From the NCBI RefSeq assembly GCF_004124325.1, contig NZ_QBDT01000001.1, forward strand, positions 5,208,001 through 5,272,000: a stretch of 64,000 nucleotides of DNA. Direction: 5' to 3'. The notes under the pieces were generated by a model. That model was not told the DNA's origin, did no database searches, and was given only the letters and a program-made list of their open reading frames with translations. Of the stretch, positions 1 through 64,000 are shown one piece after another; positions within the stretch are counted from its first letter, which is position 1, and the number at the start of each line of letters is the position of its first letter. Source of the stretch: Streptomyces sp. L2 (GTDB taxonomy: Bacteria > Actinomycetota > Actinomycetes > Streptomycetales > Streptomycetaceae). The position numbers were made by a program, and so were the translations under genes.

Positions 1-123
1 GGCGGGGGCGGCGGAAGCCGTGCTCCCCGTGGCGAGCGACAGGGCGGTGGCCAGCAGACAGCCGGCCAGGGCGAGCCCGCGTCTGCGGCCGCGGCGCGGC
101 GGGTGTGGGGTGGTGGAAGACAT
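1..123 (-). CDS. Secreted protein, N-terminal fragment (cut by window edge)
   Basis: Only the first 41 codons are inside the window, read leftwards from an ATG at 123. A good ribosome site (GGGAGGA) lies just upstream. The peptide starts with a basic n-region (PRRGRRRG), then a hydrophobic stretch (LALAGCLLATALSL) and a small-residue end (STASAAPA) that fits signal peptidase I cleavage after ASA. This is a classical Sec signal peptide. The mature protein is outside the window, so no function can be given. The gene is divergent from the XRE-like regulator that starts at 381. Confidence 0.7.
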   Translation of the reverse strand, partial: MSSTTPHPPRRGRRRGLALAGCLLATALSLATGSTASAAPA

Positions 124-380
124 GGGGCGGTCCTCCCTGGTGAGGGGTTCGGCGGAAGGAGCGCGTCCGGACGCTTGAGGATGAGCATTCAACCAGTGGC
201 GGTGTACGGTCAACGTCCGCCGTCCTGGGCTCGGCGCCGGTGTGAACAAGGGGCGTACGGGTGTGAACGGCACAGGTCTTACCGCTGGTAGCGTCGCGCC
301 GCGGCAGGCCCGGCCGCAGTACCGGAAGTGAACATTCACGTCGCGCCGGAACGCGTGACGCCGCGGAGGGGAGGGCGCGC

Positions 381-1448
381 ATGGCGCAGACGCCGAGCGA
401 CGGACGGGACACCTCCCGCCCCGCCGTCGAACCCGCGCCTGGCGCCGAACCCGCGCCCGCCGTGCCCGCTTCTCGGGCCGTGGCGCCCGCCCCCCGGACC
501 GGTGCGCACCATCCCGCCCCGGCGGCCGGCTCCCGCGCGGCGGCCGAGGCGCGGCTCGCCGAGGCGCTGCGCACCGGCCCGTTCCCGGAGGCGCTGCGGG
601 CCGCGCTCGCCGCCCGCGGCCTGGCCCTGCACCGGGTGCGGCACCGGCTGGCCCAGCGCGGCATCCACGTCGGCGTGACCAGCCTCAGTTACTGGCAGCG
701 CGGTATCCGCCGGCCGGACCGGCCCGAGTCGCTGCGCGCGGTGAGCGCCCTGGAGGAGGTGCTGGAGCTGCCGGAGCACTCCCTGACCCGGCTGCTCGGC
801 CCGCGCGCCGCCGCCGACCACCCGGTGGGCCGGCCGTTCCGGGTGCTGGTCGGGCCGGGCTCGGCCGTGGAGCGGCTGCTCGCCGAGCTGGAGGCACCCC
901 GCGACGTCGGGCTGCACACCGTGCTGCAGTACGAGCGGGTGGAGATCGACGCCCGGCGACGGCTCGCCGCGCGGGAGGCGCAGCACGTCGTACGGGCCCA
1001 CCGGGACGGCATCGACCGCTATGTGGCGATCCACTGCGGCGAACCCGGCTCCGACACCGGGGCGGTCCGCGTGCTGGGCCTGGACAGCTGCCGGGTCGGC
1101 CGGGTGCGGCGGGCACCGGACGCCGGGGTGGTCGTGGCGGAGCTGCTGTTCGACGCGCGGCTGGCGGTGGGGGAGACGGCGGTGCTGCGGTACCGGTTCG
1201 AGGACGGCACGGGTGAGCCGAGCAACGAGTACTTCCGCGGGTTCACGTACGCCGGGGGCAGTTACGCGCTGCAGATCGCCTTCGACCGGGCGGCCCTGCC
1301 CGTGCGGTGCCGGCGGTTCGGCCGGCCGTCGGCGCAGGTGCCGCCGGAGTACATCGCCGATCTGACGCTGAACGCGTACGGGACGGTGCACGTGATGGAA
1401 CCCGCGGTTCGGCCCGGGCATGTGGGGGTGGGGTGGGACTGGGAGTAG
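381..1448 (+). CDS. XRE-like helix-turn-helix regulator with C-terminal effector-type domain
   Basis: 355 aa. The first about 50 residues are Pro/Ala-rich and probably disordered. Residues about 68-140 look like a divergent helix-turn-helix of the XRE class, with a likely recognition helix around SLSYWQRG (101-108). The remaining about 210 residues form a predicted globular domain with alternating beta-strand character (for example VHVMEPAVRPG near the end) that I do not recognise by family. Proteins of this layout are common in Streptomyces and annotated only as XRE-family regulators. The ATG at 381 is preceded by a purine-rich GGAGGGGAGGG. GTGTGAAC occurs twice in direct orientation 21 bp apart at 240-247 and 261-268, between this gene and the divergent secreted protein, and could be an operator. 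Target genes are unknown. Confidence 0.65.
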   Translation: MAQTPSDGRDTSRPAVEPAPGAEPAPAVPASRAVAPAPRTGAHHPAPAAGSRAAAEARLAEALRTGPFPEALRAALAARGLALHRVRHRLAQRGIHVGVTSLSYWQRGIRRPDRPESLRAVSALEEVLELPEHSLTRLLGPRAAADHPVGRPFRVLVGPGSAVERLLAELEAPRDVGLHTVLQYERVEIDARRRLAAREAQHVVRAHRDGIDRYVAIHCGEPGSDTGAVRVLGLDSCRVGRVRRAPDAGVVVAELLFDARLAVGETAVLRYRFEDGTGEPSNEYFRGFTYAGGSYALQIAFDRAALPVRCRRFGRPSAQVPPEYIADLTLNAYGTVHVMEPAVRPGHVGVGWDWE

Positions 1449-1568
1449 GGGAGGGCGGGCCCGGCGGGAGTGTCGGGTGCGGGCCGGTGGGGGTTCTCGC
1501 GCCCACGCGGCGGAGCCGCACATCAGACACGCCCCGCGCCCCCAGACGGCGCGGAGACTCGGCCGGAG

Positions 1569-1763
1569 TTATCTGCGGCCCCTGTTGCCCGGCCGGGAGG
1601 CCACCCACGCTCGGACTGTGTCGGCGTACCAGTACGGCTTGCCGGATTCGACGTGGTCGGGCGGGGGCAGCAGGCCGTGCTTGCGGTAGGACCGTACGGT
1701 GTCCGGCTGCACCTTGATGTGTGCCGCGATCTCCTTGTACGACCAGAGCCTTCGGTCGGTCAT
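1569..1763 (-). CDS. Small helix-turn-helix protein, AlpA/excisionase-like
   Basis: 64 aa. An in-frame GTG nine bases upstream (1772) is part of the GGGGAGGTG ribosome site, so the ATG at 1763 is the better start. The body reads as a winged HTH: WSYKEIAAHIKVQPDTVRSY is a typical turn of MerR/AlpA/Xis-like DNA-binding domains, followed by a Pro-rich wing (GLLPPPDH) and YWYADTVRAWVASRPG, the usual C-terminal helix. Such proteins act as small transcription activators or as excisionases of integrative elements. No integrase is nearby, so a stand-alone regulator is more likely. Its upstream region (1764-1987) carries repeated TGTGAC hexamers. Confidence 0.6.
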   Translation of the reverse strand: MTDRRLWSYKEIAAHIKVQPDTVRSYRKHGLLPPPDHVESGKPYWYADTVRAWVASRPGNRGRR

Positions 1764-1900
1764 CGGTTGCACCTCCCCGCGCGCGCCGCGGCGGCGGCCG
1801 GGGGATGGCCGTCGGGGGGCCGGGCGCTGCGCTGGCGATCACTACGCTGTTGCCCGGTGAACGACGCTGAGTGACCGCGGGGAAGCGGCTGTTGACCGGG

Positions 1901-1957
1901 TGTGACGCAGGAGCCGCGTATATGTGACACCTGTGACAGGAGGGGCGATTTTGTGAC
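1901..1957. repeat. Cluster of four direct TGTGAC hexamers
   Basis: TGTGAC starts at 1901, 1923, 1932 and 1952, all in the same orientation, in the 224-bp gap between the small HTH gene (start 1763, transcribed left) and the end of the iolE-like gene (1988). Spacings of 22, 9 and 20 bp are close to whole helical turns. The position suits an operator for the HTH gene's promoter. No binding protein is known. Confidence 0.4.
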
Positions 1958-1987
1958 GCCGCTGCCGAAAAGCAGCGCCGGTCGCGT

Positions 1988-2905
1988 CTACGCCCCGCAG
2001 GACCGCAGGAAGGCGCGCGTACGCTGGGCGATCGGCAGCGGCCGGTCCGGCTCGCACGGGTACATGTCCTGCTCGACGATCGCGAACAGGTCGGTGTCCA
2101 GCCGCTGGGCCGCCTCCAGGACGGGACCCAGCGCGGGCACCCCGCCGGGCGGCTCGCACATCACGCCCTGCGCGACGGCCGGCCCGAACGGGGTGCCGTT
2201 CGCCCGCACGTCGGCCAGGATCTCGGGGTCGACCTGCTTGAGGTGCAGGTAGCCGATCCGCTCGCCGTAGGTCTCGATCAGCTTGACGCTGTCGCCGCCG
2301 CAGTAGGCGTAGTGCCCGGTGTCCAGGCACAGCGAGACCGAGTCGGAGTCGGTGCCGTCGAGGAAGCGGGTGACGTTCTCCTCGCTGTCGATGTGGGTGT
2401 CGGCGTGCGGGTGGACGACGATCGTCAGGCCGTAGCGCTCGCGCACCTCCCGGCCGAGGCGTTCGGTCTGCGAGGTGAGGTCGCGCCACTGCCCGGCGGT
2501 CAGTTCGGACGGCTCCAGCACCCGGCCGGTCTTGTCGTCCCGCCAGAAGGACGGGATGACGACGAGGTGGCGGCCGCCCATCGCCTGGGTCAGCGCGGCG
2601 ATGTCGGAGACGTGCGCCCAGGTCTCGTCCCAGACCGCGGGGCCGTGGTGCAGGCCCGTGAACACCGTGCCGGCCGACACCTTCAGGCCCCGGCGGGCGG
2701 TCTCGTCGGCGAGGACGGCCGGATCGCTCGGGAGGTAGCCGTACGGGCCGAGTTCGATCCACTCGTAGCCCGAGGCGGCCACCTCGTCGAGGAAGCGCTG
2801 CCACGGGACCTGCTGCGGATCGTCGGGGAACCAGACGCCCCAGGAGTCGGGCGCCGATCCGATCCGGATACGGGACAGTGAGGAGGAAGGCGGCATCGAC
2901 GTCAT
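1988..2905 (-). CDS. iolE: Sugar isomerase/dehydratase TIM barrel, IolE-like (2-keto-myo-inositol dehydratase candidate)
   Basis: 305 aa, the usual length for the xylose-isomerase-like TIM barrel family (AP endonuclease 2 fold). The N-terminus IGSAPDSWGVWFPDD, followed by ELGPYGYLPSDP and then GLKVSAGTVFTGLHHG, is characteristic of the IolE/MocC-type proteins annotated in actinobacterial inositol loci. Metal-ligand candidates include E and H residues in VVHPHADTHIDSEEN and CLDTGHYAYCGGDS. The assigned reaction, dehydration of 2-keto-myo-inositol, follows from family and context; a ketose isomerase (IolI-type) cannot be excluded. The gene is divergent from iolC with 125 bp between them. No strong ribosome site is visible, and a second ATG at residue 4 is an alternative start. 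Confidence 0.7.
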   Translation of the reverse strand: MTSMPPSSSLSRIRIGSAPDSWGVWFPDDPQQVPWQRFLDEVAASGYEWIELGPYGYLPSDPAVLADETARRGLKVSAGTVFTGLHHGPAVWDETWAHVSDIAALTQAMGGRHLVVIPSFWRDDKTGRVLEPSELTAGQWRDLTSQTERLGREVRERYGLTIVVHPHADTHIDSEENVTRFLDGTDSDSVSLCLDTGHYAYCGGDSVKLIETYGERIGYLHLKQVDPEILADVRANGTPFGPAVAQGVMCEPPGGVPALGPVLEAAQRLDTDLFAIVEQDMYPCEPDRPLPIAQRTRAFLRSCGA

Positions 2906-2953
2906 GGCCGTCAGCGTGCGGTCCGGCGGAGAGCGGTGTCAAGGGCTAGTCCG

Positions 2954-3000
2954 AATGTCCGGACAAAATATTGACAGGGTGGTGAGGGCAGGACTACAAA
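2954..3000. promoter_or_regulatory. Divergent iol promoter region with palindrome and sigma-70-like promoter
   Basis: A perfect 10-bp palindrome, TGTCCGGACA, sits at 2956-2965. It is followed by TTGACA at 2971-2976 and TACAAA at 2995-3000 with 18 bp between, a plausible housekeeping promoter reading towards iolC. A partial copy (AGTCCG) lies just upstream of the palindrome. The palindrome abuts the -35 box, which suits a repressor such as the GntR- or LacI-type regulators known for iol genes. No such regulator is encoded nearby. Confidence 0.45.
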
Positions 3001-3030
3001 CCGGGGGAGAGCCGTGACGAAGGGAAGCCG

Positions 3031-3996
3031 ATGGCGTACGACCTGATCACCATGGGACGGATCGGAGTGGACCTCTACCCGCTGCAGACCGGTGTCCCAC
3101 TCGCGCAGGTGTCGACCTTCGGCAAGTTCCTGGGAGGGTCGGCCACCAACGTCGCGGTGGCCGCCGCCCGCCTGGGCCGGAGCACCGCCGTGATCACCCG
3201 CACCGGGGCCGACGCCTTCGGTGACTATCTCCACGAGGCCCTGCGCGGCTTCGGTGTCGACGACCGCTGGGTCACCCCCGTGCCCGGACTGCCCACCCCG
3301 GTCACCTTCTGCGAGGTCTTCCCGCCGGACGACTTCCCGCTGTACTTCTACCGGCGGCCCAAGGCTCCCGACCTGGAGATCGACGCCGGCGACCTGGACC
3401 TGGCCGCCGTCCGCGAGGCCGGTGTCTTCTGGGTCACCGGTACCGGCCTGAGCGAGGAGCCCAGCCGGACGGCGACCCTCGCCGCCCTCACCCACCGCGC
3501 CAAGTCCGGAACGACGGTCTTCGACCTCGACTGGCGGCCCGATCTCTGGAGCAGCACAGCCCGGCCGGACCAGGATCAGGCCCGCTCCCTCTACGCCGAG
3601 GCCCTGCGCCACACCACCGTCGCCGTCGGCAACCTCGACGAGGTGGAGGTGGCCACCGGGGTCCGCGAGCCCCACGCGGCGGCCCGTGCGCTGCTGGACG
3701 CCGGCGTCGAACTCGCCGTCGTCAAACAGGGACCCAAGGGCGTCCTGGCCGTCCACCGGGACGGCGACTCGGCCGAGGTCCCCCCGCTGCCCGTCACCGT
3801 CCTCAACGGGCTCGGCGCGGGTGACGCCTTCGGCGGCTCCCTCTGCCACGGCCTGCTGGCCGGCTGGGACCTGGAGACCGTCGTGCGGCACGCCAACGCG
3901 GCCGGCGCCATCGTCGCCTCCCGGCTGGAGTGCTCCTCCGCGATGCCCACCCCCGACGAGGTGGCCGCCGCGCTCGACGCCGGAGCGGTCCGGTGA
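3031..3996 (+). CDS. iolC: 5-dehydro-2-deoxygluconokinase (PfkB family)
   Basis: 321 aa ribokinase/PfkB kinase that phosphorylates 5-keto-2-deoxygluconate to the 6-phosphate in myo-inositol breakdown. The N-terminal PfkB signature is seen as FLGGSATNVAVAAARLG (about 34-50). The ATP/anion-hole signature NGLGAGDAFGGS lies at about 260-271, with Asp near 266 as catalytic base. MGRIGVDLYPLQTGVPL at the start is typical of IolC rather than other sugar kinases. It is the first gene of a tightly packed operon; the next gene starts at a GTG overlapping its stop (GTGA). Confidence 0.9.
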   Translation: MAYDLITMGRIGVDLYPLQTGVPLAQVSTFGKFLGGSATNVAVAAARLGRSTAVITRTGADAFGDYLHEALRGFGVDDRWVTPVPGLPTPVTFCEVFPPDDFPLYFYRRPKAPDLEIDAGDLDLAAVREAGVFWVTGTGLSEEPSRTATLAALTHRAKSGTTVFDLDWRPDLWSSTARPDQDQARSLYAEALRHTTVAVGNLDEVEVATGVREPHAAARALLDAGVELAVVKQGPKGVLAVHRDGDSAEVPPLPVTVLNGLGAGDAFGGSLCHGLLAGWDLETVVRHANAAGAIVASRLECSSAMPTPDEVAAALDAGAVR

Positions 3997-4940
3997 GGGC
4001 CGGCAAGGTCGCGGGCACGCACCGCCAGGGCGGGGACGGCGTGCGGCACGCGCGCGTGGACGTCGCCGAACTCGTCCGCATCCGCACCCACCACCCCGAG
4101 GCCATCGCCGAGGCCGCCGCCCGCCGGGCGCGCCGGCCGCTGCTGAACGAGGACGGCCGGCTGATGATCGTCGCCGCCGACCACCCCGCCCGCGGCGCCC
4201 TCGGCGTCGGCGACCGCGGGTTCGCCATGGCCAACCGGGCCGGCCTGCTGGAGCGGCTGTGCCTGGCACTGTCCCGGCCCGGCGTCGACGGCGTCCTCGC
4301 CACCGCCGACATCCTCGACGACCTGCTGCTGCTCGGCGCCCTCGACCACAAGGTCGTCATGGGCTCCATGAACCGCGGCGGACTGCAGGGCGCCCGCTTC
4401 GAACTGGACGACCGCTTCACCGGCCACCGCCCCGCGGACCTCCAGCGCCTCGGGTTCGACGCGGGGAAGCTGCTGCTCCGCGTCGACTACGACGACCCCG
4501 GCTCCCTGACCACCCTGGAGTCCACCGCCCGCGCCATCGACGACATGGCCGCGCGCCGGCTGCCCGTCTTCGTCGAACCGTTCCTCAGCCACCGCACCCC
4601 AGACGGGAAGCTGCGCAACGACCTGTCCGCCGGGGCCGTCACCAAGTCCATCGCCATCGCCTCCGGACTCGGCGGCTCCTCCGCCTACACCTGGCTGAAG
4701 GTGCCGGTCACCGAGAACCCCGACGACATGGCCCGGGTGATGGAGACCTCCACCCTGCCGGCCGTGCTGCTCGGCGGCGACATAGGGGACTCCCCCGAGG
4801 ACCAGGACGCCGCCTACGAGAAGTGGCGCGGCGCGCTCCGACTCCCCACCGTGCGCGGCCTGGTCGTCGGCCGCTCGCTGCTGTACCCGGCGGACGGCGA
4901 CGTGGCCGCCGCCGTGGACACCGCCGTAGGACTGCTGTGA
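3993..4940 (+). CDS. Cgl0158-type (beta/alpha)8 aldolase of the inositol locus (IolJ-role candidate)
   Basis: 315 aa from the GTG at 3993, which overlaps the iolC stop as GTGA. Sequence features are RRPLLNEDGRLMIVAADHPARG, ILDDLLLLGALDHKVVMGSMNRGG and GLGGSSAYTWLKVPV, giving a class I aldolase-like barrel; the Lys in WLKVPV is a Schiff-base candidate. The family resembles the deoxyribose-phosphate-aldolase-like protein found between iolC and iolB in actinobacteria. It probably supplies the cleavage of 6-phospho-5-dehydro-2-deoxygluconate to dihydroxyacetone phosphate and malonic semialdehyde, since no classical iolJ is present. The role is inferred from context. Confidence 0.75.
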   Translation: MRAGKVAGTHRQGGDGVRHARVDVAELVRIRTHHPEAIAEAAARRARRPLLNEDGRLMIVAADHPARGALGVGDRGFAMANRAGLLERLCLALSRPGVDGVLATADILDDLLLLGALDHKVVMGSMNRGGLQGARFELDDRFTGHRPADLQRLGFDAGKLLLRVDYDDPGSLTTLESTARAIDDMAARRLPVFVEPFLSHRTPDGKLRNDLSAGAVTKSIAIASGLGGSSAYTWLKVPVTENPDDMARVMETSTLPAVLLGGDIGDSPEDQDAAYEKWRGALRLPTVRGLVVGRSLLYPADGDVAAAVDTAVGLL

Positions 4941-4951
4941 GGGCCGCCCGT

Positions 4952-5803
4952 ATGACCACCACCCACCCGCACCTGCCCCGCGGCGCCACCGCGAACGAGC
5001 GGTACGCCGTCGACATCGGCCCCGAACGGGCCGGCTGGGCCCACAGCAGCCTGCGCGTCGTGGAGTTGGCGCCCGGGGGTACTCATACGTTCGCCACCGG
5101 TGACAGCGAGTGGATCGTGCTTCCGCTCGAAGGCGCCTGTACCGTGCGAGTCGACGGAACGGAGGAAGGGCAGTCACCGCCGCCGGGAGAGTTCCAACTC
5201 CGGGGCCGCACCAGCGTGTTCGCGTCCGCGACCGACTTCGCGTACGCCCCCCGGGACGCCCGGGTCCAGATCGCCTCCGGCGCGGGAGGCCGCTTCGCCC
5301 TGGCAGGAGCGAAGTGCGAGCGACGACTCCCCGCCCGCTACGGCCCCGCGCCGGAGGTTCCCGTCGAGCAGCGCGGCAGCGGCAACTGCGCCCGTCAGGT
5401 GCGGGGCTTCGCCGCAGCCGACGCCTTCGACTGCGACAAGCTGATCGCCGTCGAGGTGATCACCCCCGGCGGCAACTGGTCCTCGTACCCGCCGCACAAG
5501 CACGACGAGCACCGGCCGGGCGAGGAGTCCGAGCTGGAGGAGATCTACTACTTTGAGATCGAGGGCCCGAACGGCCTCGGCTATCAGCGGGTGTTCCCGT
5601 CCCGAGAGGGCGGCACCGACGTCCTCGCGGAAGTCCGCTCCGGCGACGCGGTCCTCGTCCCCGACGGCTGGCACGGTCCGTCCATCGCCCAGCCCGGCCA
5701 CGCCATGTACTACCTCAACGTCATGGCCGGGCCCGGGAAGACCCGGGAGTGGCGGATCCGCTTCCACCCCGACCACACCGAGACCACAGGGGGCTACCGA
5801 TGA
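4952..5803 (+). CDS. iolB: 5-deoxy-glucuronate isomerase
   Basis: 283 aa double-cupin (KduI/IolB fold). IolB isomerises 5-deoxy-glucuronate to 5-keto-2-deoxygluconate. The C-terminal cupin metal motif is clear: WSSYPPHKHDEHRPGEESELEEIYYFEI supplies the two His and the Glu, and a later VPDGWHGPS the third His. The ATG at 4952 has GTGAGGG eight bases upstream; an in-frame GTG at 4937 overlapping the previous stop (GTGA) is an alternative start that adds five residues. It ends with an ATGA overlap into iolD, so translation is probably coupled. Confidence 0.9.
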   Translation: MTTTHPHLPRGATANERYAVDIGPERAGWAHSSLRVVELAPGGTHTFATGDSEWIVLPLEGACTVRVDGTEEGQSPPPGEFQLRGRTSVFASATDFAYAPRDARVQIASGAGGRFALAGAKCERRLPARYGPAPEVPVEQRGSGNCARQVRGFAAADAFDCDKLIAVEVITPGGNWSSYPPHKHDEHRPGEESELEEIYYFEIEGPNGLGYQRVFPSREGGTDVLAEVRSGDAVLVPDGWHGPSIAQPGHAMYYLNVMAGPGKTREWRIRFHPDHTETTGGYR

Positions 5804-7677
5804 CGATCCGGCTGACCGTCGCCCAGGCGCTGCTGCGCTTCCTCACCGTCCAGCACACCGAACGCGACGGCGAACGGCAGCGGCTGATCAGCGCCACCTG
5901 GGGCATCTTCGGGCACGGCAACGTCGCCGGAATCGGCCAGGCCCTCGTCGAGTACGCGGCCGAGATGCCGTACCACCAGGGCCGTAACGAACAGGCCATG
6001 GTGCACGCGGCGGTCGGCTACGCCCGCCAGTCCAACCGCCTGTCCACGCACGCGGTGACCACCTCCATCGGCCCCGGCGCCACCAACCTGGTCACCGGCG
6101 CCGCCCTGGCCACCATCAACCACCTCCCGGTCCTGCTGCTGCCCGGCGACGTGTTCGCGACCCGCCCCGCCGACCCGGTGCTCCAGCAGCTGGAGGTGCC
6201 GTACGCGGGCGACGTCTCCGTGAACGACACCCTGCGCCCGGTGTCGAGGTACTTCGACCGGATCACCCGCCCCGAGGCGCTGATCCCGGGCGCGCTCCAG
6301 GCGATGCGCGTGCTCACCGACCCCGTCGAGACCGGCGCCGTCACCCTCGCGCTCCCGCAGGACGTGCAGGCCGAGGCGTACGACTGGCCCGAGGAGTTCT
6401 TCGCGCCCCGCGTGTGGACCGTACGGCGGCCGGGCGCGGACCCCGCCGAACTCGCCGGGGCCGTCCGGGCGGTCCGGGCCGCCCGCCGCCCCCTCGTCAT
6501 CGCCGGCGGCGGCGTCCACCACAGCCGCGCCGAACAGGCCCTCGCCGCGTTCGCCGGGGCCACCGGCATCCCGGTCGCCTCCACCCAGGCCGGCAAGGGC
6601 TCGCTGCGCCACGACCACCCCCAGGACGTCGGCGGCATCGGCCACACCGGCACCGCCACCGCCGACGAGCTGGCCCGCACCGCCGACCTGGTGATCGGCG
6701 TCGGCACCCGCTACACCGACTTCACCACCGCCTCCGGCACCCTCTTCCAGAACCCGGACGTCCGCTTCCTCAACCTCAACATCGCGCCGCACGACGGCCA
6801 CAAACTGGCCGGGCTCCCGCTGGTCGCCGACGCCCGGAGCGGCCTGGACCGGCTCACCGAGGCCCTGGCGGCGCACGGCCACCGGGTTGCCGACGCCTAC
6901 GTCGGCGAGTACACCGAGGACAAGGAGCGCTGGGAGCAGCGCGTGGACGCCTGCTACGAGGCCGGGGAGCCGGACGTCCGGCCCTCCCAGCCGCAGGTGC
7001 TCGGCGCCCTCGACGCGATCGTGGACGACTCCGACATCATCGTCAACGCGGCCGGCTCCCTCCCCGGCGACCTGCACAAGCTGTGGCGGGCCCGCTCCCG
7101 GGACCAGTACCACCTGGAGTACGGCTACTCCTGCATGGGCTACGAGATCCCGGCCGCCGTCGGCGTGAAACTGGCCGCGCCGGACCGGCCCGTGTGGGCG
7201 CTGGTCGGCGACGGCACGTATCTGATGATGCCGACGGAGATCGTGACCGCCGTACAGGAAGGCGTCGCGATCAAGGTGCTGCTGGTGCAGAACCACGGGT
7301 ACGCCTCCATCGGCGGACTGTCGGAGTCGGTCGGCGGCGAGCGGTTCGGCACGGCGTACCGCTACACCTCGGCGGACGGCACCTTCACCGGTGCCCCGCT
7401 GCCCGTCGACCTGGCCGCCAACGCGGCCAGCCTCGGCATGCGCGTCCTGCGCGCCAAGACCGTCGGGGACCTGCGCGCGGCGCTCGCCGAGGCGCGGGCC
7501 GCCGACACTCCCACATGTGTCTACGTGGAGACCGAAACGTCCGACACTGTGTCGGGCGCGCCCGAAGCGCAGGCCTGGTGGGATGTTCCTGTGGCCGAGA
7601 CCGCGACACGGTCGTCCGCGGTCAAGGCCCGTGAGCTGTACGAACGGCACGTCTCGACCCGACGCCGCCATCTGTGA
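5800..7677 (+). CDS. iolD: 3D-(3,5/4)-trihydroxycyclohexane-1,2-dione hydrolase (ThDP enzyme)
   Basis: 625 aa thiamine-diphosphate enzyme that opens the inositol ring after the dehydratase step. The domain order is that of acetolactate-synthase-like enzymes: an N-terminal pyrimidine-binding domain (HGNVAGIGQALVEYA; PYHQGRNEQAMVHAAVGYAR with the catalytic Glu), a central domain, and a C-terminal PP-binding domain (YSCMGYEIPAAVGVKL; VGDGTYLMMPTEI with the GDG and Asn/Thr metal motif). The ATG at 5800 overlaps the iolB stop (ATGA). The neighbours iolC, iolB and mmsA confirm the pathway. Confidence 0.92.
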   Translation: MTIRLTVAQALLRFLTVQHTERDGERQRLISATWGIFGHGNVAGIGQALVEYAAEMPYHQGRNEQAMVHAAVGYARQSNRLSTHAVTTSIGPGATNLVTGAALATINHLPVLLLPGDVFATRPADPVLQQLEVPYAGDVSVNDTLRPVSRYFDRITRPEALIPGALQAMRVLTDPVETGAVTLALPQDVQAEAYDWPEEFFAPRVWTVRRPGADPAELAGAVRAVRAARRPLVIAGGGVHHSRAEQALAAFAGATGIPVASTQAGKGSLRHDHPQDVGGIGHTGTATADELARTADLVIGVGTRYTDFTTASGTLFQNPDVRFLNLNIAPHDGHKLAGLPLVADARSGLDRLTEALAAHGHRVADAYVGEYTEDKERWEQRVDACYEAGEPDVRPSQPQVLGALDAIVDDSDIIVNAAGSLPGDLHKLWRARSRDQYHLEYGYSCMGYEIPAAVGVKLAAPDRPVWALVGDGTYLMMPTEIVTAVQEGVAIKVLLVQNHGYASIGGLSESVGGERFGTAYRYTSADGTFTGAPLPVDLAANAASLGMRVLRAKTVGDLRAALAEARAADTPTCVYVETETSDTVSGAPEAQAWWDVPVAETATRSSAVKARELYERHVSTRRRHL

Positions 7678-7694
7678 GCAAGGAGTATCTGGGC

Positions 7695-9197
<1,503 letters not shown>

Positions 9198-9228
9198 GTC
9201 GGTCGGCAGCACCTCTGCCGCTCTCCGT

Positions 9229-9263
9229 CAGGCCGTCCGGTATACGGACGGCCTGATTTTTTT
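9229..9263 (+). terminator. Intrinsic terminator of the iol operon
   Basis: Perfect 11-bp inverted repeat CAGGCCGTCCG / CGGACGGCCTG with a 5-base loop, followed by A and seven T. This is one of the few U-tract terminators in the window and marks the end of the iolC-mmsA transcript. Confidence 0.92.
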
Positions 9264-9584
9264 CGCGAGCCAGCCTACGGTTCCCGTTTTCGGGGATGAA
9301 ACGGATGATGAAGGCGTTTCGCGACCATGACCTTCGAAAACAAGGTCAGTTATCGCAATGGCTTGATGGATGCCCAAATAGCGTCTCGACGCCTGGGAAA
9401 GTGATGCGGTGAGCGAGGTGTCTGTACTGCGGATTCCGAAGGTAAACGGCCATTGACGCGATGGTTTTCGTCGGGGTTCCCTAAGGCTGCCGGGAGCGGA
9501 CGAGACGACCGTACGACGAGCCGCCGGAGGCGATAGCGCTCCCGACCCCACCCTCACCCTCACCAGCCGATCGGACCCTGACGC
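9264..9584. promoter_or_regulatory. Leader/promoter region of the permease gene with inverted repeat
   Basis: A 321-bp gene-free stretch, clearly less GC-rich than its surroundings. It contains the inverted repeat TGACCTT / AAGGTCA (9328-9334 and 9342-9348, 7-base spacer), a good candidate operator. No convincing ORF, tRNA or known riboswitch core is visible. Confidence 0.4.
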
Positions 9585-10982
9585 ATGACCGACACGCTCC
9601 GCCCTGTCGAGACCGGCCTCCCCGAGACCCCCGGCAGTCCCAAGACGCTCAAGCGCTCCATCGGCGTCGTCGGCGGCACCCTGCTCACGCTGTCCTGCGT
9701 CACCCCGGCCTCCACCCTCTTCGTGGTGGTCCCCGACCTGTTCGGCTCCCTCGGCACCGCGACCGCCCTCACGATCGCCATCGGCTCCCTCCTCTGTATC
9801 GCCGTGGCGTTCTGCTACTCGGAACTGGGCACCCTGATCCCCAGCGCCGGCGGCGAGTACGCCATGGTCTCCACGATGGCCGGGCGGCTCGCGGGCTGGC
9901 TGGTCTTCGTGCTCTCCCTGCTGGTCGTCATGATCGTGCCGCCGGTGATCGCGATGGGCACCGCCGACTACCTGGCGCCCCTCGTGCACCTCGACCCGGC
10001 GGCGACCGGCGCCGGCGTGATGCTGCTCGCCACCCTCGCCGGCCTGCTCGACCTGCGCGCCAACGCCTGGATCACCGGCATCTTCCTGGTCCTGGAGGTC
10101 ATCGCCGCCGGTGTCGTCGCCCTGCTGGGCTTCACGCACAGCCACCGCGGCGCCGGAAGCCTGGTCTCCATGCAGGTGAGCGGCGCGCACGGCCACACGG
10201 ACACCGTGACCGCCATGCTCGTCATCTCCGGCCTCGCCATCGCCCTCTTCGCCACCCAGGGCTTCTCGACCGCCGTCTACCTCTCCGAGGAGCTGGAGAA
10301 CCCGCGCCGCAACGTCGCCCGCACGGTCCTCGCCACCCTCGCGATCTCCTCCGTGGTCATCCTCGTGCCGGTCGTCGCCATCACCATGGGCGCCTCCGAC
10401 ATCAAGGAGCTGACCAACGGCGACCTCAGCTCCATGGTCACCGCCTGGTCCAACAGCGCCGTCGGCACGTTCGTCAGCCTCTGCGTGGCTCTCGCGATCA
10501 TCAACGCGGGCATCGTCATGGTCATCCAGAACTCCCGCGTGCTGTTCGCCTCCGCCCGCGACAAGGCCTGGCCCGAGCCGGTCAACAACGTCTTCTCCAA
10601 GCTCGGCCGCTTCGGCTCCCCCTGGGTCGCCACCCTCGCCGTCGGCGTCCCCGGCGCGCTGCTCTGCTTCGTCAACCTGGACACCCTGTACGGCGTCACG
10701 GGCGTCTCGGTGACCGGCATGTACCTGCTGGTCGCGATCGCCGCCCTGCTGTGCCGCCGCGGCTCCCACAAGCACACGCCCGCCTGGCGGATGCCCCTGT
10801 GGCCCGCGATGCCGATCCTGCTGATCGTCGTCCTCACCTACATCCTCACCCAGCAGGAGGCCACCTACCTCTGGTGGACCGGCGGCATCACCGCGGTCGC
10901 CACCCTCTACTGGGCCCTCTACCTCCGCCCCCGCCGCGAAACCCGCTGGCTGGTCTCCATCCCGGAAGACGCCCAGGCGTAA
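9585..10982 (+). CDS. APC-superfamily amino-acid permease
   Basis: 465 aa integral membrane protein with about 12 hydrophobic segments, consistent with the APC amino-acid/polyamine transporters. The first segments carry the family's Gly-rich broken helix (SIGVVGGTLLTLSCVTPAST), and the acidic/GGEY motif SAGGEYAMVSTMAGRLAG is diagnostic. EELENPRRNVARTV is the conserved cytoplasmic loop. The substrate cannot be named. The ribosome site in front of the ATG is weak. The gene stands alone between the iol terminator and the hydrolase/ABC pair. Confidence 0.85.
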   Translation: MTDTLRPVETGLPETPGSPKTLKRSIGVVGGTLLTLSCVTPASTLFVVVPDLFGSLGTATALTIAIGSLLCIAVAFCYSELGTLIPSAGGEYAMVSTMAGRLAGWLVFVLSLLVVMIVPPVIAMGTADYLAPLVHLDPAATGAGVMLLATLAGLLDLRANAWITGIFLVLEVIAAGVVALLGFTHSHRGAGSLVSMQVSGAHGHTDTVTAMLVISGLAIALFATQGFSTAVYLSEELENPRRNVARTVLATLAISSVVILVPVVAITMGASDIKELTNGDLSSMVTAWSNSAVGTFVSLCVALAIINAGIVMVIQNSRVLFASARDKAWPEPVNNVFSKLGRFGSPWVATLAVGVPGALLCFVNLDTLYGVTGVSVTGMYLLVAIAALLCRRGSHKHTPAWRMPLWPAMPILLIVVLTYILTQQEATYLWWTGGITAVATLYWALYLRPRRETRWLVSIPEDAQA

Positions 10983-11132
10983 CAACGGGGGGCGCCCCGT
11001 CAGGGGCGCCCGAAGGGGCGCGGGGAACTGCGCGACCAGCCACGAGGCACCCGCAGCCGGCAAAGCACGTGACCGACCGAGCTCTCATCCGCCCCCCCCC
11101 CAACTGTCAGAGACTCCCCGTACCGTTGAGGC

Positions 11133-13780
<2,648 letters not shown>

Positions 13781-13784
<4 letters not shown>

Positions 13785-14644
13785 GCACGCTCACCGAGCA
13801 CACCGCCGGCGCCTCCGGCTACCGCGCCGGCCACACCCTGCCGCCGCGCGTGGAGCTGGTCCGCCAGCTCAAGCGGCGCCGCACCCTGGTCATGGGCGCC
13901 GTCCTCGCCGCCCTGCCCTTCGTGCTGCTGATCGCCTTCGCCGTCGGCGGCGACCCCGGCTCGCGCAACGGCCAGGTCACGCTGATGGACACGGCCACCG
14001 CGTCCGGCGCCAACTTCGCCGCCGTGAACCTGTTCGTCTCCGCCGGCTTCCTGCTGGTGATCCCGGTCGCCCTGTTCTGCGGGGACACCGTCGCGTCCGA
14101 GGCGAGCTGGTCCTCGCTGCGCTACCTGCTCGCCGCGCCCGTGCCCCGCGCCCGGCTGCTGGCCTCCAAGCTGCTCGTCGGCCTCGGGCTCAGCCTCGCC
14201 GCGATGGTCCTGCTCCCCGTGGTGGCCCTCGCCGTCGGTACGGCCGCCTACGGCTGGGGGCCGCTGCAGATCCCCACCGGCGGCGCGCTCGACTCCGGTA
14301 CGGCGGCCCAGCGGCTGCTCGTCGTGGTGGCGTACGTCTTCGTGTCCCAACTGGTCACCGCCGGCCTCGCGTTCTGGCTGTCCACGAAGACGGACGCCCC
14401 GCTCGGCGCGGTCGGCGGCGCGGTCGGCCTGACCATCGTCGGCAACGTCCTGGACGCCGTCACCGCCCTCGGCCACTGGCGCGACTTCCTGCCCGCGCAC
14501 TGGCAGTTCGCCTGGGCCGACGCCGTCCAGCCGCACCCCGAGTGGTCCGGCATGATCCAGGGCACGGCGGTCTCGGTGACGTACGCCGTGGTGCTGATCG
14601 CCCTGGCCTTCCGCGGCTTCGCCCGCAAGGACATCGTCTCCTAG
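13781..14644 (+). CDS. ABC transporter permease (ABC-2 type)
   Basis: 287 aa with six predicted membrane segments (for example LVMGAVLAALPFVLLIAFAV, FVSAGFLLVIPVALFCG, LLVGLGLSLAAMVLLPVVAL and a last YAVVLIALAFRGF). The short helical WSSLRYLLAAPVPRARLLASK between TM2 and TM3 is typical of ABC-2 exporters. Start ATG overlaps the stop of the ATPase fusion gene. The two genes should form one exporter, probably as a dimer of each half. Confidence 0.85.
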
Positions 14645-14657
14645 GGGTCACGCCCCA

Positions 14658-14685
14658 TTGACCTTTCCTTACTTGTGAGTAAGTT
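14658..14685 (+). promoter_or_regulatory. Promoter of acyl-CoA ligase gene with TetR-type operator
   Basis: TTGACC (14658-14663) and TAAGTT (14680-14685) are 16 bp apart, a plausible promoter. The perfect inverted repeat CTTACT-TGTG-AGTAAG (14668-14683) covers the spacer and enters the -10 box. The TTACTnnnnAGTAA form is the kind of site bound by TetR-family regulators of fatty-acid genes, which suits the downstream gene. The regulator itself is not in the window. Confidence 0.6.
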
Positions 14686-14731
14686 GACCCGGCGGTAAGC
14701 ACCTTCGCCTCAGCCGCACCGGGGAGCCGTC

Positions 14732-16678
14732 ATGGGCGTACGCAAGGACCTGAAACGGGCACGAAGGCGCACGGACCTGGCGGACCGGGGCGCCCCCGAG
14801 ATCCTCCGGGACACCGACGGCACCGTGCGCGAGGTGCGCGCCGCGCCCCTGGCCCGGCCCCTCACCACCGGCTCCCTGGCCGACCTGCCGTTCGCGCACG
14901 CCGCCGAGACCCCGGACGCCGTACTGCTGCGCCGCCGTACCGCGGACGGCTGGCGCCCCGTCACCGCCGCCGCCTTCGCCGCCGAGGTCACCGCCGTCGC
15001 CAAGGGACTCATCGCCGCCGGACTCCAACCGGGCGGACGGGTCGCCGTGATGTCCCGCACCCGCTACGAGTGGACCGTCCTGGACTTCGCGATCTGGGCC
15101 GCCGGCGGCCAGACCGTGCCCGTCTACCCCACCTCCTCCGCCGAGCAGGTGGAGTGGATCGTCCGCGACTCCGGCGCCCGGTACGTCGTCACCGAGACGG
15201 CGGAGAACGCCGCCACCGTCACCACCGGCACCGCCGGCCACCCGGAACGGCCCCGCCTCTGGCAGATCACACCGGCACCGGACGCCGCCGCGCCGGCCGC
15301 AGGCACCCTCGCCGGTCTCACCGCCCTCGGCCGACACCTCTCCGACGAGGAGGTCGCCAAGCGCCGCGCCGCACTCGCTCCCGGCACCATCGCCACCGTC
15401 TGCTACACCTCCGGCACCACCGGACAGCCCAAGGGCTGCGTCCTCACCCACGCCAACCTGCACACCGAGGCCGCCAACACCGTCGAACTGCTGCACCCGG
15501 TGTTCCAGGCGGTCACCGGCCAGGCCGCCTCCACCCTGCTGTTCCTGCCGCTCGCCCACATCCTCGGCCGCGCCCTGCAGATCGCCTGCCTGATGGCCCG
15601 CATCGAGACCGGCCACTTCCCCAGCCTCAAGCCCGACGAACTGCGGCCCGCGCTCAAGGAGTTCCGGCCGACCTTCCTCGTCGGCGTGCCGTACCTCTTC
15701 GAGAAGATCCACGACACCGGGCGGGCGACCGCCGAGAAGATCGGCCGCGGCGCCTCCTTCGACCGCGCCGAGCGGATCGCCGTCCGCTTCGGTGAGGCGT
15801 ACCTGAGGAAGTTCCTCGGCACCGGCAAGGGCCCCGGCCCCGGCCTGTACGCGGCCTGGGCGCTGTACGACCTGCTGGTCTACCGGCGCATCCGCAAGGA
15901 ACTGGGCGGCCGCATGCGGTACGCCATCAGCGGTGGCTCCCCGCTCGACCGCGACCTCAACCTGTTCTTCTACGCCGCGGGCATCCTCGTCTACGAGGGC
16001 TACGGCCTGACCGAGACCACCGCCGCGGCCACCGTCGTACCCCCGCTCCGCCCCCGCCCCGGCACGGTCGGCCGGCCCGTTCCCGGCGCCGCCGTACGCA
16101 TCGCCGACGACGGTGAGGTGCTGATCAAGGGCGGGATCGTCTTCGAGTCGTACTGGAAGAACCCGGCCGCCACGAAGGCCGCCCACACCGACGGCTGGTT
16201 CGCCACCGGCGACCTCGGCGCCCTCGACGACGACGGCTACCTCACCATCACCGGCCGCAAGAAGGACATCCTCGTCACCTCCGGCGGCAAGAACGTCTCC
16301 CCGGCCGTGCTGGAGGACCGGCTGCGCAGCCGCGCGCCCATCGGCCAGTGCGTGGTGGTCGGCGACAACCGGCCCTTCGTCGCGGCCCTGATCACCCTCG
16401 ACCCGGAGGCCGTCGCCCACTGGCTCGCCGTCCACCGGCTGCCCGCCGGCACGCCCATGTCCGAACTGGTCCAGGACGACCGGCTGCGGGCCGCCGTACA
16501 GAAGGCCGTCGACTACGCCAACCAGGCCGTCTCGCGCGCCGAGTCCATCCGCGCCTTCGCGCTCGTCGAGGGGGAGTTCACCGAGGACAACGGGCTGCTC
16601 ACACCGTCCCTGAAGGTGAAGCGGCACGCGGTGACCGCCGCCTACGCGGACCGCATCGAGGCGCTGTACCGGCGCTGA
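14732..16678 (+). CDS. Long-chain fatty-acid-CoA ligase (AMP-binding)
   Basis: 648 aa ANL-superfamily ligase that activates fatty acids to acyl-CoA via acyl-adenylate. The P-loop motif TSGTTGQPKGCVLTHANL lies at about 226-243. The adenylate-binding YEGYGLTETTAAATV, the hinge region WFATGDLGALDDDGYLTITGRKKD and the C-terminal catalytic-lysine region (LTPSLKVKR) are all present, so the enzyme looks intact. Length matches FadD15-type long-chain ligases. GGGGAG precedes the ATG. It is monocistronic and convergent with the first rodlin across a long hairpin. Confidence 0.9.
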   Translation: MGVRKDLKRARRRTDLADRGAPEILRDTDGTVREVRAAPLARPLTTGSLADLPFAHAAETPDAVLLRRRTADGWRPVTAAAFAAEVTAVAKGLIAAGLQPGGRVAVMSRTRYEWTVLDFAIWAAGGQTVPVYPTSSAEQVEWIVRDSGARYVVTETAENAATVTTGTAGHPERPRLWQITPAPDAAAPAAGTLAGLTALGRHLSDEEVAKRRAALAPGTIATVCYTSGTTGQPKGCVLTHANLHTEAANTVELLHPVFQAVTGQAASTLLFLPLAHILGRALQIACLMARIETGHFPSLKPDELRPALKEFRPTFLVGVPYLFEKIHDTGRATAEKIGRGASFDRAERIAVRFGEAYLRKFLGTGKGPGPGLYAAWALYDLLVYRRIRKELGGRMRYAISGGSPLDRDLNLFFYAAGILVYEGYGLTETTAAATVVPPLRPRPGTVGRPVPGAAVRIADDGEVLIKGGIVFESYWKNPAATKAAHTDGWFATGDLGALDDDGYLTITGRKKDILVTSGGKNVSPAVLEDRLRSRAPIGQCVVVGDNRPFVAALITLDPEAVAHWLAVHRLPAGTPMSELVQDDRLRAAVQKAVDYANQAVSRAESIRAFALVEGEFTEDNGLLTPSLKVKRHAVTAAYADRIEALYRR

Positions 16679-16699
16679 GCGCGAAAGGCGCACACACGA

Positions 16700-16738
16700 C
16701 GGCGGCGGGTCACCGGAGGAACCGGTGACCCGCCGCCG
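16700..16738. terminator. Bidirectional hairpin terminator
   Basis: Perfect 17-bp inverted repeat (CGGCGGCGGGTCACCGG and its complement) with a 5-base loop, between the convergent acyl-CoA ligase and rodlin genes. There is no T-tract, as is common for Streptomyces terminators. Confidence 0.75.
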
Positions 16739-16750
16739 CGGAGTACTCGC

Positions 16751-17158
16751 TCAGCCGTTGGCGGTGCCGTTGGCCGACAGCGCGGAGATGTCGTCCAGGA
16801 TGTGCGAGAGCGAGTCGTCGCCCTTGGCCTGGGTGGAGTTCTCGGTGCACTGCTGGTTCTGCGGGTTGGACAGGACCGGGATGTCCTGCACGCCGACGTT
16901 GACCAGGGCCAGGATCGACTGGGCGTTGACCTTGGCGGGCAGGCCCACGCACGGCTTGTTCAGCGAACCCTGGACCAGCGAGAGCTGCGGGCTCTGGTCG
17001 CCGAGCGTGGCCGAGTTGCCGAACGACTGCGAGGCGCCGTTGCCGCTGAGCGCGGTCGTGCCGTGGTCGTCACCCAGGGCCAGGGCCTGGGGGGCGGCCA
17101 CACCGGCGAGGCCGGCTACGGAGGCGGCGACAGCGGCGGTTGCCCACAGCTTCTTCAT
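16751..17158 (-). CDS. Rodlin (rodlet-layer protein), copy 1
   Basis: 135 aa secreted protein. A Sec signal peptide ([19 protein letters not shown] ... ALA) is followed by the conserved rodlin body: [57 protein letters not shown] and a terminal ISALSANGT. Rodlins RdlA/RdlB organise chaplin fibrils into rodlets on aerial hyphae and spores. Two conserved Cys are seen (NKPC and NQQC). It is one of three copies here and lies on the same strand as copy 2 with its own promoter-like element. An assignment as RdlA or RdlB cannot be made from sequence alone. Confidence 0.92.
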
Positions 17159-17206
17159 GTTCGTTCCCTTTCGAAAGGCGGACTCCGGGGAGGAGCTGCG
17201 TGATCG

Positions 17207-17235
17207 TCAACGGCCCGGGGGCCGGGCGGGTTGCG
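17207..17235 (-). promoter_or_regulatory. Sigma-BldN-type promoter for rodlin copy 1
   Basis: On the minus strand: CGCAAC, 17 bp, CGTTGA, about 48 bp before the start codon. The same pattern precedes the other rodlins and two chaplins in the window and matches the sigma-BldN promoter as I recall it (CGTAAC-N16/17-CGTTGA). Confidence 0.65.
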
Positions 17236-17316
17236 GGCTGTGCCCCGTTCGGCTCAGCGCAGTCCGATCAGTGCACAAGCGCCCCGGTGGGAGGGGCGAC
17301 GGCCGGACCGGGGCAG

Positions 17317-17352
17317 GCCGACGGGCCGCCGGGAAGCCGGCGGCCCGTCGGC
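17317..17352 (-). terminator. Hairpin terminator of rodlin copy 2
   Basis: Perfect 16-bp stem (GCCGACGGGCCGCCGG and complement) with a 4-base loop GAAG, just downstream of the minus-strand rodlin copy 2. No T-tract. Confidence 0.75.
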
Positions 17353-17386
17353 GTGAACCCGTGCGGGGCTCCGGAGGACCGGCAGG

Positions 17387-17797
17387 TCAGCCGTTGGCGG
17401 TGCCGTTGCCGGACAGCGCGGAGATGTCGTCCAGGATGTGCGAGAGCGAGTCGTCGCCCTTGGCCTGGGTGGAGTTCTCGGTGCACTGCTGGTTCTGCGG
17501 CGAGGACAAGACCGGGATGTCCTGCACGCCGACGTTGACGAGACCGACCAGCGACTGCAGGTTGGCCTTCGCCGGCAGGCCGATGCAGGGCTTGTTGAAC
17601 GAGCCCTGGATGAGCGCCAGCTGCGGGCTCATGTTGCCGTACGTGGCGGAGTTGCCGAACGCCTGCGTGGCGCCGTTGCCGCTGAGCGCGGTCGTGCCGG
17701 TGTCGTTTCCGAGGGCCAGGGCCGGCGCGGCGGCCGCGGCCGAGACGCCGACGACGGAGGCGGCGACCGCGGCGGCGGCCAGAACCTTCTTGATCAC
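17387..17797 (-). CDS. Rodlin (rodlet-layer protein), copy 2
   Basis: 136 aa. Signal peptide [20 protein letters not shown]...ALA, then the rodlin body with [52 protein letters not shown] and an [12 protein letters not shown] end. It is very close to copies 1 and 3 over the whole mature protein, so recent duplication or gene conversion is likely. The C-terminal 30 codons of copies 1 and 2 are nearly identical in DNA. It has its own promoter-like element and terminator. Confidence 0.92.
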
Positions 17798-17843
17798 GTG
17801 CTATTTCCCTTCAGGAGAAACCCCGTCCACCGGAGCGCCCGGA

Positions 17844-17872
17844 TCAACTGTCCCGCGCCCCGAAGAGTTGCT
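17844..17872 (-). promoter_or_regulatory. Sigma-BldN-type promoter for rodlin copy 2
   Basis: On the minus strand: AGCAAC, 17 bp, AGTTGA, 47 bp before the ATG. This is nearly the same distance as for rodlin copy 1. It differs from the shared pattern by one base in the -10 box. Confidence 0.55.
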
Positions 17873-17977
17873 GCCGTTCACTCCAACGGCCCACACGGGA
17901 TGCGGAACCGATGGCGTGCGGCGGTCCCTTCCTTCCACCTTTTTCGCGGCGCCCAACGATCCGATCGGGTGATGACC

Positions 17978-18005
17978 CGAAACCAATCGGCCGCACCGCG
18001 GTTGA
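17978..18005 (+). promoter_or_regulatory. Sigma-BldN-type promoter for rodlin copy 3
   Basis: CGAAAC, 16 bp, GGTTGA, about 59 bp before the start codon of the plus-strand rodlin. It lies back to back with the promoter of copy 2 in the 267-bp divergent region. Confidence 0.5.
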
Positions 18006-18064
18006 TGCGGAGGCAAGAACGTGCGTCTTGGCGAGAAGCCGAGGAGCCAGGAAAGGAAAGCGAA

Positions 18065-18475
18065 ATGCTGAAGAAGGCAATGGCCGCGGCCGCGGTCGCC
18101 GCGTCCCTCTGCGGTGTGTCGGCGGCGGCAGCCCCCCAGGCGCTTGCCCTCGGAAACGACACGGGCACGACCGCGCTCAGCGGCAACGGCGCCCACGAGA
18201 CGTTCGGCAGCAACGTGACCAAGGGCGACATGAGCCCGCAGGGCACGCTGGTGCAGAGCTCGCTGAACAAGCTGTGCGTCGGCCTGCCGGCGAAGGGCAA
18301 CGTCCAGTCCGTGCTCGCCGCGGTCAACGTCGGCGTCCAGGACATCCCGGTCCTGTCCGCGCCGCAGAACCAGCAGTGCGCCGAGAACGGCACGCAGGCG
18401 AAGAACGACGACCCGGCCTCGCACATCCTGGACGACATCTCCGTCCTGGCGGGCAACGGCACGGCCAACGGCTGA
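18065..18475 (+). CDS. Rodlin (rodlet-layer protein), copy 3
   Basis: 136 aa. Signal peptide [20 protein letters not shown]...ALA, then [57 protein letters not shown] and [22 protein letters not shown] precedes the ATG at 18065. It is the most divergent of the three ([14 protein letters not shown] instead of GNSAT...SPQLSL), and the motif TKGDMSPQ resembles S. coelicolor RdlA as I remember it. It is divergent from copy 2 and followed by the short chaplin on the same strand. Confidence 0.92.
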
Positions 18476-18498
18476 CCCGACGCCCCGGGAGCACCGTC

Positions 18499-18545
18499 CG
18501 GGCGGCGTGCCGGTACACGCACCGCCGTCCGGGCGGCTTTTCCTT
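18499..18545 (+). terminator. Probable hairpin terminator after rodlin copy 3
   Basis: Overlapping GC-rich inverted repeats (GGCGG...CCGCC and CCGCC-GTCC-GGGCGG) end in CTTTTCCTTT, 25-70 bp after the rodlin stop. The exact stem is ambiguous. Confidence 0.5.
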
Positions 18546-18754
18546 TGTCTCCACAGAACCGTTTCTTTGCAAACTCCGCCATCATGTCAATTCCCTGATG
18601 GCGTTCGAGTGAATTCCAGGACGACGCGCGTTCCTCGGTTTCTTCGTTTGTCTATCCCTCGTTCTACAGCCTGCCGGTCATGGTGCGAGCCGTTCCAGTT
18701 GTGCTCGCTCGGTTTCGGCCGTCATAGGGCATGACCGCGGAGAAGGGAACTTTC

Positions 18755-18982
18755 ATGAAGAAGAGCGCTGCTGTCGTCGCCGGCGCCATCCTCGCCCTGG
18801 GCGGGGCCCTCCCGGCCTTCGCCGACGCCGGGGCCGACGGTGCCGCCGTCAAGTCCCCGGGTGTCGTCTCGGGCAACGTGGTCCAGGTCCCGGTCCACAT
18901 CCCCGTCAACGTCTGCGGCAACACGGTCAACGTCATCGCCGCGCTGAACCCGGCGTTCGGCAACACCTGCGTCAACGACTGA
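18755..18982 (+). CDS. Short chaplin (hydrophobic aerial-hypha surface protein)
   Basis: 75 aa from the ATG at 18755 (AGAAGGGA at the right distance; an upstream in-frame ATG at 18731 lacks a ribosome site). A signal peptide ending AFADA is followed by one chaplin domain of about 45 residues: SPGVVSGNVVQVPVHIPVNV, then CGNTVNVIAALNPAFGNTCVND. Both conserved Cys are present. Short chaplins secreted without a sortase signal assemble into amyloid fibrils that lower surface tension. By remembered synteny beside the rodlins it would correspond to ChpD. Confidence 0.93.
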   Translation: MKKSAAVVAGAILALGGALPAFADAGADGAAVKSPGVVSGNVVQVPVHIPVNVCGNTVNVIAALNPAFGNTCVND

Positions 18983-19015
18983 CGACGCGGCTGCACCACC
19001 AGCCCACCGGCTGAC

Positions 19016-19068
19016 GGCCGGCCCTGGACCGACGATCCCCCCGATCCCGTGTTCCAGGGCCGGCCTTT
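19016..19068 (+). terminator. Hairpin terminator after short chaplin
   Basis: Perfect 13-bp inverted repeat GGCCGGCCCTGGA / TCCAGGGCCGGCC around a 24-base loop, followed by TTT. It separates the short chaplin from the long chaplin-like gene. Confidence 0.75.
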
Positions 19069-19094
19069 CCACTTCTCCGAGCAGGAAGACAACG

Positions 19095-20060
19095 ATGCGA
19101 CAGACCCTCAGAAGGGGCATGGTCGCGGCCGCCGCTGCCGCGACCGGTGTGCTGTCCCTGTACGCCAACCCCGCGCTCGCCGACTCGGACGCGCACAGCC
19201 CCGCCCAGGCCCCGGCCGCCGCCGTGTCCGGCACCACCGCCCAGGCCCAGGCCCAGGCCCCGGCCGTCGCGCCGGCGAACACCGGCGCCGGCTCCGCCGC
19301 CGCGGACACCGCGCCGAACCCGGCCTCGGGCAACTCCGCCGCCGACCGGCCCGGTTCGACGGACAACGACGCCGGCCGCGCCCCCGACCGGCAAGAGCCC
19401 GCCGCGGACAACGCCCAGGGCGGCGACAACACGCAGAGCGTCGACCGTGCGCAGAGTGGTGGCGACCGGGCGCAGGGCGCCGAGCGCGGCACCCCTGCCG
19501 ATCGGGCGCAGGGCGCGCGGCCCGGGACCACGGACGGCCGCGCCCAGGGGGACGGGCGGGAGAACGGTGGTGACCGCGCGCCGGCCGGTGAGCCCGAGAA
19601 CGGTGGCCACCACGCGCCCGCAGGCCCGCGTGACAACGGTGGCGACCGCGCGCACGATGACCAACTCGGTGGCCCCGTTCGCACCGCTGACGAGTCGGAA
19701 CACGGCGATCACCACGGAACCGGCGCCCGGACGCCGTCTTCGCGCGGCGCCACCGCCACACCGCCCCCCTACGGCGGCGAGGAGACGACCCCGCCCCCGT
19801 ACGGTGGCGAGGAGACCACACCGCCCCCGTACGGCGGTGAGGAGACGCCCCCGCCCCCCTACGGCGGCGAGGAGACCCCGCCGCCGTACGGCGGTGAAGA
19901 GACGCCGCCCCCCGGTGGCCACGAGCACCACCGGCCGCCGAGCATGGCGCACACCGGTGGGCAGGGGCCGGCCATGCTGGCGACGTCGGCGGTGAGCGCC
20001 GCGCTGATCGCCGGCGGCGTGATGCTGTACCGCAGGGGCCGGCGGGCCACCCGTCACTAG
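19095..20060 (+). CDS. Altered long chaplin-like wall-anchored protein with PPPYGGEET repeats
   Basis: 321 aa. Signal peptide 1-29 (ends NPALAD). Residues 33-80 align with a chaplin domain: AHSP, then SG, then TAQAQAQAPAVAPANT against VVQVPVHVPVNVCGNT, then NPASGN against NPAFGN. Nearly every strand Val is Ala, and Cys is lost. Next comes a long Gly/Asp/Arg/Gln-rich linker (about 83-215), then five copies of a PPPYGGEET unit (about 222-273). The C-terminus has MAHTGGQG, a hydrophobic helix and RRGRRATRH. MAHTG is a variant of the LAXTG signal used by class E sortases for long chaplins ChpA-C. Its place next to the rodlins and a ChpD-like gene matches chpA. A working hydrophobin-like role is doubtful. 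Confidence 0.7.
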   Translation: MRQTLRRGMVAAAAAATGVLSLYANPALADSDAHSPAQAPAAAVSGTTAQAQAQAPAVAPANTGAGSAAADTAPNPASGNSAADRPGSTDNDAGRAPDRQEPAADNAQGGDNTQSVDRAQSGGDRAQGAERGTPADRAQGARPGTTDGRAQGDGRENGGDRAPAGEPENGGHHAPAGPRDNGGDRAHDDQLGGPVRTADESEHGDHHGTGARTPSSRGATATPPPYGGEETTPPPYGGEETTPPPYGGEETPPPPYGGEETPPPYGGEETPPPGGHEHHRPPSMAHTGGQGPAMLATSAVSAALIAGGVMLYRRGRRATRH

Positions 20061-20078
20061 CCGGTCCACGCCGCACAC

Positions 20079-21342
20079 TCAGCCCTCCACCGCGTGCGGG
20101 ACGTCCCGCGTCGCACGCGTACGGGCCGGTGGGACGGGCCATCCCGCCGGCCCCGTGTGGAGGCGGCGGCGCACCCCTCGAACCAGGGTGGCCGCCGTGA
20201 ACGCGGCGCCCTGGACCGAGCGCATCGCCGGGCCGAACCCGGCGCACGTGACGGGACCGGCCAGGAACAGACCGGGGTACGACGACGCGAAGTCCGGGCC
20301 GGCCTCGGGCGCGCCGTCGGCCCCCGTGGCCAGCAGTGCGCGCAGGTCGGGGGAGAGCGGCCGGAGCCGGTCCCGGGTGGCGCGGAAGCCGGTCGCGGCG
20401 ATGACGTGCCCCGTGTCCAGGACGCGTACGGCGCCGTCCCGGGACGCCGTTTTCAGGCGCAGGCCGCCCGGAACCTCGTACGCGGCGAGGACGTCGTGGC
20501 CGAGCAGCACCTCCACCCCCCGCTCCACCCGCTCGCGCAGCCACCAGGCGCCCCTCGGCCCGGACGCGGTGGCCGCGAGACGGGAGCGGGCCCCTTCGGG
20601 CAGGCGCCGGTGGAGACCGGGATACCCGGCGTGGAACCGGTTCAGCCGGCCGGGGCCCAGTGCGCTGCGCGGGGAGCGGGCCGCGCGCCACCAGGGCCGT
20701 TCCAGCGGCGCGGGCACATCGTCCCAGCGCAACCGGCCGGCCCGCGCCAGCAGCCGTACCCGGGTGCCCTGTTCGGCGAGGAGCGCGGCGGTCTCCAGGG
20801 ACGACTGACCGGCGCCGACGACCGTGACGTCCCGGTCGCGGAAGCCGTCGAGGGCGGCGTGGTCACCGCTGTGCGAGACCAGCGCGGGCGGCAGGCCCCG
20901 CAGCGCCGCCGGGATCTGAGCGAACGGCAGCAGACCCACGGCCGGCGCGACCGTCCGCGCGGCCCGTGACCGCCCGTCCTCGGTGACGACCTCGAAGCCG
21001 CCCGCGCGGGGAGCCACCCGGGTCACGGTCCGCTCGTCGAGCACCGGCACCGCGTTCCGGGCGAACCACGTGCCGTACTCGGCGAACACCTCCAGCGGCA
21101 GCGGCTCGCCGTGCCGGGCGGTGACGCCCCGGAACGCGCAGAACACGTCGAGCCGCCAACGGCCCCCCCGGGTCGGACAGGTTGGACGTCCAGGGCTCCG
21201 ACGTCAAAAACATGCCCGGGGGCGTGTGGTCGCGCCAGGTCGCCATGGGGCGCCCGAACACACGGACTTTCCCGGCGGCCGCCGCGTGCGACGCGATGGA
21301 CAGGCCGTACGGGCCGGCCCCCACCACCAGCAGGTCGTCCAT
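20079..21342 (-). pseudogene. FAD/NAD(P)-binding oxidoreductase, frameshifted in a G7 tract
   Basis: Read leftwards from ATG 21342, the start is a perfect FAD-binding motif (DLLVVGAGPYGLSIASHAAA). After NLSDPGG the frame is lost. The continuation GRWRLDVFCAFRGVTARHGEP lies in another frame and runs to a stop at 20079, with a second dinucleotide motif (DVTVVGAGQSSLETAALLAE) and a C-terminal IAATGFRAT. Removing one base from the seven-C run (plus strand 21163-21169) gives an uninterrupted 420-aa protein of normal length for the family (lysine/ornithine N-monooxygenase-like flavoproteins). It is either a recent pseudogene, a sequencing error or a slippery site. It is convergent with the chaplin-like gene. 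Confidence 0.8.
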
Positions 21343-21414
21343 CAGCGACTGCTCGCTCTCTTCACTCGCGCGGGCCCTCGGGGGACCCGAAAGCGGTAAC
21401 CGAGCTGGCGGAAT

Positions 21415-21428
21415 TCATATTGATATGA
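21415..21428. promoter_or_regulatory. AT-rich palindrome in divergent promoter region
   Basis: TCATAT-TG-ATATGA is a perfect 6-bp inverted repeat. A second one, ACTGA-GTG-TCAGT, overlaps its end at 21428-21440. They lie between the divergent flavoprotein and GH26 genes, which are 147 bp apart. AT-rich palindromes are rare in this DNA, so an operator is plausible. Confidence 0.4.
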
Positions 21429-21489
21429 CTGAGTGTCAGTAGCCGGTATGGACCGGAATGTCGAAAGGTGAGTGGAGAAGGGAGCGGGA

Positions 21490-22785
21490 ATGGCGACACG
21501 ACAGCGCGGGGCCCGGTCCGGGCGGTCGGCGGTGGTGGTCGCGGCGGTCGTCGCGACGGCCGCGCTGGCGATCGGCCCCGGATTCGCCGTGAGCGCGGAG
21601 CCGGCCACCGGCCCGGCTCCCACACCGACACCGACACCGGCGGCCCAGGCCACCCCGGTACCGGCCACGACGACCCCGGCTCCCACGACCCCGGTTCCCA
21701 CCACCCCGGCTCCCACGACTCCGGCCCCCGCCGAGAAGGCGCTCCCGCCCTTCGGTGCCTTCCTCGACTCCGGTCCGCTCGGCGTGGCCCGGATGGCCCA
21801 GCTGAGCCACTGGCTCGGCGGCACCGAACTGAAGGTCGCGCACACCTATCTGCCCGGCAACCGCTGGCGCGACATCGAGGGGGCGCCCGGCTTCCTGGAC
21901 GTCTGGGCGCACTGGCGGCGCGAGAAGGCCGACCGGATGCTGGTGCTCAACGTGCCCATGCAGGAACGGAACGAGGACAACGTCCCCGACGGCCAGGTCC
22001 GCATGCTGCTCCGGCAGGGCGCCGCCGGGGACTTCGACCAGCACTTCCGCACCCTGGCCCAGCGGCTGGTAAACCTGAAGGTGCCGGACACGGTGATCGT
22101 GCTCGGCTGGGAGATGAACGGCACCACGTACACCCATCGCTGCGGACCGGATCCCGAGGCGTGGAAGACGTACTGGAGGCGGATCGTCACCACGATGCGC
22201 TCGGTACCGGGACAGAAGTTCCGGTTCGACTTCGCGCCGAGCCGGGGCCGGGACGCCGTCCCCTGGACCGACTGCTACCCCGGTGACGACACGGTCGACA
22301 TCATCGGCATGGATTCCTACGACCAGCCGACGGGGCTGTCGTTCGACGAACAGGTGAAGGAGCCGTACGGCCTCCAGCGGCAGGTGGACTTCGCGAAGGC
22401 CCACGGAAAACCCATCTCCTATCCGGAATGGGGGCTCTTCCGCAACGGTGACAACGCCGAGTACATGCGGCGCATGCTCGCCTGGATGGACGCGCACAAG
22501 CCGGTCTACAACACGCTGACCGACTACTGCCCGCACGGCGTCTGGACCTGCGCGCAGAACCCGAGATCGTCCCAGGTCTACCGGTCCGCCCTCTACGGCC
22601 GCACCGAACTGCCCGCCACCGTCACGCCCGTTCCGACGCCGACGTCCAAGCCGGCTCCGGCCACCCCGACCCCCACCCCGAAGCCCCCGGCGAACTGCAC
22701 GCCGATGGACCTCGGCGACTGGGTCGAGTACTGGCTCGGCGGCAAGCTCTGCTTCCGCGTCGACTGGTGGTCCCGCGACGACTAG
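21490..22785 (+). CDS. Secreted glycoside hydrolase, GH26-like
   Basis: 431 aa from the ATG at 21490 (AAGGGAG upstream; an in-frame GTG at 21472 overlaps that site). A signal peptide is followed by a Thr/Pro linker (PTPTPTPAAQATPVPATTTP...). The catalytic domain (about 90-370) has GWEMNGTTY, the acid/base Glu of GH26 mannanase/lichenase-type TIM barrels, and ISYPEWGLFRNGDN, the probable nucleophile Glu. A second Pro/Thr linker leads to a short C-terminal piece with two Cys (NCTPMDLGDWVEYWLGGKLC). It faces the exopolysaccharide operon and may trim or release that polymer; plant mannan is the alternative substrate. Confidence 0.8.
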   Translation: MATRQRGARSGRSAVVVAAVVATAALAIGPGFAVSAEPATGPAPTPTPTPAAQATPVPATTTPAPTTPVPTTPAPTTPAPAEKALPPFGAFLDSGPLGVARMAQLSHWLGGTELKVAHTYLPGNRWRDIEGAPGFLDVWAHWRREKADRMLVLNVPMQERNEDNVPDGQVRMLLRQGAAGDFDQHFRTLAQRLVNLKVPDTVIVLGWEMNGTTYTHRCGPDPEAWKTYWRRIVTTMRSVPGQKFRFDFAPSRGRDAVPWTDCYPGDDTVDIIGMDSYDQPTGLSFDEQVKEPYGLQRQVDFAKAHGKPISYPEWGLFRNGDNAEYMRRMLAWMDAHKPVYNTLTDYCPHGVWTCAQNPRSSQVYRSALYGRTELPATVTPVPTPTSKPAPATPTPTPKPPANCTPMDLGDWVEYWLGGKLCFRVDWWSRDD

Positions 22786-23993
22786 TGCGCCTCCTTCTCG
22801 GGGCGCTGGTCCTGCCGGCGTTCGCGCCACCGGTGCAGCACCTCCTTGCCCCGTTGCCGGGCGGCCGCTTCGCACAACGCGGCCGACAGCAGCGGGGCGG
22901 TGCGCCGCCTGGCCAGCAACAGCCGTCGGCTGACGACCGGTTCGGGACGCCAGTGGTGCTTGTACGGCTCGTCGCCGCGCAGCAGGCTCAGCACCCGGGG
23001 CGGGCCGCCGCCGGTGTGCGCCGCGTTCTCGGCGCAGGCGTCCAGCAGCATCACGGCGACGTCCGCCCTGCGTTCCCGGAGCCCGGGGTGGGCGCCGTAC
23101 AGATAGCCGCCCGCCAGGCTCCGGGAGAGCAGGGTCAGGTCGACGGCCGTCACCTCGTCGCCGATCAGGAACTCGGTGACGACCGCGCTCCCGGCGCGGA
23201 CCATCGGTCCGACCGCACGGACCAGATGCTCCTGGAACCGGGGCCGCAGGTGCTCGGTCGTCACCTTCCGGTCCGCCCACTGCAGCCGGTGCAGTTCCAG
23301 CAGTCGCCGCAGGGCCGCGTCCACCTCCTCGGGTCCGGCTACCCGCCGTTCGACGCCCAGCGCGGACAGCTTGCGCAGCTTGGCCCGCACCCGCTGGGCC
23401 TTGTTCGACGGCAGCCGGGCGACCAGGCCGGCCATGGGCACGGCCGGCAGTTCCAGGCACAGCGAGTCCGGCAGCGCGTGGCGGGGGCCGAGCCAGGTGT
23501 CGTAGACCCGTTCGACGGCGGCGCCCGGCCGCACCTCGCGGAAGTCGATCAAAGCCGTGCGCGCCGCCTCCGCGAGGGCCCCGGTGAGCGCGGTGAGCGC
23601 AGGGCCGCCGCGGCCGGCGTCGCCGTCGTCGACGAGGACGTCCCCGAAGTCGGAGATCGCCCCGCCTAGCGGCACCAGCGCGGGCAGGGGACGCCGGACC
23701 AGCATCAGGGGTGCGGCGGCGAGCAGTTCACCACCGGAGCGGACCAGCAGCAGCCGCAGCCGGCCCGGCCTGCCGTACGACAGCCACCACGAGTGCAGCC
23801 AGGAGTGGCTCTGGAACGGGGTCGCGGCGGCACACCGCCCGTACAGCCGGGCCCACTCCGGAGCGAGCGCGGCGAACGCGGCCTCGTCGGTGACGAGTTC
23901 GGTGACAAGGCCGACGTCGGCGGGGTCTGCGGTGGTGCGCGGCGCGCCGGCCCGCGCGCCGGGTACGGCACGCCCCGAACGGGTGGCCGTCAC
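22782..23993 (-). CDS. GNAT acetyltransferase of the CelD/BcsL (FemAB-like) type
   Basis: 403 aa. The layout TPFQSHSWLHSWWLSYG, LMLVRRPLPALVPLGGAISDFGD, then a basic segment (NKAQRVRAKLRKL) and GGYLYGAHPGLRERRADVAVMLLDAC, is that of the BioF2/Acetyltransf_6 family linked to cellulose and exopolysaccharide modification. It probably O- or N-acylates the polymer or a precursor. It is the last gene of the exopolysaccharide operon; its GTG start overlaps the previous stop (GTGA). It is convergent with the GH26 gene, the ends overlapping by a few bases. Confidence 0.8.
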   Translation of the reverse strand: MTATRSGRAVPGARAGAPRTTADPADVGLVTELVTDEAAFAALAPEWARLYGRCAAATPFQSHSWLHSWWLSYGRPGRLRLLLVRSGGELLAAAPLMLVRRPLPALVPLGGAISDFGDVLVDDGDAGRGGPALTALTGALAEAARTALIDFREVRPGAAVERVYDTWLGPRHALPDSLCLELPAVPMAGLVARLPSNKAQRVRAKLRKLSALGVERRVAGPEEVDAALRRLLELHRLQWADRKVTTEHLRPRFQEHLVRAVGPMVRAGSAVVTEFLIGDEVTAVDLTLLSRSLAGGYLYGAHPGLRERRADVAVMLLDACAENAAHTGGGPPRVLSLLRGDEPYKHHWRPEPVVSRRLLLARRRTAPLLSAALCEAAARQRGKEVLHRWRERRQDQRPEKEAH

Positions 23994-24637
23994 AGCTGAC
24001 CGTGGCTGTCGGCGGCGATGGCCGGGCCGGGCACGGAGGCGGCCCGCACCGGCTCCTCCTCGGGCCGCCGGGGCCGGACCAGCAGCACGAGCCCGCCGAG
24101 CAGCCCGCCCGCGCTCGCCCCGACCAGGCCGGTCACCGTGGGCGAGGCCGAGGCCGGCTCGGTCGGCTTCACCGCACGGGAGAACTGCAGGAGTTCGACG
24201 TGGGTGTCGGCCTTGGTGTCGTTGGCGTGCTCGGTGAGCGCGCGGGCGACCGCGTTGGCCATGGCGGCGGCCTGCGCGGGGTGGGCGGAGGTGGCGGTGA
24301 CGGAGACCATCGGGGCGTCCGGCGAGGTCGCCGTGCGCACGCTGTCGCGCAGTGTGGCGACCGGCACCCCGGCCCGCACCTGCGCGTCGTCGAGCACCGC
24401 GAGCTGGGTGGCGACCCGGCCGTAGGCCTGCGCGAAGCCGAGCGCGGTGGCCGTGTCGGACTTCTCGGTGGGTACGGCGACGACATAGCTGGTGGCCGTG
24501 TACGCCGGTGGCTTGAGCACCCCGTACCCGCCGCCGAGCAGCCCGCCCGCGAGGACGCCGGCCGCGACCAGCGACCAGGGGGGCAGCGCGCGGAGACGGG
24601 CGAAACGGGTGCTGTGGTGGTGCTTGTTGTCGGTCAT
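23990..24637 (-). CDS. Wzz/YveK-like polysaccharide chain-length regulator
   Basis: 215 aa with two membrane helices: LPPWSLVAAGVLAGGLLGGG near residue 20 and VTGLVGASAGGLLGGLVLLV near residue 180, enclosing an extracytoplasmic helical part (AYTATSYVVAVPTEKS...). This is the polysaccharide co-polymerase topology. The kinase domain usually fused or adjacent in BY-kinase systems is absent. It overlaps the glycosyltransferase gene upstream (ATGA) and the acetyltransferase gene downstream (GTGA). Confidence 0.82.
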   Translation of the reverse strand: MTDNKHHHSTRFARLRALPPWSLVAAGVLAGGLLGGGYGVLKPPAYTATSYVVAVPTEKSDTATALGFAQAYGRVATQLAVLDDAQVRAGVPVATLRDSVRTATSPDAPMVSVTATSAHPAQAAAMANAVARALTEHANDTKADTHVELLQFSRAVKPTEPASASPTVTGLVGASAGGLLGGLVLLVRPRRPEEEPVRAASVPGPAIAADSHGQL

Positions 24638-25998
24638 GACGGACTGACTCCCTCGGAGGATCGGGACGAAGGGACCGGGCGGGCGAGCGCCGTCGCGTAG
24701 ACGTCCATGAGCCGGGCGGCGCTGGTGGCGATGCTGTAGTGGCGGGCCGCCTCGGGCACGGCGCGCGGGCCCGGACCGGCGGCCCGGACGGCGGCGAGCG
24801 CGCGGGCGTAGGCGTCGGCCCCGCCCCGCACCCGTACGGCGTGCGGGGTGGCCGCGGGCGGCAGATCCTCGATGGCGGGGCAGCAGGCGTACCGCACCGG
24901 CAGCCCGGCCGCGAGCCCCTCGACCACCGCCAGCCCGAAGGCCTCCTCCGCGGAGGGCGAGGCGAGGACGTCCATGGCGGAGGTCAGCGCGGGCAGATCG
25001 AGGTGGGGGGCGAGGGAGGGGGCGTGCGCGGCGGGGCGCCTGGTGAGCTGCTCCGGGGGGCCGGGTGCGAGGGGGGCGGGGACCCGGCCGGGCGGGGTGT
25101 CGAGCCGGTCCGGGCCAGGGGAAGTCCCCGTGCGGTCGATGCCGCAGAAGCCGCCGAAGCCGCCGGTGCCGTCGACGGCTCCGTAGGTGCTGCCCTCGGG
25201 TCCTGCGTCCGCCGGGGCCGCCTCCGTGAAGTAGGGCCGCTCGCCCGCGAACAGCACGCGGTCGGTGACGCCCGCTTCGCACGCGAGGCGGCGCAGGGCG
25301 GACTCCTCGGGGCCCCCGCCGACCAGCAGCAGGTGGCTGTCGGAGGGGAGTTGGGCGAGGGCGCGGATCAGGACGCCGAAGCGTTTGCCGGGGGCGAGGC
25401 GGCCGATGCCGCCGACGACGAAGGCGTCGTCGGGCAGCCCGAGGGCGGCCCGGGCGCGCCGCCTGCGCCCGGGGTCGTGACGGAACCGGTCCAGGTCGAT
25501 GCCGTTGGGCACCACCTCGATGCGTGGCGCGGGCACGCCCCACCGGCCGAGGCGGGCGGCGACCGTGGGCGAGACGGCGACCGTGGCCCGGCCCAGCCGC
25601 TCCCCGGCCAGGTACAGCGCCCGCACCCCGGCGGTGAGCGGCCGGCCCTCCATCTGCGAGTCGCCCAGGGAGTGTTCGGTGGCGACGACGGCCCGGACCC
25701 CGGCGATCCGGGCGGCGATCCTGCCGTACAGGCACGCCCGGTAGAGGTGGGTGTGCACGAGGTCGTAGCGGCCCCGCCGGATGATGCGGACCAGGCGGGG
25801 CAGTGCGGCCAGGTCGCGGTTGCCGGCCATGCCGAGGTGCGTCACCCGTACCCCGTCGGCGGCGAGCCCGTCCGCCACCGGCCCCGGGTTGGTCAGCGTC
25901 ACCACGTCGCAGTCGACCGGCAAGTGGCGTAGCAGCAGCCGCAGTTGCTGCTCGGCACCGCCGATGCCCAGCCCGGTGATGATGTGCAGCGCCTTCAC
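24634..25998 (-). CDS. GT4-family glycosyltransferase with internal Pro/Gly-rich insertion
   Basis: 454 aa GT-B enzyme. N-terminal domain: ALHIITGLGIGGAEQQLRLL. Linker: VVPNGIDLDRF. C-terminal domain: GGIGRLAPGKRFGVLIRAL and the donor-binding SAEEAFGLAVVEGLAAGLPV with the E-x7-E motif. Between LFAGERPYF and LPALTSAMDVL an extra stretch of about 70 low-complexity residues (rich in P, G, A, T) interrupts the usual short loop. The sugar is unknown. The start is a GTG overlapping the deacetylase stop (GTGA). Confidence 0.85.
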   Translation of the reverse strand: MKALHIITGLGIGGAEQQLRLLLRHLPVDCDVVTLTNPGPVADGLAADGVRVTHLGMAGNRDLAALPRLVRIIRRGRYDLVHTHLYRACLYGRIAARIAGVRAVVATEHSLGDSQMEGRPLTAGVRALYLAGERLGRATVAVSPTVAARLGRWGVPAPRIEVVPNGIDLDRFRHDPGRRRRARAALGLPDDAFVVGGIGRLAPGKRFGVLIRALAQLPSDSHLLLVGGGPEESALRRLACEAGVTDRVLFAGERPYFTEAAPADAGPEGSTYGAVDGTGGFGGFCGIDRTGTSPGPDRLDTPPGRVPAPLAPGPPEQLTRRPAAHAPSLAPHLDLPALTSAMDVLASPSAEEAFGLAVVEGLAAGLPVRYACCPAIEDLPPAATPHAVRVRGGADAYARALAAVRAAGPGPRAVPEAARHYSIATSAARLMDVYATALARPVPSSRSSEGVSPS

Positions 25999-26765
25999 CG
26001 CAGCCCCTCGACGGGACGGCGGCGCAACCGGTGCAGCCGGTACTTCAGGAACAGGCGCGGGGCGGTGTCGCTCTGCCCGACGTGCACCCGGGGCAGGGCG
26101 TACGGGCCGGTCAGCGGGCCGGGGTCGATGGCGCACGCGTACCGGTAGCCGGCCGCCCGTACGGCGGTCATGGCGCGCGGGTCGAGGGTGCCGTAGGGAT
26201 AGCAGAAGCCGGTCACCGGGGCGCCGGTCAACTCGCTGAGCAGCGCCCGGCTCTCGGCGGTCTCGGCCGTGAGGGTGGCCTCGTCGGCGCGGGTGAGGTC
26301 GACGTGGGTGAGGCCGTGCGAGCCGATCTCCACGCCCGCCTCGGCGACCCGGCGGACACCGTCGGCGCTGAGCAGTGGCTTGCGCGGGCCCAGCGGGTCC
26401 CAGGCGTTGGCGCCGCCGAGCCGGCCGGGCAGCACGAACAGGGTGGCGGTGCACTGCCAGCGGGTCAGCAGGGGCAGGGCGTTGCCGAGGAAGTCGGCGT
26501 AGCCGTCGTCGAAGGTGAGCCCCACCAGGCCGCGTCCCTCGCCCCGGCCCCGGGCGGCGAGCAGTTCGGTCACCGACACGCCCTTGAGGCCCCGCGTCCG
26601 CAGCCACCGCAGTTGCCGCTCCAGTCTGCCGGGCGTGACCGTGATGCGGTACGGGTCGTCGGTGCGGTCGCCCACCGAGTGGTACATGGCGATCCACGGG
26701 ACGGGGCCGGGCCGCGTCAGGGGCGCGGAGCCGGCGCACGAGGCGGACTCAACGGAGGACGGCAT
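25995..26765 (-). CDS. Polysaccharide deacetylase (NodB/CE4)
   Basis: 256 aa. CE4 motifs are seen in order: MYHSVGD near residue 27, LTFDDGYADF (motif 1, metal Asp), IGSHGLTHVDLTRA (motif 2, the HxxxH metal pair) and FCYPYGTLDPRAM (motif 3). It would remove N- or O-acetyl groups from the exopolysaccharide or its lipid-linked unit. There is no clear signal peptide, so a cytoplasmic or membrane-associated role is possible. It overlaps the flippase gene by 17 bp at its start and the glycosyltransferase at its end. Confidence 0.88.
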   Translation of the reverse strand: MPSSVESASCAGSAPLTRPGPVPWIAMYHSVGDRTDDPYRITVTPGRLERQLRWLRTRGLKGVSVTELLAARGRGEGRGLVGLTFDDGYADFLGNALPLLTRWQCTATLFVLPGRLGGANAWDPLGPRKPLLSADGVRRVAEAGVEIGSHGLTHVDLTRADEATLTAETAESRALLSELTGAPVTGFCYPYGTLDPRAMTAVRAAGYRYACAIDPGPLTGPYALPRVHVGQSDTAPRLFLKYRLHRLRRRPVEGLR

Positions 26766-29046
26766 GGGCGAGCCTTCGGGTGCGGGTGCGGACGAATCGG
26801 AGTGCGGGAGCGAAGCCGTGGGCGCCCAGCGCCAGGCCGAGGAGGACGAACACGACGGTCACCGTGGCGGCCCCGGCGGCCAGGCCCGCGAGGGGTGCCG
26901 CGAACCGGCCCGCCACGAACGCCCCGGCGAGGCCGGCCACGGCGGCGGCCCGCAGCGGCCGGCTCAGCTCGCGCAGCACGCCCCGGACCCGGACCGGCAC
27001 GCTGCGCGGGCCCATGCCGGCCAGCAGCAGACCGGCGGTGACGCTGATGCCGGCGGCGTTGGCGGCGGCGACTCCGGTGACCCCCCAGGGGCCGATCGTC
27101 CAGGCGCCGATCCAGGAGGTCACGATGATGCCGACGGTCATGGCGCCGACCGGGTACCAGGTGGCGCGGCCGGCCGAGAAGTAGGAGCGGACCAGCACGC
27201 CCGTGAGGGTCTGGCCCAGCAGACCGAGGGCGTACACCCGCATGACCCCGGCCGTCGCCGCAGTGTCCCGTGCGGTGAACTCGCCGCGCTGGAAGAGCAG
27301 TTCGACGAGCTGCGGGGCGCAGGCCACGACCGCCGCCGTGCCGAGCAGCACCAGGCAGGAGGCCAGCGCCAGGTCGCGCTCCACCCGGCCGCGGGCCCGC
27401 TCGGTGTCGCCGTCGGCCAGCGCGCGGGCCACCACCGGGAAGGTGACGGTGCACAGCATCATCGACAGCGTCATCGGGATCTGGGCGATCTTCTGGGCGT
27501 AGTTGAGGTGCGAGATGGCCCCGGAGGGCAGGTGGGAGGCGAGGAACCGCTCGATGAGGACCTGCGACTGCCGGCACAGCGCGAACAACAGCACGGTCGC
27601 CAGCAGGTTGACGTTCACGGGCCGCGTCCCGGCGTCGGCGGCGGCCGGCCCTTCGGCGCCCTTGCGCCGCAACTGCCGTACGAGCGACGGCAGCTGTACG
27701 AGAACCATCAGCACACCGCCCGCCGCCACCCCGAACGCCGCCGAGCGCACGCCCCAGTGGCCGCCGAGGGTGAACATCGCGGTGACGATGCCGACGTTGT
27801 AGGCGACGTAGATGGCGGCCGGTGCCAGGAAGCGGCGGTGGGCGCGCAGGGCCGCGCTGCAGAAGCCGGCGAGGCCGAAGCTGAGGACGCAGGTCGCGGT
27901 GAGCCGGGTGCAGTCGACCGCGAGGCCCGGGTCGGGCAGGCCGGGCGCGAGCACCTCGACCACCTGCCGGGCGCAGATGGCGAGCAGCGCGCCCACCGCG
28001 GCGAAGGCGAGCGCGAGGCGGGGCAGGATGCCGGCCACGAGGGAGCGCACGGGGTCGCCGGGGGCGCCCTGGGCCCGCCGGGCCAGCGCCCCGCTGAACG
28101 CGGGGATCAGCGCGAACGCCAGCCCGTCCTCGATCAGCAGCGTCGCCGCGAACTCCGGCACGGTCCAGGCCACCAGGAACGCGTCGGTATCCTCCCCGGC
28201 CCCGAACAACCGGGCGAGCGACTGGTCCCGCACCAGCCCCAGCACCGCCCCCGCGACCGACAGCGCGGCCGTGACAAGCGTCGCCCTGGCGAGGAAACCC
28301 CGGGTGAGCGGCTCGTGTTCGGGCCCGGCCGATTCCGGTGGCACGGAGGCCGGGGGCAGCGACGGCACCGCGGAGGCGGCGAGAGGCGGCGGGGCGGGCA
28401 CGGACGCGACGAGCCCGCCGGCGGGCGCCGGCCCGGCCGGACGCACGACCGCGCGACCGGGCGTCGCACCCCGCGAACCGGGCGACGTGTCTCCCGGGCC
28501 GGTCCGCCCGACTCCCTTCGGACGGGTCCGCGCGTCTCCCCTGGGACCGGGCAGCGACTCTCCGGGCGGCCGGGTCGGGTCGGTGCGGGCCGGTGCGGGT
28601 GGCCCTTCGGGACCGTGGCCGGAACTGGCACCGGGGCCGGGACCGGAGCCGGTACGGGCGAAGGGACTTCGGCCGCGGCCAAGGTCGGCCACGGCACCGG
28701 AACGGGAACCGGCACCCGAACGGGAACCGGCACCGGCACTGGCACTGGCACCGGCATCGTGTCCATGGCCGCGACCGGAACCCGCACCGGTCCCGTGGCC
28801 GTGGCCGGGACCAGACTCGGCACCGGCACCAGCGCCAGCGCCAGCACCAGCACCAGCACCGGCACCGGCATCGTGTCCATGGCCGGGACCGGAACCCGCA
28901 CCGGTCCCGTGGCCGTGGCCGGGACCAGACTCGGCACCGGCACCAGCGCCGGAAGCCGCACCGGTACCGGTACCCGCACCGGAAGCCGCTCCAGGGCGGG
29001 GTTCCGGTACCGGTTCGCGTCGGTTTCGGGAGGGCCTCACCCTCAT
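26749..29046 (-). CDS. MurJ/MviN-family lipid flippase with long repetitive N-terminus
   Basis: 765 aa. The last about 520 residues are a MurJ-type flippase with 14 predicted helices; LVRDQSLARLFGAGEDTDAFLVAW matches the conserved first helices, and NLLATVLLFALCRQSQVLIERFLA and YAQKIAQIPMTLS follow. In an operon with polymerase and glycosyltransferases it probably exports lipid-linked repeat units (a Wzx role), not peptidoglycan precursors. The first about 240 residues are cytoplasmic, made of Gly/Ala/Ser/His repeats (for example GPGHGHGTGAGSG) and Pro-rich linkers, and include a 38-codon tandem duplication. The start ATG overlaps the polymerase stop (ATGA). Confidence 0.85.
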   Translation of the reverse strand: MRVRPSRNRREPVPEPRPGAASGAGTGTGAASGAGAGAESGPGHGHGTGAGSGPGHGHDAGAGAGAGAGAGAGAGAESGPGHGHGTGAGSGRGHGHDAGASASAGAGSRSGAGSRSGAVADLGRGRSPFARTGSGPGPGASSGHGPEGPPAPARTDPTRPPGESLPGPRGDARTRPKGVGRTGPGDTSPGSRGATPGRAVVRPAGPAPAGGLVASVPAPPPLAASAVPSLPPASVPPESAGPEHEPLTRGFLARATLVTAALSVAGAVLGLVRDQSLARLFGAGEDTDAFLVAWTVPEFAATLLIEDGLAFALIPAFSGALARRAQGAPGDPVRSLVAGILPRLALAFAAVGALLAICARQVVEVLAPGLPDPGLAVDCTRLTATCVLSFGLAGFCSAALRAHRRFLAPAAIYVAYNVGIVTAMFTLGGHWGVRSAAFGVAAGGVLMVLVQLPSLVRQLRRKGAEGPAAADAGTRPVNVNLLATVLLFALCRQSQVLIERFLASHLPSGAISHLNYAQKIAQIPMTLSMMLCTVTFPVVARALADGDTERARGRVERDLALASCLVLLGTAAVVACAPQLVELLFQRGEFTARDTAATAGVMRVYALGLLGQTLTGVLVRSYFSAGRATWYPVGAMTVGIIVTSWIGAWTIGPWGVTGVAAANAAGISVTAGLLLAGMGPRSVPVRVRGVLRELSRPLRAAAVAGLAGAFVAGRFAAPLAGLAAGAATVTVVFVLLGLALGAHGFAPALRFVRTRTRRLAHAVLR
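28741..28950. repeat. 114-bp in-frame tandem duplication in flippase N-terminus
   Basis: A segment of about 96 bp starting near 28741 recurs 114 bp (38 codons) later, ending at 28950, with only a few mismatches (for example at the GCG/GGG near 28771 and 28885). It encodes the repeated ESGPGHGHGTGAGSG unit. Shorter Gly-Ala hexamer repeats link the copies. Length variation between strains is likely. Confidence 0.85.
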
Positions 29047-30437
29047 CGGGTCACGGCCTTCCCGGGGCCGGGGACCGGGACGGGGGCGGTGTCCGGTCCG
29101 GGCGGGTCGGCGTGGGTGCCGCCGATCAGGGACCACCAGGCGATCAGGCCGAAGCAGACCGCGGTGAGCACGGTGGAGGGGCCGCCGATGTCGGCGTAGA
29201 CGAAGTCGATCAGCTGCCAGGTGAGCAGGCCGCAGGCCACCAGCGCGCAGTCCAGGGCGGGGACGCGGGACCGCCGGGTGCGCCACAGGCCGCGCAGGGC
29301 GCACACCAAGAGGGCCAGCCAGGCGCCCCCGAGGCAGAGGAGGCCGATCAGTCCCTGCTCGCTGAGGACCAGCAGGTACATGTTGTGCGGGGAGAGCAGC
29401 GGCTGCTTGCGGAAGGCCGCGCCCGCGCCCCCCGTGTCGCTGCCGGAGGACAGCGCGAGCGAGGCGTGCCCGTCCCGGTACTCGGGGAAGCCCTTGAGGC
29501 CGACCCCGGTGAGCGGGTGCTGCCGCCACATGTCCGTCGCCGCCGCCCACATGGTGTACCGGTCGGTGACGGACTGGTCGGGCGCGTCGGTGACCTGGGT
29601 GATGCTGTCGATCCGCTCCTGCAGCATCGCCGTACCCACCCCGAGGCCGCCCACCAGCAGCACCCCGGCCGCGACGACGGCCGCCCCGATCTTCAGCGCC
29701 CGCCGCACCCCGGCCAGCACCAGCTGGACGGCGAGGGTCGCGGCGGTGGCGATCCAGGCGCCCCGGCTGAAGGACAGGGCCAGCGGCAGCAGCAGCGCGA
29801 CGGCGCAGACCGCGGCGATCGTCCGTTCACGCGCCGGGGTACGGCCCAGCGCCAGGCCGACCGCGCACACCAGCCCGAACGACACGACGGTCGCCATGCC
29901 CATGACGTCCTGCGCGCCGAACGTGCCGACCGCCCGGATGTCCTCGCCCTGGTAGGAGGCGCCGGTGCCGGTGAGGTACTGGTGCACGCCGACCGCGCCC
30001 TCCCAGCCGGCGAGCGCGACGAACGCCCAGGCCAGCAGCCGGAAGTCGCGCCGGTCGCGGATGAGGAGCACGACGGCGGCGGGCACGAGGACGAAGATCT
30101 GCAGATAGCGGCCGAGGCCGTTGATCCCGGCCCCCGGCGAGACCGCGTCCATGGCGGCGAGCGCGAGTCCGGCCACCGGCAGGCCCAGCACGACGGCGGC
30201 GGTCCGGGGCAGCGGACGCCGCCGCGCACGCAGCAGCCGTACGACGGTGAAGGCGACCACCAGCGCGGACAGCGCGTCGGCGGGACCCGCGCCGCCCTCG
30301 CCTGCGGGCGCGACCGGCAGTGCCAGGAGCACGAGCACGGCGACCGCCGCCAGGACGGGGGAGAGGCGCGGGGGGAGGCGCAGGGGCGGTGACGGGGGCG
30401 GGGGCGGGGGCAGTGACGGGGGCGGGACCAGGCTCAT
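29043..30437 (-). CDS. O-antigen ligase/polymerase-like membrane protein (Wzy role)
   Basis: 464 aa with about 11 predicted membrane helices after a Pro-rich N-terminus (PPPSLPPPPPPSPP). The large periplasmic-type loop with DRYTMWAAATDMWRQHPLTG, VGLKGFPEYRDGH and SPHNMYLLVLSEQGLIGLL is the hallmark of the Wzy_C/O-antigen ligase family (the H-N and downstream E). It would join exported repeat units into polymer. It sits between the priming transferase and flippase genes, in the expected Wzx/Wzy-dependent order. Confidence 0.85.
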   Translation of the reverse strand: MSLVPPPSLPPPPPPSPPLRLPPRLSPVLAAVAVLVLLALPVAPAGEGGAGPADALSALVVAFTVVRLLRARRRPLPRTAAVVLGLPVAGLALAAMDAVSPGAGINGLGRYLQIFVLVPAAVVLLIRDRRDFRLLAWAFVALAGWEGAVGVHQYLTGTGASYQGEDIRAVGTFGAQDVMGMATVVSFGLVCAVGLALGRTPARERTIAAVCAVALLLPLALSFSRGAWIATAATLAVQLVLAGVRRALKIGAAVVAAGVLLVGGLGVGTAMLQERIDSITQVTDAPDQSVTDRYTMWAAATDMWRQHPLTGVGLKGFPEYRDGHASLALSSGSDTGGAGAAFRKQPLLSPHNMYLLVLSEQGLIGLLCLGGAWLALLVCALRGLWRTRRSRVPALDCALVACGLLTWQLIDFVYADIGGPSTVLTAVCFGLIAWWSLIGGTHADPPGPDTAPVPVPGPGKAVTR

Positions 30438-30440
30438 CGG

Positions 30441-31883
30441 TCAGCTCCCCGTCGAGCGCACGAGCGCGGTCGCGGTGCGCAGCAGGATGCAGACGTCCTG
30501 CCAGAGGGACCAGTTGTCGATGTAGGCGTTGTCGAACCGCGCCCGGTCCTCGATCGAGGTGTCCCCGCGCAGCCCGTGGATCTGGGCGAGCCCGGTGATG
30601 CCGGTCCGCATCCGGTGGCGGGCCGCGTATCCCGGGTGGGCCTGGCTGAACTGGCCGACGAAGTAGGGCCGTTCGGGGCGCGGGCCGACCAGGCTCATGT
30701 CACCCGACAAAACGTTCCACAGCTGCGGCAGCTCGTCCAGCGACGTCGTGCGCAGGAACCGGCAGAAGCGGCCCATCCGGTGCTCGCCCGCCACGCTCCA
30801 CCGGGTCGCCGACTCGTGCTCGTCGACCGGGCGGTGCGTGCGGAACTTCAGCAGCGTGAAGGGGCGCCCGCCCCTGCCGATGCGCTCCTGCCGGAACACC
30901 ACCCCGGGGCCGTCGATGATGCGCAGGGCCGCCGCGCAGACCAGCAGCACCGGGCTGACCAGCATCAGCAGCGTCCCGGACACCAGGACGTCCAGCAGCC
31001 GCTTCCCGGCGCTGCCGTACCGCCGGGCGCCCAGGTCGACGCGGCGCACCGAGAACCCGGCGAGCTGGTGGTGCGTCTCGTACGCCGGGCGCTCCGGGCC
31101 GACCTCCCACAGCGTGCACCCCGACTCGGCGAGCGCCCGCAGCAGCGGCGCCTTCTCGCTCCGCACGGCCGGGTCCACGGTGAGCACCACGCGCACCCCG
31201 TTCTGGATGAGCGCCCGCTCCACCTCTTCGCCGCTGGTGAGGACGGGCAGCCCGAGGTCGTCCAGGCTGTTGGGGTGCTCGGCGACGACACCGACCGGGC
31301 GTACCCCGCAGCGCGGGTGCCGCAGCAGGGCGGCGCCGACCCGCTGCGCGGTCGCGGCCGGGCCGATGACGAGCGCGGTGCGCGGCCGGCGCAGCAGCGC
31401 GAGGCGGCGCCGCCAGTGCACCACACCCCGGCCGGCCGAGGCCGCCACGGCGTGCAGGGTCCAGCCGAGCAGCAGGGTCCGGGCGGACAGCGCGCGCCCG
31501 GGGTCGTAGGCGCCGAGCAGGGCGGCCACGGCCAGCCAGACGACCGCGATCCGGCCGCAGACGGACGGCAGTTCGTCGAGCACGCCGGACACCGGCCGCG
31601 CGCCGCGCGGGCGCAGCAGCAGCACCCCGGCCACCAGGACGGCGGCCGGCAGCGGATGGCGTACGGCGGTGTCGGCCGCCGCGGCGCCGGCCAGGGCGGC
31701 CGCCGCGGCCAGCAGGTCGGCGGCGAGCAGCGGCAGCGGTGACGCGGGCCGCGCGGGCGGGCGCCGCAGGGGGAGCCGGAAGCCGCGGGCGGGGCGGGTC
31801 GGCATGACCGAGACGGGCGAGAGTCCGTGGTCCCAGGGGTGGGCGCCGGGCGTGCCGGGGGAGGGGATGCTTTCCGCAGTCAC
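30441..31883 (-). CDS. Exopolysaccharide polyprenyl glycosylphosphotransferase (priming enzyme)
   Basis: 480 aa. Four N-terminal membrane helices and a nucleotide-binding-like central part (ALVIGPAATAQRVGAALLRH) lead to the bacterial sugar transferase domain (about 290-478): KRLLDVLVSGTLLMLVSPVL, then GPGVVFRQERIGRGGRPFTL, TSLDELPQLWNVLSGDMSLV and GPRPERPYFV. These are the signatures of WbaP/CpsE-type enzymes that load the first sugar-phosphate on undecaprenyl phosphate. KFRTH replaces the more usual KFRTM. The start is a GTG overlapping the previous stop. Confidence 0.9.
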   Translation of the reverse strand: MTAESIPSPGTPGAHPWDHGLSPVSVMPTRPARGFRLPLRRPPARPASPLPLLAADLLAAAAALAGAAAADTAVRHPLPAAVLVAGVLLLRPRGARPVSGVLDELPSVCGRIAVVWLAVAALLGAYDPGRALSARTLLLGWTLHAVAASAGRGVVHWRRRLALLRRPRTALVIGPAATAQRVGAALLRHPRCGVRPVGVVAEHPNSLDDLGLPVLTSGEEVERALIQNGVRVVLTVDPAVRSEKAPLLRALAESGCTLWEVGPERPAYETHHQLAGFSVRRVDLGARRYGSAGKRLLDVLVSGTLLMLVSPVLLVCAAALRIIDGPGVVFRQERIGRGGRPFTLLKFRTHRPVDEHESATRWSVAGEHRMGRFCRFLRTTSLDELPQLWNVLSGDMSLVGPRPERPYFVGQFSQAHPGYAARHRMRTGITGLAQIHGLRGDTSIEDRARFDNAYIDNWSLWQDVCILLRTATALVRSTGS

Positions 31884-33046
31884 GAGTGGATGGACTCCCT
31901 GCGCTCGGTGGGCACGGACGGCCGGGCGCCGAGGAGTTCGCGGTAGAGGTCCGCGACCCGCTGGGCGGTGTGCCGCACGTCGTGCGTGGACAGGACGTGC
32001 CGGCGGCCCTGGCCGGCGAGCGAGGCGCGCAGCGCCGCGTCGGGCAGCAGCCCGGTGACGGCCGAAGCCAGCGTCGCCGGATCGCCGGGCGGGACCAGGC
32101 AGCGCGCGGCGAGGGCGGACGGCAGGCTCTCGCGGGCGCCGTCGACGTCGGTGAGGACGACGGGCCGCTCGCAGGCCAGCGCCTCCAGCGGGGCGAGGGC
32201 CATGCCCTCCCACCGCGAGGGCAGCACCACCAGATCGGCCGCCCGGTACCAGGGCACGGTGTCGGCGACGGCCCCGGCGAACAGCACGGAGGGGTGGGCG
32301 TGGGCGCGCAGCGCGTCGTGGTCCGGGCCGTCGCCGACCAGCACCAGCCGGGCGTCCGGCACCTCGGCGAGCACCCGCGGCCAGGCCCGCAGCAGCACGT
32401 CCTGGCCCTTCTGCCGGCACAGCCGGCCGACGCAGACGACGAGCGGGGCGGCCGGGTCGAGGTCCGGCAGCAGCGCGGACCGGACGGGAGCGGCGGGCGC
32501 GGGGGAGAAGCGTTCGGGGTCGATGCCGTTGGGGATTACGGCGTAGCGGGCGCGCACCCCGGCGCAGACGCCGGTCGCGCGCTCCGCCTCGCTGACGCAC
32601 ACCACGCGGTCGGCCCAGCGCGCCCCCCACCGCTCCCAGCGCAGGGCGAGCGCCGCGGTGGCCCCGCCGACCGCCTCGAACGACCAGGCGTGCGGCTGGA
32701 ACACGGTCGGGATCCGCCCGCGTACGGCGAGCCGGGCGGCGAGTCCCGCCTTCGCGCTGTGGGCGTGCACCAGTTCGGGCCGGACGTCCTCGATCAGCCG
32801 TGCCAGCCGCCGTACCTCGCCCGGCAGGCCCGGCCCCGGTGACCGGCCGGCCCGCCACAGGCGTACCTCGGTGCCCCGGTCCCGCAGGTCCGCGGCCAGG
32901 TCGCCCCCGGGGCAGGCCGCCGTGACCCGGAATCCGGCCGCGAGCTGGGCCTCCGCCAGGTCCAGGACGACCCGGGCGACACCGCCGTCGACCGGTTGTG
33001 CGAGGTGCAGGACCCGTGGCCGGGGGTCGGGTGCTGGCTGGTGCAT
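31880..33046 (-). CDS. GT4-family glycosyltransferase, first gene of exopolysaccharide operon
   Basis: 388 aa from ATG 33046 (GAGGT upstream); longer in-frame versions up to 33220 give an unstructured N-terminus and no ribosome site. GT-B fold: RVLHLAQPVDGGVARVVLDLAEAQ (acceptor side, GGV loop), VIPNGIDPERF and VCVGRLCRQKGQDVLLRA in the middle, and SRWEGMALAPLEALACERPVV with E-x7-E for donor binding. It starts a run of eight overlapping genes (33046 to 22782), so all are probably co-transcribed. Confidence 0.88.
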   Translation of the reverse strand: MHQPAPDPRPRVLHLAQPVDGGVARVVLDLAEAQLAAGFRVTAACPGGDLAADLRDRGTEVRLWRAGRSPGPGLPGEVRRLARLIEDVRPELVHAHSAKAGLAARLAVRGRIPTVFQPHAWSFEAVGGATAALALRWERWGARWADRVVCVSEAERATGVCAGVRARYAVIPNGIDPERFSPAPAAPVRSALLPDLDPAAPLVVCVGRLCRQKGQDVLLRAWPRVLAEVPDARLVLVGDGPDHDALRAHAHPSVLFAGAVADTVPWYRAADLVVLPSRWEGMALAPLEALACERPVVLTDVDGARESLPSALAARCLVPPGDPATLASAVTGLLPDAALRASLAGQGRRHVLSTHDVRHTAQRVADLYRELLGARPSVPTERRESIHS

Positions 33047-33098
33047 TCGCGGATTACCTCGCTCACGGGGCGCACGGGACGGCGGTCGGGACGCGCTG

Positions 33099-33617
33099 CT
33101 ACCGGGCGTCCACGGCGGCGAAGAGCGCGCCGGCCCACGCCGCGTCCCGGTGGGAAACGAGCCGTGGGCCCGGCTGGTCACCACCAGTCCGCGGGGCCGC
33201 CCGGAGATCGGACACGTCACACGTGCGGCGGAGGCGGCCGACGCGGGCCGGGCGTGCGGCGCCGGACGGGTGAACGGGGGGCGTGCTCCGGTGGCCGACC
33301 CCTCCGGCGTAGTCCGGCATCCGCCGTACGGGTGCCGTGGCCGGTGCGGTGATCGGGGGGCCGGGTACGCCGTCCGGCGTAGCGGGGGCGGCGCTCAGGG
33401 GGACGGGAACCGGCGGGAGGGCGAAGGGGGCGTCCGTCAGGGCGCGTTCACCGTCGTACGACACCGGGGCGCGCCCGGGGGCGGTCCGGGCGCCGGTACG
33501 AGCGCCGGTACGCGTGCCGTTACGGGCGCCGTTCCGGGCGCGGGCGTGGAGCGCGGTGCGGGCCGGAGCGGGGTCGGTGCGCGTCGTCCTGCGGGGGAGC
33601 GGACCAGGGGGAGTGCG
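33099..33617 (-). CDS. Hypothetical Arg/Pro/Thr/Ala-rich protein (uncertain)
   Basis: An ORF of about 172 codons with high GC at third positions, in the 790-bp gap before the exopolysaccharide operon. It includes the repetitive run NGARNGTRTGARTGARTAPG, a Pro-rich middle, and ends LVSHRDAAWAGALFAAVDAR. No family is recognised and no clear ribosome site precedes the ATG at 33617. Repeats in the DNA around 33480-33560 may inflate an open frame by chance. If not coding, the gap holds only the operon's promoter. Confidence 0.3.
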   Translation of the reverse strand, partial: RTPPGPLPRRTTRTDPAPARTALHARARNGARNGTRTGARTGARTAPGRAPVSYDGERALTDAPFALPPVPVPLSAAPATPDGVPGPPITAPATAPVRRMPDYAGGVGHRSTPPVHPSGAARPARVGRLRRTCDVSDLRAAPRTGGDQPGPRLVSHRDAAWAGALFAAVDAR

Positions 33618-33751
33618 CATGACCGGCGGTGCCCTTTCGCACGGGGCTGGAGAGGTCGGCAACTCTAGTGGCTATATGGACCAATCCGGAGAAACCGGGC
33701 AAGTGTGTCGGATCCGTGAAGGGGCCGATTCACGGTTCACCCCGTTGGCGG

Positions 33752-33779
33752 CACAACCCCGGAGCGCCCCACGCGTTGA
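33752..33779 (+). promoter_or_regulatory. Sigma-BldN-type promoter for chaplin at 33836
   Basis: CACAAC, 16 bp, CGTTGA, about 56 bp before the ATG. It shares the pattern found before the rodlins and the chaplin at 38930-39238. Confidence 0.6.
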
Positions 33780-33835
33780 CACAACGCCGGGCACCCCGCC
33801 CGGATGTTTGTGTCGATCCCAAGGAGCACCTCTCC

Positions 33836-34075
33836 ATGTCGCGTATCGCGAAGGGCCTGGTCCTGACCTCCGCCGCTGTCGCGGCCGTCGCCGGCGCCGC
33901 CGGTGTCGCCGCCGCCGACTCCAGCGCGAACGGCGCCGCCGCCCACTCGCCGGGCGTGCTGTCGGGCAACGTCGTTCAGGTCCCGGTCCACGTTCCGGTC
34001 AACGTCTGCGGCAACACCGTCGACGTCATCGGCCTGCTGAACCCGGCGTTCGGCAACACCTGCGTCAACGACTGA
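33836..34075 (+). CDS. Short chaplin
   Basis: 79 aa from the ATG at 33836, with AAGGAG ten bases upstream. Signal peptide MSRIAKGLVLTSAAVAAVAG...AADS, then a canonical chaplin domain: AHSPGVLSGNVVQVPVHVPV followed by NVCGNTVDVIGLLNPAFGNT and CVND, with both Cys. A secreted, amyloid-forming coat protein of aerial hyphae. Its place between the exopolysaccharide operon and melC matches ChpF in remembered synteny. Confidence 0.94.
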   Translation: MSRIAKGLVLTSAAVAAVAGAAGVAAADSSANGAAAHSPGVLSGNVVQVPVHVPVNVCGNTVDVIGLLNPAFGNTCVND

Positions 34076-34096
34076 CGTCGGGACGCGCCCCTTCCG

Positions 34097-34137
34097 CCGG
34101 CCGTCCGTCCGCGCCACTGCTGCGGACGGGCGGCCGG
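34097..34137 (+). terminator. Hairpin terminator after chaplin
   Basis: 16-bp stem CCGGCCGTCCGTCCGC pairing with GCGGACGGGCGGCCGG (one G-T pair), 9-base loop, 22 bp after the chaplin stop. Confidence 0.75.
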
Positions 34138-34258
34138 TCGCATGCGCGGGCCTGTCCGGCACAGGCCCTCCCCCCGGATGGATCACGCCGATTGCGGTCG
34201 ACCGCTGGTGATCCCACGGTGGGCTCAGGTCCCCTGTGCTCATCGAAAGGAACACCCC

Positions 34259-35080
34259 ATGCGTGGTCTGCCCGCGCGGCGTCTCGCGTCCAGCGCCCTC
34301 AGCGCCGCCCTCCTGGTCGGCATCACCGGCCCTGCCGCCCTCGCCGCCGACTCGGCCCGGGAGCGCGACCATGCCGTCTCCCGCGCGCCCGCTCACGGCG
34401 CGGACGCGCTGCTCGCCCAGGTCAGAGCCCATCTCGCCGCACAGCTGGGCCAGGCCAAGGTCCGCGCCGCGGTGCTCCGGGCGAAGGCCGCGGCCACCGC
34501 CAGGGCCCGCGGCACGGCCGTGGCCAAGGCGGGACCACTGGACGACCTGGACACCTTCCTCGACCAACTCGGCACCACGGTCGACGACCTGGTCGCCCAG
34601 GCGCTCAAGAACGGTGACCTGAGCGACGCCCAGACGCAGGCCTTCGTCGACGACCTGAACGCCGCCATCGGCAAGATCACCGCGTCGATCCCGGACGCCA
34701 CCGACTCGGCGGACACGACGGACGCCACGGACACCACGACGTCCACGGCCTCCGGCACCGCGACCCTGACCGTGCCCGGCAAGAACGGCGACAGCCGCAC
34801 CGCGCGCACCCCCCGGGACACCGGCTCCGACCTCCTCGGCTCGCTGCAGGACGCGCTGAACAACCTGCTCGGCGCCCTCACCTCCGGCAGCCTCGGCGGG
34901 CTGCTGTCCGCGGTCACCGGCCTGATCGGCGGCGTCGTCGGCCTGCTCACCTCGGCCCTCGGCTCGCTGACCGGCGGACTCCTCGGCGGTCTGACCAGCG
35001 GCCTGCCGTCCACGCTGCCCACCACCGTCCCCACCACCCTGCCCACCATGCCCTCACTGCCGGCGCTGCCGACGGGGTGA
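34259..35080 (+). CDS. Secreted protein with Ala-rich helix and hydrophobic Gly/Leu/Ser C-terminus
   Basis: 273 aa from ATG 34259 (GAAAGGA upstream). A signal peptide (MRGLPARRLASSALSAALLV...ALA) precedes an Ala-rich, probably helical segment (AHLAAQLGQAKVRAAVLRAK) and an acidic part (DDLDTFLDQLGTTVDDLVAQ). A Thr/Asp linker follows, then a hydrophobic region of about 80 residues built on G, L, S and T (SLGGLLSAVTGLIGGVVGLL). It ends in LPSTLPTTVPTTLPTMPSLP. I do not recognise the family. No sortase motif is seen. Context suggests a cell-surface role in aerial growth. Confidence 0.75.
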   Translation: MRGLPARRLASSALSAALLVGITGPAALAADSARERDHAVSRAPAHGADALLAQVRAHLAAQLGQAKVRAAVLRAKAAATARARGTAVAKAGPLDDLDTFLDQLGTTVDDLVAQALKNGDLSDAQTQAFVDDLNAAIGKITASIPDATDSADTTDATDTTTSTASGTATLTVPGKNGDSRTARTPRDTGSDLLGSLQDALNNLLGALTSGSLGGLLSAVTGLIGGVVGLLTSALGSLTGGLLGGLTSGLPSTLPTTVPTTLPTMPSLPALPTG

Positions 35081-35202
35081 CGCGCGGACCTCAGGGATTT
35101 CATATGTCTTGTCGGCAACGGGGTTTCCCGCCCGCCCGGAACTCGTTGGGCACGGCGTCAGAACGCCCTGCGGTGACGTGAGTTGCCGAAGAAAGGAACA
35201 CG

Positions 35203-35493
35203 ATGAAGTCCCTGAAGGCCGCCGCTGTCGTTGCCGGATCCGTGGCCCTCGCCGGCGTCGCCGCGCCCGCGTTCGCCCAGAGCGCCACCGATGTGACGCC
35301 CACCAGCCTCAACGGCGCCGTCAACCGGATCACCGAGGGTCCCCTCACCGTGCACGACGTGATGCCGCTGCAGCACCAGTCGGACGCCCTGGACACCGAG
35401 AACAAGGGTTCCGTGCTCAACACGGTCAAGGGCGCCACCACCGCCCTCAATCAGCACAACCCGCTGCTCGGCGGCCTGCCCCTGCAGAGCTGA
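35203..35493 (+). CDS. Small secreted protein in the chaplin/tyrosinase region
   Basis: 96 aa. AAGAAAGGAAC precedes the ATG. Signal peptide MKSLKAAAVVAGSVALAGVA...AFAQS. The mature part (about 68 residues) reads TPTSLNGAVNRITEGPLTVH...LNQHNPLLGGLPLQS, with no Cys, and matches no family known to me. Gene style (signal peptide, size, hairpin terminator) is like that of its chaplin neighbours. Confidence 0.75.
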   Translation: MKSLKAAAVVAGSVALAGVAAPAFAQSATDVTPTSLNGAVNRITEGPLTVHDVMPLQHQSDALDTENKGSVLNTVKGATTALNQHNPLLGGLPLQS

Positions 35494-35505
35494 CGACGCC
35501 TCACC

Positions 35506-35545
35506 CACCGGGGCCGGTACCGCACCCGCGGCACCGGCCCCGGTG
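35506..35545 (+). terminator. Hairpin terminator
   Basis: Perfect 13-bp inverted repeat CACCGGGGCCGGT / ACCGGCCCCGGTG with a 14-base loop, directly after the small secreted protein. Confidence 0.75.
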
Positions 35546-35648
35546 CTTCCCCGGCGCGTCGCCCGATCGTGTGGAGCCGAGACGGGCGCTGGTCCACACG
35601 GGTGAGAAGCCGCAGGGGCTGGACGGCCGCCGTCGATAGGGTCGCGCG

Positions 35649-36140
35649 GTGACCTCAACCCCCACCGAGAAGCGCCCCGCCGAAGCCGGCACGCTCGTCG
35701 TGCTGGCCTGGAGCGGCGAGGCCCCCGACGGATCCGACATGCCGTACCTGCTGGCCTACTCCCTCGGGGACGCCGAGGGTGGCCCGGAGGCGACCTCCGC
35801 CGCCGTACGGCAGCTGCTCGACCGCAACGGCCTGCCCGTCGGCGGCGACCTGGTCGACGGCACCGGCAAGCCCGGCCTGCCCGTCTCCCTGCTCGTCGAG
35901 GCCGGCCAGGCCGTCCTCAACATGCCGCAGCTCGTCGCCCAGTGCGACGCCCCGCCGGAGTGGCTCGCCGCCGTCAAGGAACGCGGCTACGCCTACCTGG
36001 TGTTCACCACCCGCGCCTGGCCCGAAGGTGAGCCCGGCAAGCCCGTCGAACCCGCCGCGCTCGCCGCGTTCGCCGGCGCCGAGGAGACCCTGACCGCCGC
36101 CGCGCACGTCGTCCTGCCGGCCCGCAGCCTGCGCGGCTGA
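35649..36140 (+). CDS. Conserved hypothetical protein, DUF5949-like
   Basis: 163 aa starting at a GTG. The sequence TLVVLAWSGEAPDGSDMPYLLAYSLGD ... LPVSLLVEAGQAVLNMPQLV matches, from memory, the DUF5949 family of Streptomyces proteins of unknown function. It is soluble, with no signal peptide or membrane helix. Its stop and the ATG of the VKOR-like gene overlap (TGATG), so the two are probably translated together. Confidence 0.7.
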   Translation: MTSTPTEKRPAEAGTLVVLAWSGEAPDGSDMPYLLAYSLGDAEGGPEATSAAVRQLLDRNGLPVGGDLVDGTGKPGLPVSLLVEAGQAVLNMPQLVAQCDAPPEWLAAVKERGYAYLVFTTRAWPEGEPGKPVEPAALAAFAGAEETLTAAAHVVLPARSLRG

Positions 36141-36724
36141 TGACCGGGACCCCGGCCGGCGGCAGACGGCTCGGCCCGCTGCTGGTGCTCTCGGGGGCGG
36201 CCGGGCTGCTGGCCTCCTGGGTCATCACCCTGGACGAGTTCAAGCTGCTGAAGAACCCGCGCTTCGTCCCCGGCTGCAGCCTCAACCCGGTGGTGTCCTG
36301 CGGCAGCGTCATGAAGAGCGACCAGGCCTCGGTGTTCGGGTTCCCCAACCCGATGCTGGGCCTGGTCGCCTACGGCATCGTCGTCTGCGTCGGCATGAGC
36401 CTGCTCGTCGGTGCCCGCTTCCCCGGCTGGTACTGGCTGCTGTTCTGGGCCGGCTGCCTGTTCGGCATCGGGTTCGTCTCCTGGCTGCAGTTCGAGTCGC
36501 TGTACCGGATCGACGCGTTGTGCCTGTGGTGCTGCCTGGCCTGGGCCGCGACCATCCTGATCTTCTGGTACGTCACCTCCGCCGTCGTACGCCACGGCTT
36601 CCTGCCCGCGCCCGGCTGGCTCAGGACCTTCTTCGCCGAGTTCACCTGGGTGCTCGCGCTGCTGCACGCCGGAGTCGTCGGCATGCTCGTGCTCACCCGC
36701 TGGTGGGACTTCTGGACGAGCTGA
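36140..36724 (+). CDS. Vitamin K epoxide reductase family membrane protein
   Basis: 194 aa with about five membrane helices. Cys46 and Cys54 form the loop pair (GCSLNPVVSCG), and Cys128-Leu-Trp-Cys131 is the active-site CXXC on the fourth helix. This is the bacterial VKOR layout. VKOR reoxidises an extracytoplasmic thiol oxidase, allowing disulfide formation in secreted proteins. Chaplins and rodlins in this neighbourhood carry paired Cys, so a link is attractive but unproven. It overlaps the DUF5949-like gene by one base. Confidence 0.88.
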   Translation: MTGTPAGGRRLGPLLVLSGAAGLLASWVITLDEFKLLKNPRFVPGCSLNPVVSCGSVMKSDQASVFGFPNPMLGLVAYGIVVCVGMSLLVGARFPGWYWLLFWAGCLFGIGFVSWLQFESLYRIDALCLWCCLAWAATILIFWYVTSAVVRHGFLPAPGWLRTFFAEFTWVLALLHAGVVGMLVLTRWWDFWTS

Positions 36725-36883
36725 CGATGACGAAAGCCGAGGAGGTGACGAGCCGATGAGTGACCAGACGACTATTGCTGCACTCGGGGGAATTGTGAAC
36801 TGAAGGCCAATTCCGGCTCGTTACGCGGTACGGACGTCGAACCCAGCATCCTGCCCAGCATCCCGAAAGGCACCGTACCTGAC

Positions 36884-37402
36884 ATGAAGTCGACCACCCG
36901 AGGAACCCTTGCCGCCGTCGTCACGGGCATCGCGGCCGCCGTGGGCGCCACGGCCACGCCCGCCGCCGCCGCGGTGCCCACGGTCCCCGTTCCGGTACCG
37001 CTGGACGGTGTCTCGAAGTCCCTCCACACGGAGGTGCCGCAACTGGGCCTGGAGATGCCGCTGATCATCCCCGGCGCGCCGGAGGGCCCCCGCTACGTCC
37101 AGGGCCGGCTCCTGCCCGAGCAGGTGCTGCCGCAGGTGCCCCTCAACGGCGCGCTGCCCGGCGCGAACCTGCGCACCCCGCTGCCGCACCTCGTCGGCCA
37201 GGGCTTCGACCACCTCAGCCTCGACGCCCCCGCCTCCGCCCTGCGCGCCGTCAGCCCCGGCCTGGCCGCGAAGGCCCCGCTGACCCCTCCCAACCCCGGC
37301 AACGCCGGCCTCCCCGCCCTCACGACGCCCGCCCTCGGCGTCATCGCCCCCGTCCTGCAGACGGTCCCGGGCGCCGACCTGGGCCTCGGCCCGGGACTGT
37401 AG
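36884..37402 (+). CDS. Small secreted hydrophobic protein
   Basis: 172 aa. Signal peptide MKSTTRGTLAAVVTGIAAAVG...AAAA, then a Pro/Leu/Val-rich mature part (VPTVPVPVPLDGVSKSLHTE, LPEQVLPQVPLNGALPGANL) without Cys, ending DLGLGPGL. I do not recognise the family. The alternating V-P-V-P start recalls chaplin beta-strands but no chaplin domain is present. The 159 bp before it hold only two tiny open frames (10 and 15 codons), not called. Confidence 0.7.
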   Translation: MKSTTRGTLAAVVTGIAAAVGATATPAAAAVPTVPVPVPLDGVSKSLHTEVPQLGLEMPLIIPGAPEGPRYVQGRLLPEQVLPQVPLNGALPGANLRTPLPHLVGQGFDHLSLDAPASALRAVSPGLAAKAPLTPPNPGNAGLPALTTPALGVIAPVLQTVPGADLGLGPGL

Positions 37403-37499
37403 CGGGACGACCACCCACCGGATGGCCGTCCCCCGGTGACCCCGGCGCCCTTGATCCGGTTAGCGCTGGTGACAGCTGAACCCGGACGAGGAGTGAGCG

Positions 37500-38015
37500 A
37501 TGGTCGTCGGTGTCGGTGGCGTGCCGGTGGGTGCCCAGCAACGGGGCGGAGCCAGGGCGGGGAAGCCCTCGCGCAGAGACGCGGCACGGGGGCTGTTCGC
37601 CTCGCTCGCCGCCCTGGCACTGGCCCCGGTCGTCGCCGCCTCCCGCCCCGCACCCCCACCGGGCGGCCTCCCCGGCGGCTCCTTCGAGGAGACGTACCGG
37701 GGCCGCCGCATCCGGGGCGTGCCCGTCCCGGCGGCCGGAGGGCCGGCGGCGGGAGGGCCGGCGGCGGGAGGGCTCGCGGCGGACGCCGACTGGCAGGTCA
37801 CCGTCGACGACCGCCCCCTGCACCTGATGCGGCGCGCCGACGGCAGCTGGCTCAGCATGATCGACCACTACAGCTCGTACCCCACCCCGCTGGCGGCGAC
37901 CCGCGCGGCCGTCGACGAACTGCGCGGCCGGCGGCTGCGGGACCTCGCGCCCGGCCCCAGCGGCGGAGCGCCGGGCCGCATGCACATGGGGGGTGACCAT
38001 GGCGTACGTGCGTAA
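37500..38015 (+). CDS. melC1: Tyrosinase co-factor (copper-transfer caddie) MelC1
   Basis: 171 aa. AGGAG precedes the ATG. A twin-arginine motif (SRRDAARGLFASLAALALAP, about residues 25-44) indicates Tat export. The mature part has ETYRGRRIRGVPVP, then WQVTVDDRPLHLMRRADGSW and YSSYPTPLAATRAAVDEL, the conserved MelC1 core that docks on apo-tyrosinase and delivers copper. Between them is PAAGGPAAGGPAAGG, a short tandem repeat. HMGGDH near the end may bind copper. It overlaps melC2 by 17 bp. Confidence 0.92.
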   Translation: MVVGVGGVPVGAQQRGGARAGKPSRRDAARGLFASLAALALAPVVAASRPAPPPGGLPGGSFEETYRGRRIRGVPVPAAGGPAAGGPAAGGLAADADWQVTVDDRPLHLMRRADGSWLSMIDHYSSYPTPLAATRAAVDELRGRRLRDLAPGPSGGAPGRMHMGGDHGVRA

Positions 38016-38865
38016 GAACGTCCGCAACCTCACCGGCGGCGAACGCCGGCGCTTCGTCAACGCGCTGCTGGAACTCAAGAAGCGCGGGCGGTACGACGAG
38101 TTCGTGCGGACGCACATCGACTACTACACCGCCGACGGCGAGACCGGACTGCGCGCCGCCCACATGGCGCCCTCCTTCCTGCCCTGGCACCGCAAGTTCC
38201 TGCTGGACCTGGAGCAGGCCCTGCGCGGTGTCGACGACTCGGTGACCGTGCCGTACTGGGACTGGACCCGGGACCGCACGACGACATCCGTGCCCTGGAC
38301 GAACGACCTGCTCGGCGGCACCGGGCGGCGCTCGGACCGGCAGGTGATGAGCGGCCCGTTCGCCTACTCGGCGGGCCACTGGCCCATCAAGGTGGGCCTC
38401 ACCGACGGCACGTTCCTCACCCGGGACCTGGGCCGCGCCGCCGCCCCCCTCCAACTGCCCACCCGGCGCGAACTGCAGAAGGCGCTCGACCAGAGCGCCT
38501 ACGACGTCTCGCCCTGGGACTCCACCGTCACCCGCGGCTTCCGCAACACGCTGGAGGGCTGGGGGACCGGCCACGGCAGCGCCTCGTGGCGCAACCACAA
38601 CCTCGTGCACCGCTGGGTGGGCGGCGCCATGGTGAGCGGCGCCTCCGTCAACGACCCCGCCTTCTGGCTGCACCACGCCTTCGTCGACCTGCAGTGGCAG
38701 CGCTGGCAGCACGCGCACCGCGAGCATCGCTACCTGCCGGCCGAACCGCCCGGCGTCCACGACAAGCAGCACGGCCGGGTCGTCGCCCGGCACGAGAAGC
38801 TCCCGCCGTGGAACATCACCCCGGACGAACTGGAGGACCTGAGCCGGATCTACCGCTACGCGTGA
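37999..38865 (+). CDS. melC2: Tyrosinase (monophenol oxidase)
   Basis: 288 aa from ATG 37999 (GGGGGG five bases upstream; the in-frame GTG at 37993 is inside that site). Binuclear copper protein that oxidises tyrosine to dopaquinone for melanin. CuA ligands are His39 (RTHIDYY), His55 (AAHMAPSF) and His64 (LPWHRKF). CuB ligands are His200 and His204 (RNHNLVHRW) and His226 (FWLHHAFVD). There is no signal peptide, as expected, since MelC2 is exported with MelC1. Compared with the usual 272-274 aa there are about 15 extra residues near LGGTGRRSDRQ and RDLGRAAAPLQ. Confidence 0.95.
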   Translation: MAYVRKNVRNLTGGERRRFVNALLELKKRGRYDEFVRTHIDYYTADGETGLRAAHMAPSFLPWHRKFLLDLEQALRGVDDSVTVPYWDWTRDRTTTSVPWTNDLLGGTGRRSDRQVMSGPFAYSAGHWPIKVGLTDGTFLTRDLGRAAAPLQLPTRRELQKALDQSAYDVSPWDSTVTRGFRNTLEGWGTGHGSASWRNHNLVHRWVGGAMVSGASVNDPAFWLHHAFVDLQWQRWQHAHREHRYLPAEPPGVHDKQHGRVVARHEKLPPWNITPDELEDLSRIYRYA

Positions 38866-38890
38866 ACCGCCCGTCCCGGGCGACGCGAGA

Positions 38891-38916
38891 GCCCCGGCAC
38901 CTTCAGGTGCCGGGGC
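38891..38916. terminator. Bidirectional hairpin between melC2 and chaplin
   Basis: Perfect 11-bp stem GCCCCGGCACC / GGTGCCGGGGC with loop TTCA, between two convergent genes. No T-tract. Confidence 0.75.
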
Positions 38917-38929
38917 CCTCGCGACAGGG

Positions 38930-39238
38930 TCAGTTGCCGTAACCGCCGGGGGCGCCGGGGGTGCCGGGCATGCCGGGCATGCCGCCCTCGTCGTCGCCGC
39001 TGACGTTGGCGCAGATGTTGCCGAACGCCGGGTTCAGCGCACCGATGACGTCCACGGTGTTACCGCAGACGTTGACCGGGACGTGCACCGGAACCTGGAC
39101 CAGGTTGCCGGACGCGACACCGGGCGAGCCGGCGGCCAGGCCGTGGGCGCCCGCGTCGGCCATCGCCAGACCGGCCCCGCTGATCACCACGGCACCGGTG
39201 CCGAGAGCAACGGCGGTTGCCTTCGCGATGCGAGACAT
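38930..39238 (-). CDS. Chaplin with collagen-like C-terminal tail
   Basis: 102 aa from ATG 39238 (GAAGGAG upstream). Signal peptide MSRIAKATAVALGTGAVVIS...AMAD, then a chaplin domain SPGVASGNLVQVPVHVPVNV, CGNTVDVIGALNPAFGNICA with both Cys. Unlike standard short chaplins it continues for about 20 residues: acidic SGDDEGG, then MPGMPGTPGAPGGYGN. There is no sortase signal. Position next to melC fits ChpG by remembered synteny. The tail is hydrophilic and flexible, and might limit or decorate fibrils. Confidence 0.92.
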   Translation of the reverse strand: MSRIAKATAVALGTGAVVISGAGLAMADAGAHGLAAGSPGVASGNLVQVPVHVPVNVCGNTVDVIGALNPAFGNICANVSGDDEGGMPGMPGTPGAPGGYGN

Positions 39239-39298
39239 CACGTTCTCCTTCAGTAGCTCGGAAAGCGCGGGGGCGAATCCAGCCACCGCACTCCCCCT

Positions 39299-39326
39299 TC
39301 AACGGCTCGGAGCGGGGGTGGTCACG
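39299..39326 (-). promoter_or_regulatory. Sigma-BldN-type promoter for tailed chaplin
   Basis: On the minus strand: CGTGAC, 16 bp, CGTTGA, 61 bp before the ATG. Close to the recalled consensus CGTAAC-N16-CGTTGA. Confidence 0.65.
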
Positions 39327-39479
39327 GGTGATCAGCCGCGCATCACCCTTTCAACGGGCCGGGGCTTCCCCCGTGCGGCGGGTACGAGCCGGGGATCCCC
39401 CGGGGGAGGGCGGGCGCTGCCGGGGTAGGCGGGGGCGCGCTGCCGGGGACCTCGGCCGGGGTGGGGCCGGGCTCGACGG

Positions 39480-39960
39480 CACCGCGGTCGCTGAGGCCGG
39501 GCCCGCTGGAGGCCACCGGGCTTGCCGGGAGGGGACAAGACACGGTCGCGCTTGCCGGCGCCGGGCTCGCTGGAGCCCGCCGCGCTTGCCAGGGCCCGGC
39601 CCGTCGGAGGCCGCCGCGCTTGCTTGAGCCCGCGGGCTTTCCGGGGTCCGGCCCGTCGCAGGCCGCCGCGCTTTCCGGGGCGGATTCGACGGGGCCTCGC
39701 TTGCTTGAGCCCGCGGGCTTTCAGGGGTCCGGCGCGTCGGAGGCCGCCGGGCTCGGCGGAGCCGCGCGTGCCAGAGCCCGCGGGCTCGCCGGGGCCCCGT
39801 TCGCCGGAGCCCGCTGCTCGCCGGGACCCCGCTCGCCGGAACCCCCTCCGCCCGGAGCCCGCCGCGCTTGCCGGGGCCGGCCCGTTTGGGGCCGCCGGGC
39901 TTGCTGGGCCGGGCTCCACTGGACGCGCTGGGCTCGCCGGCAGGTGTCGGGCTCCGCATG
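39480..39960. repeat. Degenerate GC-rich direct-repeat tract
   Basis: About 480 bp made of variants of gagcccgcgggcttt / ggcccgtcggaggccgccgcg. The best pair of copies is 39617-39669 and 39698-39750, 81 bp apart, with 5 or 6 mismatches in about 53 bp. Many open frames exist on both strands, but all encode monotonous G/A/P/R sequence and none has a ribosome site or known family. It fills most of the 830-bp gap between the tailed chaplin and the phosphatase gene. Confidence 0.7.
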
Positions 39961-40066
39961 CCCGGGGGCTCGGTATGGCGCATCCTGGGCGGGTGGAGCT
40001 GAATCGGGTGCGGTCCCGCTCGCGCGCTTCAGGACGCGTGCGCCTCCTCGGGCGAGGGGGCGCGAT

Positions 40067-42460
40067 GTGACGCGGCCCGCGGGCGCCGGCCGGGGGGTGA
40101 CGGCCTTCGACGGTGTGCCGGCGGCGCTCGTCGACGGGCGCGGCAGGATCGTCTGGTGGTCACGCTCCGCGGCGGAACTCCTGGGCTGGCCCGAGGCCGA
40201 GATCACCGGAACCCCTGCGCGGGACCTCCTGGCACCACCGGAAACCCCGGCGCCGCACCACCGCCCCCGTACGCGCCGGCTGCGGCACCGCTGCGGTGAG
40301 GTGGTCGAGGCCGACGTACGGATCGAGCGGGGGCCCGAAGGGGACAGCGCGTTCCTCGTCGCCGTACCACCGGACTCGCCGGCCCCCCTCGACGAGGACT
40401 CCGCCCTGGCACGCGCCCTCCTCGACCAGGAGCACATGGGCGCCGCGTTCCTCGACACCGGACTGCGCACAGTCCGTACCAACGGCACCTTCGAGGCTCT
40501 GTGGCCCGCCGGGACCGACTGGCTGGAGGAGCTGCGGGACGCCAGCGGGGGCGCGAGCGCGCGCTACCTCGTCCGCCGGGCCCTGGCCGGCGGCGCCCCG
40601 GTCGTCGGTGCCGAGTACCGGATCGGCCCGCCGGACTCCGAGCGGATGGTCTCCCTCACCTGCCTGCGCATCACCGATGCCCGAGGCAGGCCCTCGGGCG
40701 TCGTGGTCGTCGCCACGGAACTCACCGAGCAGTACCGCGCCCACCGCCGGCTCAGCCTGGCCTACGAGGGCGCCGTCGGCATCGGGGGCGCCCTCGACGT
40801 CGTGCACTGCGCCCGGGACCTGGCGTCCCTGCTGGTGCCCGCCCTCGGCGACTACGCCTCCGTGGACCTCAGGAAGGACGTCCTGGAGGGCTGGGAGCCG
40901 CTGGCCGGATACCACGGCCCGCAGGCGGAGCAGCTGCGCAGGGTCGCCGTACGGGCCGCCGACGGCGCGTGGCCGGCCGCGATGGTCCAGGTCGGCGAGT
41001 TCCTGCCGGAGATCCCGGACCGCCCGGAGTTCCAAGGGGTCGCCGTCGGCGAGGGGGTCGTCGTCTCCGATGCCGCGACCACCCGCCGGCTGCTCGGCGA
41101 CGACCCGCACCTGCTCGCCAAGCTGATGCCGGACGGCATGCGCTCCTCCCTGGGCTGCCCGGTCTACCGGCGCGGCCGCATCCTCGGGTACGTCCTGGTC
41201 TACCGCACCACCGACCCGGAGCCCTTCGACTCGGGCGACACCCAACTGCTCAAGGACCTGTGCGCGCGCACAGCCCTGGCCATCGACCACGCGCTGCGCT
41301 TCACCCGGGAGCACCACACCGCCGTCGTCCTCCAGCGCAGCCTGCTGCCGCCGTCGGCCGGGGAGAGCGCGGCCGCCGAGACCGACGGCACCTACCTGCC
41401 GGCGAGCGGCACGGCGAGCGTCGGCGGCGACTGGTTCGACACCTTCCCCATGTCCTCGCTGCGCCTCGCCCTGGTCGTGGGCGACGTGATCGGCCACGGT
41501 CTGCGGGCCACCGCCACCATGGCCCGCCTGCGGACCGCCGTGCAGACCCTCGCCGACCTCGACCTCGCCCCCGACGAACTCCTCACCCACCTCGACGACC
41601 TGGTCATCCGCATCGGCGCCGAGGCCGAGGAACCCGACACCGTGGGCGCCTCCTGCCTCTTCCTCGTCTACGACCCCGTCAGCAGGGTCTGCCAGATGGC
41701 GTCCGCCGGACACCCCGCGCCCGCCATCGTCCGGCCCGGCCACGACGCCGAGTTCGCCGACTTGGTGCCGGGCCCGCCCCTCGGCGTCGGCGACAACCCC
41801 TTCGAGGTGTGCAGCGTCACCCTGCCGCCGGGCAGCGTGCTCGCCCTCTACACCGACGGACTGGTCGGCCGGGGGCTGACCGAGGGACCGGAACGGCTGA
41901 GACGGAGCCTCGGCACCCTGTGCGCCGACGGCCTCGGCCTCAAGGAGATCGGCACCCGGATCATCGAGCAGCAGCCGCCCGCCCGGGAGTCCGACGACGA
42001 CATCACCCTCCTCCTCGCCCGCACCCGCGCCGTCCCCGACGAGGACACCGCCGAGTGGCGGTACACCGCCGACCCGGCGGCCGTGCACGACGCCCGCGAC
42101 GACATCCGCGCCCAACTCGGCGCCTGGGGGCTCGAAGAGCACGTGTTCGCCACCGAACTCATCGTCAGCGAACTCGTCACCAACGCCATCCGCTACGCCG
42201 GCGCACCCGTCACCCTCCGGCTGATCCGCGAGCGCGTCCTCGTCTGCGAGGTGTCCGACCCCAGCAACACCCAGCCCCGGCTGCGCCGCGCCAAAAGCAC
42301 CGACGAGGGCGGGCGCGGCCTCTTCCTGGTCGCCCAGATCGCCGACCGCTGGGGCAGCCGCTACGGCGTCCACGGCAAGACCATCTGGACCGAGCAGGCC
42401 CTCGGCGCCGGCCTCGGGCAGCCCCTCCGGCCCACCGGCACCGCCCGGAAAATCCCGTGA
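40067..42460 (+). CDS. PAS-PAS-GAF-SpoIIE phosphatase with C-terminal anti-sigma-type kinase domain
   Basis: 797 aa from the GTG at 40067 (GAGGGGG six bases upstream); the open frame extends further upstream only through the repeat tract. Domains: PAS (about 8-85, GVPAALVDGRGRIVWWSRSA), a second PAS-like sensor (about 110-220), GAF (about 240-400), PP2C/SpoIIE phosphatase (about 430-650, GGDWFDTFPMSSLRLALVVGDV with metal Asp, later DDDITLLLAR), and HATPase_c/RsbW-like (about 680-790, ELIVSELVTNAIRYAGAPV; GRGLFLVAQIADRWGSRYG). This is the OsaC-like layout of Streptomyces regulators that act on anti-anti-sigma factors. No partner genes are adjacent. Confidence 0.9.
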   Translation: MTRPAGAGRGVTAFDGVPAALVDGRGRIVWWSRSAAELLGWPEAEITGTPARDLLAPPETPAPHHRPRTRRLRHRCGEVVEADVRIERGPEGDSAFLVAVPPDSPAPLDEDSALARALLDQEHMGAAFLDTGLRTVRTNGTFEALWPAGTDWLEELRDASGGASARYLVRRALAGGAPVVGAEYRIGPPDSERMVSLTCLRITDARGRPSGVVVVATELTEQYRAHRRLSLAYEGAVGIGGALDVVHCARDLASLLVPALGDYASVDLRKDVLEGWEPLAGYHGPQAEQLRRVAVRAADGAWPAAMVQVGEFLPEIPDRPEFQGVAVGEGVVVSDAATTRRLLGDDPHLLAKLMPDGMRSSLGCPVYRRGRILGYVLVYRTTDPEPFDSGDTQLLKDLCARTALAIDHALRFTREHHTAVVLQRSLLPPSAGESAAAETDGTYLPASGTASVGGDWFDTFPMSSLRLALVVGDVIGHGLRATATMARLRTAVQTLADLDLAPDELLTHLDDLVIRIGAEAEEPDTVGASCLFLVYDPVSRVCQMASAGHPAPAIVRPGHDAEFADLVPGPPLGVGDNPFEVCSVTLPPGSVLALYTDGLVGRGLTEGPERLRRSLGTLCADGLGLKEIGTRIIEQQPPARESDDDITLLLARTRAVPDEDTAEWRYTADPAAVHDARDDIRAQLGAWGLEEHVFATELIVSELVTNAIRYAGAPVTLRLIRERVLVCEVSDPSNTQPRLRRAKSTDEGGRGLFLVAQIADRWGSRYGVHGKTIWTEQALGAGLGQPLRPTGTARKIP

Positions 42461-42494
42461 GATCTCCGGGCCCGCCGTCCTAGACTCCCGCGCC

Positions 42495-43082
42495 ATGGAC
42501 GCCGATACGGACAGGCTTACGGAAACCGGTGCCGACGTGGCCGAGCGGTCCCGGCAGGTGATCGGGCTGCTCGCCGACGAGCGCAGACTGCGCGCCCTCG
42601 CCGCGGTGGCGCTGGGCGCGGACAGCGCGGCGCGGGTCGCCCAGGCGGCCGGGCTCGGCGCGAAGGACACCGCACTGGCCCTGCTCCGGCTGCGTGAACA
42701 GGGCGCCGTGACCTGCACGGACGGCGCCGACGGCGGGCTGGCCGTCGGCTACGGCCTCTTCCGCGAGCTGGCCCGGCCGGCGCGCTCCGCCGAGGACCGG
42801 CCGGCCGACGGGACGGACGCCGTGCTGAACACCTTCGTCCGGGGCGGCCGGCTGGTCCGGCTGCCCGCGCAGTGGACCCGTAAGAAGCTGGTGCTGCGGC
42901 ACATCGCCGAGGAGACCTTCGAACCGGGCGTGGAGTACCCGGAGCGGATCGTCAACGAGCGGCTGCGCGCCTGGTGCGACGAGTCCGACGACATCGACCA
43001 TGTGACGCTCCGGCGCTATCTGGTGGACCTGCACCATCTGCACCGGAGCGAGGGCGTCTACCGGCGCCCCGAGGCCGCCTGA
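42495..43082 (+). CDS. DUF2087-domain transcriptional regulator-like protein
   Basis: 195 aa. The N-terminal half is an ArsR-like winged helix (QVIGLLADERRLRALAAVAL, VAQAAGLGAKDTALALLRLREQGAV). The C-terminal half is DUF2087 (EYPERIVNERLRAWCDESDD, HVTLRRYLVDLHHLHRSEGVYRR), with a basic patch (QWTRKKLVLRHIAE). Proteins of this pairing are presumed regulators; the function of DUF2087 is unknown to me. It follows the phosphatase gene by 34 bp and is convergent with the lectin-domain gene. Confidence 0.8.
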   Translation: MDADTDRLTETGADVAERSRQVIGLLADERRLRALAAVALGADSAARVAQAAGLGAKDTALALLRLREQGAVTCTDGADGGLAVGYGLFRELARPARSAEDRPADGTDAVLNTFVRGGRLVRLPAQWTRKKLVLRHIAEETFEPGVEYPERIVNERLRAWCDESDDIDHVTLRRYLVDLHHLHRSEGVYRRPEAA

Positions 43083-43092
43083 CCGGCCGGGG

Positions 43093-45336
43093 TCAGCCGA
43101 TCGTCCACTGCTGACGCGCGGATCCGCTGTCCGCCTCCTGGGTCACCGTGGCGGCGTCGGCCGTCGAAGCGGTGGTCAGGAGCAGTCCGCTGTGCACCGA
43201 GGCCACGGTCCAGGCGCCGTTCGGCAGGCGCTGGACCGTCCAGTGCTGGTTGCCGCCTCCGGTGCAGGTCCACTGGATGACCTTCGCCCCGGGGCTGGTG
43301 GAGCCGCCCGCCACGTCGGCGCAGAGTCCCGACTCGGTGTTCCTCAGCTCGTAGGAGCCGTCGGACTGCCGGGTGAACCGCCACCGCTGGTTGGCGCCGC
43401 CGTTCGCGGTCCAGGTGATGAGCTGGGTGCCCGCGGTGGTGCTGTGGTCCGGGTCGTCCAGTGCCTTGCCGCCCGTCACCAGGGTGTGGGTGCCGTCGAG
43501 CGACGACGGCGCGGGGCCCGTGGCGGTCAGCGTCAGGGTCTGCTCGGCCGCGGTGCGCCCGTCCCCGACGGAACTGCCGCTGGTGTCGGTCCAGAAGCGG
43601 GCCGGGGTGGTCTCGGCGAACCGGCCGGAGTCGGCGGACAGCCCGATTACCAGGCCGCTGTAGCGGTTGACGAGCCGGTAGGCGCCGGTGGCGGCGCCAC
43701 CGGCCGTGGTGCCGGGGATCACCCACCACTGCCGGCCCACACCCGGGCCGCCGGAACCGGCGGCGGTCACCGTCGGCCGGGTGCCCCAGGCGCGCTGCGC
43801 CGTACGGGTGGAGTCGACGCCGAGCAGGTCACCCGTGGCGGCGTTGGCGATGCGGTACGAGCCGTCGCCGTCGGCGCTGAAGATCCACGACTGCAGGTCC
43901 GAGCCGGAAGCGGTCGCCGACGACGTGGTCGCGGAGCTGCCGGAGACCTGGGCGAGGACCCGGTCGTCGCCGCTCGCGATCCGGTACGCCTTGCTCGTGT
44001 CGACCGGAGCGGCCGGCGCGGAGGTGCCGATGCTGACGTTCACGTACTCGCCGGAGGAGCCGCCCGAGCAGCCGAAGGAGCAGTACGAGCGGAACGACTT
44101 GCCGACGATGCCCGTGGCGGTCCTGTTCGCGCTGTCCAGGAACCAGCGGTACCAGGACGCCGTGCCGTAGCCGCTGCCCGTGTCCCCGAGCAGCTTCCAC
44201 TTCTGCGTGGCCAGGTCGTCCGTGGCGTAGAACCGCTGCGGCGCGTCGCCGCTCTGGTCCACGCCCTGCGGCTCACCGATGTACAGGCCCAGGTAGGCGT
44301 CGTAGGTGACGTCCATCACGAACAGCGGCGAGGTGGGGGGCGTGGTGCCCGCGGCGATCTGCTGGGCGGCGGTGCCGCTGTTGCCCGGGTCGTACTCCTT
44401 GTCCGTGGGCGTGTAGCCGGTGGTGTGGGTCGCGTCGACCGGCACCATGTTGCTTTCCCTGCCGCCCACTCCGGGCTGCGTCCAGGCGCCGTCGTACCAC
44501 TTCTGCCAGGTGCCCGGCGCCATCTTCCCGGAGATCGGGGCGCGGGCCACGTGCTCGTGGAACGCCTTCCAGCTGCCGCCCTTGTCCACGATCCGGGAGC
44601 CGTAGAAGGCGTAGAACCAACCGGACGCGGTGTCCACGAACAGCCGGGGGTCGCCGTCACCGTAGTCGAACGTCTGCTGCGGGAAGGCGGTCGTGTCACC
44701 GCGCTTCGTGCTGTACGGCGAGGTGATGACGTGGTTCTTGATGGTCCACGTCCTGCCCTGGTCGGTGGAGACGGCGTAGTCGATGGCGTCGAAGTGGAGG
44801 CCGTCGCCGAAGGGCTGCGGGGTGAACTCGTTGTGCACCAGCCCGTACCAGTCGCCGGTGTCCGGGTCCACCCACACGTTCGTCAGGTCGCAGTAGTTCT
44901 TCCGTGCGTAGCCCGACCCCGAGGGGGCGTACGTCGCCGTCAGGCCGGTCGGGCTGTTGTCGCACCGCCAGGTGGTGTCGTTGTTCCGGTCGCTGGGGTT
45001 GGCCGGGTTCACCGCGTCGCTGATGGCCGACGTGCGGGTGGCGTCGTCCATGGTGGTGCCGGTGAAGAACGTCCACTGCCGGCTGTCGCTCGCGCCGTAC
45101 AGGGAGTGGGCCTGCGCGAAGTGGAACGTGCCGTCCTTGTCGATGTACGGCGAGGCCGGCGTGTCGTCGGGGTGCGTCCAGGAGCCCTTCGCCCCGACGC
45201 TGACGGTGTAGGCGGGACCGGAGGCGGCGGCCGCGGGTGCGGCGGGGGCGGCCAGGGCGCTGCCGACGGTCACGGCGAGCGCCGTGGCGACGACCGCGCC
45301 GGCGAGTCTCTTCCGGTTTCTCGGGGGAGTGGACAC
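43093..45336 (-). CDS. Secreted protein with two ricin-type (CBM13) lectin domains and a beta-propeller-like catalytic region
   Basis: 747 aa from GTG 45336 (GAGGAG upstream). Signal peptide RKRLAGAVVATALAVTVGSA...AAAA. Residues about 40-420 (SPYIDKDGTFHFAQAHSLYG, FVDTASGWFYAFYGSRIVDK) look like a five-bladed propeller of the GH43/sialidase kind, without a family I can name. Two ricin-type domains follow (about 430-560 and 600-745, with QSWIFSADGDGSYRIANAAT, QRWRFTRQSDGSYELRNTES and QHWTVQRLPNGAWTVASVHS). It lies 38 bp after the GH35 gene in the LacI-controlled sugar operon, so it probably acts on the same galactose-containing polymer. Confidence 0.8.
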   Translation of the reverse strand: MSTPPRNRKRLAGAVVATALAVTVGSALAAPAAPAAAASGPAYTVSVGAKGSWTHPDDTPASPYIDKDGTFHFAQAHSLYGASDSRQWTFFTGTTMDDATRTSAISDAVNPANPSDRNNDTTWRCDNSPTGLTATYAPSGSGYARKNYCDLTNVWVDPDTGDWYGLVHNEFTPQPFGDGLHFDAIDYAVSTDQGRTWTIKNHVITSPYSTKRGDTTAFPQQTFDYGDGDPRLFVDTASGWFYAFYGSRIVDKGGSWKAFHEHVARAPISGKMAPGTWQKWYDGAWTQPGVGGRESNMVPVDATHTTGYTPTDKEYDPGNSGTAAQQIAAGTTPPTSPLFVMDVTYDAYLGLYIGEPQGVDQSGDAPQRFYATDDLATQKWKLLGDTGSGYGTASWYRWFLDSANRTATGIVGKSFRSYCSFGCSGGSSGEYVNVSIGTSAPAAPVDTSKAYRIASGDDRVLAQVSGSSATTSSATASGSDLQSWIFSADGDGSYRIANAATGDLLGVDSTRTAQRAWGTRPTVTAAGSGGPGVGRQWWVIPGTTAGGAATGAYRLVNRYSGLVIGLSADSGRFAETTPARFWTDTSGSSVGDGRTAAEQTLTLTATGPAPSSLDGTHTLVTGGKALDDPDHSTTAGTQLITWTANGGANQRWRFTRQSDGSYELRNTESGLCADVAGGSTSPGAKVIQWTCTGGGNQHWTVQRLPNGAWTVASVHSGLLLTTASTADAATVTQEADSGSARQQWTIG

Positions 45337-45374
45337 AGGTGCTCCTCTTCTGTTTCCAGGTGGGGTTCGGGTGG

Positions 45375-47192
45375 TCAGTCGAAGGTCTCGACGTACTCCT
45401 CCGGCGGTCCGAGGGCGGGCCGGTCGTGCAGGGTGAGCCGGTCCCCGAACCGTTCGAGCTCCAGCACGGTCAGCGTGTTCTCGCCCCGGCGCAGCAGCGG
45501 GCCCGGGACGTACAGCGTGGTCTGCGGGCCGATCTCCCAGTAGCGGCCGAGGAGGGTGTCGTTGACCCAGACGAAGCCCTTGGCGAAGCCCGGCAGGCCG
45601 AGGAAGGTGTCGGCGGGCTCGTCCAGGATCAGCGGTGCCGTGGCGAAGCCCGCGCGGCCGTCGCAGGGCGCGGCCGTCGCGGCGCGGGCGGTGTCCGGCC
45701 CGCTCCACTCGTCGAGCGGCAGCCGGTACATCGTCCAGTTGTGCACCAGGCGGCGGTCCACCCGCACCCCGCCGAGGATGCCCTTGCCCTGCCCCAGCAG
45801 GGGCCCGTAGTTGATCCGGCCCTGGTTCTCCACCAGCAGTTCCAGGCGCACCCGCTCACCCCGGCCGGCCAGGGCGAACGAGGCGGTCTCCCGGTCCAGT
45901 ACGGCGACGGGGGCGCCGTCGGCGAACACCTGGGCCCGGTCGTGCAGTCCGGTCACCGTCACCTCGTGCCGGCCCGGCGGCAGCAACGGCTCCGCGGCGT
46001 ACAGCACCAGTCCGGAGGACTGGCCGAGTTCCTCGAAACTCAGCGGCGCCGCCGCCCGGACCGGTTCGGTCACCGACCGCAGCGCCGTCAGCAGGGCCGC
46101 CCGCCGGGTGACCGGCAGGTCGCGGGGCGCGAGCAGGGGCGGGTCGGCGGGCACCGGACGGGTGACGGGCGCGCCGGCCAGGGCGGCGAGCTGCTCGCGC
46201 ACCGCGTGGAACTTGTCGGTGAGCGCGCCGTGTTCGGCGATCGGGGCGTCCGAGTCGTAGCTGGTGACGGTCGGCCGGAGCGTCTCGCCGTCGTGGTTGG
46301 CGCCGGCCCACAGCCCGAAGTTCGTTCCGCCGTGCGCCATGTACAGGCTCACCGAGCCGCCCGACCGGAGGATCCCGCCGACGCCCTCGGCAGCGCCTGC
46401 CGCCGGCCGGACGTGGTGCTTCTCGCCCCAGTGGTCGAACCAGCCGTTCCAGAACTCGGCGCAGAAGAAGGGCTCGCCCGGCCGCCGCGAGCGCAGCAGC
46501 GCGGCGGCCTGTTCCGGCCGTGACCCGAACGTCACGGCCGCCAGCTCGCCGGGCACCGTGCCCCCGTCCAGCATCAGCGGTGTCGGCCCGTCGGCCGTGT
46601 ACAGCAGTTCGGTCACGCCCCGCTCCACCAGCGCGTCCCTCACCCAGGCGAGGTAGGTGTGGTCATCGCCGTAACTGCCGTACTCGTTCTCGATCTGCAC
46701 GGCCACGACCGGGCCGCCCCGGGCCGCCTGTAGCGCGGCGATCCGCGGGACCAGCGCGTCGAACCAGCGCCCGACGGCCTCCAGGAACGGTCCGTGGGAG
46801 CTGCGCGGCCGCATGCCCGGGATGCCGGTGAGCCAGGCGGGCAGACCGCCGTTGTCCCATTCGGCGCAGATGTACGGCCCCGGCCGGACGATGACGTCCA
46901 GCCCCGCGTCGTCGGCCAGCCGCACGAACCGGGTCAGGTCGCGCCAGCCGTCGAAGCGCACGTCGCCCGGTGCGCGCTCGTGGAAGTTCCACGGCACGTA
47001 CGTGTCCACGGTGTTCAGGCCGAGGGCCGCCAGCCGCTGGAGCCGGTCGGCCCACTGCCCGGGGTGGACCCGGAAGTAGTGCAGGGAGCCGGAGAGCACC
47101 CGGTGGGGACGGCCGTCGCGCCGGAGAGTCCCGTCGGCGAAGGTCAGGGCGGGCCGGGTGGCGGCCGCGGGACGCGGCAGGGACAAGGTCAC
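45375..47192 (-). CDS. GH35 beta-galactosidase
   Basis: 605 aa. GH35 TIM-barrel signatures: LSGSLHYFRVHPGQWADRLQ, VRPGPYICAEWDNGGLPAWL, GGPVVAVQIENEYGSYG with acid/base Glu170, and PFFCAEFWNGWFDHWG with nucleophile Glu246. C-terminal jelly-roll domains include LLGRYWEIGPQTTLYVPGPL. There is no signal peptide, so it probably cleaves imported galacto-oligosaccharides in the cytoplasm. The GTG start overlaps the stop of the permease gene (GTGA). Confidence 0.92.
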   Translation of the reverse strand: MTLSLPRPAAATRPALTFADGTLRRDGRPHRVLSGSLHYFRVHPGQWADRLQRLAALGLNTVDTYVPWNFHERAPGDVRFDGWRDLTRFVRLADDAGLDVIVRPGPYICAEWDNGGLPAWLTGIPGMRPRSSHGPFLEAVGRWFDALVPRIAALQAARGGPVVAVQIENEYGSYGDDHTYLAWVRDALVERGVTELLYTADGPTPLMLDGGTVPGELAAVTFGSRPEQAAALLRSRRPGEPFFCAEFWNGWFDHWGEKHHVRPAAGAAEGVGGILRSGGSVSLYMAHGGTNFGLWAGANHDGETLRPTVTSYDSDAPIAEHGALTDKFHAVREQLAALAGAPVTRPVPADPPLLAPRDLPVTRRAALLTALRSVTEPVRAAAPLSFEELGQSSGLVLYAAEPLLPPGRHEVTVTGLHDRAQVFADGAPVAVLDRETASFALAGRGERVRLELLVENQGRINYGPLLGQGKGILGGVRVDRRLVHNWTMYRLPLDEWSGPDTARAATAAPCDGRAGFATAPLILDEPADTFLGLPGFAKGFVWVNDTLLGRYWEIGPQTTLYVPGPLLRRGENTLTVLELERFGDRLTLHDRPALGPPEEYVETFD

Positions 47193-48064
47193 TTGACGGC
47201 TCCTGCGGTCATGCCCGCACGCCAGAACCGCTGGAGTGCGAGGAAGGCGATCAGAAGCGGTACGACGGACACCAGGGAACCGATGACCACCAGCGGGGGA
47301 GGCACCGCCACATGGCTGGCGTTCCAGCCGACCAGGCCGACCGTGACCGGCTGCAGGCGGTCGTCGCCGAGGACCATCGCCGGAAGCAGGTAGTTGTTCC
47401 AGATCTCCACGAACTGGAACAGGAAGATCGTCACCAGCGCGGGCAGCATCATCCGTACGCCGATGGCCCGGAAGATGCGCAGCTCGCCCGCGCCGTCCAG
47501 CCGGCCGGCCTCCAGCACCTCGTCGGGCACGGTCTGCGCGGCGAACACCCGGGAGAGGTAGACGCCGAACGGGCTGACCACGCTCGGCAGCAGCACCGCC
47601 AGCGGATTGTCGATCAGATGGACGCCGGAGAACATCAGGTACAGCGGCAGCGTGAACAGCACCTTGGGCACGAGCACGGCCGCCAGCACCGCGCCGAAGA
47701 TCGCGCCGCGGCCGGGGAAGTCGTACTTGGCGAGGGCGTACCCGGCGAGCGCCGAGAACGCCGTGCCGAGCAGCGCGCCGATCCCGCAGTACAGCACGCT
47801 GTTGAGCATCCAGCGCCAGAAGATGCCGCCGTCCTGGCCGCTCAGCCTGGCGATGTTGCCGAACAGCCCGAAGCCGTGGAACCACAGGCCGCTGCCGGAG
47901 AACTGCTCGCCGAACGGCTTGGTGGACGACACCAGCAGCCACCACAGCGGGAACAGGAAGTAGCAGGCCGACAGCCCCAGCAACGCCATGACGGCGATCC
48001 GGCTCGTCGCGGTGCCGTCCCGCCGTGCACGGACGGGGCGTGCCTTCGTGGTGATCGCGCTCAT
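47189..48064 (-). CDS. Sugar ABC transporter permease, MalG-like
   Basis: 291 aa, six membrane helices. The EAA loop (VPDEVLEAGRLDGAGELRIF) for docking the ATPase is clear. There is no ATPase gene in the cluster, as is usual in Streptomyces, where the shared MsiK ATPase serves many importers. The start overlaps the MalF-like gene (ATGA). Confidence 0.9.
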   Translation of the reverse strand: MSAITTKARPVRARRDGTATSRIAVMALLGLSACYFLFPLWWLLVSSTKPFGEQFSGSGLWFHGFGLFGNIARLSGQDGGIFWRWMLNSVLYCGIGALLGTAFSALAGYALAKYDFPGRGAIFGAVLAAVLVPKVLFTLPLYLMFSGVHLIDNPLAVLLPSVVSPFGVYLSRVFAAQTVPDEVLEAGRLDGAGELRIFRAIGVRMMLPALVTIFLFQFVEIWNNYLLPAMVLGDDRLQPVTVGLVGWNASHVAVPPPLVVIGSLVSVVPLLIAFLALQRFWRAGMTAGAVK

Positions 48065-49038
48065 GCCCGCTCCTCCCGGCCCGTCAGCCTGAAGAAGACG
48101 AAGGACACGCCACCCACCAGCAGCGCCAGCAGCACGGACTGGGCGGCCGCGTACGGGTAGTTGCCGGCCGCGACCGCGCTCTGCGCCGACATGATCGGCG
48201 TGAACGTGGAGGACACCGAGCCGCCCGACACCGGCAGCAGGACCGTCGGCTCGTTGTACAGCTGCGCCGAACCGATGATGGAGAACACCGTGGTCAGCAC
48301 CAGCGCCCCGCGGACGAAGGGGATCTTGACGCTCCAGGCGACGCGCAGCGCCGACGCGCCGTCCATCCGCGCGGCCTCCAGCACCTCCGCCGGGATCGAC
48401 TGCAGCGCGGCATAGATGATGATCATGTTGTAGCCGGCCCAGCTCCACGTCACGATGTTGGCCACCGACCACAGCACCAGATCGCTGTCGAAGAACGGGA
48501 TCGAGACGCCGAACGGGTGCAGCAGCCGGTTGACCGGGCTCGACTGCGCCGAGTACATGAACGACCAGACCAGCGCCGCGCTCACCCCGGGGATCGCGTA
48601 CGGCAGGAAGCTCGACAGCCGGAAGAAGCCCTTGCCGCGCGCCGACTTGGAGTCGATCAGCAGCGCCAGGACGAGGGCCGCGCCCAGCATCACCGGCACC
48701 TGCACCACGCCGAACAGCGCCACCCGGCCCAGCGAGGACAGGAACGCGCCGTCCTCCAGCGCCCGGGCGTAGTTGCCGAGGGGATCGAACACCTTGGTGG
48801 GCGCGGTGAGGCCGAGCCCCGACCGGTGCACGGTGTACAGGCTGCTGACCGCCGCGTAGCCGATGGGCGCGACGTACATCGCCAGGAACAACGCGATGAA
48901 CGGGGCGCAGAACAGCAGGGGGCGCAGCCGGCGCCGGGGCATCAGCGCGCGCGGCGGGGGCGGGGCCGGGGCCGGCGTGGGGCCGCCGGCCGGGCGGCTC
49001 CGGCCCCGGGCCGCCGCCGGAGCGGTTGCGTTGGTCAC
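48061..49038 (-). CDS. Sugar ABC transporter permease, MalF-like
   Basis: 325 aa. Pro/Ala-rich N-terminus, then six helices. The EAA loop is IPAEVLEAARMDGASALRVA. A GTG at 49038 is chosen because AGGA lies a suitable distance upstream; a GTG 15 bases earlier (49053) is also possible. It forms the membrane channel with the MalG-like protein and receives sugar from the binding lipoprotein encoded 65 bp upstream. Confidence 0.88.
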   Translation of the reverse strand: MTNATAPAAARGRSRPAGGPTPAPAPPPPRALMPRRRLRPLLFCAPFIALFLAMYVAPIGYAAVSSLYTVHRSGLGLTAPTKVFDPLGNYARALEDGAFLSSLGRVALFGVVQVPVMLGAALVLALLIDSKSARGKGFFRLSSFLPYAIPGVSAALVWSFMYSAQSSPVNRLLHPFGVSIPFFDSDLVLWSVANIVTWSWAGYNMIIIYAALQSIPAEVLEAARMDGASALRVAWSVKIPFVRGALVLTTVFSIIGSAQLYNEPTVLLPVSGGSVSSTFTPIMSAQSAVAAGNYPYAAAQSVLLALLVGGVSFVFFRLTGREERA

Positions 49039-49103
49039 GGACTCGTTCCTCACTGTGGGTCTGTGGCGCCGGGGGGTGTGACTCGCAGGCCGGGGTCGCC
49101 CGG

Positions 49104-50402
49104 TCATCCGGTGATCTTCAGGCCCTGCTTGTTCATCTCGCCGACCGTCTGGTCCTGCGCCGTGTGCAGGGCGTCGGCGATCGTGCCCTTTCCGGCCCAC
49201 GCCTTGCCCAGGCCGTCGTCGAGGTCGGCGGCCGTCTTCGTCATCAGCGGGCCCCACGTCCAGTCGGCGTTGACGTGCGCGGACGCCGCGGCGAAGACGT
49301 CGTAGATCTTCTGGCCGCCGAAGTACGCGTCGCCGCCCTTCAGTTGCGGCAGGTCCAGCAGGCTCTTGGCGGCCGGGTACAGCGCGGCCTTCTCGACCAG
49401 TCCGCCGAACGCGGAGCGGTCGGTGCCGAGCCAGTGCGCGAACTCCCAGGCGCCCTTCGGGTCGTCGCAGCCCTTGAGGACCGCGGTCGAGGACCCACCG
49501 GCGTTGCCGGCCTGCCGCGCCCCGTCGGTCCACTGCGGCAGCGGCGCCACGGCCCACTGGCCGGCGCCGTTCTTCGCGCCGCCCTTGATGACGCCGGCCT
49601 GCCAGACCGCGCCCACGACGGTGGCGATGTCACCGTTGCCAAGCCCCTTGTACCAGGCCTGGTCGTACATCGGCGCGCTGCTGATCAGCCCCTTGTCGGC
49701 CAGGCCCTGCCAGTAGTCGGCGACCTTGTCGTTGGCCCGCGAGTCCATGCTGACCTGCCAGGCGTCGCCCTTGATCCCGAACCAGCCGGCGCCGGCCTGC
49801 CAGGCGAGGCCCGCGTAGTCGTAGTCCAGGTACGGCGAGGAGATGTAGCGGTGCGGGCCGGAGGCGTGGATCCTCTCGGCGTCGGCCTGGTACTCGGCCC
49901 AGGTCGTGGGCGGCTTCAGGCCGAGCGAGCCGAACACCTTCTTGTTGTAGAACAGCGCCATCGGGCCGGTGTCCACGGGAGCGCCGTACACCGCGCCGCC
50001 CAAGGTCACCGACTTCCACGCCGCCGGCTGGTAGTCGCCCCGGTCCGCGGAGGCGTACGCGCTCACGTCGGACAGCGCGCCCTGGGCGGCGAAGCTGGGC
50101 AGGGTCTCGTAGCCGACCTGGGCGAGGCAGGGGGCGTTGCCGGCCTTCACCGCGTTGAGCATCTTCTGGTAGCCGCCCTTGGCGCCCGGCTGCACTTCCT
50201 GGTAGTCGACGTGGAGGCCCGGGTGGCTCTTGTCGAAGGCGGCGACGGCGTCCGAGTAGCCCGGCGCCCAGCCCCAGAATGTGATCGATGACGTGCCGGA
50301 CGACGACGTCGATCCCGATCCGGATCCGGAACACCCCGTGGCGGCCAGGACCAGTCCCGCGGCACCCGCGATACCGGCGACGCGCATGATGGAACGCTTC
50401 AC
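49104..50402 (-). CDS. Extracellular sugar-binding lipoprotein
   Basis: 432 aa, family 1 extracellular solute-binding protein. Start GTG 50402 with an ideal AGGAGG four bases away. A lipobox LVLAATGC marks the lipidated Cys. Then SITFWGWAPGYSDAVAAFDK, MLNAVKAGNAPCLAQVGYET and FYNKKVFGSLGLKPPTTWAE are standard for the class. The nearby GH35 enzyme and lectin suggest a beta-galactoside or galactan oligosaccharide as ligand. First gene of the sugar operon; a LacI-type operator lies 120 bp upstream. Confidence 0.92.
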   Translation of the reverse strand: MKRSIMRVAGIAGAAGLVLAATGCSGSGSGSTSSSGTSSITFWGWAPGYSDAVAAFDKSHPGLHVDYQEVQPGAKGGYQKMLNAVKAGNAPCLAQVGYETLPSFAAQGALSDVSAYASADRGDYQPAAWKSVTLGGAVYGAPVDTGPMALFYNKKVFGSLGLKPPTTWAEYQADAERIHASGPHRYISSPYLDYDYAGLAWQAGAGWFGIKGDAWQVSMDSRANDKVADYWQGLADKGLISSAPMYDQAWYKGLGNGDIATVVGAVWQAGVIKGGAKNGAGQWAVAPLPQWTDGARQAGNAGGSSTAVLKGCDDPKGAWEFAHWLGTDRSAFGGLVEKAALYPAAKSLLDLPQLKGGDAYFGGQKIYDVFAAASAHVNADWTWGPLMTKTAADLDDGLGKAWAGKGTIADALHTAQDQTVGEMNKQGLKITG

Positions 50403-50522
50403 AGCTCCTCCTGAGGCTGGGTGGAGCGGAGGAGAGGCCTCCGCGAGGCCGCGTGCGCGGCGTGCGGCACTGGGCCCGAACGGACGGGCCGGCGCGCTGT
50501 TGGCCGAAACTATGGCAGAGAA

Positions 50523-50536
50523 TGTTATCGATGCCA
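50523..50536. promoter_or_regulatory. LacI/GalR-type operator between regulator and sugar operon
   Basis: TGTTATCGATGCCA has the central CG and the TGnnATCGATnnCA form of LacI-family operators (two mismatched positions between half sites, embedded in a wider AAT...ATT frame). It lies in the 228-bp divergent region, upstream of both the binding-protein gene and the LacI-type regulator, so one site could control both. Confidence 0.7.
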
Positions 50537-50630
50537 ATGGGGGTGTTCGCTTTGGCTCCGGTGCTGGGTGAACCGCGTGCGGGCAGGGCTGTGGGCGATA
50601 TCATCGGTGCCCGCGAGGAGGAAGGAACTC

Positions 50631-51668
50631 ATGGCGAAGCAGAAGGCCGGGGTCGAGCGGCCGCCGGGCATGGCCGACGTGGCACGGGTCGCGGGTGTCT
50701 CGGCGCAGACCGTGTCCCGCGTGCTGTCCGACCATCCCAACGTGCAGGACAAGACGCGCGCCAAGGTCCTGGCCGCGGTGGACCAGCTCGGCTACCGCCG
50801 CAACAACGCGGCCCGCATGCTCTCCTCGGGACGCAGCCGCACGATCGGCGTGGTGACCCTGCAGACGAACTTCTACTCGCGGGCCGCGGTCACCTCCGGC
50901 ATCGAGCACGCGGCCCAGGCCGCCGGGTACACGGTCAGCACGGCGACCACGACCTCACTCGACACCTCCGCCATCGAGGGGGCCCTGTCCCGGCTGGCCG
51001 ACCAGGGCGCCGAGGGGATCATCCTCTCCGTTCCCCTCATCCACACCAGCCCCCGGATAGAGCAGCTCACCCGGGCCACCCCCACCATCACGATCGACGG
51101 TTCGCGCACCGATGCCACCGAGGTGGTGGCTATCGACCAGACGCTGGCCGCCCGGCTGGCCACGCAGCACCTCCTCGACCTGGGTCACGACACGGTCTGG
51201 CACGTCGCGGGCCCCGAGGAGTGGCTGGAGGCCGCGGCCCGGCGCGAGGGCTGGCGCAGCACGCTGGAGGAAGCGGGGCGCCCGGTACCGCCGCCTCTGG
51301 AGGGGGACTGGTCACCCGGCTCCGGTTACCGGAACGGACTCATCCTCGCCCGCATCCCGGACGTGACCGCCGTGTTCGTCGCCAGCGACGAGATGGCCTT
51401 CGGCGTCATCAGGGCCCTGCACGAGCTGGGCCGGCGGGTGCCGGAGGACATCTCCGTCGTCGGAGTGGACGACATCGAACTGGCCGAGTACTGCTCGCCG
51501 TCCCTGACCACGGTCGCCCAGCCGTTCGCCCGCATGGGCGCCCTCGCCGTGGCCCATCTGCTGCGCCTCATCGCCGAACCGGGCGCGATGCCCGAGCCGG
51601 CCTCGGTGGAGCCGCAACTCGTGGCCCGGGCCAGCACGGCGCCCGCGAAGGGCGGGGGAGCTGCCTGA
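50631..51668 (+). CDS. LacI-family transcriptional regulator
   Basis: 345 aa. GGAGGAAGGA precedes the ATG. HTH and hinge at 14-60: MADVARVAGVSAQTVSRVLS, YRRNNAARMLSSGRSRTIGV. The periplasmic-binding-like effector domain ends with VFVASDEMAFGVIRALHELG and DDIELAEYCSPSLTTVAQPF. It is almost certainly the repressor of the divergent sugar importer/galactosidase operon, released by the imported sugar. Confidence 0.92.
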   Translation: MAKQKAGVERPPGMADVARVAGVSAQTVSRVLSDHPNVQDKTRAKVLAAVDQLGYRRNNAARMLSSGRSRTIGVVTLQTNFYSRAAVTSGIEHAAQAAGYTVSTATTTSLDTSAIEGALSRLADQGAEGIILSVPLIHTSPRIEQLTRATPTITIDGSRTDATEVVAIDQTLAARLATQHLLDLGHDTVWHVAGPEEWLEAAARREGWRSTLEEAGRPVPPPLEGDWSPGSGYRNGLILARIPDVTAVFVASDEMAFGVIRALHELGRRVPEDISVVGVDDIELAEYCSPSLTTVAQPFARMGALAVAHLLRLIAEPGAMPEPASVEPQLVARASTAPAKGGGAA

Positions 51669-51764
51669 GGGGCGCGGGCACCCGCGGGGCGACGCACGCT
51701 TGGCCCGCGGGCATCACGTGCCCCCACCAGGCCCCGTCCCTTCCTTCCCGCGCCGTACTCGCCG

Positions 51765-53180
51765 TCAGGCGCCCGGCCCGGCCTGCTCCTTCTTCCGCAG
51801 CAGCACCAGGACCCCGCCCCCGATCACGACCAGGCCGATGGCCAGGCCGGTGATCAGCGGGGTGATCGCGGAGCCGCCCGTGTCGGCGAGGTTGGTGCCG
51901 GTGGCCGCCTTGCCGCCCACCGTCGCGGGGCTGGGCTCGCTGAGGGTCTGGGTGCTCTCACCCGTGATCGCGCCCTGCGTCCGGCAGTCGAGGACCCCGG
52001 TGAAGCGCCGGATGAAGCCGTTGGGCCCGGTGATCGTGAAGTCGTAGGGCTGGTCCTCCTGGAGCGGGATGGTCACCGTGCGGGACGCGGCCGCCGGGAT
52101 GGTGTGCTCGGTGCCCATCAGCTCGAAGGTGAAGGGCTGGTCGCCCTTGTTGACGGCGGTGATGTCCACCCCGCCCCTGGCGCAGTCCTTCCGGGCCGAC
52201 AGGGCCGGTATGGCACCCTTCGAGGCCCAGGTGGCCGTCGTCGTCGCGGACACGGTGGACTCGCTGGAACCGGCCAGGATCTGCGTCTGGCTGCGGCTCT
52301 CGGCGGTGAAGGCGCGTCCCACCGGAACGGTCGTCGACGCCTGCACCGTCAGCTGGGCCGTCCCGGCCGCCGCGTCCTCCGGCACGTCGAAGTACAGCTC
52401 GCTGCCGTCCTTCACCGACGTGAGGACCTTGCCGGTCTTGTCGATGATCCGCACCCCGCTGGTGGCCGCGTCCGCCGGCGGGATCACCGTCACACCGCGC
52501 GCGTTGGTGTGCACGGTCACCGGGCCGAGCAGATCACCCGGACGGCCGGACACCGCGGGCGGGTCCAGTGTCAGCGACGCCCGGGGCTCGGCGCCGCCGC
52601 GGGCGCTCCGCTCCAGGTAGTCGGCGAGCTTCTCGGCGCGCGGGTCGACGGCGTCGACCTTCGCATGGTCCGAGTAGCGCCAGATGGCCACCTGGGTGCC
52701 GGCCGCCGCGTCCTGCTCGGTCAGGCCGCGCGCGCCCGCCTTCCGGGCCAGGGCGGCGAGATCGTTGACCTGCGGGTAGGAGTGCTGCAGGATCCAGCGG
52801 ATCCGGCCCGCGTCCTTGTTGGCGCCCAGGGACGTGCCGCTCCACGGCGTCTCGTGGTACCTGGCGTCGCGCTGCGTCGGGTTCTGCAGATCGACGCAGT
52901 ACGTCTGCAGGGTGCCGCCGCCGTCCACGGACATCTCGAACAGGCCCGCGGCCACCCGCTGGTCGCCGCCGTCCTGATGGATCACGGCCTCGCCGTACGT
53001 CTTGAGGCCGTTGATGGTGGCCGTCGCCCCGCCCTGGGTCTGGGTCTCAGGGGTCCCGTCGGCGAGGGCCGTACCGGCACCGGACAGCACGCCCGCGGCC
53101 GCGAGGCCGGACACCAGCGTCACCGCGGCGAGCCGGGTCACTCCGGCGGGCCGGAAGAGCCCAGAGAACGCAGCAAGCAC
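51765..53180 (-). CDS. Cell-wall-anchored thioester (TQXA-domain) surface protein
   Basis: 471 aa from GTG 53180 (AAGGGGA upstream; longer frames lack a ribosome site). Signal peptide (VTRLAAVTLVSGLAAAGVLS...ALAD). The TQXA domain (about 50-190) contains YCVDLQNPT with the thioester Cys and AAAGTQVAIWRYSD, the motif that names the family, holding the partner Gln. Beta-sandwich repeats follow. The C-terminus has NLADTGGSAITP, an LAXTG class E sortase signal, then a membrane helix and RKKEQ. Thioester domains bind surfaces covalently; in Streptomyces a role in hyphal attachment is plausible. Confidence 0.88.
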   Translation of the reverse strand: MLAAFSGLFRPAGVTRLAAVTLVSGLAAAGVLSGAGTALADGTPETQTQGGATATINGLKTYGEAVIHQDGGDQRVAAGLFEMSVDGGGTLQTYCVDLQNPTQRDARYHETPWSGTSLGANKDAGRIRWILQHSYPQVNDLAALARKAGARGLTEQDAAAGTQVAIWRYSDHAKVDAVDPRAEKLADYLERSARGGAEPRASLTLDPPAVSGRPGDLLGPVTVHTNARGVTVIPPADAATSGVRIIDKTGKVLTSVKDGSELYFDVPEDAAAGTAQLTVQASTTVPVGRAFTAESRSQTQILAGSSESTVSATTTATWASKGAIPALSARKDCARGGVDITAVNKGDQPFTFELMGTEHTIPAAASRTVTIPLQEDQPYDFTITGPNGFIRRFTGVLDCRTQGAITGESTQTLSEPSPATVGGKAATGTNLADTGGSAITPLITGLAIGLVVIGGGVLVLLRKKEQAGPGA

Positions 53181-53500
53181 AGAATTCCCCTTCGAGCAGG
53201 ACCCGTTGGACGTGGGGGACGGTCCCACCAGCAGAATCGGCGGCCCCGAGGGGCACGCCCGGCATCCTATGATCACGCGGACGCGCCTTGCCGGTCAGAT
53301 CGTCCGACGGGCGATCCGATCCGGAATCGTTATCCCGGCGCCCGCACTTGAGCTGCGACTTATCGACAAATCCACTGGTGAGCGGGGTGCGTTCGCCAGG
53401 CGTGCGCCGATAAGTCCCGTTGGGGATGGATGGGGAGGGCGGCCCGGGTTGCCCGACAGCCTCCTCTCCGCCCCTTGCCGCCCCTCGCCGCTCCCTGACG

Positions 53501-54031
53501 TCATGTCACTGCTGCTGGCTCACGCCGCGGTTGGTTCTGCTCCTGCTCCTCCTCCCGTTCCCGCTCCCGCGCCTGCTCCTGTTCGGTTTCCGGGGCCGGC
53601 GTCGGCGGTGGGGTCTCCCAGTTCGGCTCCGGGCGGGCCGCCGTCGCCGGTGACTCCGTCGGTGTTTCCGGCCTGGCCGCGCGGCGGAACACCGCGGTGC
53701 CGCGCGCGAGGTCGTGGCCGATCGCGACCGCGTCGATGTCAGCCGACGTCCAGGTCGGCTGCCCGTCCCGCATCTCCGAGCGCACCTTCAGCCGCCCCTG
53801 CACGACGACGGGGTGCCCCACCTCCACCGAGGCCATCAGGTTCACGGCGAGCTGCCGGTTGGCCCACACCGTGAAGAAGTTGGTGTGCCCGTCGGTCCAG
53901 GCGGCCTTCTCCCGGTCCCAGTAACGCGAGGTCACCGCCAGGCGGAACCGTGCCGACGGTCCCGCCGCCAGCTCCCGGTACACCGGCCGCGTCGCCACGT
54001 TCCCCACTACGCAGACAACTGTCTCGTTCAT
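53501..54031 (-). CDS. ssbB: Single-stranded DNA-binding protein, SsbB-type
   Basis: 176 aa. OB fold: NETVVCVVGNVATRPVYREL, FRLAVTSRYWDREKAAWTDG, NFFTVWANRQLAVNLMASVE and GHPVVVQGRLKVRS. The C-terminus is a charged Glu/Gln/Arg repeat (EQEQAREREREEEQEQNQPR) and lacks the acidic DDDIPF tail of housekeeping SSB, as expected for the second Streptomyces paralog. SsbB is reported to act in chromosome segregation during sporulation. GGGAGGGG precedes the ATG. It lies downstream of the dynamin pair. Confidence 0.85.
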   Translation of the reverse strand: MNETVVCVVGNVATRPVYRELAAGPSARFRLAVTSRYWDREKAAWTDGHTNFFTVWANRQLAVNLMASVEVGHPVVVQGRLKVRSEMRDGQPTWTSADIDAVAIGHDLARGTAVFRRAARPETPTESPATAARPEPNWETPPPTPAPETEQEQAREREREEEQEQNQPRREPAAVT

Positions 54032-54333
54032 CGTCCGTACCCCTCCCTCGCCCGGCCCCTTCCGGCCGGGCGGACACGCGTACGGGCCCGTCCCGTACGG
54101 CTGCCGTCTCCGTCGTGCCGCCGCGTACGTCGCCGTCGTCGCCGTACGCACGCCACCGCACGCCCCGCCGATCGCGAACGCCGCCGGATCCCCGCTCCCG
54201 GGAACCGGCGGCGCGATCGCCGTGGGACCAGACTGCCTCCGTCGGGACGAGCCCGCTGAGCCCTGTGGACCACTCCTCACATGTGGAAAACTCCGTCACC
54301 CGGACGAGTGATCCGGGCGCAGCAGGAGCCGTC

Positions 54334-56850
54334 TCACCCCGTCTGGACCACCCGCCCGTACTGCTCCCGGACCTCCCGGTACCGCAGCAGCTCGGCCGCC
54401 ACCGGATCCAGTACCCGGGCCCGCCCGCAACTCGCGGCGGCCTCCCGCAACCGGCGTTCCGCCTCCAGCCCGTAGCGCCGTGCCGGCCCCCGGGCCACCA
54501 TCCGGCAGCCCCACTCCACCAGCGGCCCGCCGACGATGCCCGCCACCATCAGCAGCACCGGCACCCACAGGTTCGGCGCCATGATCCCGGCGATCTGGCC
54601 GGCCAGCCACAGGCCGCCCACGATCTGCAGCAGCGTCATCGACGCCTGGACCAGCACCGCCGCGGGCCACCAGCCCGGCCGGGGCGGCCGCCCCGGCGGC
54701 AGCCCGGCCCGCGACGCCAGCTCGTCCAGCGCCTCCGACAGGCCCAGGGAGCCCCGTACGGCGGCCTCGCGCACCGCCTGCGCCCATGGCGCGGGCAGCC
54801 CCGCCGAGGCCCGCTCGGACACCGTACGGACCGCCTGCTCCACGCGCTGGCGTGCCGTGGCCTCCTCGTCGGTCTGCGTCCGCAGCGCCATCCGGCCCGT
54901 CGAGGGTTCGCCACGGTTCTGGTACCAGCGCCACAGCCGCAGCCAGGGCGTGCCGCAGGCCCGGTTGGCGTTGCGCAGCCAGGCCCGTTCGGCGGCGTCA
55001 CCGGCCGCCCCCGCGCCGACCGCGTCGGCGAGCCGTGCGGAGAACTCCTCCCGGGCGTCCTCGCTGAGACCGATGCGCCGGCCCGCCGCGTACACGGGCC
55101 GCAGGCCGGCCGCGGCGGCGTCCACGTCGGCGGCGATTCGGCGGCCCGCCGCGCCGCGTTCCGTCACGAAGTGGCTGAGCGAGTCGCGCAGTTCGCCGAC
55201 GCCCTCGCCGGTGAGCGCGGACAGCGCGAGCACGGTCGCGCCCGGCTCCCCGTGCTCGCCGAGCGCCACGCCGTCCTCGTCGAGCAGCCGGCGCAGATCG
55301 TCCAGGACCTGGTCGGCGGCTTCCTCGGGTAGCCGGTCGACCTGGTTCAGCACGACGAACATGACCTCCGCGTGCCCGGCCATGGGCCGCAGGTAGCGCT
55401 CGTGCAGGACGGCGTCGGCGTACTTCTCGGGGTCGACGACCCAGATCACGGCGTCCACCAGCCGCAGCACCCGGTCCACCTGCTCGCGGTGCTGCACGGC
55501 CGCCGAGTCGTGGTCGGGCAGGTCGACCAGGACGAGCCCGCGCAACTGCTCCTCGGCCTCCGGGCTCTGCAGCGGCCGTCGGCGCAGCCGTCCCGGAATG
55601 CCGAGCCGGTCGATGAGGCTCGCCGCGCCGTCGCTCCAACTGCACGCGATCGGCGCGGCGGTGGTCGGGCGCCGTACCCCGGTCTCCGAGATGGCCACCC
55701 CGGCGAGCGCGTTGAACAGCTGCGACTTGCCGCTGCCGGTGGCGCCCGCGATGGCGACGACGGTGTGCCGCCCGGACAGCTTGCGCCGGGCGGCCGCCTC
55801 GTCCAGGACCCGGCCCGCCTCGGCGAGCGTGCCGCTGTCCAGCCGGGTGCGGGAGAGGCCGACGAGTTCCCGCAGCGCGTCCAGCCGGGAGCGCAACGGG
55901 CCGTCGTACGCCAGCGGGGCGGGGGCACGGGAGTCCCCGCGCCGCTTCTCCTGCGCCAGGGCCCGCTCGGAGGCGGCCGTGGTGGCGGGCGTGTTCTCGG
56001 TGACCCGGCGCGCGATGAGGCCGTCGTCCCAGGCGTCGCCGGCTTCGTCGGGACCCTGGGCGTCGCGGGTGGGGGAGGCGGCGTCCGGGGTGACGTCCGG
56101 GGTGACGTCGGTGTCCGGCTTGTCGGTGCCGGGACGGCCGGCGGCTGTACGCCCGCCGTCGTTGCCGGCCCCGAGGGCCTCGGCGCCTTCGCCGTGCCGG
56201 CTGTCCCGGCCGCCGCCCTTGCGGTCCTCGTGGCCCTCGCGGTCCTCGTGGCCCTCGCGGTCCTCGCGGCCCTTGCGGTCCTGGCTGGGCTCGTCGCCCG
56301 GCACGCGCGCGTGGGGCGCGTTCTCGCTGTCGTCGCCGGTCTTCTGCGCGGGAACGGGGTCGGCGCCGGCGTCGGCGTCCTCGTCCGCCTCGCGCGCGGC
56401 GGTCGGCTCGCCGCTCTCGCGCCCCAGACCGTCCTCCGGGCCCTGACCGGCGTCGCCCCCGTCCGAAACCTTGGCCCCAGCCCCAGCCCCAGCCTCAGCC
56501 TCGGCTTCGACGGAGGCGGTCACGCGGGCGGAGTCGTCGCCGCCGTCAGCGCAGCCGTCGGCGGGCTCGTCATCCTCCAGGAGGAGACTCCGCCCGCTCT
56601 CGCTGGAGGCCTCTTTCTCCCCCTCATCGTCCGCTCGACCGGTGAGGCTGATGAGATCCGTGCGCTCGACGCGTTCACGGCCGACGCGTTCACGGCCGAC
56701 GTGATCGCGCTCGTCGCGCTCGGCGTCCGGCACATGAACGGCGTGATCGGTGTGATCGCTGTGGTCCCTGTGATCCGTGTGATCCATGTGATCGATCTGA
56801 CCCATCTGGTCCATCTGGTCCGTGTGGTCCTGGTCAGTGACGGCGGTCAC
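54334..56850 (-). CDS. dynB: Dynamin-like GTPase with C-terminal membrane helices (DynB)
   Basis: 838 aa from GTG 56850. The first about 300 residues are low complexity: a His/Asp-rich start (DHMDHTDHRDHSDHTDHAVH), then acidic and Arg/Glu repeats (REDREGHEDREGHEDRKGG). The GTPase domain starts at about 360: P-loop GATGSGKSQLF, switch T in TTAAP, DLPDHDS and NQVD. Two C-terminal membrane helices (about 735-790) are encoded in the WWPAAVLVQASMTLLQIVGG and LWVPVLLMVAGIVGGPLVEW segments. With DynA it stabilises FtsZ ladders during sporulation septation. It starts three bases after the dynA stop. Confidence 0.85.
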   Translation of the reverse strand: MTAVTDQDHTDQMDQMGQIDHMDHTDHRDHSDHTDHAVHVPDAERDERDHVGRERVGRERVERTDLISLTGRADDEGEKEASSESGRSLLLEDDEPADGCADGGDDSARVTASVEAEAEAGAGAGAKVSDGGDAGQGPEDGLGRESGEPTAAREADEDADAGADPVPAQKTGDDSENAPHARVPGDEPSQDRKGREDREGHEDREGHEDRKGGGRDSRHGEGAEALGAGNDGGRTAAGRPGTDKPDTDVTPDVTPDAASPTRDAQGPDEAGDAWDDGLIARRVTENTPATTAASERALAQEKRRGDSRAPAPLAYDGPLRSRLDALRELVGLSRTRLDSGTLAEAGRVLDEAAARRKLSGRHTVVAIAGATGSGKSQLFNALAGVAISETGVRRPTTAAPIACSWSDGAASLIDRLGIPGRLRRRPLQSPEAEEQLRGLVLVDLPDHDSAAVQHREQVDRVLRLVDAVIWVVDPEKYADAVLHERYLRPMAGHAEVMFVVLNQVDRLPEEAADQVLDDLRRLLDEDGVALGEHGEPGATVLALSALTGEGVGELRDSLSHFVTERGAAGRRIAADVDAAAAGLRPVYAAGRRIGLSEDAREEFSARLADAVGAGAAGDAAERAWLRNANRACGTPWLRLWRWYQNRGEPSTGRMALRTQTDEEATARQRVEQAVRTVSERASAGLPAPWAQAVREAAVRGSLGLSEALDELASRAGLPPGRPPRPGWWPAAVLVQASMTLLQIVGGLWLAGQIAGIMAPNLWVPVLLMVAGIVGGPLVEWGCRMVARGPARRYGLEAERRLREAAASCGRARVLDPVAAELLRYREVREQYGRVVQTG

Positions 56851-56853
56851 CGG

Positions 56854-58464
56854 TCACCTCTCCTTCAGCAGTACGGACAGCGCGGCGATGAGTTCGGCCT
56901 GCGGTTCGGGCTGGACGTCGAGGGCGTCGAGCGGGGCGAGGCGCCGCTCGCGTTCGATGTGCATGACGCGGTCCACGTAGTCGTCGAGGAGCCGGCCGGC
57001 CCGCTCGCGCAGCCGCAGCGCCCCGTTGGCGCCGATGCGTTCGCCGAGCCGCTCGCCCGCGTTCCGGGTGCGGCGGCCGCCGAGCAGCGCGGTGGCGACG
57101 AGCGCGGCGACCACCTCGGCGTCCGGGGCGACGCTCCGGTCCAGCCGGCGTACCTCGTCCTCGGCGTACTCCTCCAGCTCGCGCCGCCATCGCCGGACGG
57201 CGAGACCGATGCGGTGCTCGGCCTGTTCCAGGGACTGGTCCCGGTCGGCGAGTCCCGCGGTACTCGCGGCGGGCTCGCGGCGCCAGGCGTCGTCGACGCG
57301 CTCGTCGGCCGCAGTGACCGAGCACAGCAGCAGCGCGGACAGGCTGCCCACGAGGGCGTTCAGCAGCTCTCCCGCGGTGCAGTCCAGGGGGTAGGCGCGC
57401 CAGCGCTTGAGCGCGTCCCCGGCGAGCACGGCGCCGTTCTGGAGCCGGCCACGCACGCGTGCGTGCTCGGCGTCGTAGGCGCTGTCGACGGCGGAGGTGA
57501 GACGCAGCGCGGCCGAGTACTGGGCGGCGGTCGCACCGGCCAGCTCGGGCATGCGGGACTTGAGCGAGTCGAGCAGGCCGTGCACCGTGCGGGCCATGAC
57601 CTGGTTGCGGGAGGCGGTGTCATGGGCGTGGTGCACCAGCCAGCTGCGCAGCGGGGCGACGGCCGTGGCGGGCAGCAGGCCCCCGCCCCAGGCCGACTCG
57701 GGCAGCTCGGGCACCGTGAACCGGGGTACGTCGCCCAGGCCGGCCTTGGTGAGAAGGGCGCCGTACTGCCGGGAGACCTCGGAGACGACCTGGTGCGGCA
57801 CGCGGTCGAGGACGGTGACGAGCGAGGCGTCGTACTCCTTGGCGGTGCGCAGCAGGTGCCAGGGGACGGCGTCGGCGTAGCGGGCGGCCGTGGTCACCAT
57901 GATCCAGATGTCGGCGGCGCAGATCAGCTCGGCGGCGAGGACCCGGTTGTCAGCGACGAGCGAGTCGATGTCGGGGGCGTCGAGCAGCGCGACGCCGCGC
58001 GGCAGGGTGTCCGCGGTCTCCAGGCGCAGTACACGCGTCGGGTCCTGGCCGGGCGGCAGCAGCAGGTCGTCGGCGGGGTCCTGATGGGGCACCCACGCGC
58101 GGGTGAGGCCGGGCAGCACCCGCTGGTCGCTGAACCAGTGATGGTCCTCCGGATGGCAGACCAGAACCGGCGTCCGGGTGGTCGGCCGCAGCACTCCCGC
58201 CTCGCTGACGCGGCGCCCCACCAGTGAGTTGACGAGCGTCGACTTGCCCGCGCCGGTGGAGCCGCCCACGACGGCCAGCAGGGGCGCGTGGGGTTGCCGC
58301 AGCCGCGGCACCAGGTAGTCGTCGAGCTGGGCGAGGAGTTCGTCGCGGTTGGCACGCGCGCGTGGGGCGCCCGCGAGGGGCAGCGGAAAGCGCGCGGCGG
58401 CGACACGGTCGCGCAGGGCGGAGAGCGTGTCGAGCAGCTGAGGCCGTACGTCCAAGGTCACCAC
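56854..58464 (-). CDS. dynA: Dynamin-like GTPase (DynA)
   Basis: 536 aa from the first of two tandem GTG codons (58464). An upstream ATG at 58503 is in frame but adds an AT-rich, atypical leader without a ribosome site. P-loop [17 protein letters not shown] at about 65-80, switch Thr in RPTTRTP, G3 DAPDIDS, and a T/L-V-D-R element ([10 protein letters not shown]). The rest is helical with no membrane helix, so it is the soluble partner of the downstream protein. A TAAAAT box (58486-58481, minus strand) lies 17 bp before the GTG, raising the possibility of a leaderless or very short 5' end. A GACAC pentamer (58528-58532) resembles WhiA sites. Confidence 0.85.
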
Positions 58465-58735
58465 ATGCGAAGAATGCCCAATTTTAGGGGAATTCTGAAG
58501 CATATAGACATGTCTGCGCGCCGACGGGACACAACGGGCGGAAGGGATGACTGGGACGCGGGCACAGTCAAGGCATAACGAGTGCACAACACCCGGTGCG
58601 CCGACGGCCAAAAGCGGTGCACGATTCGTACCTGCCTGCGATTATCAGGACCGCTTCACCGAACCTCCACATCGAGCCACGGAGGCGAAGCGACAGGGGC
58701 AAGGAACGGGGAGCTTTATCCTTGTCCCGCACCAG

Positions 58736-58808
58736 GCCCCCGTAGCTCAGTGGATAGAGCAGGCGCCTTCTAAGCGCTTGGCCGCAGGTTCGAGTCCTGC
58801 CGGGGGCG
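58736..58808 (+). tRNA. tRNA-Arg, anticodon UCU
   Basis: Complete cloverleaf of 73 nt: acceptor GCCCCCG/CGGGGGC, D-stem GCTC/GAGC with loop AGTGGATA, anticodon arm GGCGC-CTTCTAA-GCGCT with anticodon TCT, T-arm GCAGG-TTCGAGT-CCTGC, discriminator G. CCA is not encoded. It decodes AGA, a rare codon in this genome. A CCCTCCC-ACC-GGGAGGG hairpin (58820-58836) follows and may end transcription. Confidence 0.97.
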
Positions 58809-58856
58809 CCCCCGCCCAGCCCTCCCACCGGGAGGGGCCAGACTCTGGAGCCGTCC

Positions 58857-58974
58857 GACTGCGAGCACGTGTCACGGCTGGCCGTGTCTCATACGTGTCG
58901 GAGTTCTGGGTGAGGCATCCCCTCGTGGGCGGCCGCTCAGCGAGATCACCGGCCGTTTCAGGCCGTCGCTTCAG
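58857..58974. repeat. Long direct repeat, copy 1
   Basis: 118 bp that recur imperfectly at 60485-60601. The conserved core includes GACTGCGAGC, TCTCATACGTGTCG and CCGTCGCTTCAG. The two copies enclose about 1.5 kb with two small hypothetical genes. Neither copy has a convincing gene. Downstream (59000-59396) I see nothing recognisable. Confidence 0.7.
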
Positions 58975-59396
58975 ATCGGGCAGCGGCCCATCGACGGGGG
59001 AGCGCAGGCCGATGCCGTGCTCATGCCACTCCATGCGGGCTCTGCAGCCCACCAGGCTCCGTTTCGACCGGCTTCAGCGCTCGCAACGCCACCGGGGCAG
59101 CCGTTGGGCTCGACCCCGGCCTGGCCCGAGTGCAGCCAGCCCATGAAGTTCGGCGGCTACGTCCTCGTCGAAGGGGAGGGCGATCGTCAGTGGACCTGCC
59201 GGGCGCTGTGGAGGTGTACCGGGCCGGCATGTCTGGTGGCGCTCGGACGGCCGGCCCGAAGAGCTGTTGGAGGCCTGCCTGATGTCCGAGCTGTTCCGCT
59301 GACATCCGACGCTGGCGCCGCCATCGCTGTACTCGACGCCTCGTTCACCGCGGCCGTCCCTGGTCAGGGAAAGCCGCGATCGGAGAGTCTAGGGGC

Positions 59397-59774
59397 ATGC
59401 TGCTGCCGCTAACCCATGGGAAAACCGAGTTCATCGAGGTCGTGCGCATCACCGACCCTGTCAGGCATCTCACATCGGAGGACCTGGCCGGTGACACTGT
59501 CGCGGTATGGGAAGGAGATCAAGCCCAGCAGGCCCTGTCTCTGATCGCCGGCCTACCGGGGAGTGAGCTGTATCGCTGCTTTCTCCCGGGCTGGGGGATC
59601 CGGGCGCACGGCTCCATCGATCAGCTCTTCGAGATTGCCTTCTGCTTCCGCTGTCACGGGGGCCGTATCTGGGGGGCGGGTCTTCCTGTCGAACAACGCG
59701 GTCAGACCTTCGACGCAGAGAGTCCGGCCGCACTTGAACTGCTCCACCGATTCCGCTCCTGCCTGGCGGACTGA
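59397..59774 (+). CDS. Hypothetical protein
   Basis: 125 aa. MLLPLTHGKTEFIEVVRITD, then YRCFLPGWGIRAHGSIDQLF and FCFRCHGGRIWGAGLPVEQR, ending ALELLHRFRSCLAD. The CFRC pair recalls proteins that test residue or ligand contributions in Streptomyces accessory loci, but I do not recognise a family. AGGGG lies only one base from the ATG, so translation may be weak. GC is slightly lower than in core genes. Confidence 0.5.
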   Translation: MLLPLTHGKTEFIEVVRITDPVRHLTSEDLAGDTVAVWEGDQAQQALSLIAGLPGSELYRCFLPGWGIRAHGSIDQLFEIAFCFRCHGGRIWGAGLPVEQRGQTFDAESPAALELLHRFRSCLAD

Positions 59775-59799
59775 CGTCTCGGGAGCTTGTGCGGCCAGG

Positions 59800-60123
59800 T
59801 CAGAGCAAGGGAGAGAAGTCGGCAGACTGGTCGAGGTGGAACGGTGAGCCCGCACGAGTCGGAACCCATTTTTGCCGTAGGGCAGCCGCGATGGCGTCGG
59901 CAACGTCGGAGAGCACCACTGGGTTGCCCGGGCGTTCGAGCCAGTTGCTGGTGTGAAGCTGATTCGTGGTGACGACCAGGGTCGTCCCAGGGTGTTCTGC
60001 ATGCTCCACGGCGTATGTACAGGGCGACCAGCAGAGACCCTGACTGTATGTGGGTCTGCGTCGCAGCCGCCGGCGGTAGCTCGTGCCGTCGACGACTATG
60101 CGCCGTGAGCCCTTGCGGCCCAT
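59800..60123 (-). CDS. Hypothetical protein
   Basis: 107 aa from ATG 60123. The start MGRKGSRRIVVDGTSYRRRL, followed by CWSPCTYAVEHAEHPGTTLVV and NWLERPGNPVVLSDVADAIA, ending in GSPFHLDQSADFSPLL, resembles a small conserved Streptomyces protein of unknown function that I cannot name. It is basic at the N-terminus. It is convergent with the hypothetical gene ending at 59774. Confidence 0.55.
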   Translation of the reverse strand: MGRKGSRRIVVDGTSYRRRLRRRPTYSQGLCWSPCTYAVEHAEHPGTTLVVTTNQLHTSNWLERPGNPVVLSDVADAIAAALRQKWVPTRAGSPFHLDQSADFSPLL

Positions 60124-60243
60124 TGCTATGGTTTCTCCCCCAGTTGTCAGCATGCTAGTGGCCAACGCATAGCGGAGGCGCGGTGCGGTACTCGGGCCGT
60201 CTCTGGGCCGTCCGAGGGCACCCGACGCCGACCAGCAACGACA

Positions 60244-60283
60244 GAAGCCCACGACATCTGAACTGTTCAGAGCCGTGGGCTTC
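60244..60283. terminator. Nested perfect stem-loop
   Basis: GAAGCCCACG pairs with CGTGGGCTTC (10 bp), and inside it TCTGAAC-T-GTTCAGA forms a second perfect 7-bp stem. It lies beyond the start of the minus-strand hypothetical gene in a gap of about 650 bp (60124-60774). No T-tract. It could be a terminator for a lost upstream gene or an operator. Confidence 0.5.
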
Positions 60284-60484
60284 GTCAGGGCCGCCGGTCG
60301 GCGAGACCGTTGATCAGCAGACCGGCTACTGAGTGCCGTCTGCGGGTCTCATGAGGGCGAGTCGAATGAGTTCCGAAGTCGGCAGACAAGCCGTCGCGGG
60401 GCCTTTCGCTGGTCCGGGTGGGCGAACCCGGCCGCATGAGCCGCCGTGCCCTCTCGGGGACGAGGGCTGACTCCAGCGCTGACC

Positions 60485-60601
60485 GACTGCGAGCGTGTCT
60501 CCCGGGCGGCCGTATCTCATACGTGTCGAAATCCCGGAAGAGGCGTCCTCTACGGGCGTGTCGTTCGGCAGATCACCGCCGGCTTCAAGCCGTCGCTTCA
60601 G
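60485..60601. repeat. Long direct repeat, copy 2
   Basis: Second copy of the repeat at 58857-58974, about 75% identical. It is followed by two exact copies of GGTTCCCGATCCGG (60610-60623 and 60632-60645), 22 bp apart. Confidence 0.7.
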
Positions 60602-60774
60602 AGGCCGGTGGTTCCCGATCCGGATGCCGGCGGTTCCCGATCCGGTGGCAGCCTGTTGATGGATGACCGGCGAAACCCCTGCCGCGGAACCGACGCCGCG
60701 CGCTGCTCGGTGGGCGACAGGCGTCTGGGAAAACCCATTGCGGACCTTCCTGGGACGGTTTGAAACTGAGGTCC

Positions 60775-60972
60775 ATGCGCGGATTCACCAGGACCGACAA
60801 CGAATTCCTCGTCTCCTGCCTGGGCGATCCGCAGCGCACAGTGGCGGCCTACCATGCGCTGCTGCGGCGCGGCGAGGAGGCGACGAGTGCCACTCGCCGT
60901 GGCCTCCACCACGAGAATCCCGCAGCCCGTGAGGGCTGCTGCCGCCTCCTCGACCACCTGGTCGACACCGAA
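60775..60972 (+). pseudogene. 5' fragment of a HEAT-repeat protein gene
   Basis: ATG 60775 opens a frame reading MRGFTRTDNEFLVSCLGDPQ and later RRGLHHENPAAREGCCRLLD, a typical HEAT-repeat pair. The similarity stops abruptly near 60970, where the sequence becomes the middle of a different gene in another frame. The remainder of the HEAT gene is missing, so this looks like a deletion joint. Confidence 0.6.
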
Positions 60973-61660
60973 GAGCAAGTCGCTCCAGGACATCACCGCG
61001 GCGCACCACAAGGTGCAGAAGCCGGTGTTGCTGGCCGGGATCTCGCGGACGTACCAGCCGAAGGACGAGGAGGGTGAGCAACTGCCGCCCGAGTCGACCC
61101 GCGTGCAGGTCAAGGGCGAGGACGCGCTGAAGGAGATGGCCGCGTCGCTGACCCGCCTCTTCGATGTGACCGCCACCAAGGACTGGGCCAACTGCACGGC
61201 CCGCGCGGACGTCGTCGTGGACGACAGGACCGTCGTCGCCGACGTCCCGGTCAGCTATCTGCTGTTCCTGGAGAAGCAACTCACCGACCTGCACACCTTC
61301 GTCAAGAAGCTTCCCGTGCTGGACGCCGCCGAGTCCTGGTCCCTGGACCCCTCGACGGACTGGTGGAAGACCGACCCGGTCCGCACGATCCGTACCAAGA
61401 AGGTGCCGCGCAACCACGTCAAGGCCGAGGCGACCGAGAAGCACCCGGCGCAGGTCGAGGTGTACTACGGGGACGTCCCGATCGGTTACTGGACGACCGT
61501 GAAGTTCTCCGGAGCGCTCCCCGTACGGCGGGTCAACGAACTCGTCGAACGGGTCGAGAAGCTGCAGCAGGCGGTCAAGTTCGCCCGTGAGGAGGCCAAC
61601 GGCGCCGAGATCACCGATCAGCGGGTCGGTGACGCGGTGTTCGGCTATCTGTTTGAGTGA
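60971..61660 (+). pseudogene. 5'-truncated conserved actinobacterial protein (recalled as DUF7873-like)
   Basis: From about 60971 the frame reads KSKSLQDITAAHHKVQKPVL, ISRTYQPKDEEGEQLPPEST, LFDVTATKDWANCTARADVV and KVPRNHVKAEATEKHPAQVE, and ends FAREEANGAEITDQRVGDAV / FGYLFE. This is a well-conserved actinobacterial family of unknown function. The expected first 10-20 residues are replaced by the out-of-frame HEAT fragment, so no proper start remains, although an upstream ATG (60854) gives a 268-aa fusion frame. The gene ends about 140 bp before the first tRNA-like element. Most of the protein is intact, so loss is recent or an alternative start is used. Confidence 0.6.
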
Positions 61661-61704
61661 CGTCCAGTTCTGGTGACATCCAGTTCTGGTGACGTCCTGT
61701 TCGA
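61657..61704. repeat. Three tandem 16-bp repeats
   Basis: GTGACGTCCAGTTCTG, GTGACATCCAGTTCTG and GTGACGTCCTGTTCGA follow each other with no spacer, beginning at the stop codon of the truncated gene. Confidence 0.8.
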
Positions 61705-61799
61705 GTGCCGCGTCGCTCGGACAGCATCATGAACGCTCCCGTGCGCGAGCGCGGGGGTGCGCCACTGGCGCGGGCCGGCATGAGGACCGGTTCGCGTAC

Positions 61800-61933
61800 G
61801 GAGCGCAAGCTGAAACTGAAGTTCAGGCTGATCACGCGGTAACGGTGGAGGTTCGAGTCCTCCCCCCGGCACCACGCGCCGGGGTGGCCCAACATGGCAG
61901 AGGCAGCCGCGATCAAGCTCAGATTCTCGCTCC
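61800..61933 (+). ncRNA. Permuted tRNA-like element 1 (YrlA-type Y RNA candidate)
   Basis: Order is 3' half, then 5' half. 3' half: anticodon-stem strand GCGGT (61836-61840), T-arm GGAGG-TTCGAGT-CCTCC (61847-61863), acceptor CCCCGGC (61864-61870), then ACCA. After CGC comes the 5' half: acceptor GCCGGGG (61878-61884), TG, a D-arm starting GCCC and ending AGGC, then GCCGC (61906-61910). Acceptor strands pair 7/7 and anticodon strands 5/5 (6 with the next C-G). Outer flanks GGAGCG (61800-61805) and CGCTCC (61928-61933) also pair. A normal-order tRNA cannot be folded. This is the fold of bacterial YrlA RNAs, in which the tRNA-like module is closed at the acceptor end and opens through the anticodon stem into the Ro60-binding stem. 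Ends are estimated. Confidence 0.7.
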
Positions 61934-61967
61934 AGTCTCAGTATTGCCGCCGATCGCCGGGTCGACC

Positions 61968-62075
61968 GGGGACGGACGAGCGCCGTCGGATGCGAGTTCG
62001 ACTCTCGCCTGCACCTCTTGCACGCTGCGGTAGTTCAAAGGAAGAACACGACGGCCTGATGACTGATCCGTCCTC
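61968..62075 (+). ncRNA. Permuted tRNA-like element 2 (YrlA-type Y RNA candidate)
   Basis: Same order as element 1. 3' half: CGTCG (61984-61988), T-arm GCGAG-TTCGACT-CTCGC (61992-62008), acceptor CTGCACC (62009-62015). 5' half: acceptor GCTGCGG (62024-62030), TA, D-arm GTTC-AAAGGAA-GAAC (62033-62047), CGACG (62049-62053). Acceptor strands pair 6/7 with one G-U. Anticodon strands pair 5/5, extendable to 7. Outer flanks GGGGACGGA (61968-61976) and TCCGTCCTC (62067-62075) form a 9-bp stem. Unlike element 1 there is no CCA after the acceptor. It starts 35 bp after element 1. Confidence 0.65.
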
Positions 62076-62080
62076 TTGAA

Positions 62081-62171
62081 CGCCGCCGGCGTGCGCAATT
62101 GGGTGGCATCCCCAGGGGCCCGGGAGCTGGATACGACTCCCGGGCTCCGCCACGTCCGGGAAGCGGCGGCG
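62081..62171 (+). ncRNA. Third structured element: 12-bp minihelix with GCCA (possible array end)
   Basis: GGGGCCCGGGAG pairs with CTCCCGGGCTCC (62115-62126 with 62137-62148, one G-T) around the loop CTGGATACGA. This is an acceptor-plus-T-stem-sized helix followed by GCCA. GTGGC/GCCAC (62103-62107, 62149-62153) and CGCCGCC/GGCGGCG (62081-62087, 62165-62171) can close around it. No D-arm or TTCGA T-loop is present, so it may be a decayed third unit or a terminator. Confidence 0.4.
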
Positions 62172-62177
62172 GCTGGA

Positions 62178-62804
62178 TCAGGCGGGCGGCTGATCGTCTG
62201 TGGCCGAGCGGCGGCCCCCGTACGAGGCGATCAAGGCGTCGGCCACCTTCGCCGCGTCCGCGTCGGCCACCTCCGCCGGGTACTCCGGCAGCAGGTCGTC
62301 CCAGACGGGCAGCCAGGACCCGAACAACTGCGTCTGCCCCTCGGGCCGGGCGAAGAACCAGATGTGCAGGTGCGCGGCGCCGTCCCCGATCCGGTACACG
62401 TGGGCCCGGGAGATGTGCGGCAGTGCCTGTATGTGGCGGACGAGGTGCGTGCTGAGCACGCCCAGCTCGGCTGCCATCTCGTCGGACAGGTCCGCCATGT
62501 CGTAGTGGTCACGGGAATGCAGCATCAGCACCAGCGGCACGCCGACGCCCTTGATCCGGGACAGGCGCCAGCGTTCGTTGAACCAGACGCCCTCGTCCCG
62601 GGCGCGGCACACGTCGCAATGCGCCGGGTCCTCGCCGTGCCGTTCCGGCTCCGGCAGCACGGGCGGGCGCAGCGGCGAGACGCGGAGTCCGTCCGGTTCG
62701 AACGGGCTGATGTCCCAGCCGGTCATCCGCGCCAGCGGGAGCCGGCTCTCCTCGTCCGCCGCCGCACGTGCGTGGTCGTAGAACTCATCAGGTCGCAAGG
62801 GCAT
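62178..62804 (-). CDS. HIT-like (histidine triad) protein
   Basis: 208 aa. Near the C-terminal third, VYRIGDGAAHLHIWFFARPE carries a reduced histidine-triad-like HLH motif, and the body (VLMLHSRDHYDMADLSDEMA, VLSTHLVRHIQALPHISRAH) fits the HIT fold. CDVCRARDEGVWFNERW holds a Cys pair that may bind zinc with His in EDPAHCDVC. Nucleotide hydrolase or transferase activity is likely but the substrate is unknown. Its 3' end lies about 7 bp from the last paired base of the structured element. Confidence 0.7.
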   Translation of the reverse strand: MPLRPDEFYDHARAAADEESRLPLARMTGWDISPFEPDGLRVSPLRPPVLPEPERHGEDPAHCDVCRARDEGVWFNERWRLSRIKGVGVPLVLMLHSRDHYDMADLSDEMAAELGVLSTHLVRHIQALPHISRAHVYRIGDGAAHLHIWFFARPEGQTQLFGSWLPVWDDLLPEYPAEVADADAAKVADALIASYGGRRSATDDQPPA

Positions 62805-62912
62805 GATCGGAGACTAGCCGCGCAGGCGTCGATGGTCTGATGATCGGTGCGATAGGTCGGACAGCCAGTCAATTCGGGTAGTCGCTGGCAGTGGTGACTG
62901 CTGTTCCCGTCG

Positions 62913-63338
62913 TCACGACCGCGCGGTCGTAGAAGAGACCACAGTAGAAGAGACCACGGCGGAGACGACGGCGGTCGCCACGAGGCTGCCGATCATCACC
63001 ATCCCCACGCCGATCACGAAGAGGCCGCTGGAGTCGTCCGACCAGTCATAGTAGGCGGCGATCGTGAGGCCCGCCGTGGTGCCGAGCACGGCGCCCGCGA
63101 CGTAGGACCGGTACGCCGCCCAGCACACCGGCGCCAAGAGCGTCAGCACCAGCCCGATCACCTGCCACGCCTCGTACGGACCGGTCTCCGTGCCATCCGG
63201 CCGCACGTCGCGATGCTGGTCCCAGCCCAGCCAGGCAGCCCACCCCGCCAGCGACACTCCGGCCAGCAGGAGGATCGCCAGCAACTGAAAAGCAGGTTTC
63301 CTGAGTCCTTGTCCCATGGCCCAAGCGTTTCCGTTCAC
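62913..63338 (-). CDS. Small membrane protein, hypothetical
   Basis: 141 aa from GTG 63338; ATG 63317 is an alternative start. Four hydrophobic segments: PAFQLLAILLLAGVSLAGWA, VIGLVLTLLAPVCWAAYRSY, VAGAVLGTTAGLTIAAYYDW and IGVGMVMIGSLVATAVVSAV. The C-terminus is a Val/Ser/Thr repeat (SAVVSSTVVSSTTARS) caused by a short duplication in the DNA near 62930-62955. I do not recognise a family. Confidence 0.55.
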   Translation of the reverse strand: MNGNAWAMGQGLRKPAFQLLAILLLAGVSLAGWAAWLGWDQHRDVRPDGTETGPYEAWQVIGLVLTLLAPVCWAAYRSYVAGAVLGTTAGLTIAAYYDWSDDSSGLFVIGVGMVMIGSLVATAVVSAVVSSTVVSSTTARS

Positions 63339-63432
63339 CCGGCCACCGACCAGAGCACAAGTACTCAGCTCCGCCCGAGTACCTCAGCCATGAGCGGCCC
63401 GACCGGGCGGCCAGGTCTGCGACCATTCCGGC

Positions 63433-64000
63433 ATGCGTGAGCTGAGTCAACTGATCGACGTCGAGGAACCGGCCTGGTCCGAACTCGGGCGGACGCTCGA
63501 AGCCTGCCCGGTGCCCGTGGAGGTGCTGCCGTCCGACAGCGGTCTGGGACGGGCGTCGATTCTTCAGCTACAGGTCACGGCCAGGTCCTACCTGGGCGCG
63601 GTGGTGCTGCACTGCGGCGGTCTGCTGGTGGACGAGGGATGGCTGCGAGTCTTCGGCAGCCCGGTGAGTGGGGCCGCGCACGGGGTGCCGGGCCTTGCCC
63701 GGGTGAATCGGTTCCCCGCGACGTTCGACCCGGCGTGGCGGCCGGAAGCTGGTCTGGTGGTGGCACACGACGTGCTGGGCGAGGTCTTCGCTCTCAACGG
63801 TGCCGCCCCCGCCGATGCCGGCCGCCCCGGCGCACCTGGCGAGGTCGTCTACTTCGCTCCCGATTCCCTCCGCTGGGAGGCCCTAGGGGTGAGCCACTCG
63901 ACGTGGCTGACCTGGCTGCTCTCCGGGGCGCTCGACGAGTTCTACGCCGACCTCCGCTGGACCGGCTGGAAGGAGGAGGTCCAGGCACTGAACGGCGAGC
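63433..64000 (+). CDS. DUF2625-family protein (3' end outside window)
   Basis: 189 codons are visible without a stop. MRELSQLIDVEEPAWSELGR, LQLQVTARSYLGAVVLHCGG, GLLVDEGWLRVFGSPVSGAA and FDPAWRPEAGLVVAHDVLGE are the conserved stretches of DUF2625, a cytoplasmic family of unknown function. APDSLRWEALGVSHSTWLTW follows at about 150. The ATG at 63433 is 94 bp from the divergent membrane-protein gene. Confidence 0.8.
   Translation, partial: MRELSQLIDVEEPAWSELGRTLEACPVPVEVLPSDSGLGRASILQLQVTARSYLGAVVLHCGGLLVDEGWLRVFGSPVSGAAHGVPGLARVNRFPATFDPAWRPEAGLVVAHDVLGEVFALNGAAPADAGRPGAPGEVVYFAPDSLRWEALGVSHSTWLTWLLSGALDEFYADLRWTGWKEEVQALNGE

Follow-up and report, generated by a model that had tools for sequence, protein, structure and literature searches.

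What two consecutive tRNA-like elements represent in a Streptomyces chromosome, when each carries its 3' half ahead of its 5' half, is the question raised by this locus. The elements lie near the end of the window, by which we mean the whole 64,000-nucleotide stretch of Streptomyces sp. L2 DNA that was analysed. An earlier note had read them either as Y RNAs of the YrlA type, possibly orphan, or as permuted tRNA genes. That note overlooked the DUF7873 gene at 60854-61660 and the single larger conserved region.

Organisation of the locus

The DUF7873 (PF25283) gene occupies 60854..61660 on the plus strand, with a Pfam match of 3e-111 that starts at protein residue 39, and the RNA features follow it on the same strand. 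A check of the window sequence showed that the sequences and pairings of both tRNA-like elements agree with the earlier description. One or more putative 5' leader hairpins of the RNA, suggested by sequence and alignment and variable between relatives, fall at 61736..61800. The first domain (61801..61933) was delimited by an RNAalifold consensus of 102 sequences and consists of helix P1, in which GAGCG (61801-61805) pairs with CGCTC (61928-61932), together with the permuted element 1 that it carries (61836..61910). Pairing, statistics and a covariance model identify element 1, whose parts run in the order anticodon-stem 3' strand, T-arm, acceptor 3' strand, loop, acceptor 5' strand, D-arm and anticodon-stem 5' strand. 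Its T-stem (61847-61851/61859-61863) leads into the acceptor strand CCCCGGC (61864-61870), which pairs 7/7 with GCCGGGG (61878-61884) across the closed acceptor loop ACCACGC (61871-61877), and its anticodon stem joins GCCGC (61906-61910) with GCGGT (61836-61840).

The second domain (61948..62105, from the same consensus) is enclosed by the closing helix P3, formed by 61948-61951 with 62102-62105 and by CGCCGG (61955-61960) with CCGGCG (62086-62091). Inside it lies element 2 plus a flanking stem (61968..62075), identified by RNAalifold, covariation and a covariance model. The flanking stem pairs 61968-61976 with 62067-62075, CGTCG (61984-61988) pairs with CGACG (62049-62053), and the T-stem (61992-61996/62004-62008) is followed by the acceptor strand CTGCACC (62009-62015), which matches GCTGCGG (62024-62030) at 6/7 positions across the loop TCTTGCAC (62016-62023). 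A conserved inter-stem motif, TTGAACG here with the consensus cTtAAacg, is found at 62073..62083, and the alignment places a 3' terminal hairpin with the loop GGATAC, a likely terminator, at 62116..62147.

ARAGORN detected no ordinary tRNA at the elements, its sole call within the window being a tRNA-Arg at 58736, which agrees with the original contention that this is not a normal tandem tRNA array. On the RNA region no Rfam 15 family reached its cut-off; YrlA came nearest, below threshold at 29.9 and 22.6 bits. Single-sequence folding energies (z = -1.14 and -0.23) did not separate the permuted fold from chance, and the minimum free energy structure contained the permuted stems of element 1 and lacked those of element 2. 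The permuted fold is evident from the comparison of relatives and not from folding energy. With its 6/7 acceptor, element 2 of the window fails the strict 7/7 rule defined below, yet it reaches 70.9 bits with a covariance model built from the element 2 of relatives, and element 1 reaches 46.7 bits with that same model.

The window's copy of the DUF7873 gene is itself atypical. Roughly the first 13-15 usual codons and the upstream region have been replaced by other sequence (60760-60975), and blastn matches to relatives start at 60971, inside the gene; the truncated reading frame preceding 60971 is presumably a HEAT-repeat-like protein, judging by its appearance. This copy may therefore be altered while its RNA looks intact.

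Permuted tRNA-like folds in related loci

A strict element was defined as a T-arm 3' of the DUF7873 gene whose 7-nt acceptor strand finds a perfect complement, itself followed by T, within the next 90 nt. Duplicates and short ends, 17 of 186 loci in all, were removed before counting. Such a partner accompanies 171 of the 175 T-arms in 103 bacterial loci, where shuffling predicts 1.2, and 93 of the 135 T-arms in 66 viral/other loci (64 viral and two from a plasmid collection), where it predicts 1.4. The region upstream of the gene in the same 66 loci served as a control and gave 5/157 T-arms against 2.9 expected.

The 266 elements examined further were selected on a 7/7 acceptor, a following T (position 8), a TTCRR T-loop and a T-stem of at least 4/5 pairs, so that the rates of acceptor and T-stem pairing and the presence of U8 are partly built in. 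The variety of pair types, the D-stem, A14, the D-loop GG, the 15-48 pair and the anticodon stem lie outside these rules. Several pair types occur at all seven acceptor positions of the 266 elements. Covariation was analysed in an alignment of element 2 restricted to two-element loci with acceptor loops of at most 14 nt, in which 34 of 37 such rows could be aligned. In these 34 copies, both partners vary at 15 of the 16 pairs that make up the T, acceptor and D stems, and pairing is retained in 99.3% of cells. The stems reach a covariation score of 0.843, compared with 0.241 after shuffling and at most 0.173 when the strands are slid. In two-element loci, each element has a D-stem of 3-4 bp in all but one of its 107 copies, a count that was run without a null. 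An anticodon-stem helix of at least 5 bp was found in 21/35 viral/other copies of element 1, against 5.5 with swapped partners, and in 22/34 copies of element 2, against 6.2. The bacterial sequences are much alike, and here the corresponding counts were 36/53 against 27.7 and 34/49 against 25.4.

The tertiary contacts of tRNA extend across the permutation. The 15-48 (Levitt) pair is A-U or G-C in 255/266 elements, and it fits in 89 of the 93 viral/other elements (64 A-U, 25 G-C), where shuffling gave a mean of 52.8 and never as high a value in 2000 trials. Strictly viral elements account for 85/89, the two plasmid-collection loci (L115 and L116) contributing 4 of the 93. The signal resides in element 2, since the viral/other element 1 is almost wholly A-U (34/36). 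A14 occurs in 260/266 elements and the D-loop GG in 265/266; together with the 15-48 pair, these features indicate that the two halves appear to form a genuine tRNA elbow. These results bear out the permuted tRNA-like topology that had been proposed. Both elements are circularly permuted tRNA-like folds.

A trivial origin, in which tandem tRNA genes or chance pairings have been misread as permuted, has a negligible probability. Tandem tRNA genes can imitate the fold to a degree, as three matches of 58-60 bits elsewhere (L207-L209) proved on examination to be tandem tRNA-Asn genes. Against such an artefact are the ARAGORN result, the scarcity of upstream T-arms in the viral/other loci and a stem covariation far above that of shuffles, and at this locus the covariation and the 15-48 test refute it.

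The complete elbow (U8 being set aside as a selection rule) also bears on the proposal that these are permuted tRNA genes, which would mature into working tRNAs through cleavage of the acceptor loop and ligation of the anticodon loop. The acceptor ends are closed by a loop, of 5-9 nt in 178/266 elements, a configuration that RNase P and tRNase Z would cut open. The earlier note had pointed to an ACCA encoded in the acceptor loop of element 1; this is correct for the window, but the loop begins with NCCA in only 75/266 elements, so the feature is not conserved. No anticodon loop is seen in the alignments, where both halves continue into conserved core strands. Known permuted tRNAs, moreover, depend on archaeal/eukaryal BHB splicing according to an excerpt of PMC3978253. 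We consider it very improbable that these elements are permuted tRNA genes in the sense of Cyanidioschyzon or Thermofilum.

A larger conserved region behind the DUF7873 gene

The bacterial comparison covered a DUF7873 gene in 80 loci of named genomes and in 26 loci from 25 of 296 genomes of the class, the window's included. Of the 106 DUF7873 loci, 104 have a motif resembling GCGCAAGCTGAaaCTGA at 43-274 nt from the stop codon when a few mismatches are tolerated; it is absent only at L106 and L107, which represent one divergent gene. After this motif come, in order, element 1, the core TcAatCTCAGacTcTcGCTCCAgtcTCAgcA, element 2, a TTAAACG-like motif and a terminal hairpin with a GGNTAC loop. 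For 102 sequences, RNAalifold recovers the permuted element 2 inside its closing helix, as well as P1 around element 1. The tRNA-like stems of element 1 itself do not appear in that consensus because some of the 102 sequences lack element 1 or vary in it. Just one strict element is present in 31/103 bacterial loci. Element 1 is replaced by other sequence in some of them (L002, L086, L093, L095 and L098), and others, the window among them, are near-misses.

Helix P1 was evaluated in two ways. In an ungapped test, a helix of at least 5 bp was found in 18/32 viral/other loci against 9.3 with swapped partners. A column-based test gave 110/170 cells against 100.1 (5 of 500 swaps as high), and 163/225 against 148.5 (1 of 500) when bacterial rows were added; this test is weak because divergent loci misalign, and the ungapped test is the clearer one. 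The pattern TYAARYG is present in 76/102 bacterial and 31/57 viral/other loci with an element, 35-75 nt past the start of the last acceptor 5' strand, and the window's variant TTGAACG falls outside it. A terminal hairpin with a strict 7-nt loop was detected in 43/102 bacterial and 17/57 viral/other loci, where 0.7 and 0.3 were expected; the window's hairpin has a larger loop and falls outside this rule. Taken together, the two elements, which had been thought to be independent RNAs of 110-135 nt, look instead like two domains of one conserved region of ~350 nt directly 3' of the DUF7873 gene.

Linkage and distribution of gene and RNA

Analysis of the 296 genomes of the class showed a match to the element-2 covariance model beside DUF7873 in 24 of the 25 genomes that carry the gene; the sole genome with no adjacent match is the divergent G197. 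L083 and L101, two of the rows from which the model was built, are drawn from this genome set. The model matches in 264/296 genomes overall, and since YrlA-like RNAs and tandem tRNAs also match it, only matches beside DUF7873 were counted. In the plasmid collection, the four records with the RNA are the same four records with DUF7873. A search of IMG/VR with the core pattern returned 9 stretches: 5 have DUF7873 upstream, 3 of them on contigs that the DUF7873 search had already turned up, 2 lie in unrelated sequence and 2 have less than 350 nt of upstream sequence. As a test for RNA without DUF7873 this is small, because the loci were mostly found through DUF7873. The fold and the gene-RNA linkage are nevertheless well supported.

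DUF7873 was found in 14 of 28 genomes sampled from the window's genus, Streptomyces, and in 6 of 296 genomes of the phylum, all six from that genus. The gene-RNA pair occurs in Streptomyces, in other actinobacteria and in phages of Arthrobacter, Gordonia, Rhodococcus, Pseudanabaena, Vibrio, Klebsiella and Rhizobium. In Streptomyces chromosomes the cassette occupies several different sites. The window's flanking genes are almost absent near the cassette elsewhere, with one match (L075, 46%), and clustering of the flanks gives 46 groups on the upstream side (100 loci) and 38 on the downstream side (76 loci). With flanks so varied, genomic position gives no clue to function. The non-actinobacterial control genome of Deinobacterium chartae gave matches for both TROVE and DUF7873.

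Depending on the query, tblastn detected DUF7873 in 72 to 79 phage records, including phages of Vibrio, Gordonia, Rhizobium, Klebsiella, Serratia, Arthrobacter, Pseudanabaena, Rhodococcus and Microcoleus and, with one query only, Prevotella Lak phages; two protein-based scans of IMG/VR added further loci. The cassette stands within tRNA arrays in Mimi, Phendrix, NiceHouse and RHph_TM30, and ARAGORN tRNAs occur elsewhere in the fetched flanks of 33/64 viral loci. Several phage loci show an annotation gap of ~400-530 nt 3' of the DUF7873 gene. Two strict permuted elements each are present in Mimi, Phendrix, NiceHouse, Pam2 and both Klebsiella phages examined, one each in Ziko and the Vibrio and Rhizobium phages examined, and none in the Microcoleus phage (L113) or a Lak phage (L186). 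In total, 9/66 viral/other loci have no strict element, and the covariance model still matches 7 of these 9, with no match at L133 or L186. Its matches are weak at L145 and L161, and at L113 the match is ~2 kb off, past a HEARO RNA and a reading frame.

Several annotations and insertions at phage loci deserve mention. In the Microcoleus phage (L113 4887-6398) a HEARO RNA and a CDS lie downstream of DUF7873, and at L130, 3' of DUF7873, what appears by eye to be an HNH endonuclease-like frame comes after the acceptor 3' strand of element 1. Both cases suggest insertion of mobile elements into the RNA locus. In Klebsiella phage FBKp24 (L182 4018-4097) a 'tRNA-Sup-TTA' is annotated inside the RNA region, probably a false call due to the permuted element. 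Gordonia phage Phendrix (L109 2030-2558) has a tmRNA match inside its tRNA array. At Rfam cut-offs, eleven related loci matched only tRNA models, one tmRNA and one HEARO element, and we therefore found no Rfam 15 family for the RNA.

The DUF7873 protein

With a Pfam score of 371.4 bits against a cut-off of 27, the window's protein passes the gathering threshold for DUF7873. An AlphaFold2 model built from 43 sequences has a mean pLDDT of 95.6 and predicts long helices and a beta-sheet part. Its best neighbour among solved structures is PDB 3kdq, a Corynebacterium protein of unknown function, with a Foldseek E of 0.087 and a large rmsd; the two have no sequence match, and any relation suggested by the model would be remote at most. 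DUF7873 proteins are slightly acidic (median pI 6.3 and net charge -2 across 61 proteins), and the family is not an obvious RNA binder, a point against the pairing proposed below. Scans gave no PHROGs match for four DUF7873 proteins and no PADLOC model for two.

Relationship to Rsr and YrlA

The elements share with YrlA the same permuted domain with D-arm, T-arm and closed acceptor arm, so the likeness remarked upon earlier is real, and this shared topology favours the view that they are YrlA-type Y RNAs, possibly orphan, acting as partners of Rsr/Ro60. YrlA is the nearest family, as such a view would have it, but the YrlA model (RF02553) gives 29.9 bits to element 2 (E 0.0002) and 22.6 bits in a second match, far below its cut-off of 69. 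The cut-off alone is indecisive because RNAs linked to rsr miss it too. The Ro60/TROVE (rsr) gene, for which a search of this genome had been suggested, is indeed present, 885 kb from the window's RNA, and directly upstream of it are two permuted YrlA-like RNAs (L001 254-383 and 507-616) that score 44.2 and 34.9 bits. The YrlA model cut-off may thus overlook actinobacterial Y RNAs. A YrlA gene usually, but not strictly, lies beside rsr/TROVE, and the neighbour gene of the window's RNA is DUF7873, not TROVE.

Co-occurrence of the two protein families gives a mixed picture. Within the class, TROVE is commoner in genomes with DUF7873 (17/25) than in others (20/271), as would suit an Rsr partner, but within the window's genus the counts are 9/14 with DUF7873 and 6/14 without, so part of the excess may be taxonomy, and the TROVE search gave no match in 8/25 DUF7873 genomes. 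TROVE was found in 7/40 viral records with DUF7873 and in none of the other 33/40, some records being fragments; a single TROVE query matched 350 of 50,697 phage records. TROVE and DUF7873 may therefore keep company in phages, though large phages are over-represented among the 40. A TROVE gene neighbours the cassette at two loci, L139 and L149. The TROVE gene of L139 is immediately preceded by its own three YrlA-like RNAs, which are separate from the element in the cassette. Because rsr in this genome has two higher-scoring Y RNAs of its own, and because many DUF7873 genomes and viral records gave no TROVE match, we regard it as unlikely that the elements are Y RNAs of Rsr. In our reading there are two parallel pairs, one of Rsr and YrlA and the other of DUF7873 and the twin RNA.

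Proposed role of the cassette

Computation establishes the fold, its conservation and its position behind DUF7873 in actinobacterial chromosomes and diverse phages. The gene-RNA pair is real and widespread, and the RNA looks like an undescribed structured RNA. In the open-licence PMC literature we found no description of the RNA or of DUF7873, and an account in a closed paper is possible. The explanation we favour, and think probable, is that the DUF7873 gene and the structured RNA of ~350-420 nt, with its two loop-closed permuted tRNA domains, form an RNA-protein pair that engages tRNA-recognising proteins. The RNA would be transcribed as one molecule ending at the terminal hairpin, and DUF7873 would bind it, by analogy with the binding of YrlA by Rsr. 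The exposed T/D elbows and acceptor stems could then recruit or occupy proteins that recognise tRNA, candidate targets being processing or modifying enzymes, PNPase-like degradation machinery and tRNA-cutting defence nucleases. During phage infection, translation might be protected or rewired by the cassette.

In YrlA itself, Rsr is reported to be held by the basal stem and PNPase by the tRNA-like domain, with DusA and TruB acting as modifying enzymes (excerpt of PMC8394870). It has also been proposed that the tRNA-like domain of YrlA competitively inhibits an anticodon nuclease (excerpt of PMC7790460). A concrete form of the explanation above would extend that role to the present RNA, which would act as a tRNA decoy and soak up anticodon nucleases or tRNA-targeting toxins while DUF7873 stabilises or delivers it. 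The occurrence of the cassette in phage tRNA arrays as well as in bacterial chromosomes suits such a decoy. The anticodon loop, the usual target of anticodon nucleases, is missing, however, and the PADLOC scan of two DUF7873 proteins also speaks against a decoy function, which in this specific form we judge improbable.

Returning to the RNA-protein pair, a wider interpretation is possible, which we advance tentatively. DUF7873 and its RNA, with two L-shapes side by side, may constitute a second, Ro-independent class of tRNA-mimic ribonucleoprotein that is spread among phages and actinobacteria and acts by capturing either the machinery that binds tRNA or tRNA-cutting defences. The Y RNAs of Ro60 are already known as bacterial examples of permuted tRNA mimicry. 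If the interpretation is true, the RNA, found in jumbo phages as well as others, would represent a second widespread mimic family, with a different protein next to it and two mimics in each molecule, and the system would be a new form of phage-bacterium conflict based on RNA mimicry. DUF7873 would gain a testable role, and the cassette would provide a way to study how phages manage the tRNA pool.

Comparison with known systems

Two-piece (permuted) tmRNA also has a permuted tRNA-like domain that could be cut in its acceptor loop. The RNA described here differs in having two tRNA-like domains with D-stems, and a tmRNA match is absent in the region. The permuted tRNA genes of algae and Thermofilum likewise place the 3' half before the 5' half and join them at the acceptor end, whereas the present elements show no anticodon loop and no conserved CCA, and their halves sit within a larger region. 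GOLLD and ROOL resemble the present RNA as large structured phage RNAs of unknown function that are often near tRNA islands (excerpt of PMC12286853). Rfam gave no match to GOLLD or ROOL in the region analysed here, nor one at cut-off in the eleven related loci, and the RNA here is distinguished by its two permuted tRNA-like domains and its constant protein neighbour.

The closest parallel is the YrlA/Rsr pair (RF02553). Both systems have a permuted tRNA-like domain with the T-arm before the D-arm, a closed acceptor end and a stem replacing the anticodon, and in both an RNA gene adjoins a protein gene, a layout also seen in the rsr pair of this genome (L001). They differ in that YrlA is one RNA of 90-150 nt (excerpt of PMC8394870), compared with two tRNA-like domains in ~350 nt here, and in that DUF7873 replaces TROVE and the RNA lies downstream of the gene. 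The conserved core, P3, the TTAAACG-like motif and the GGNTAC hairpin also set the RNA described here apart from YrlA.
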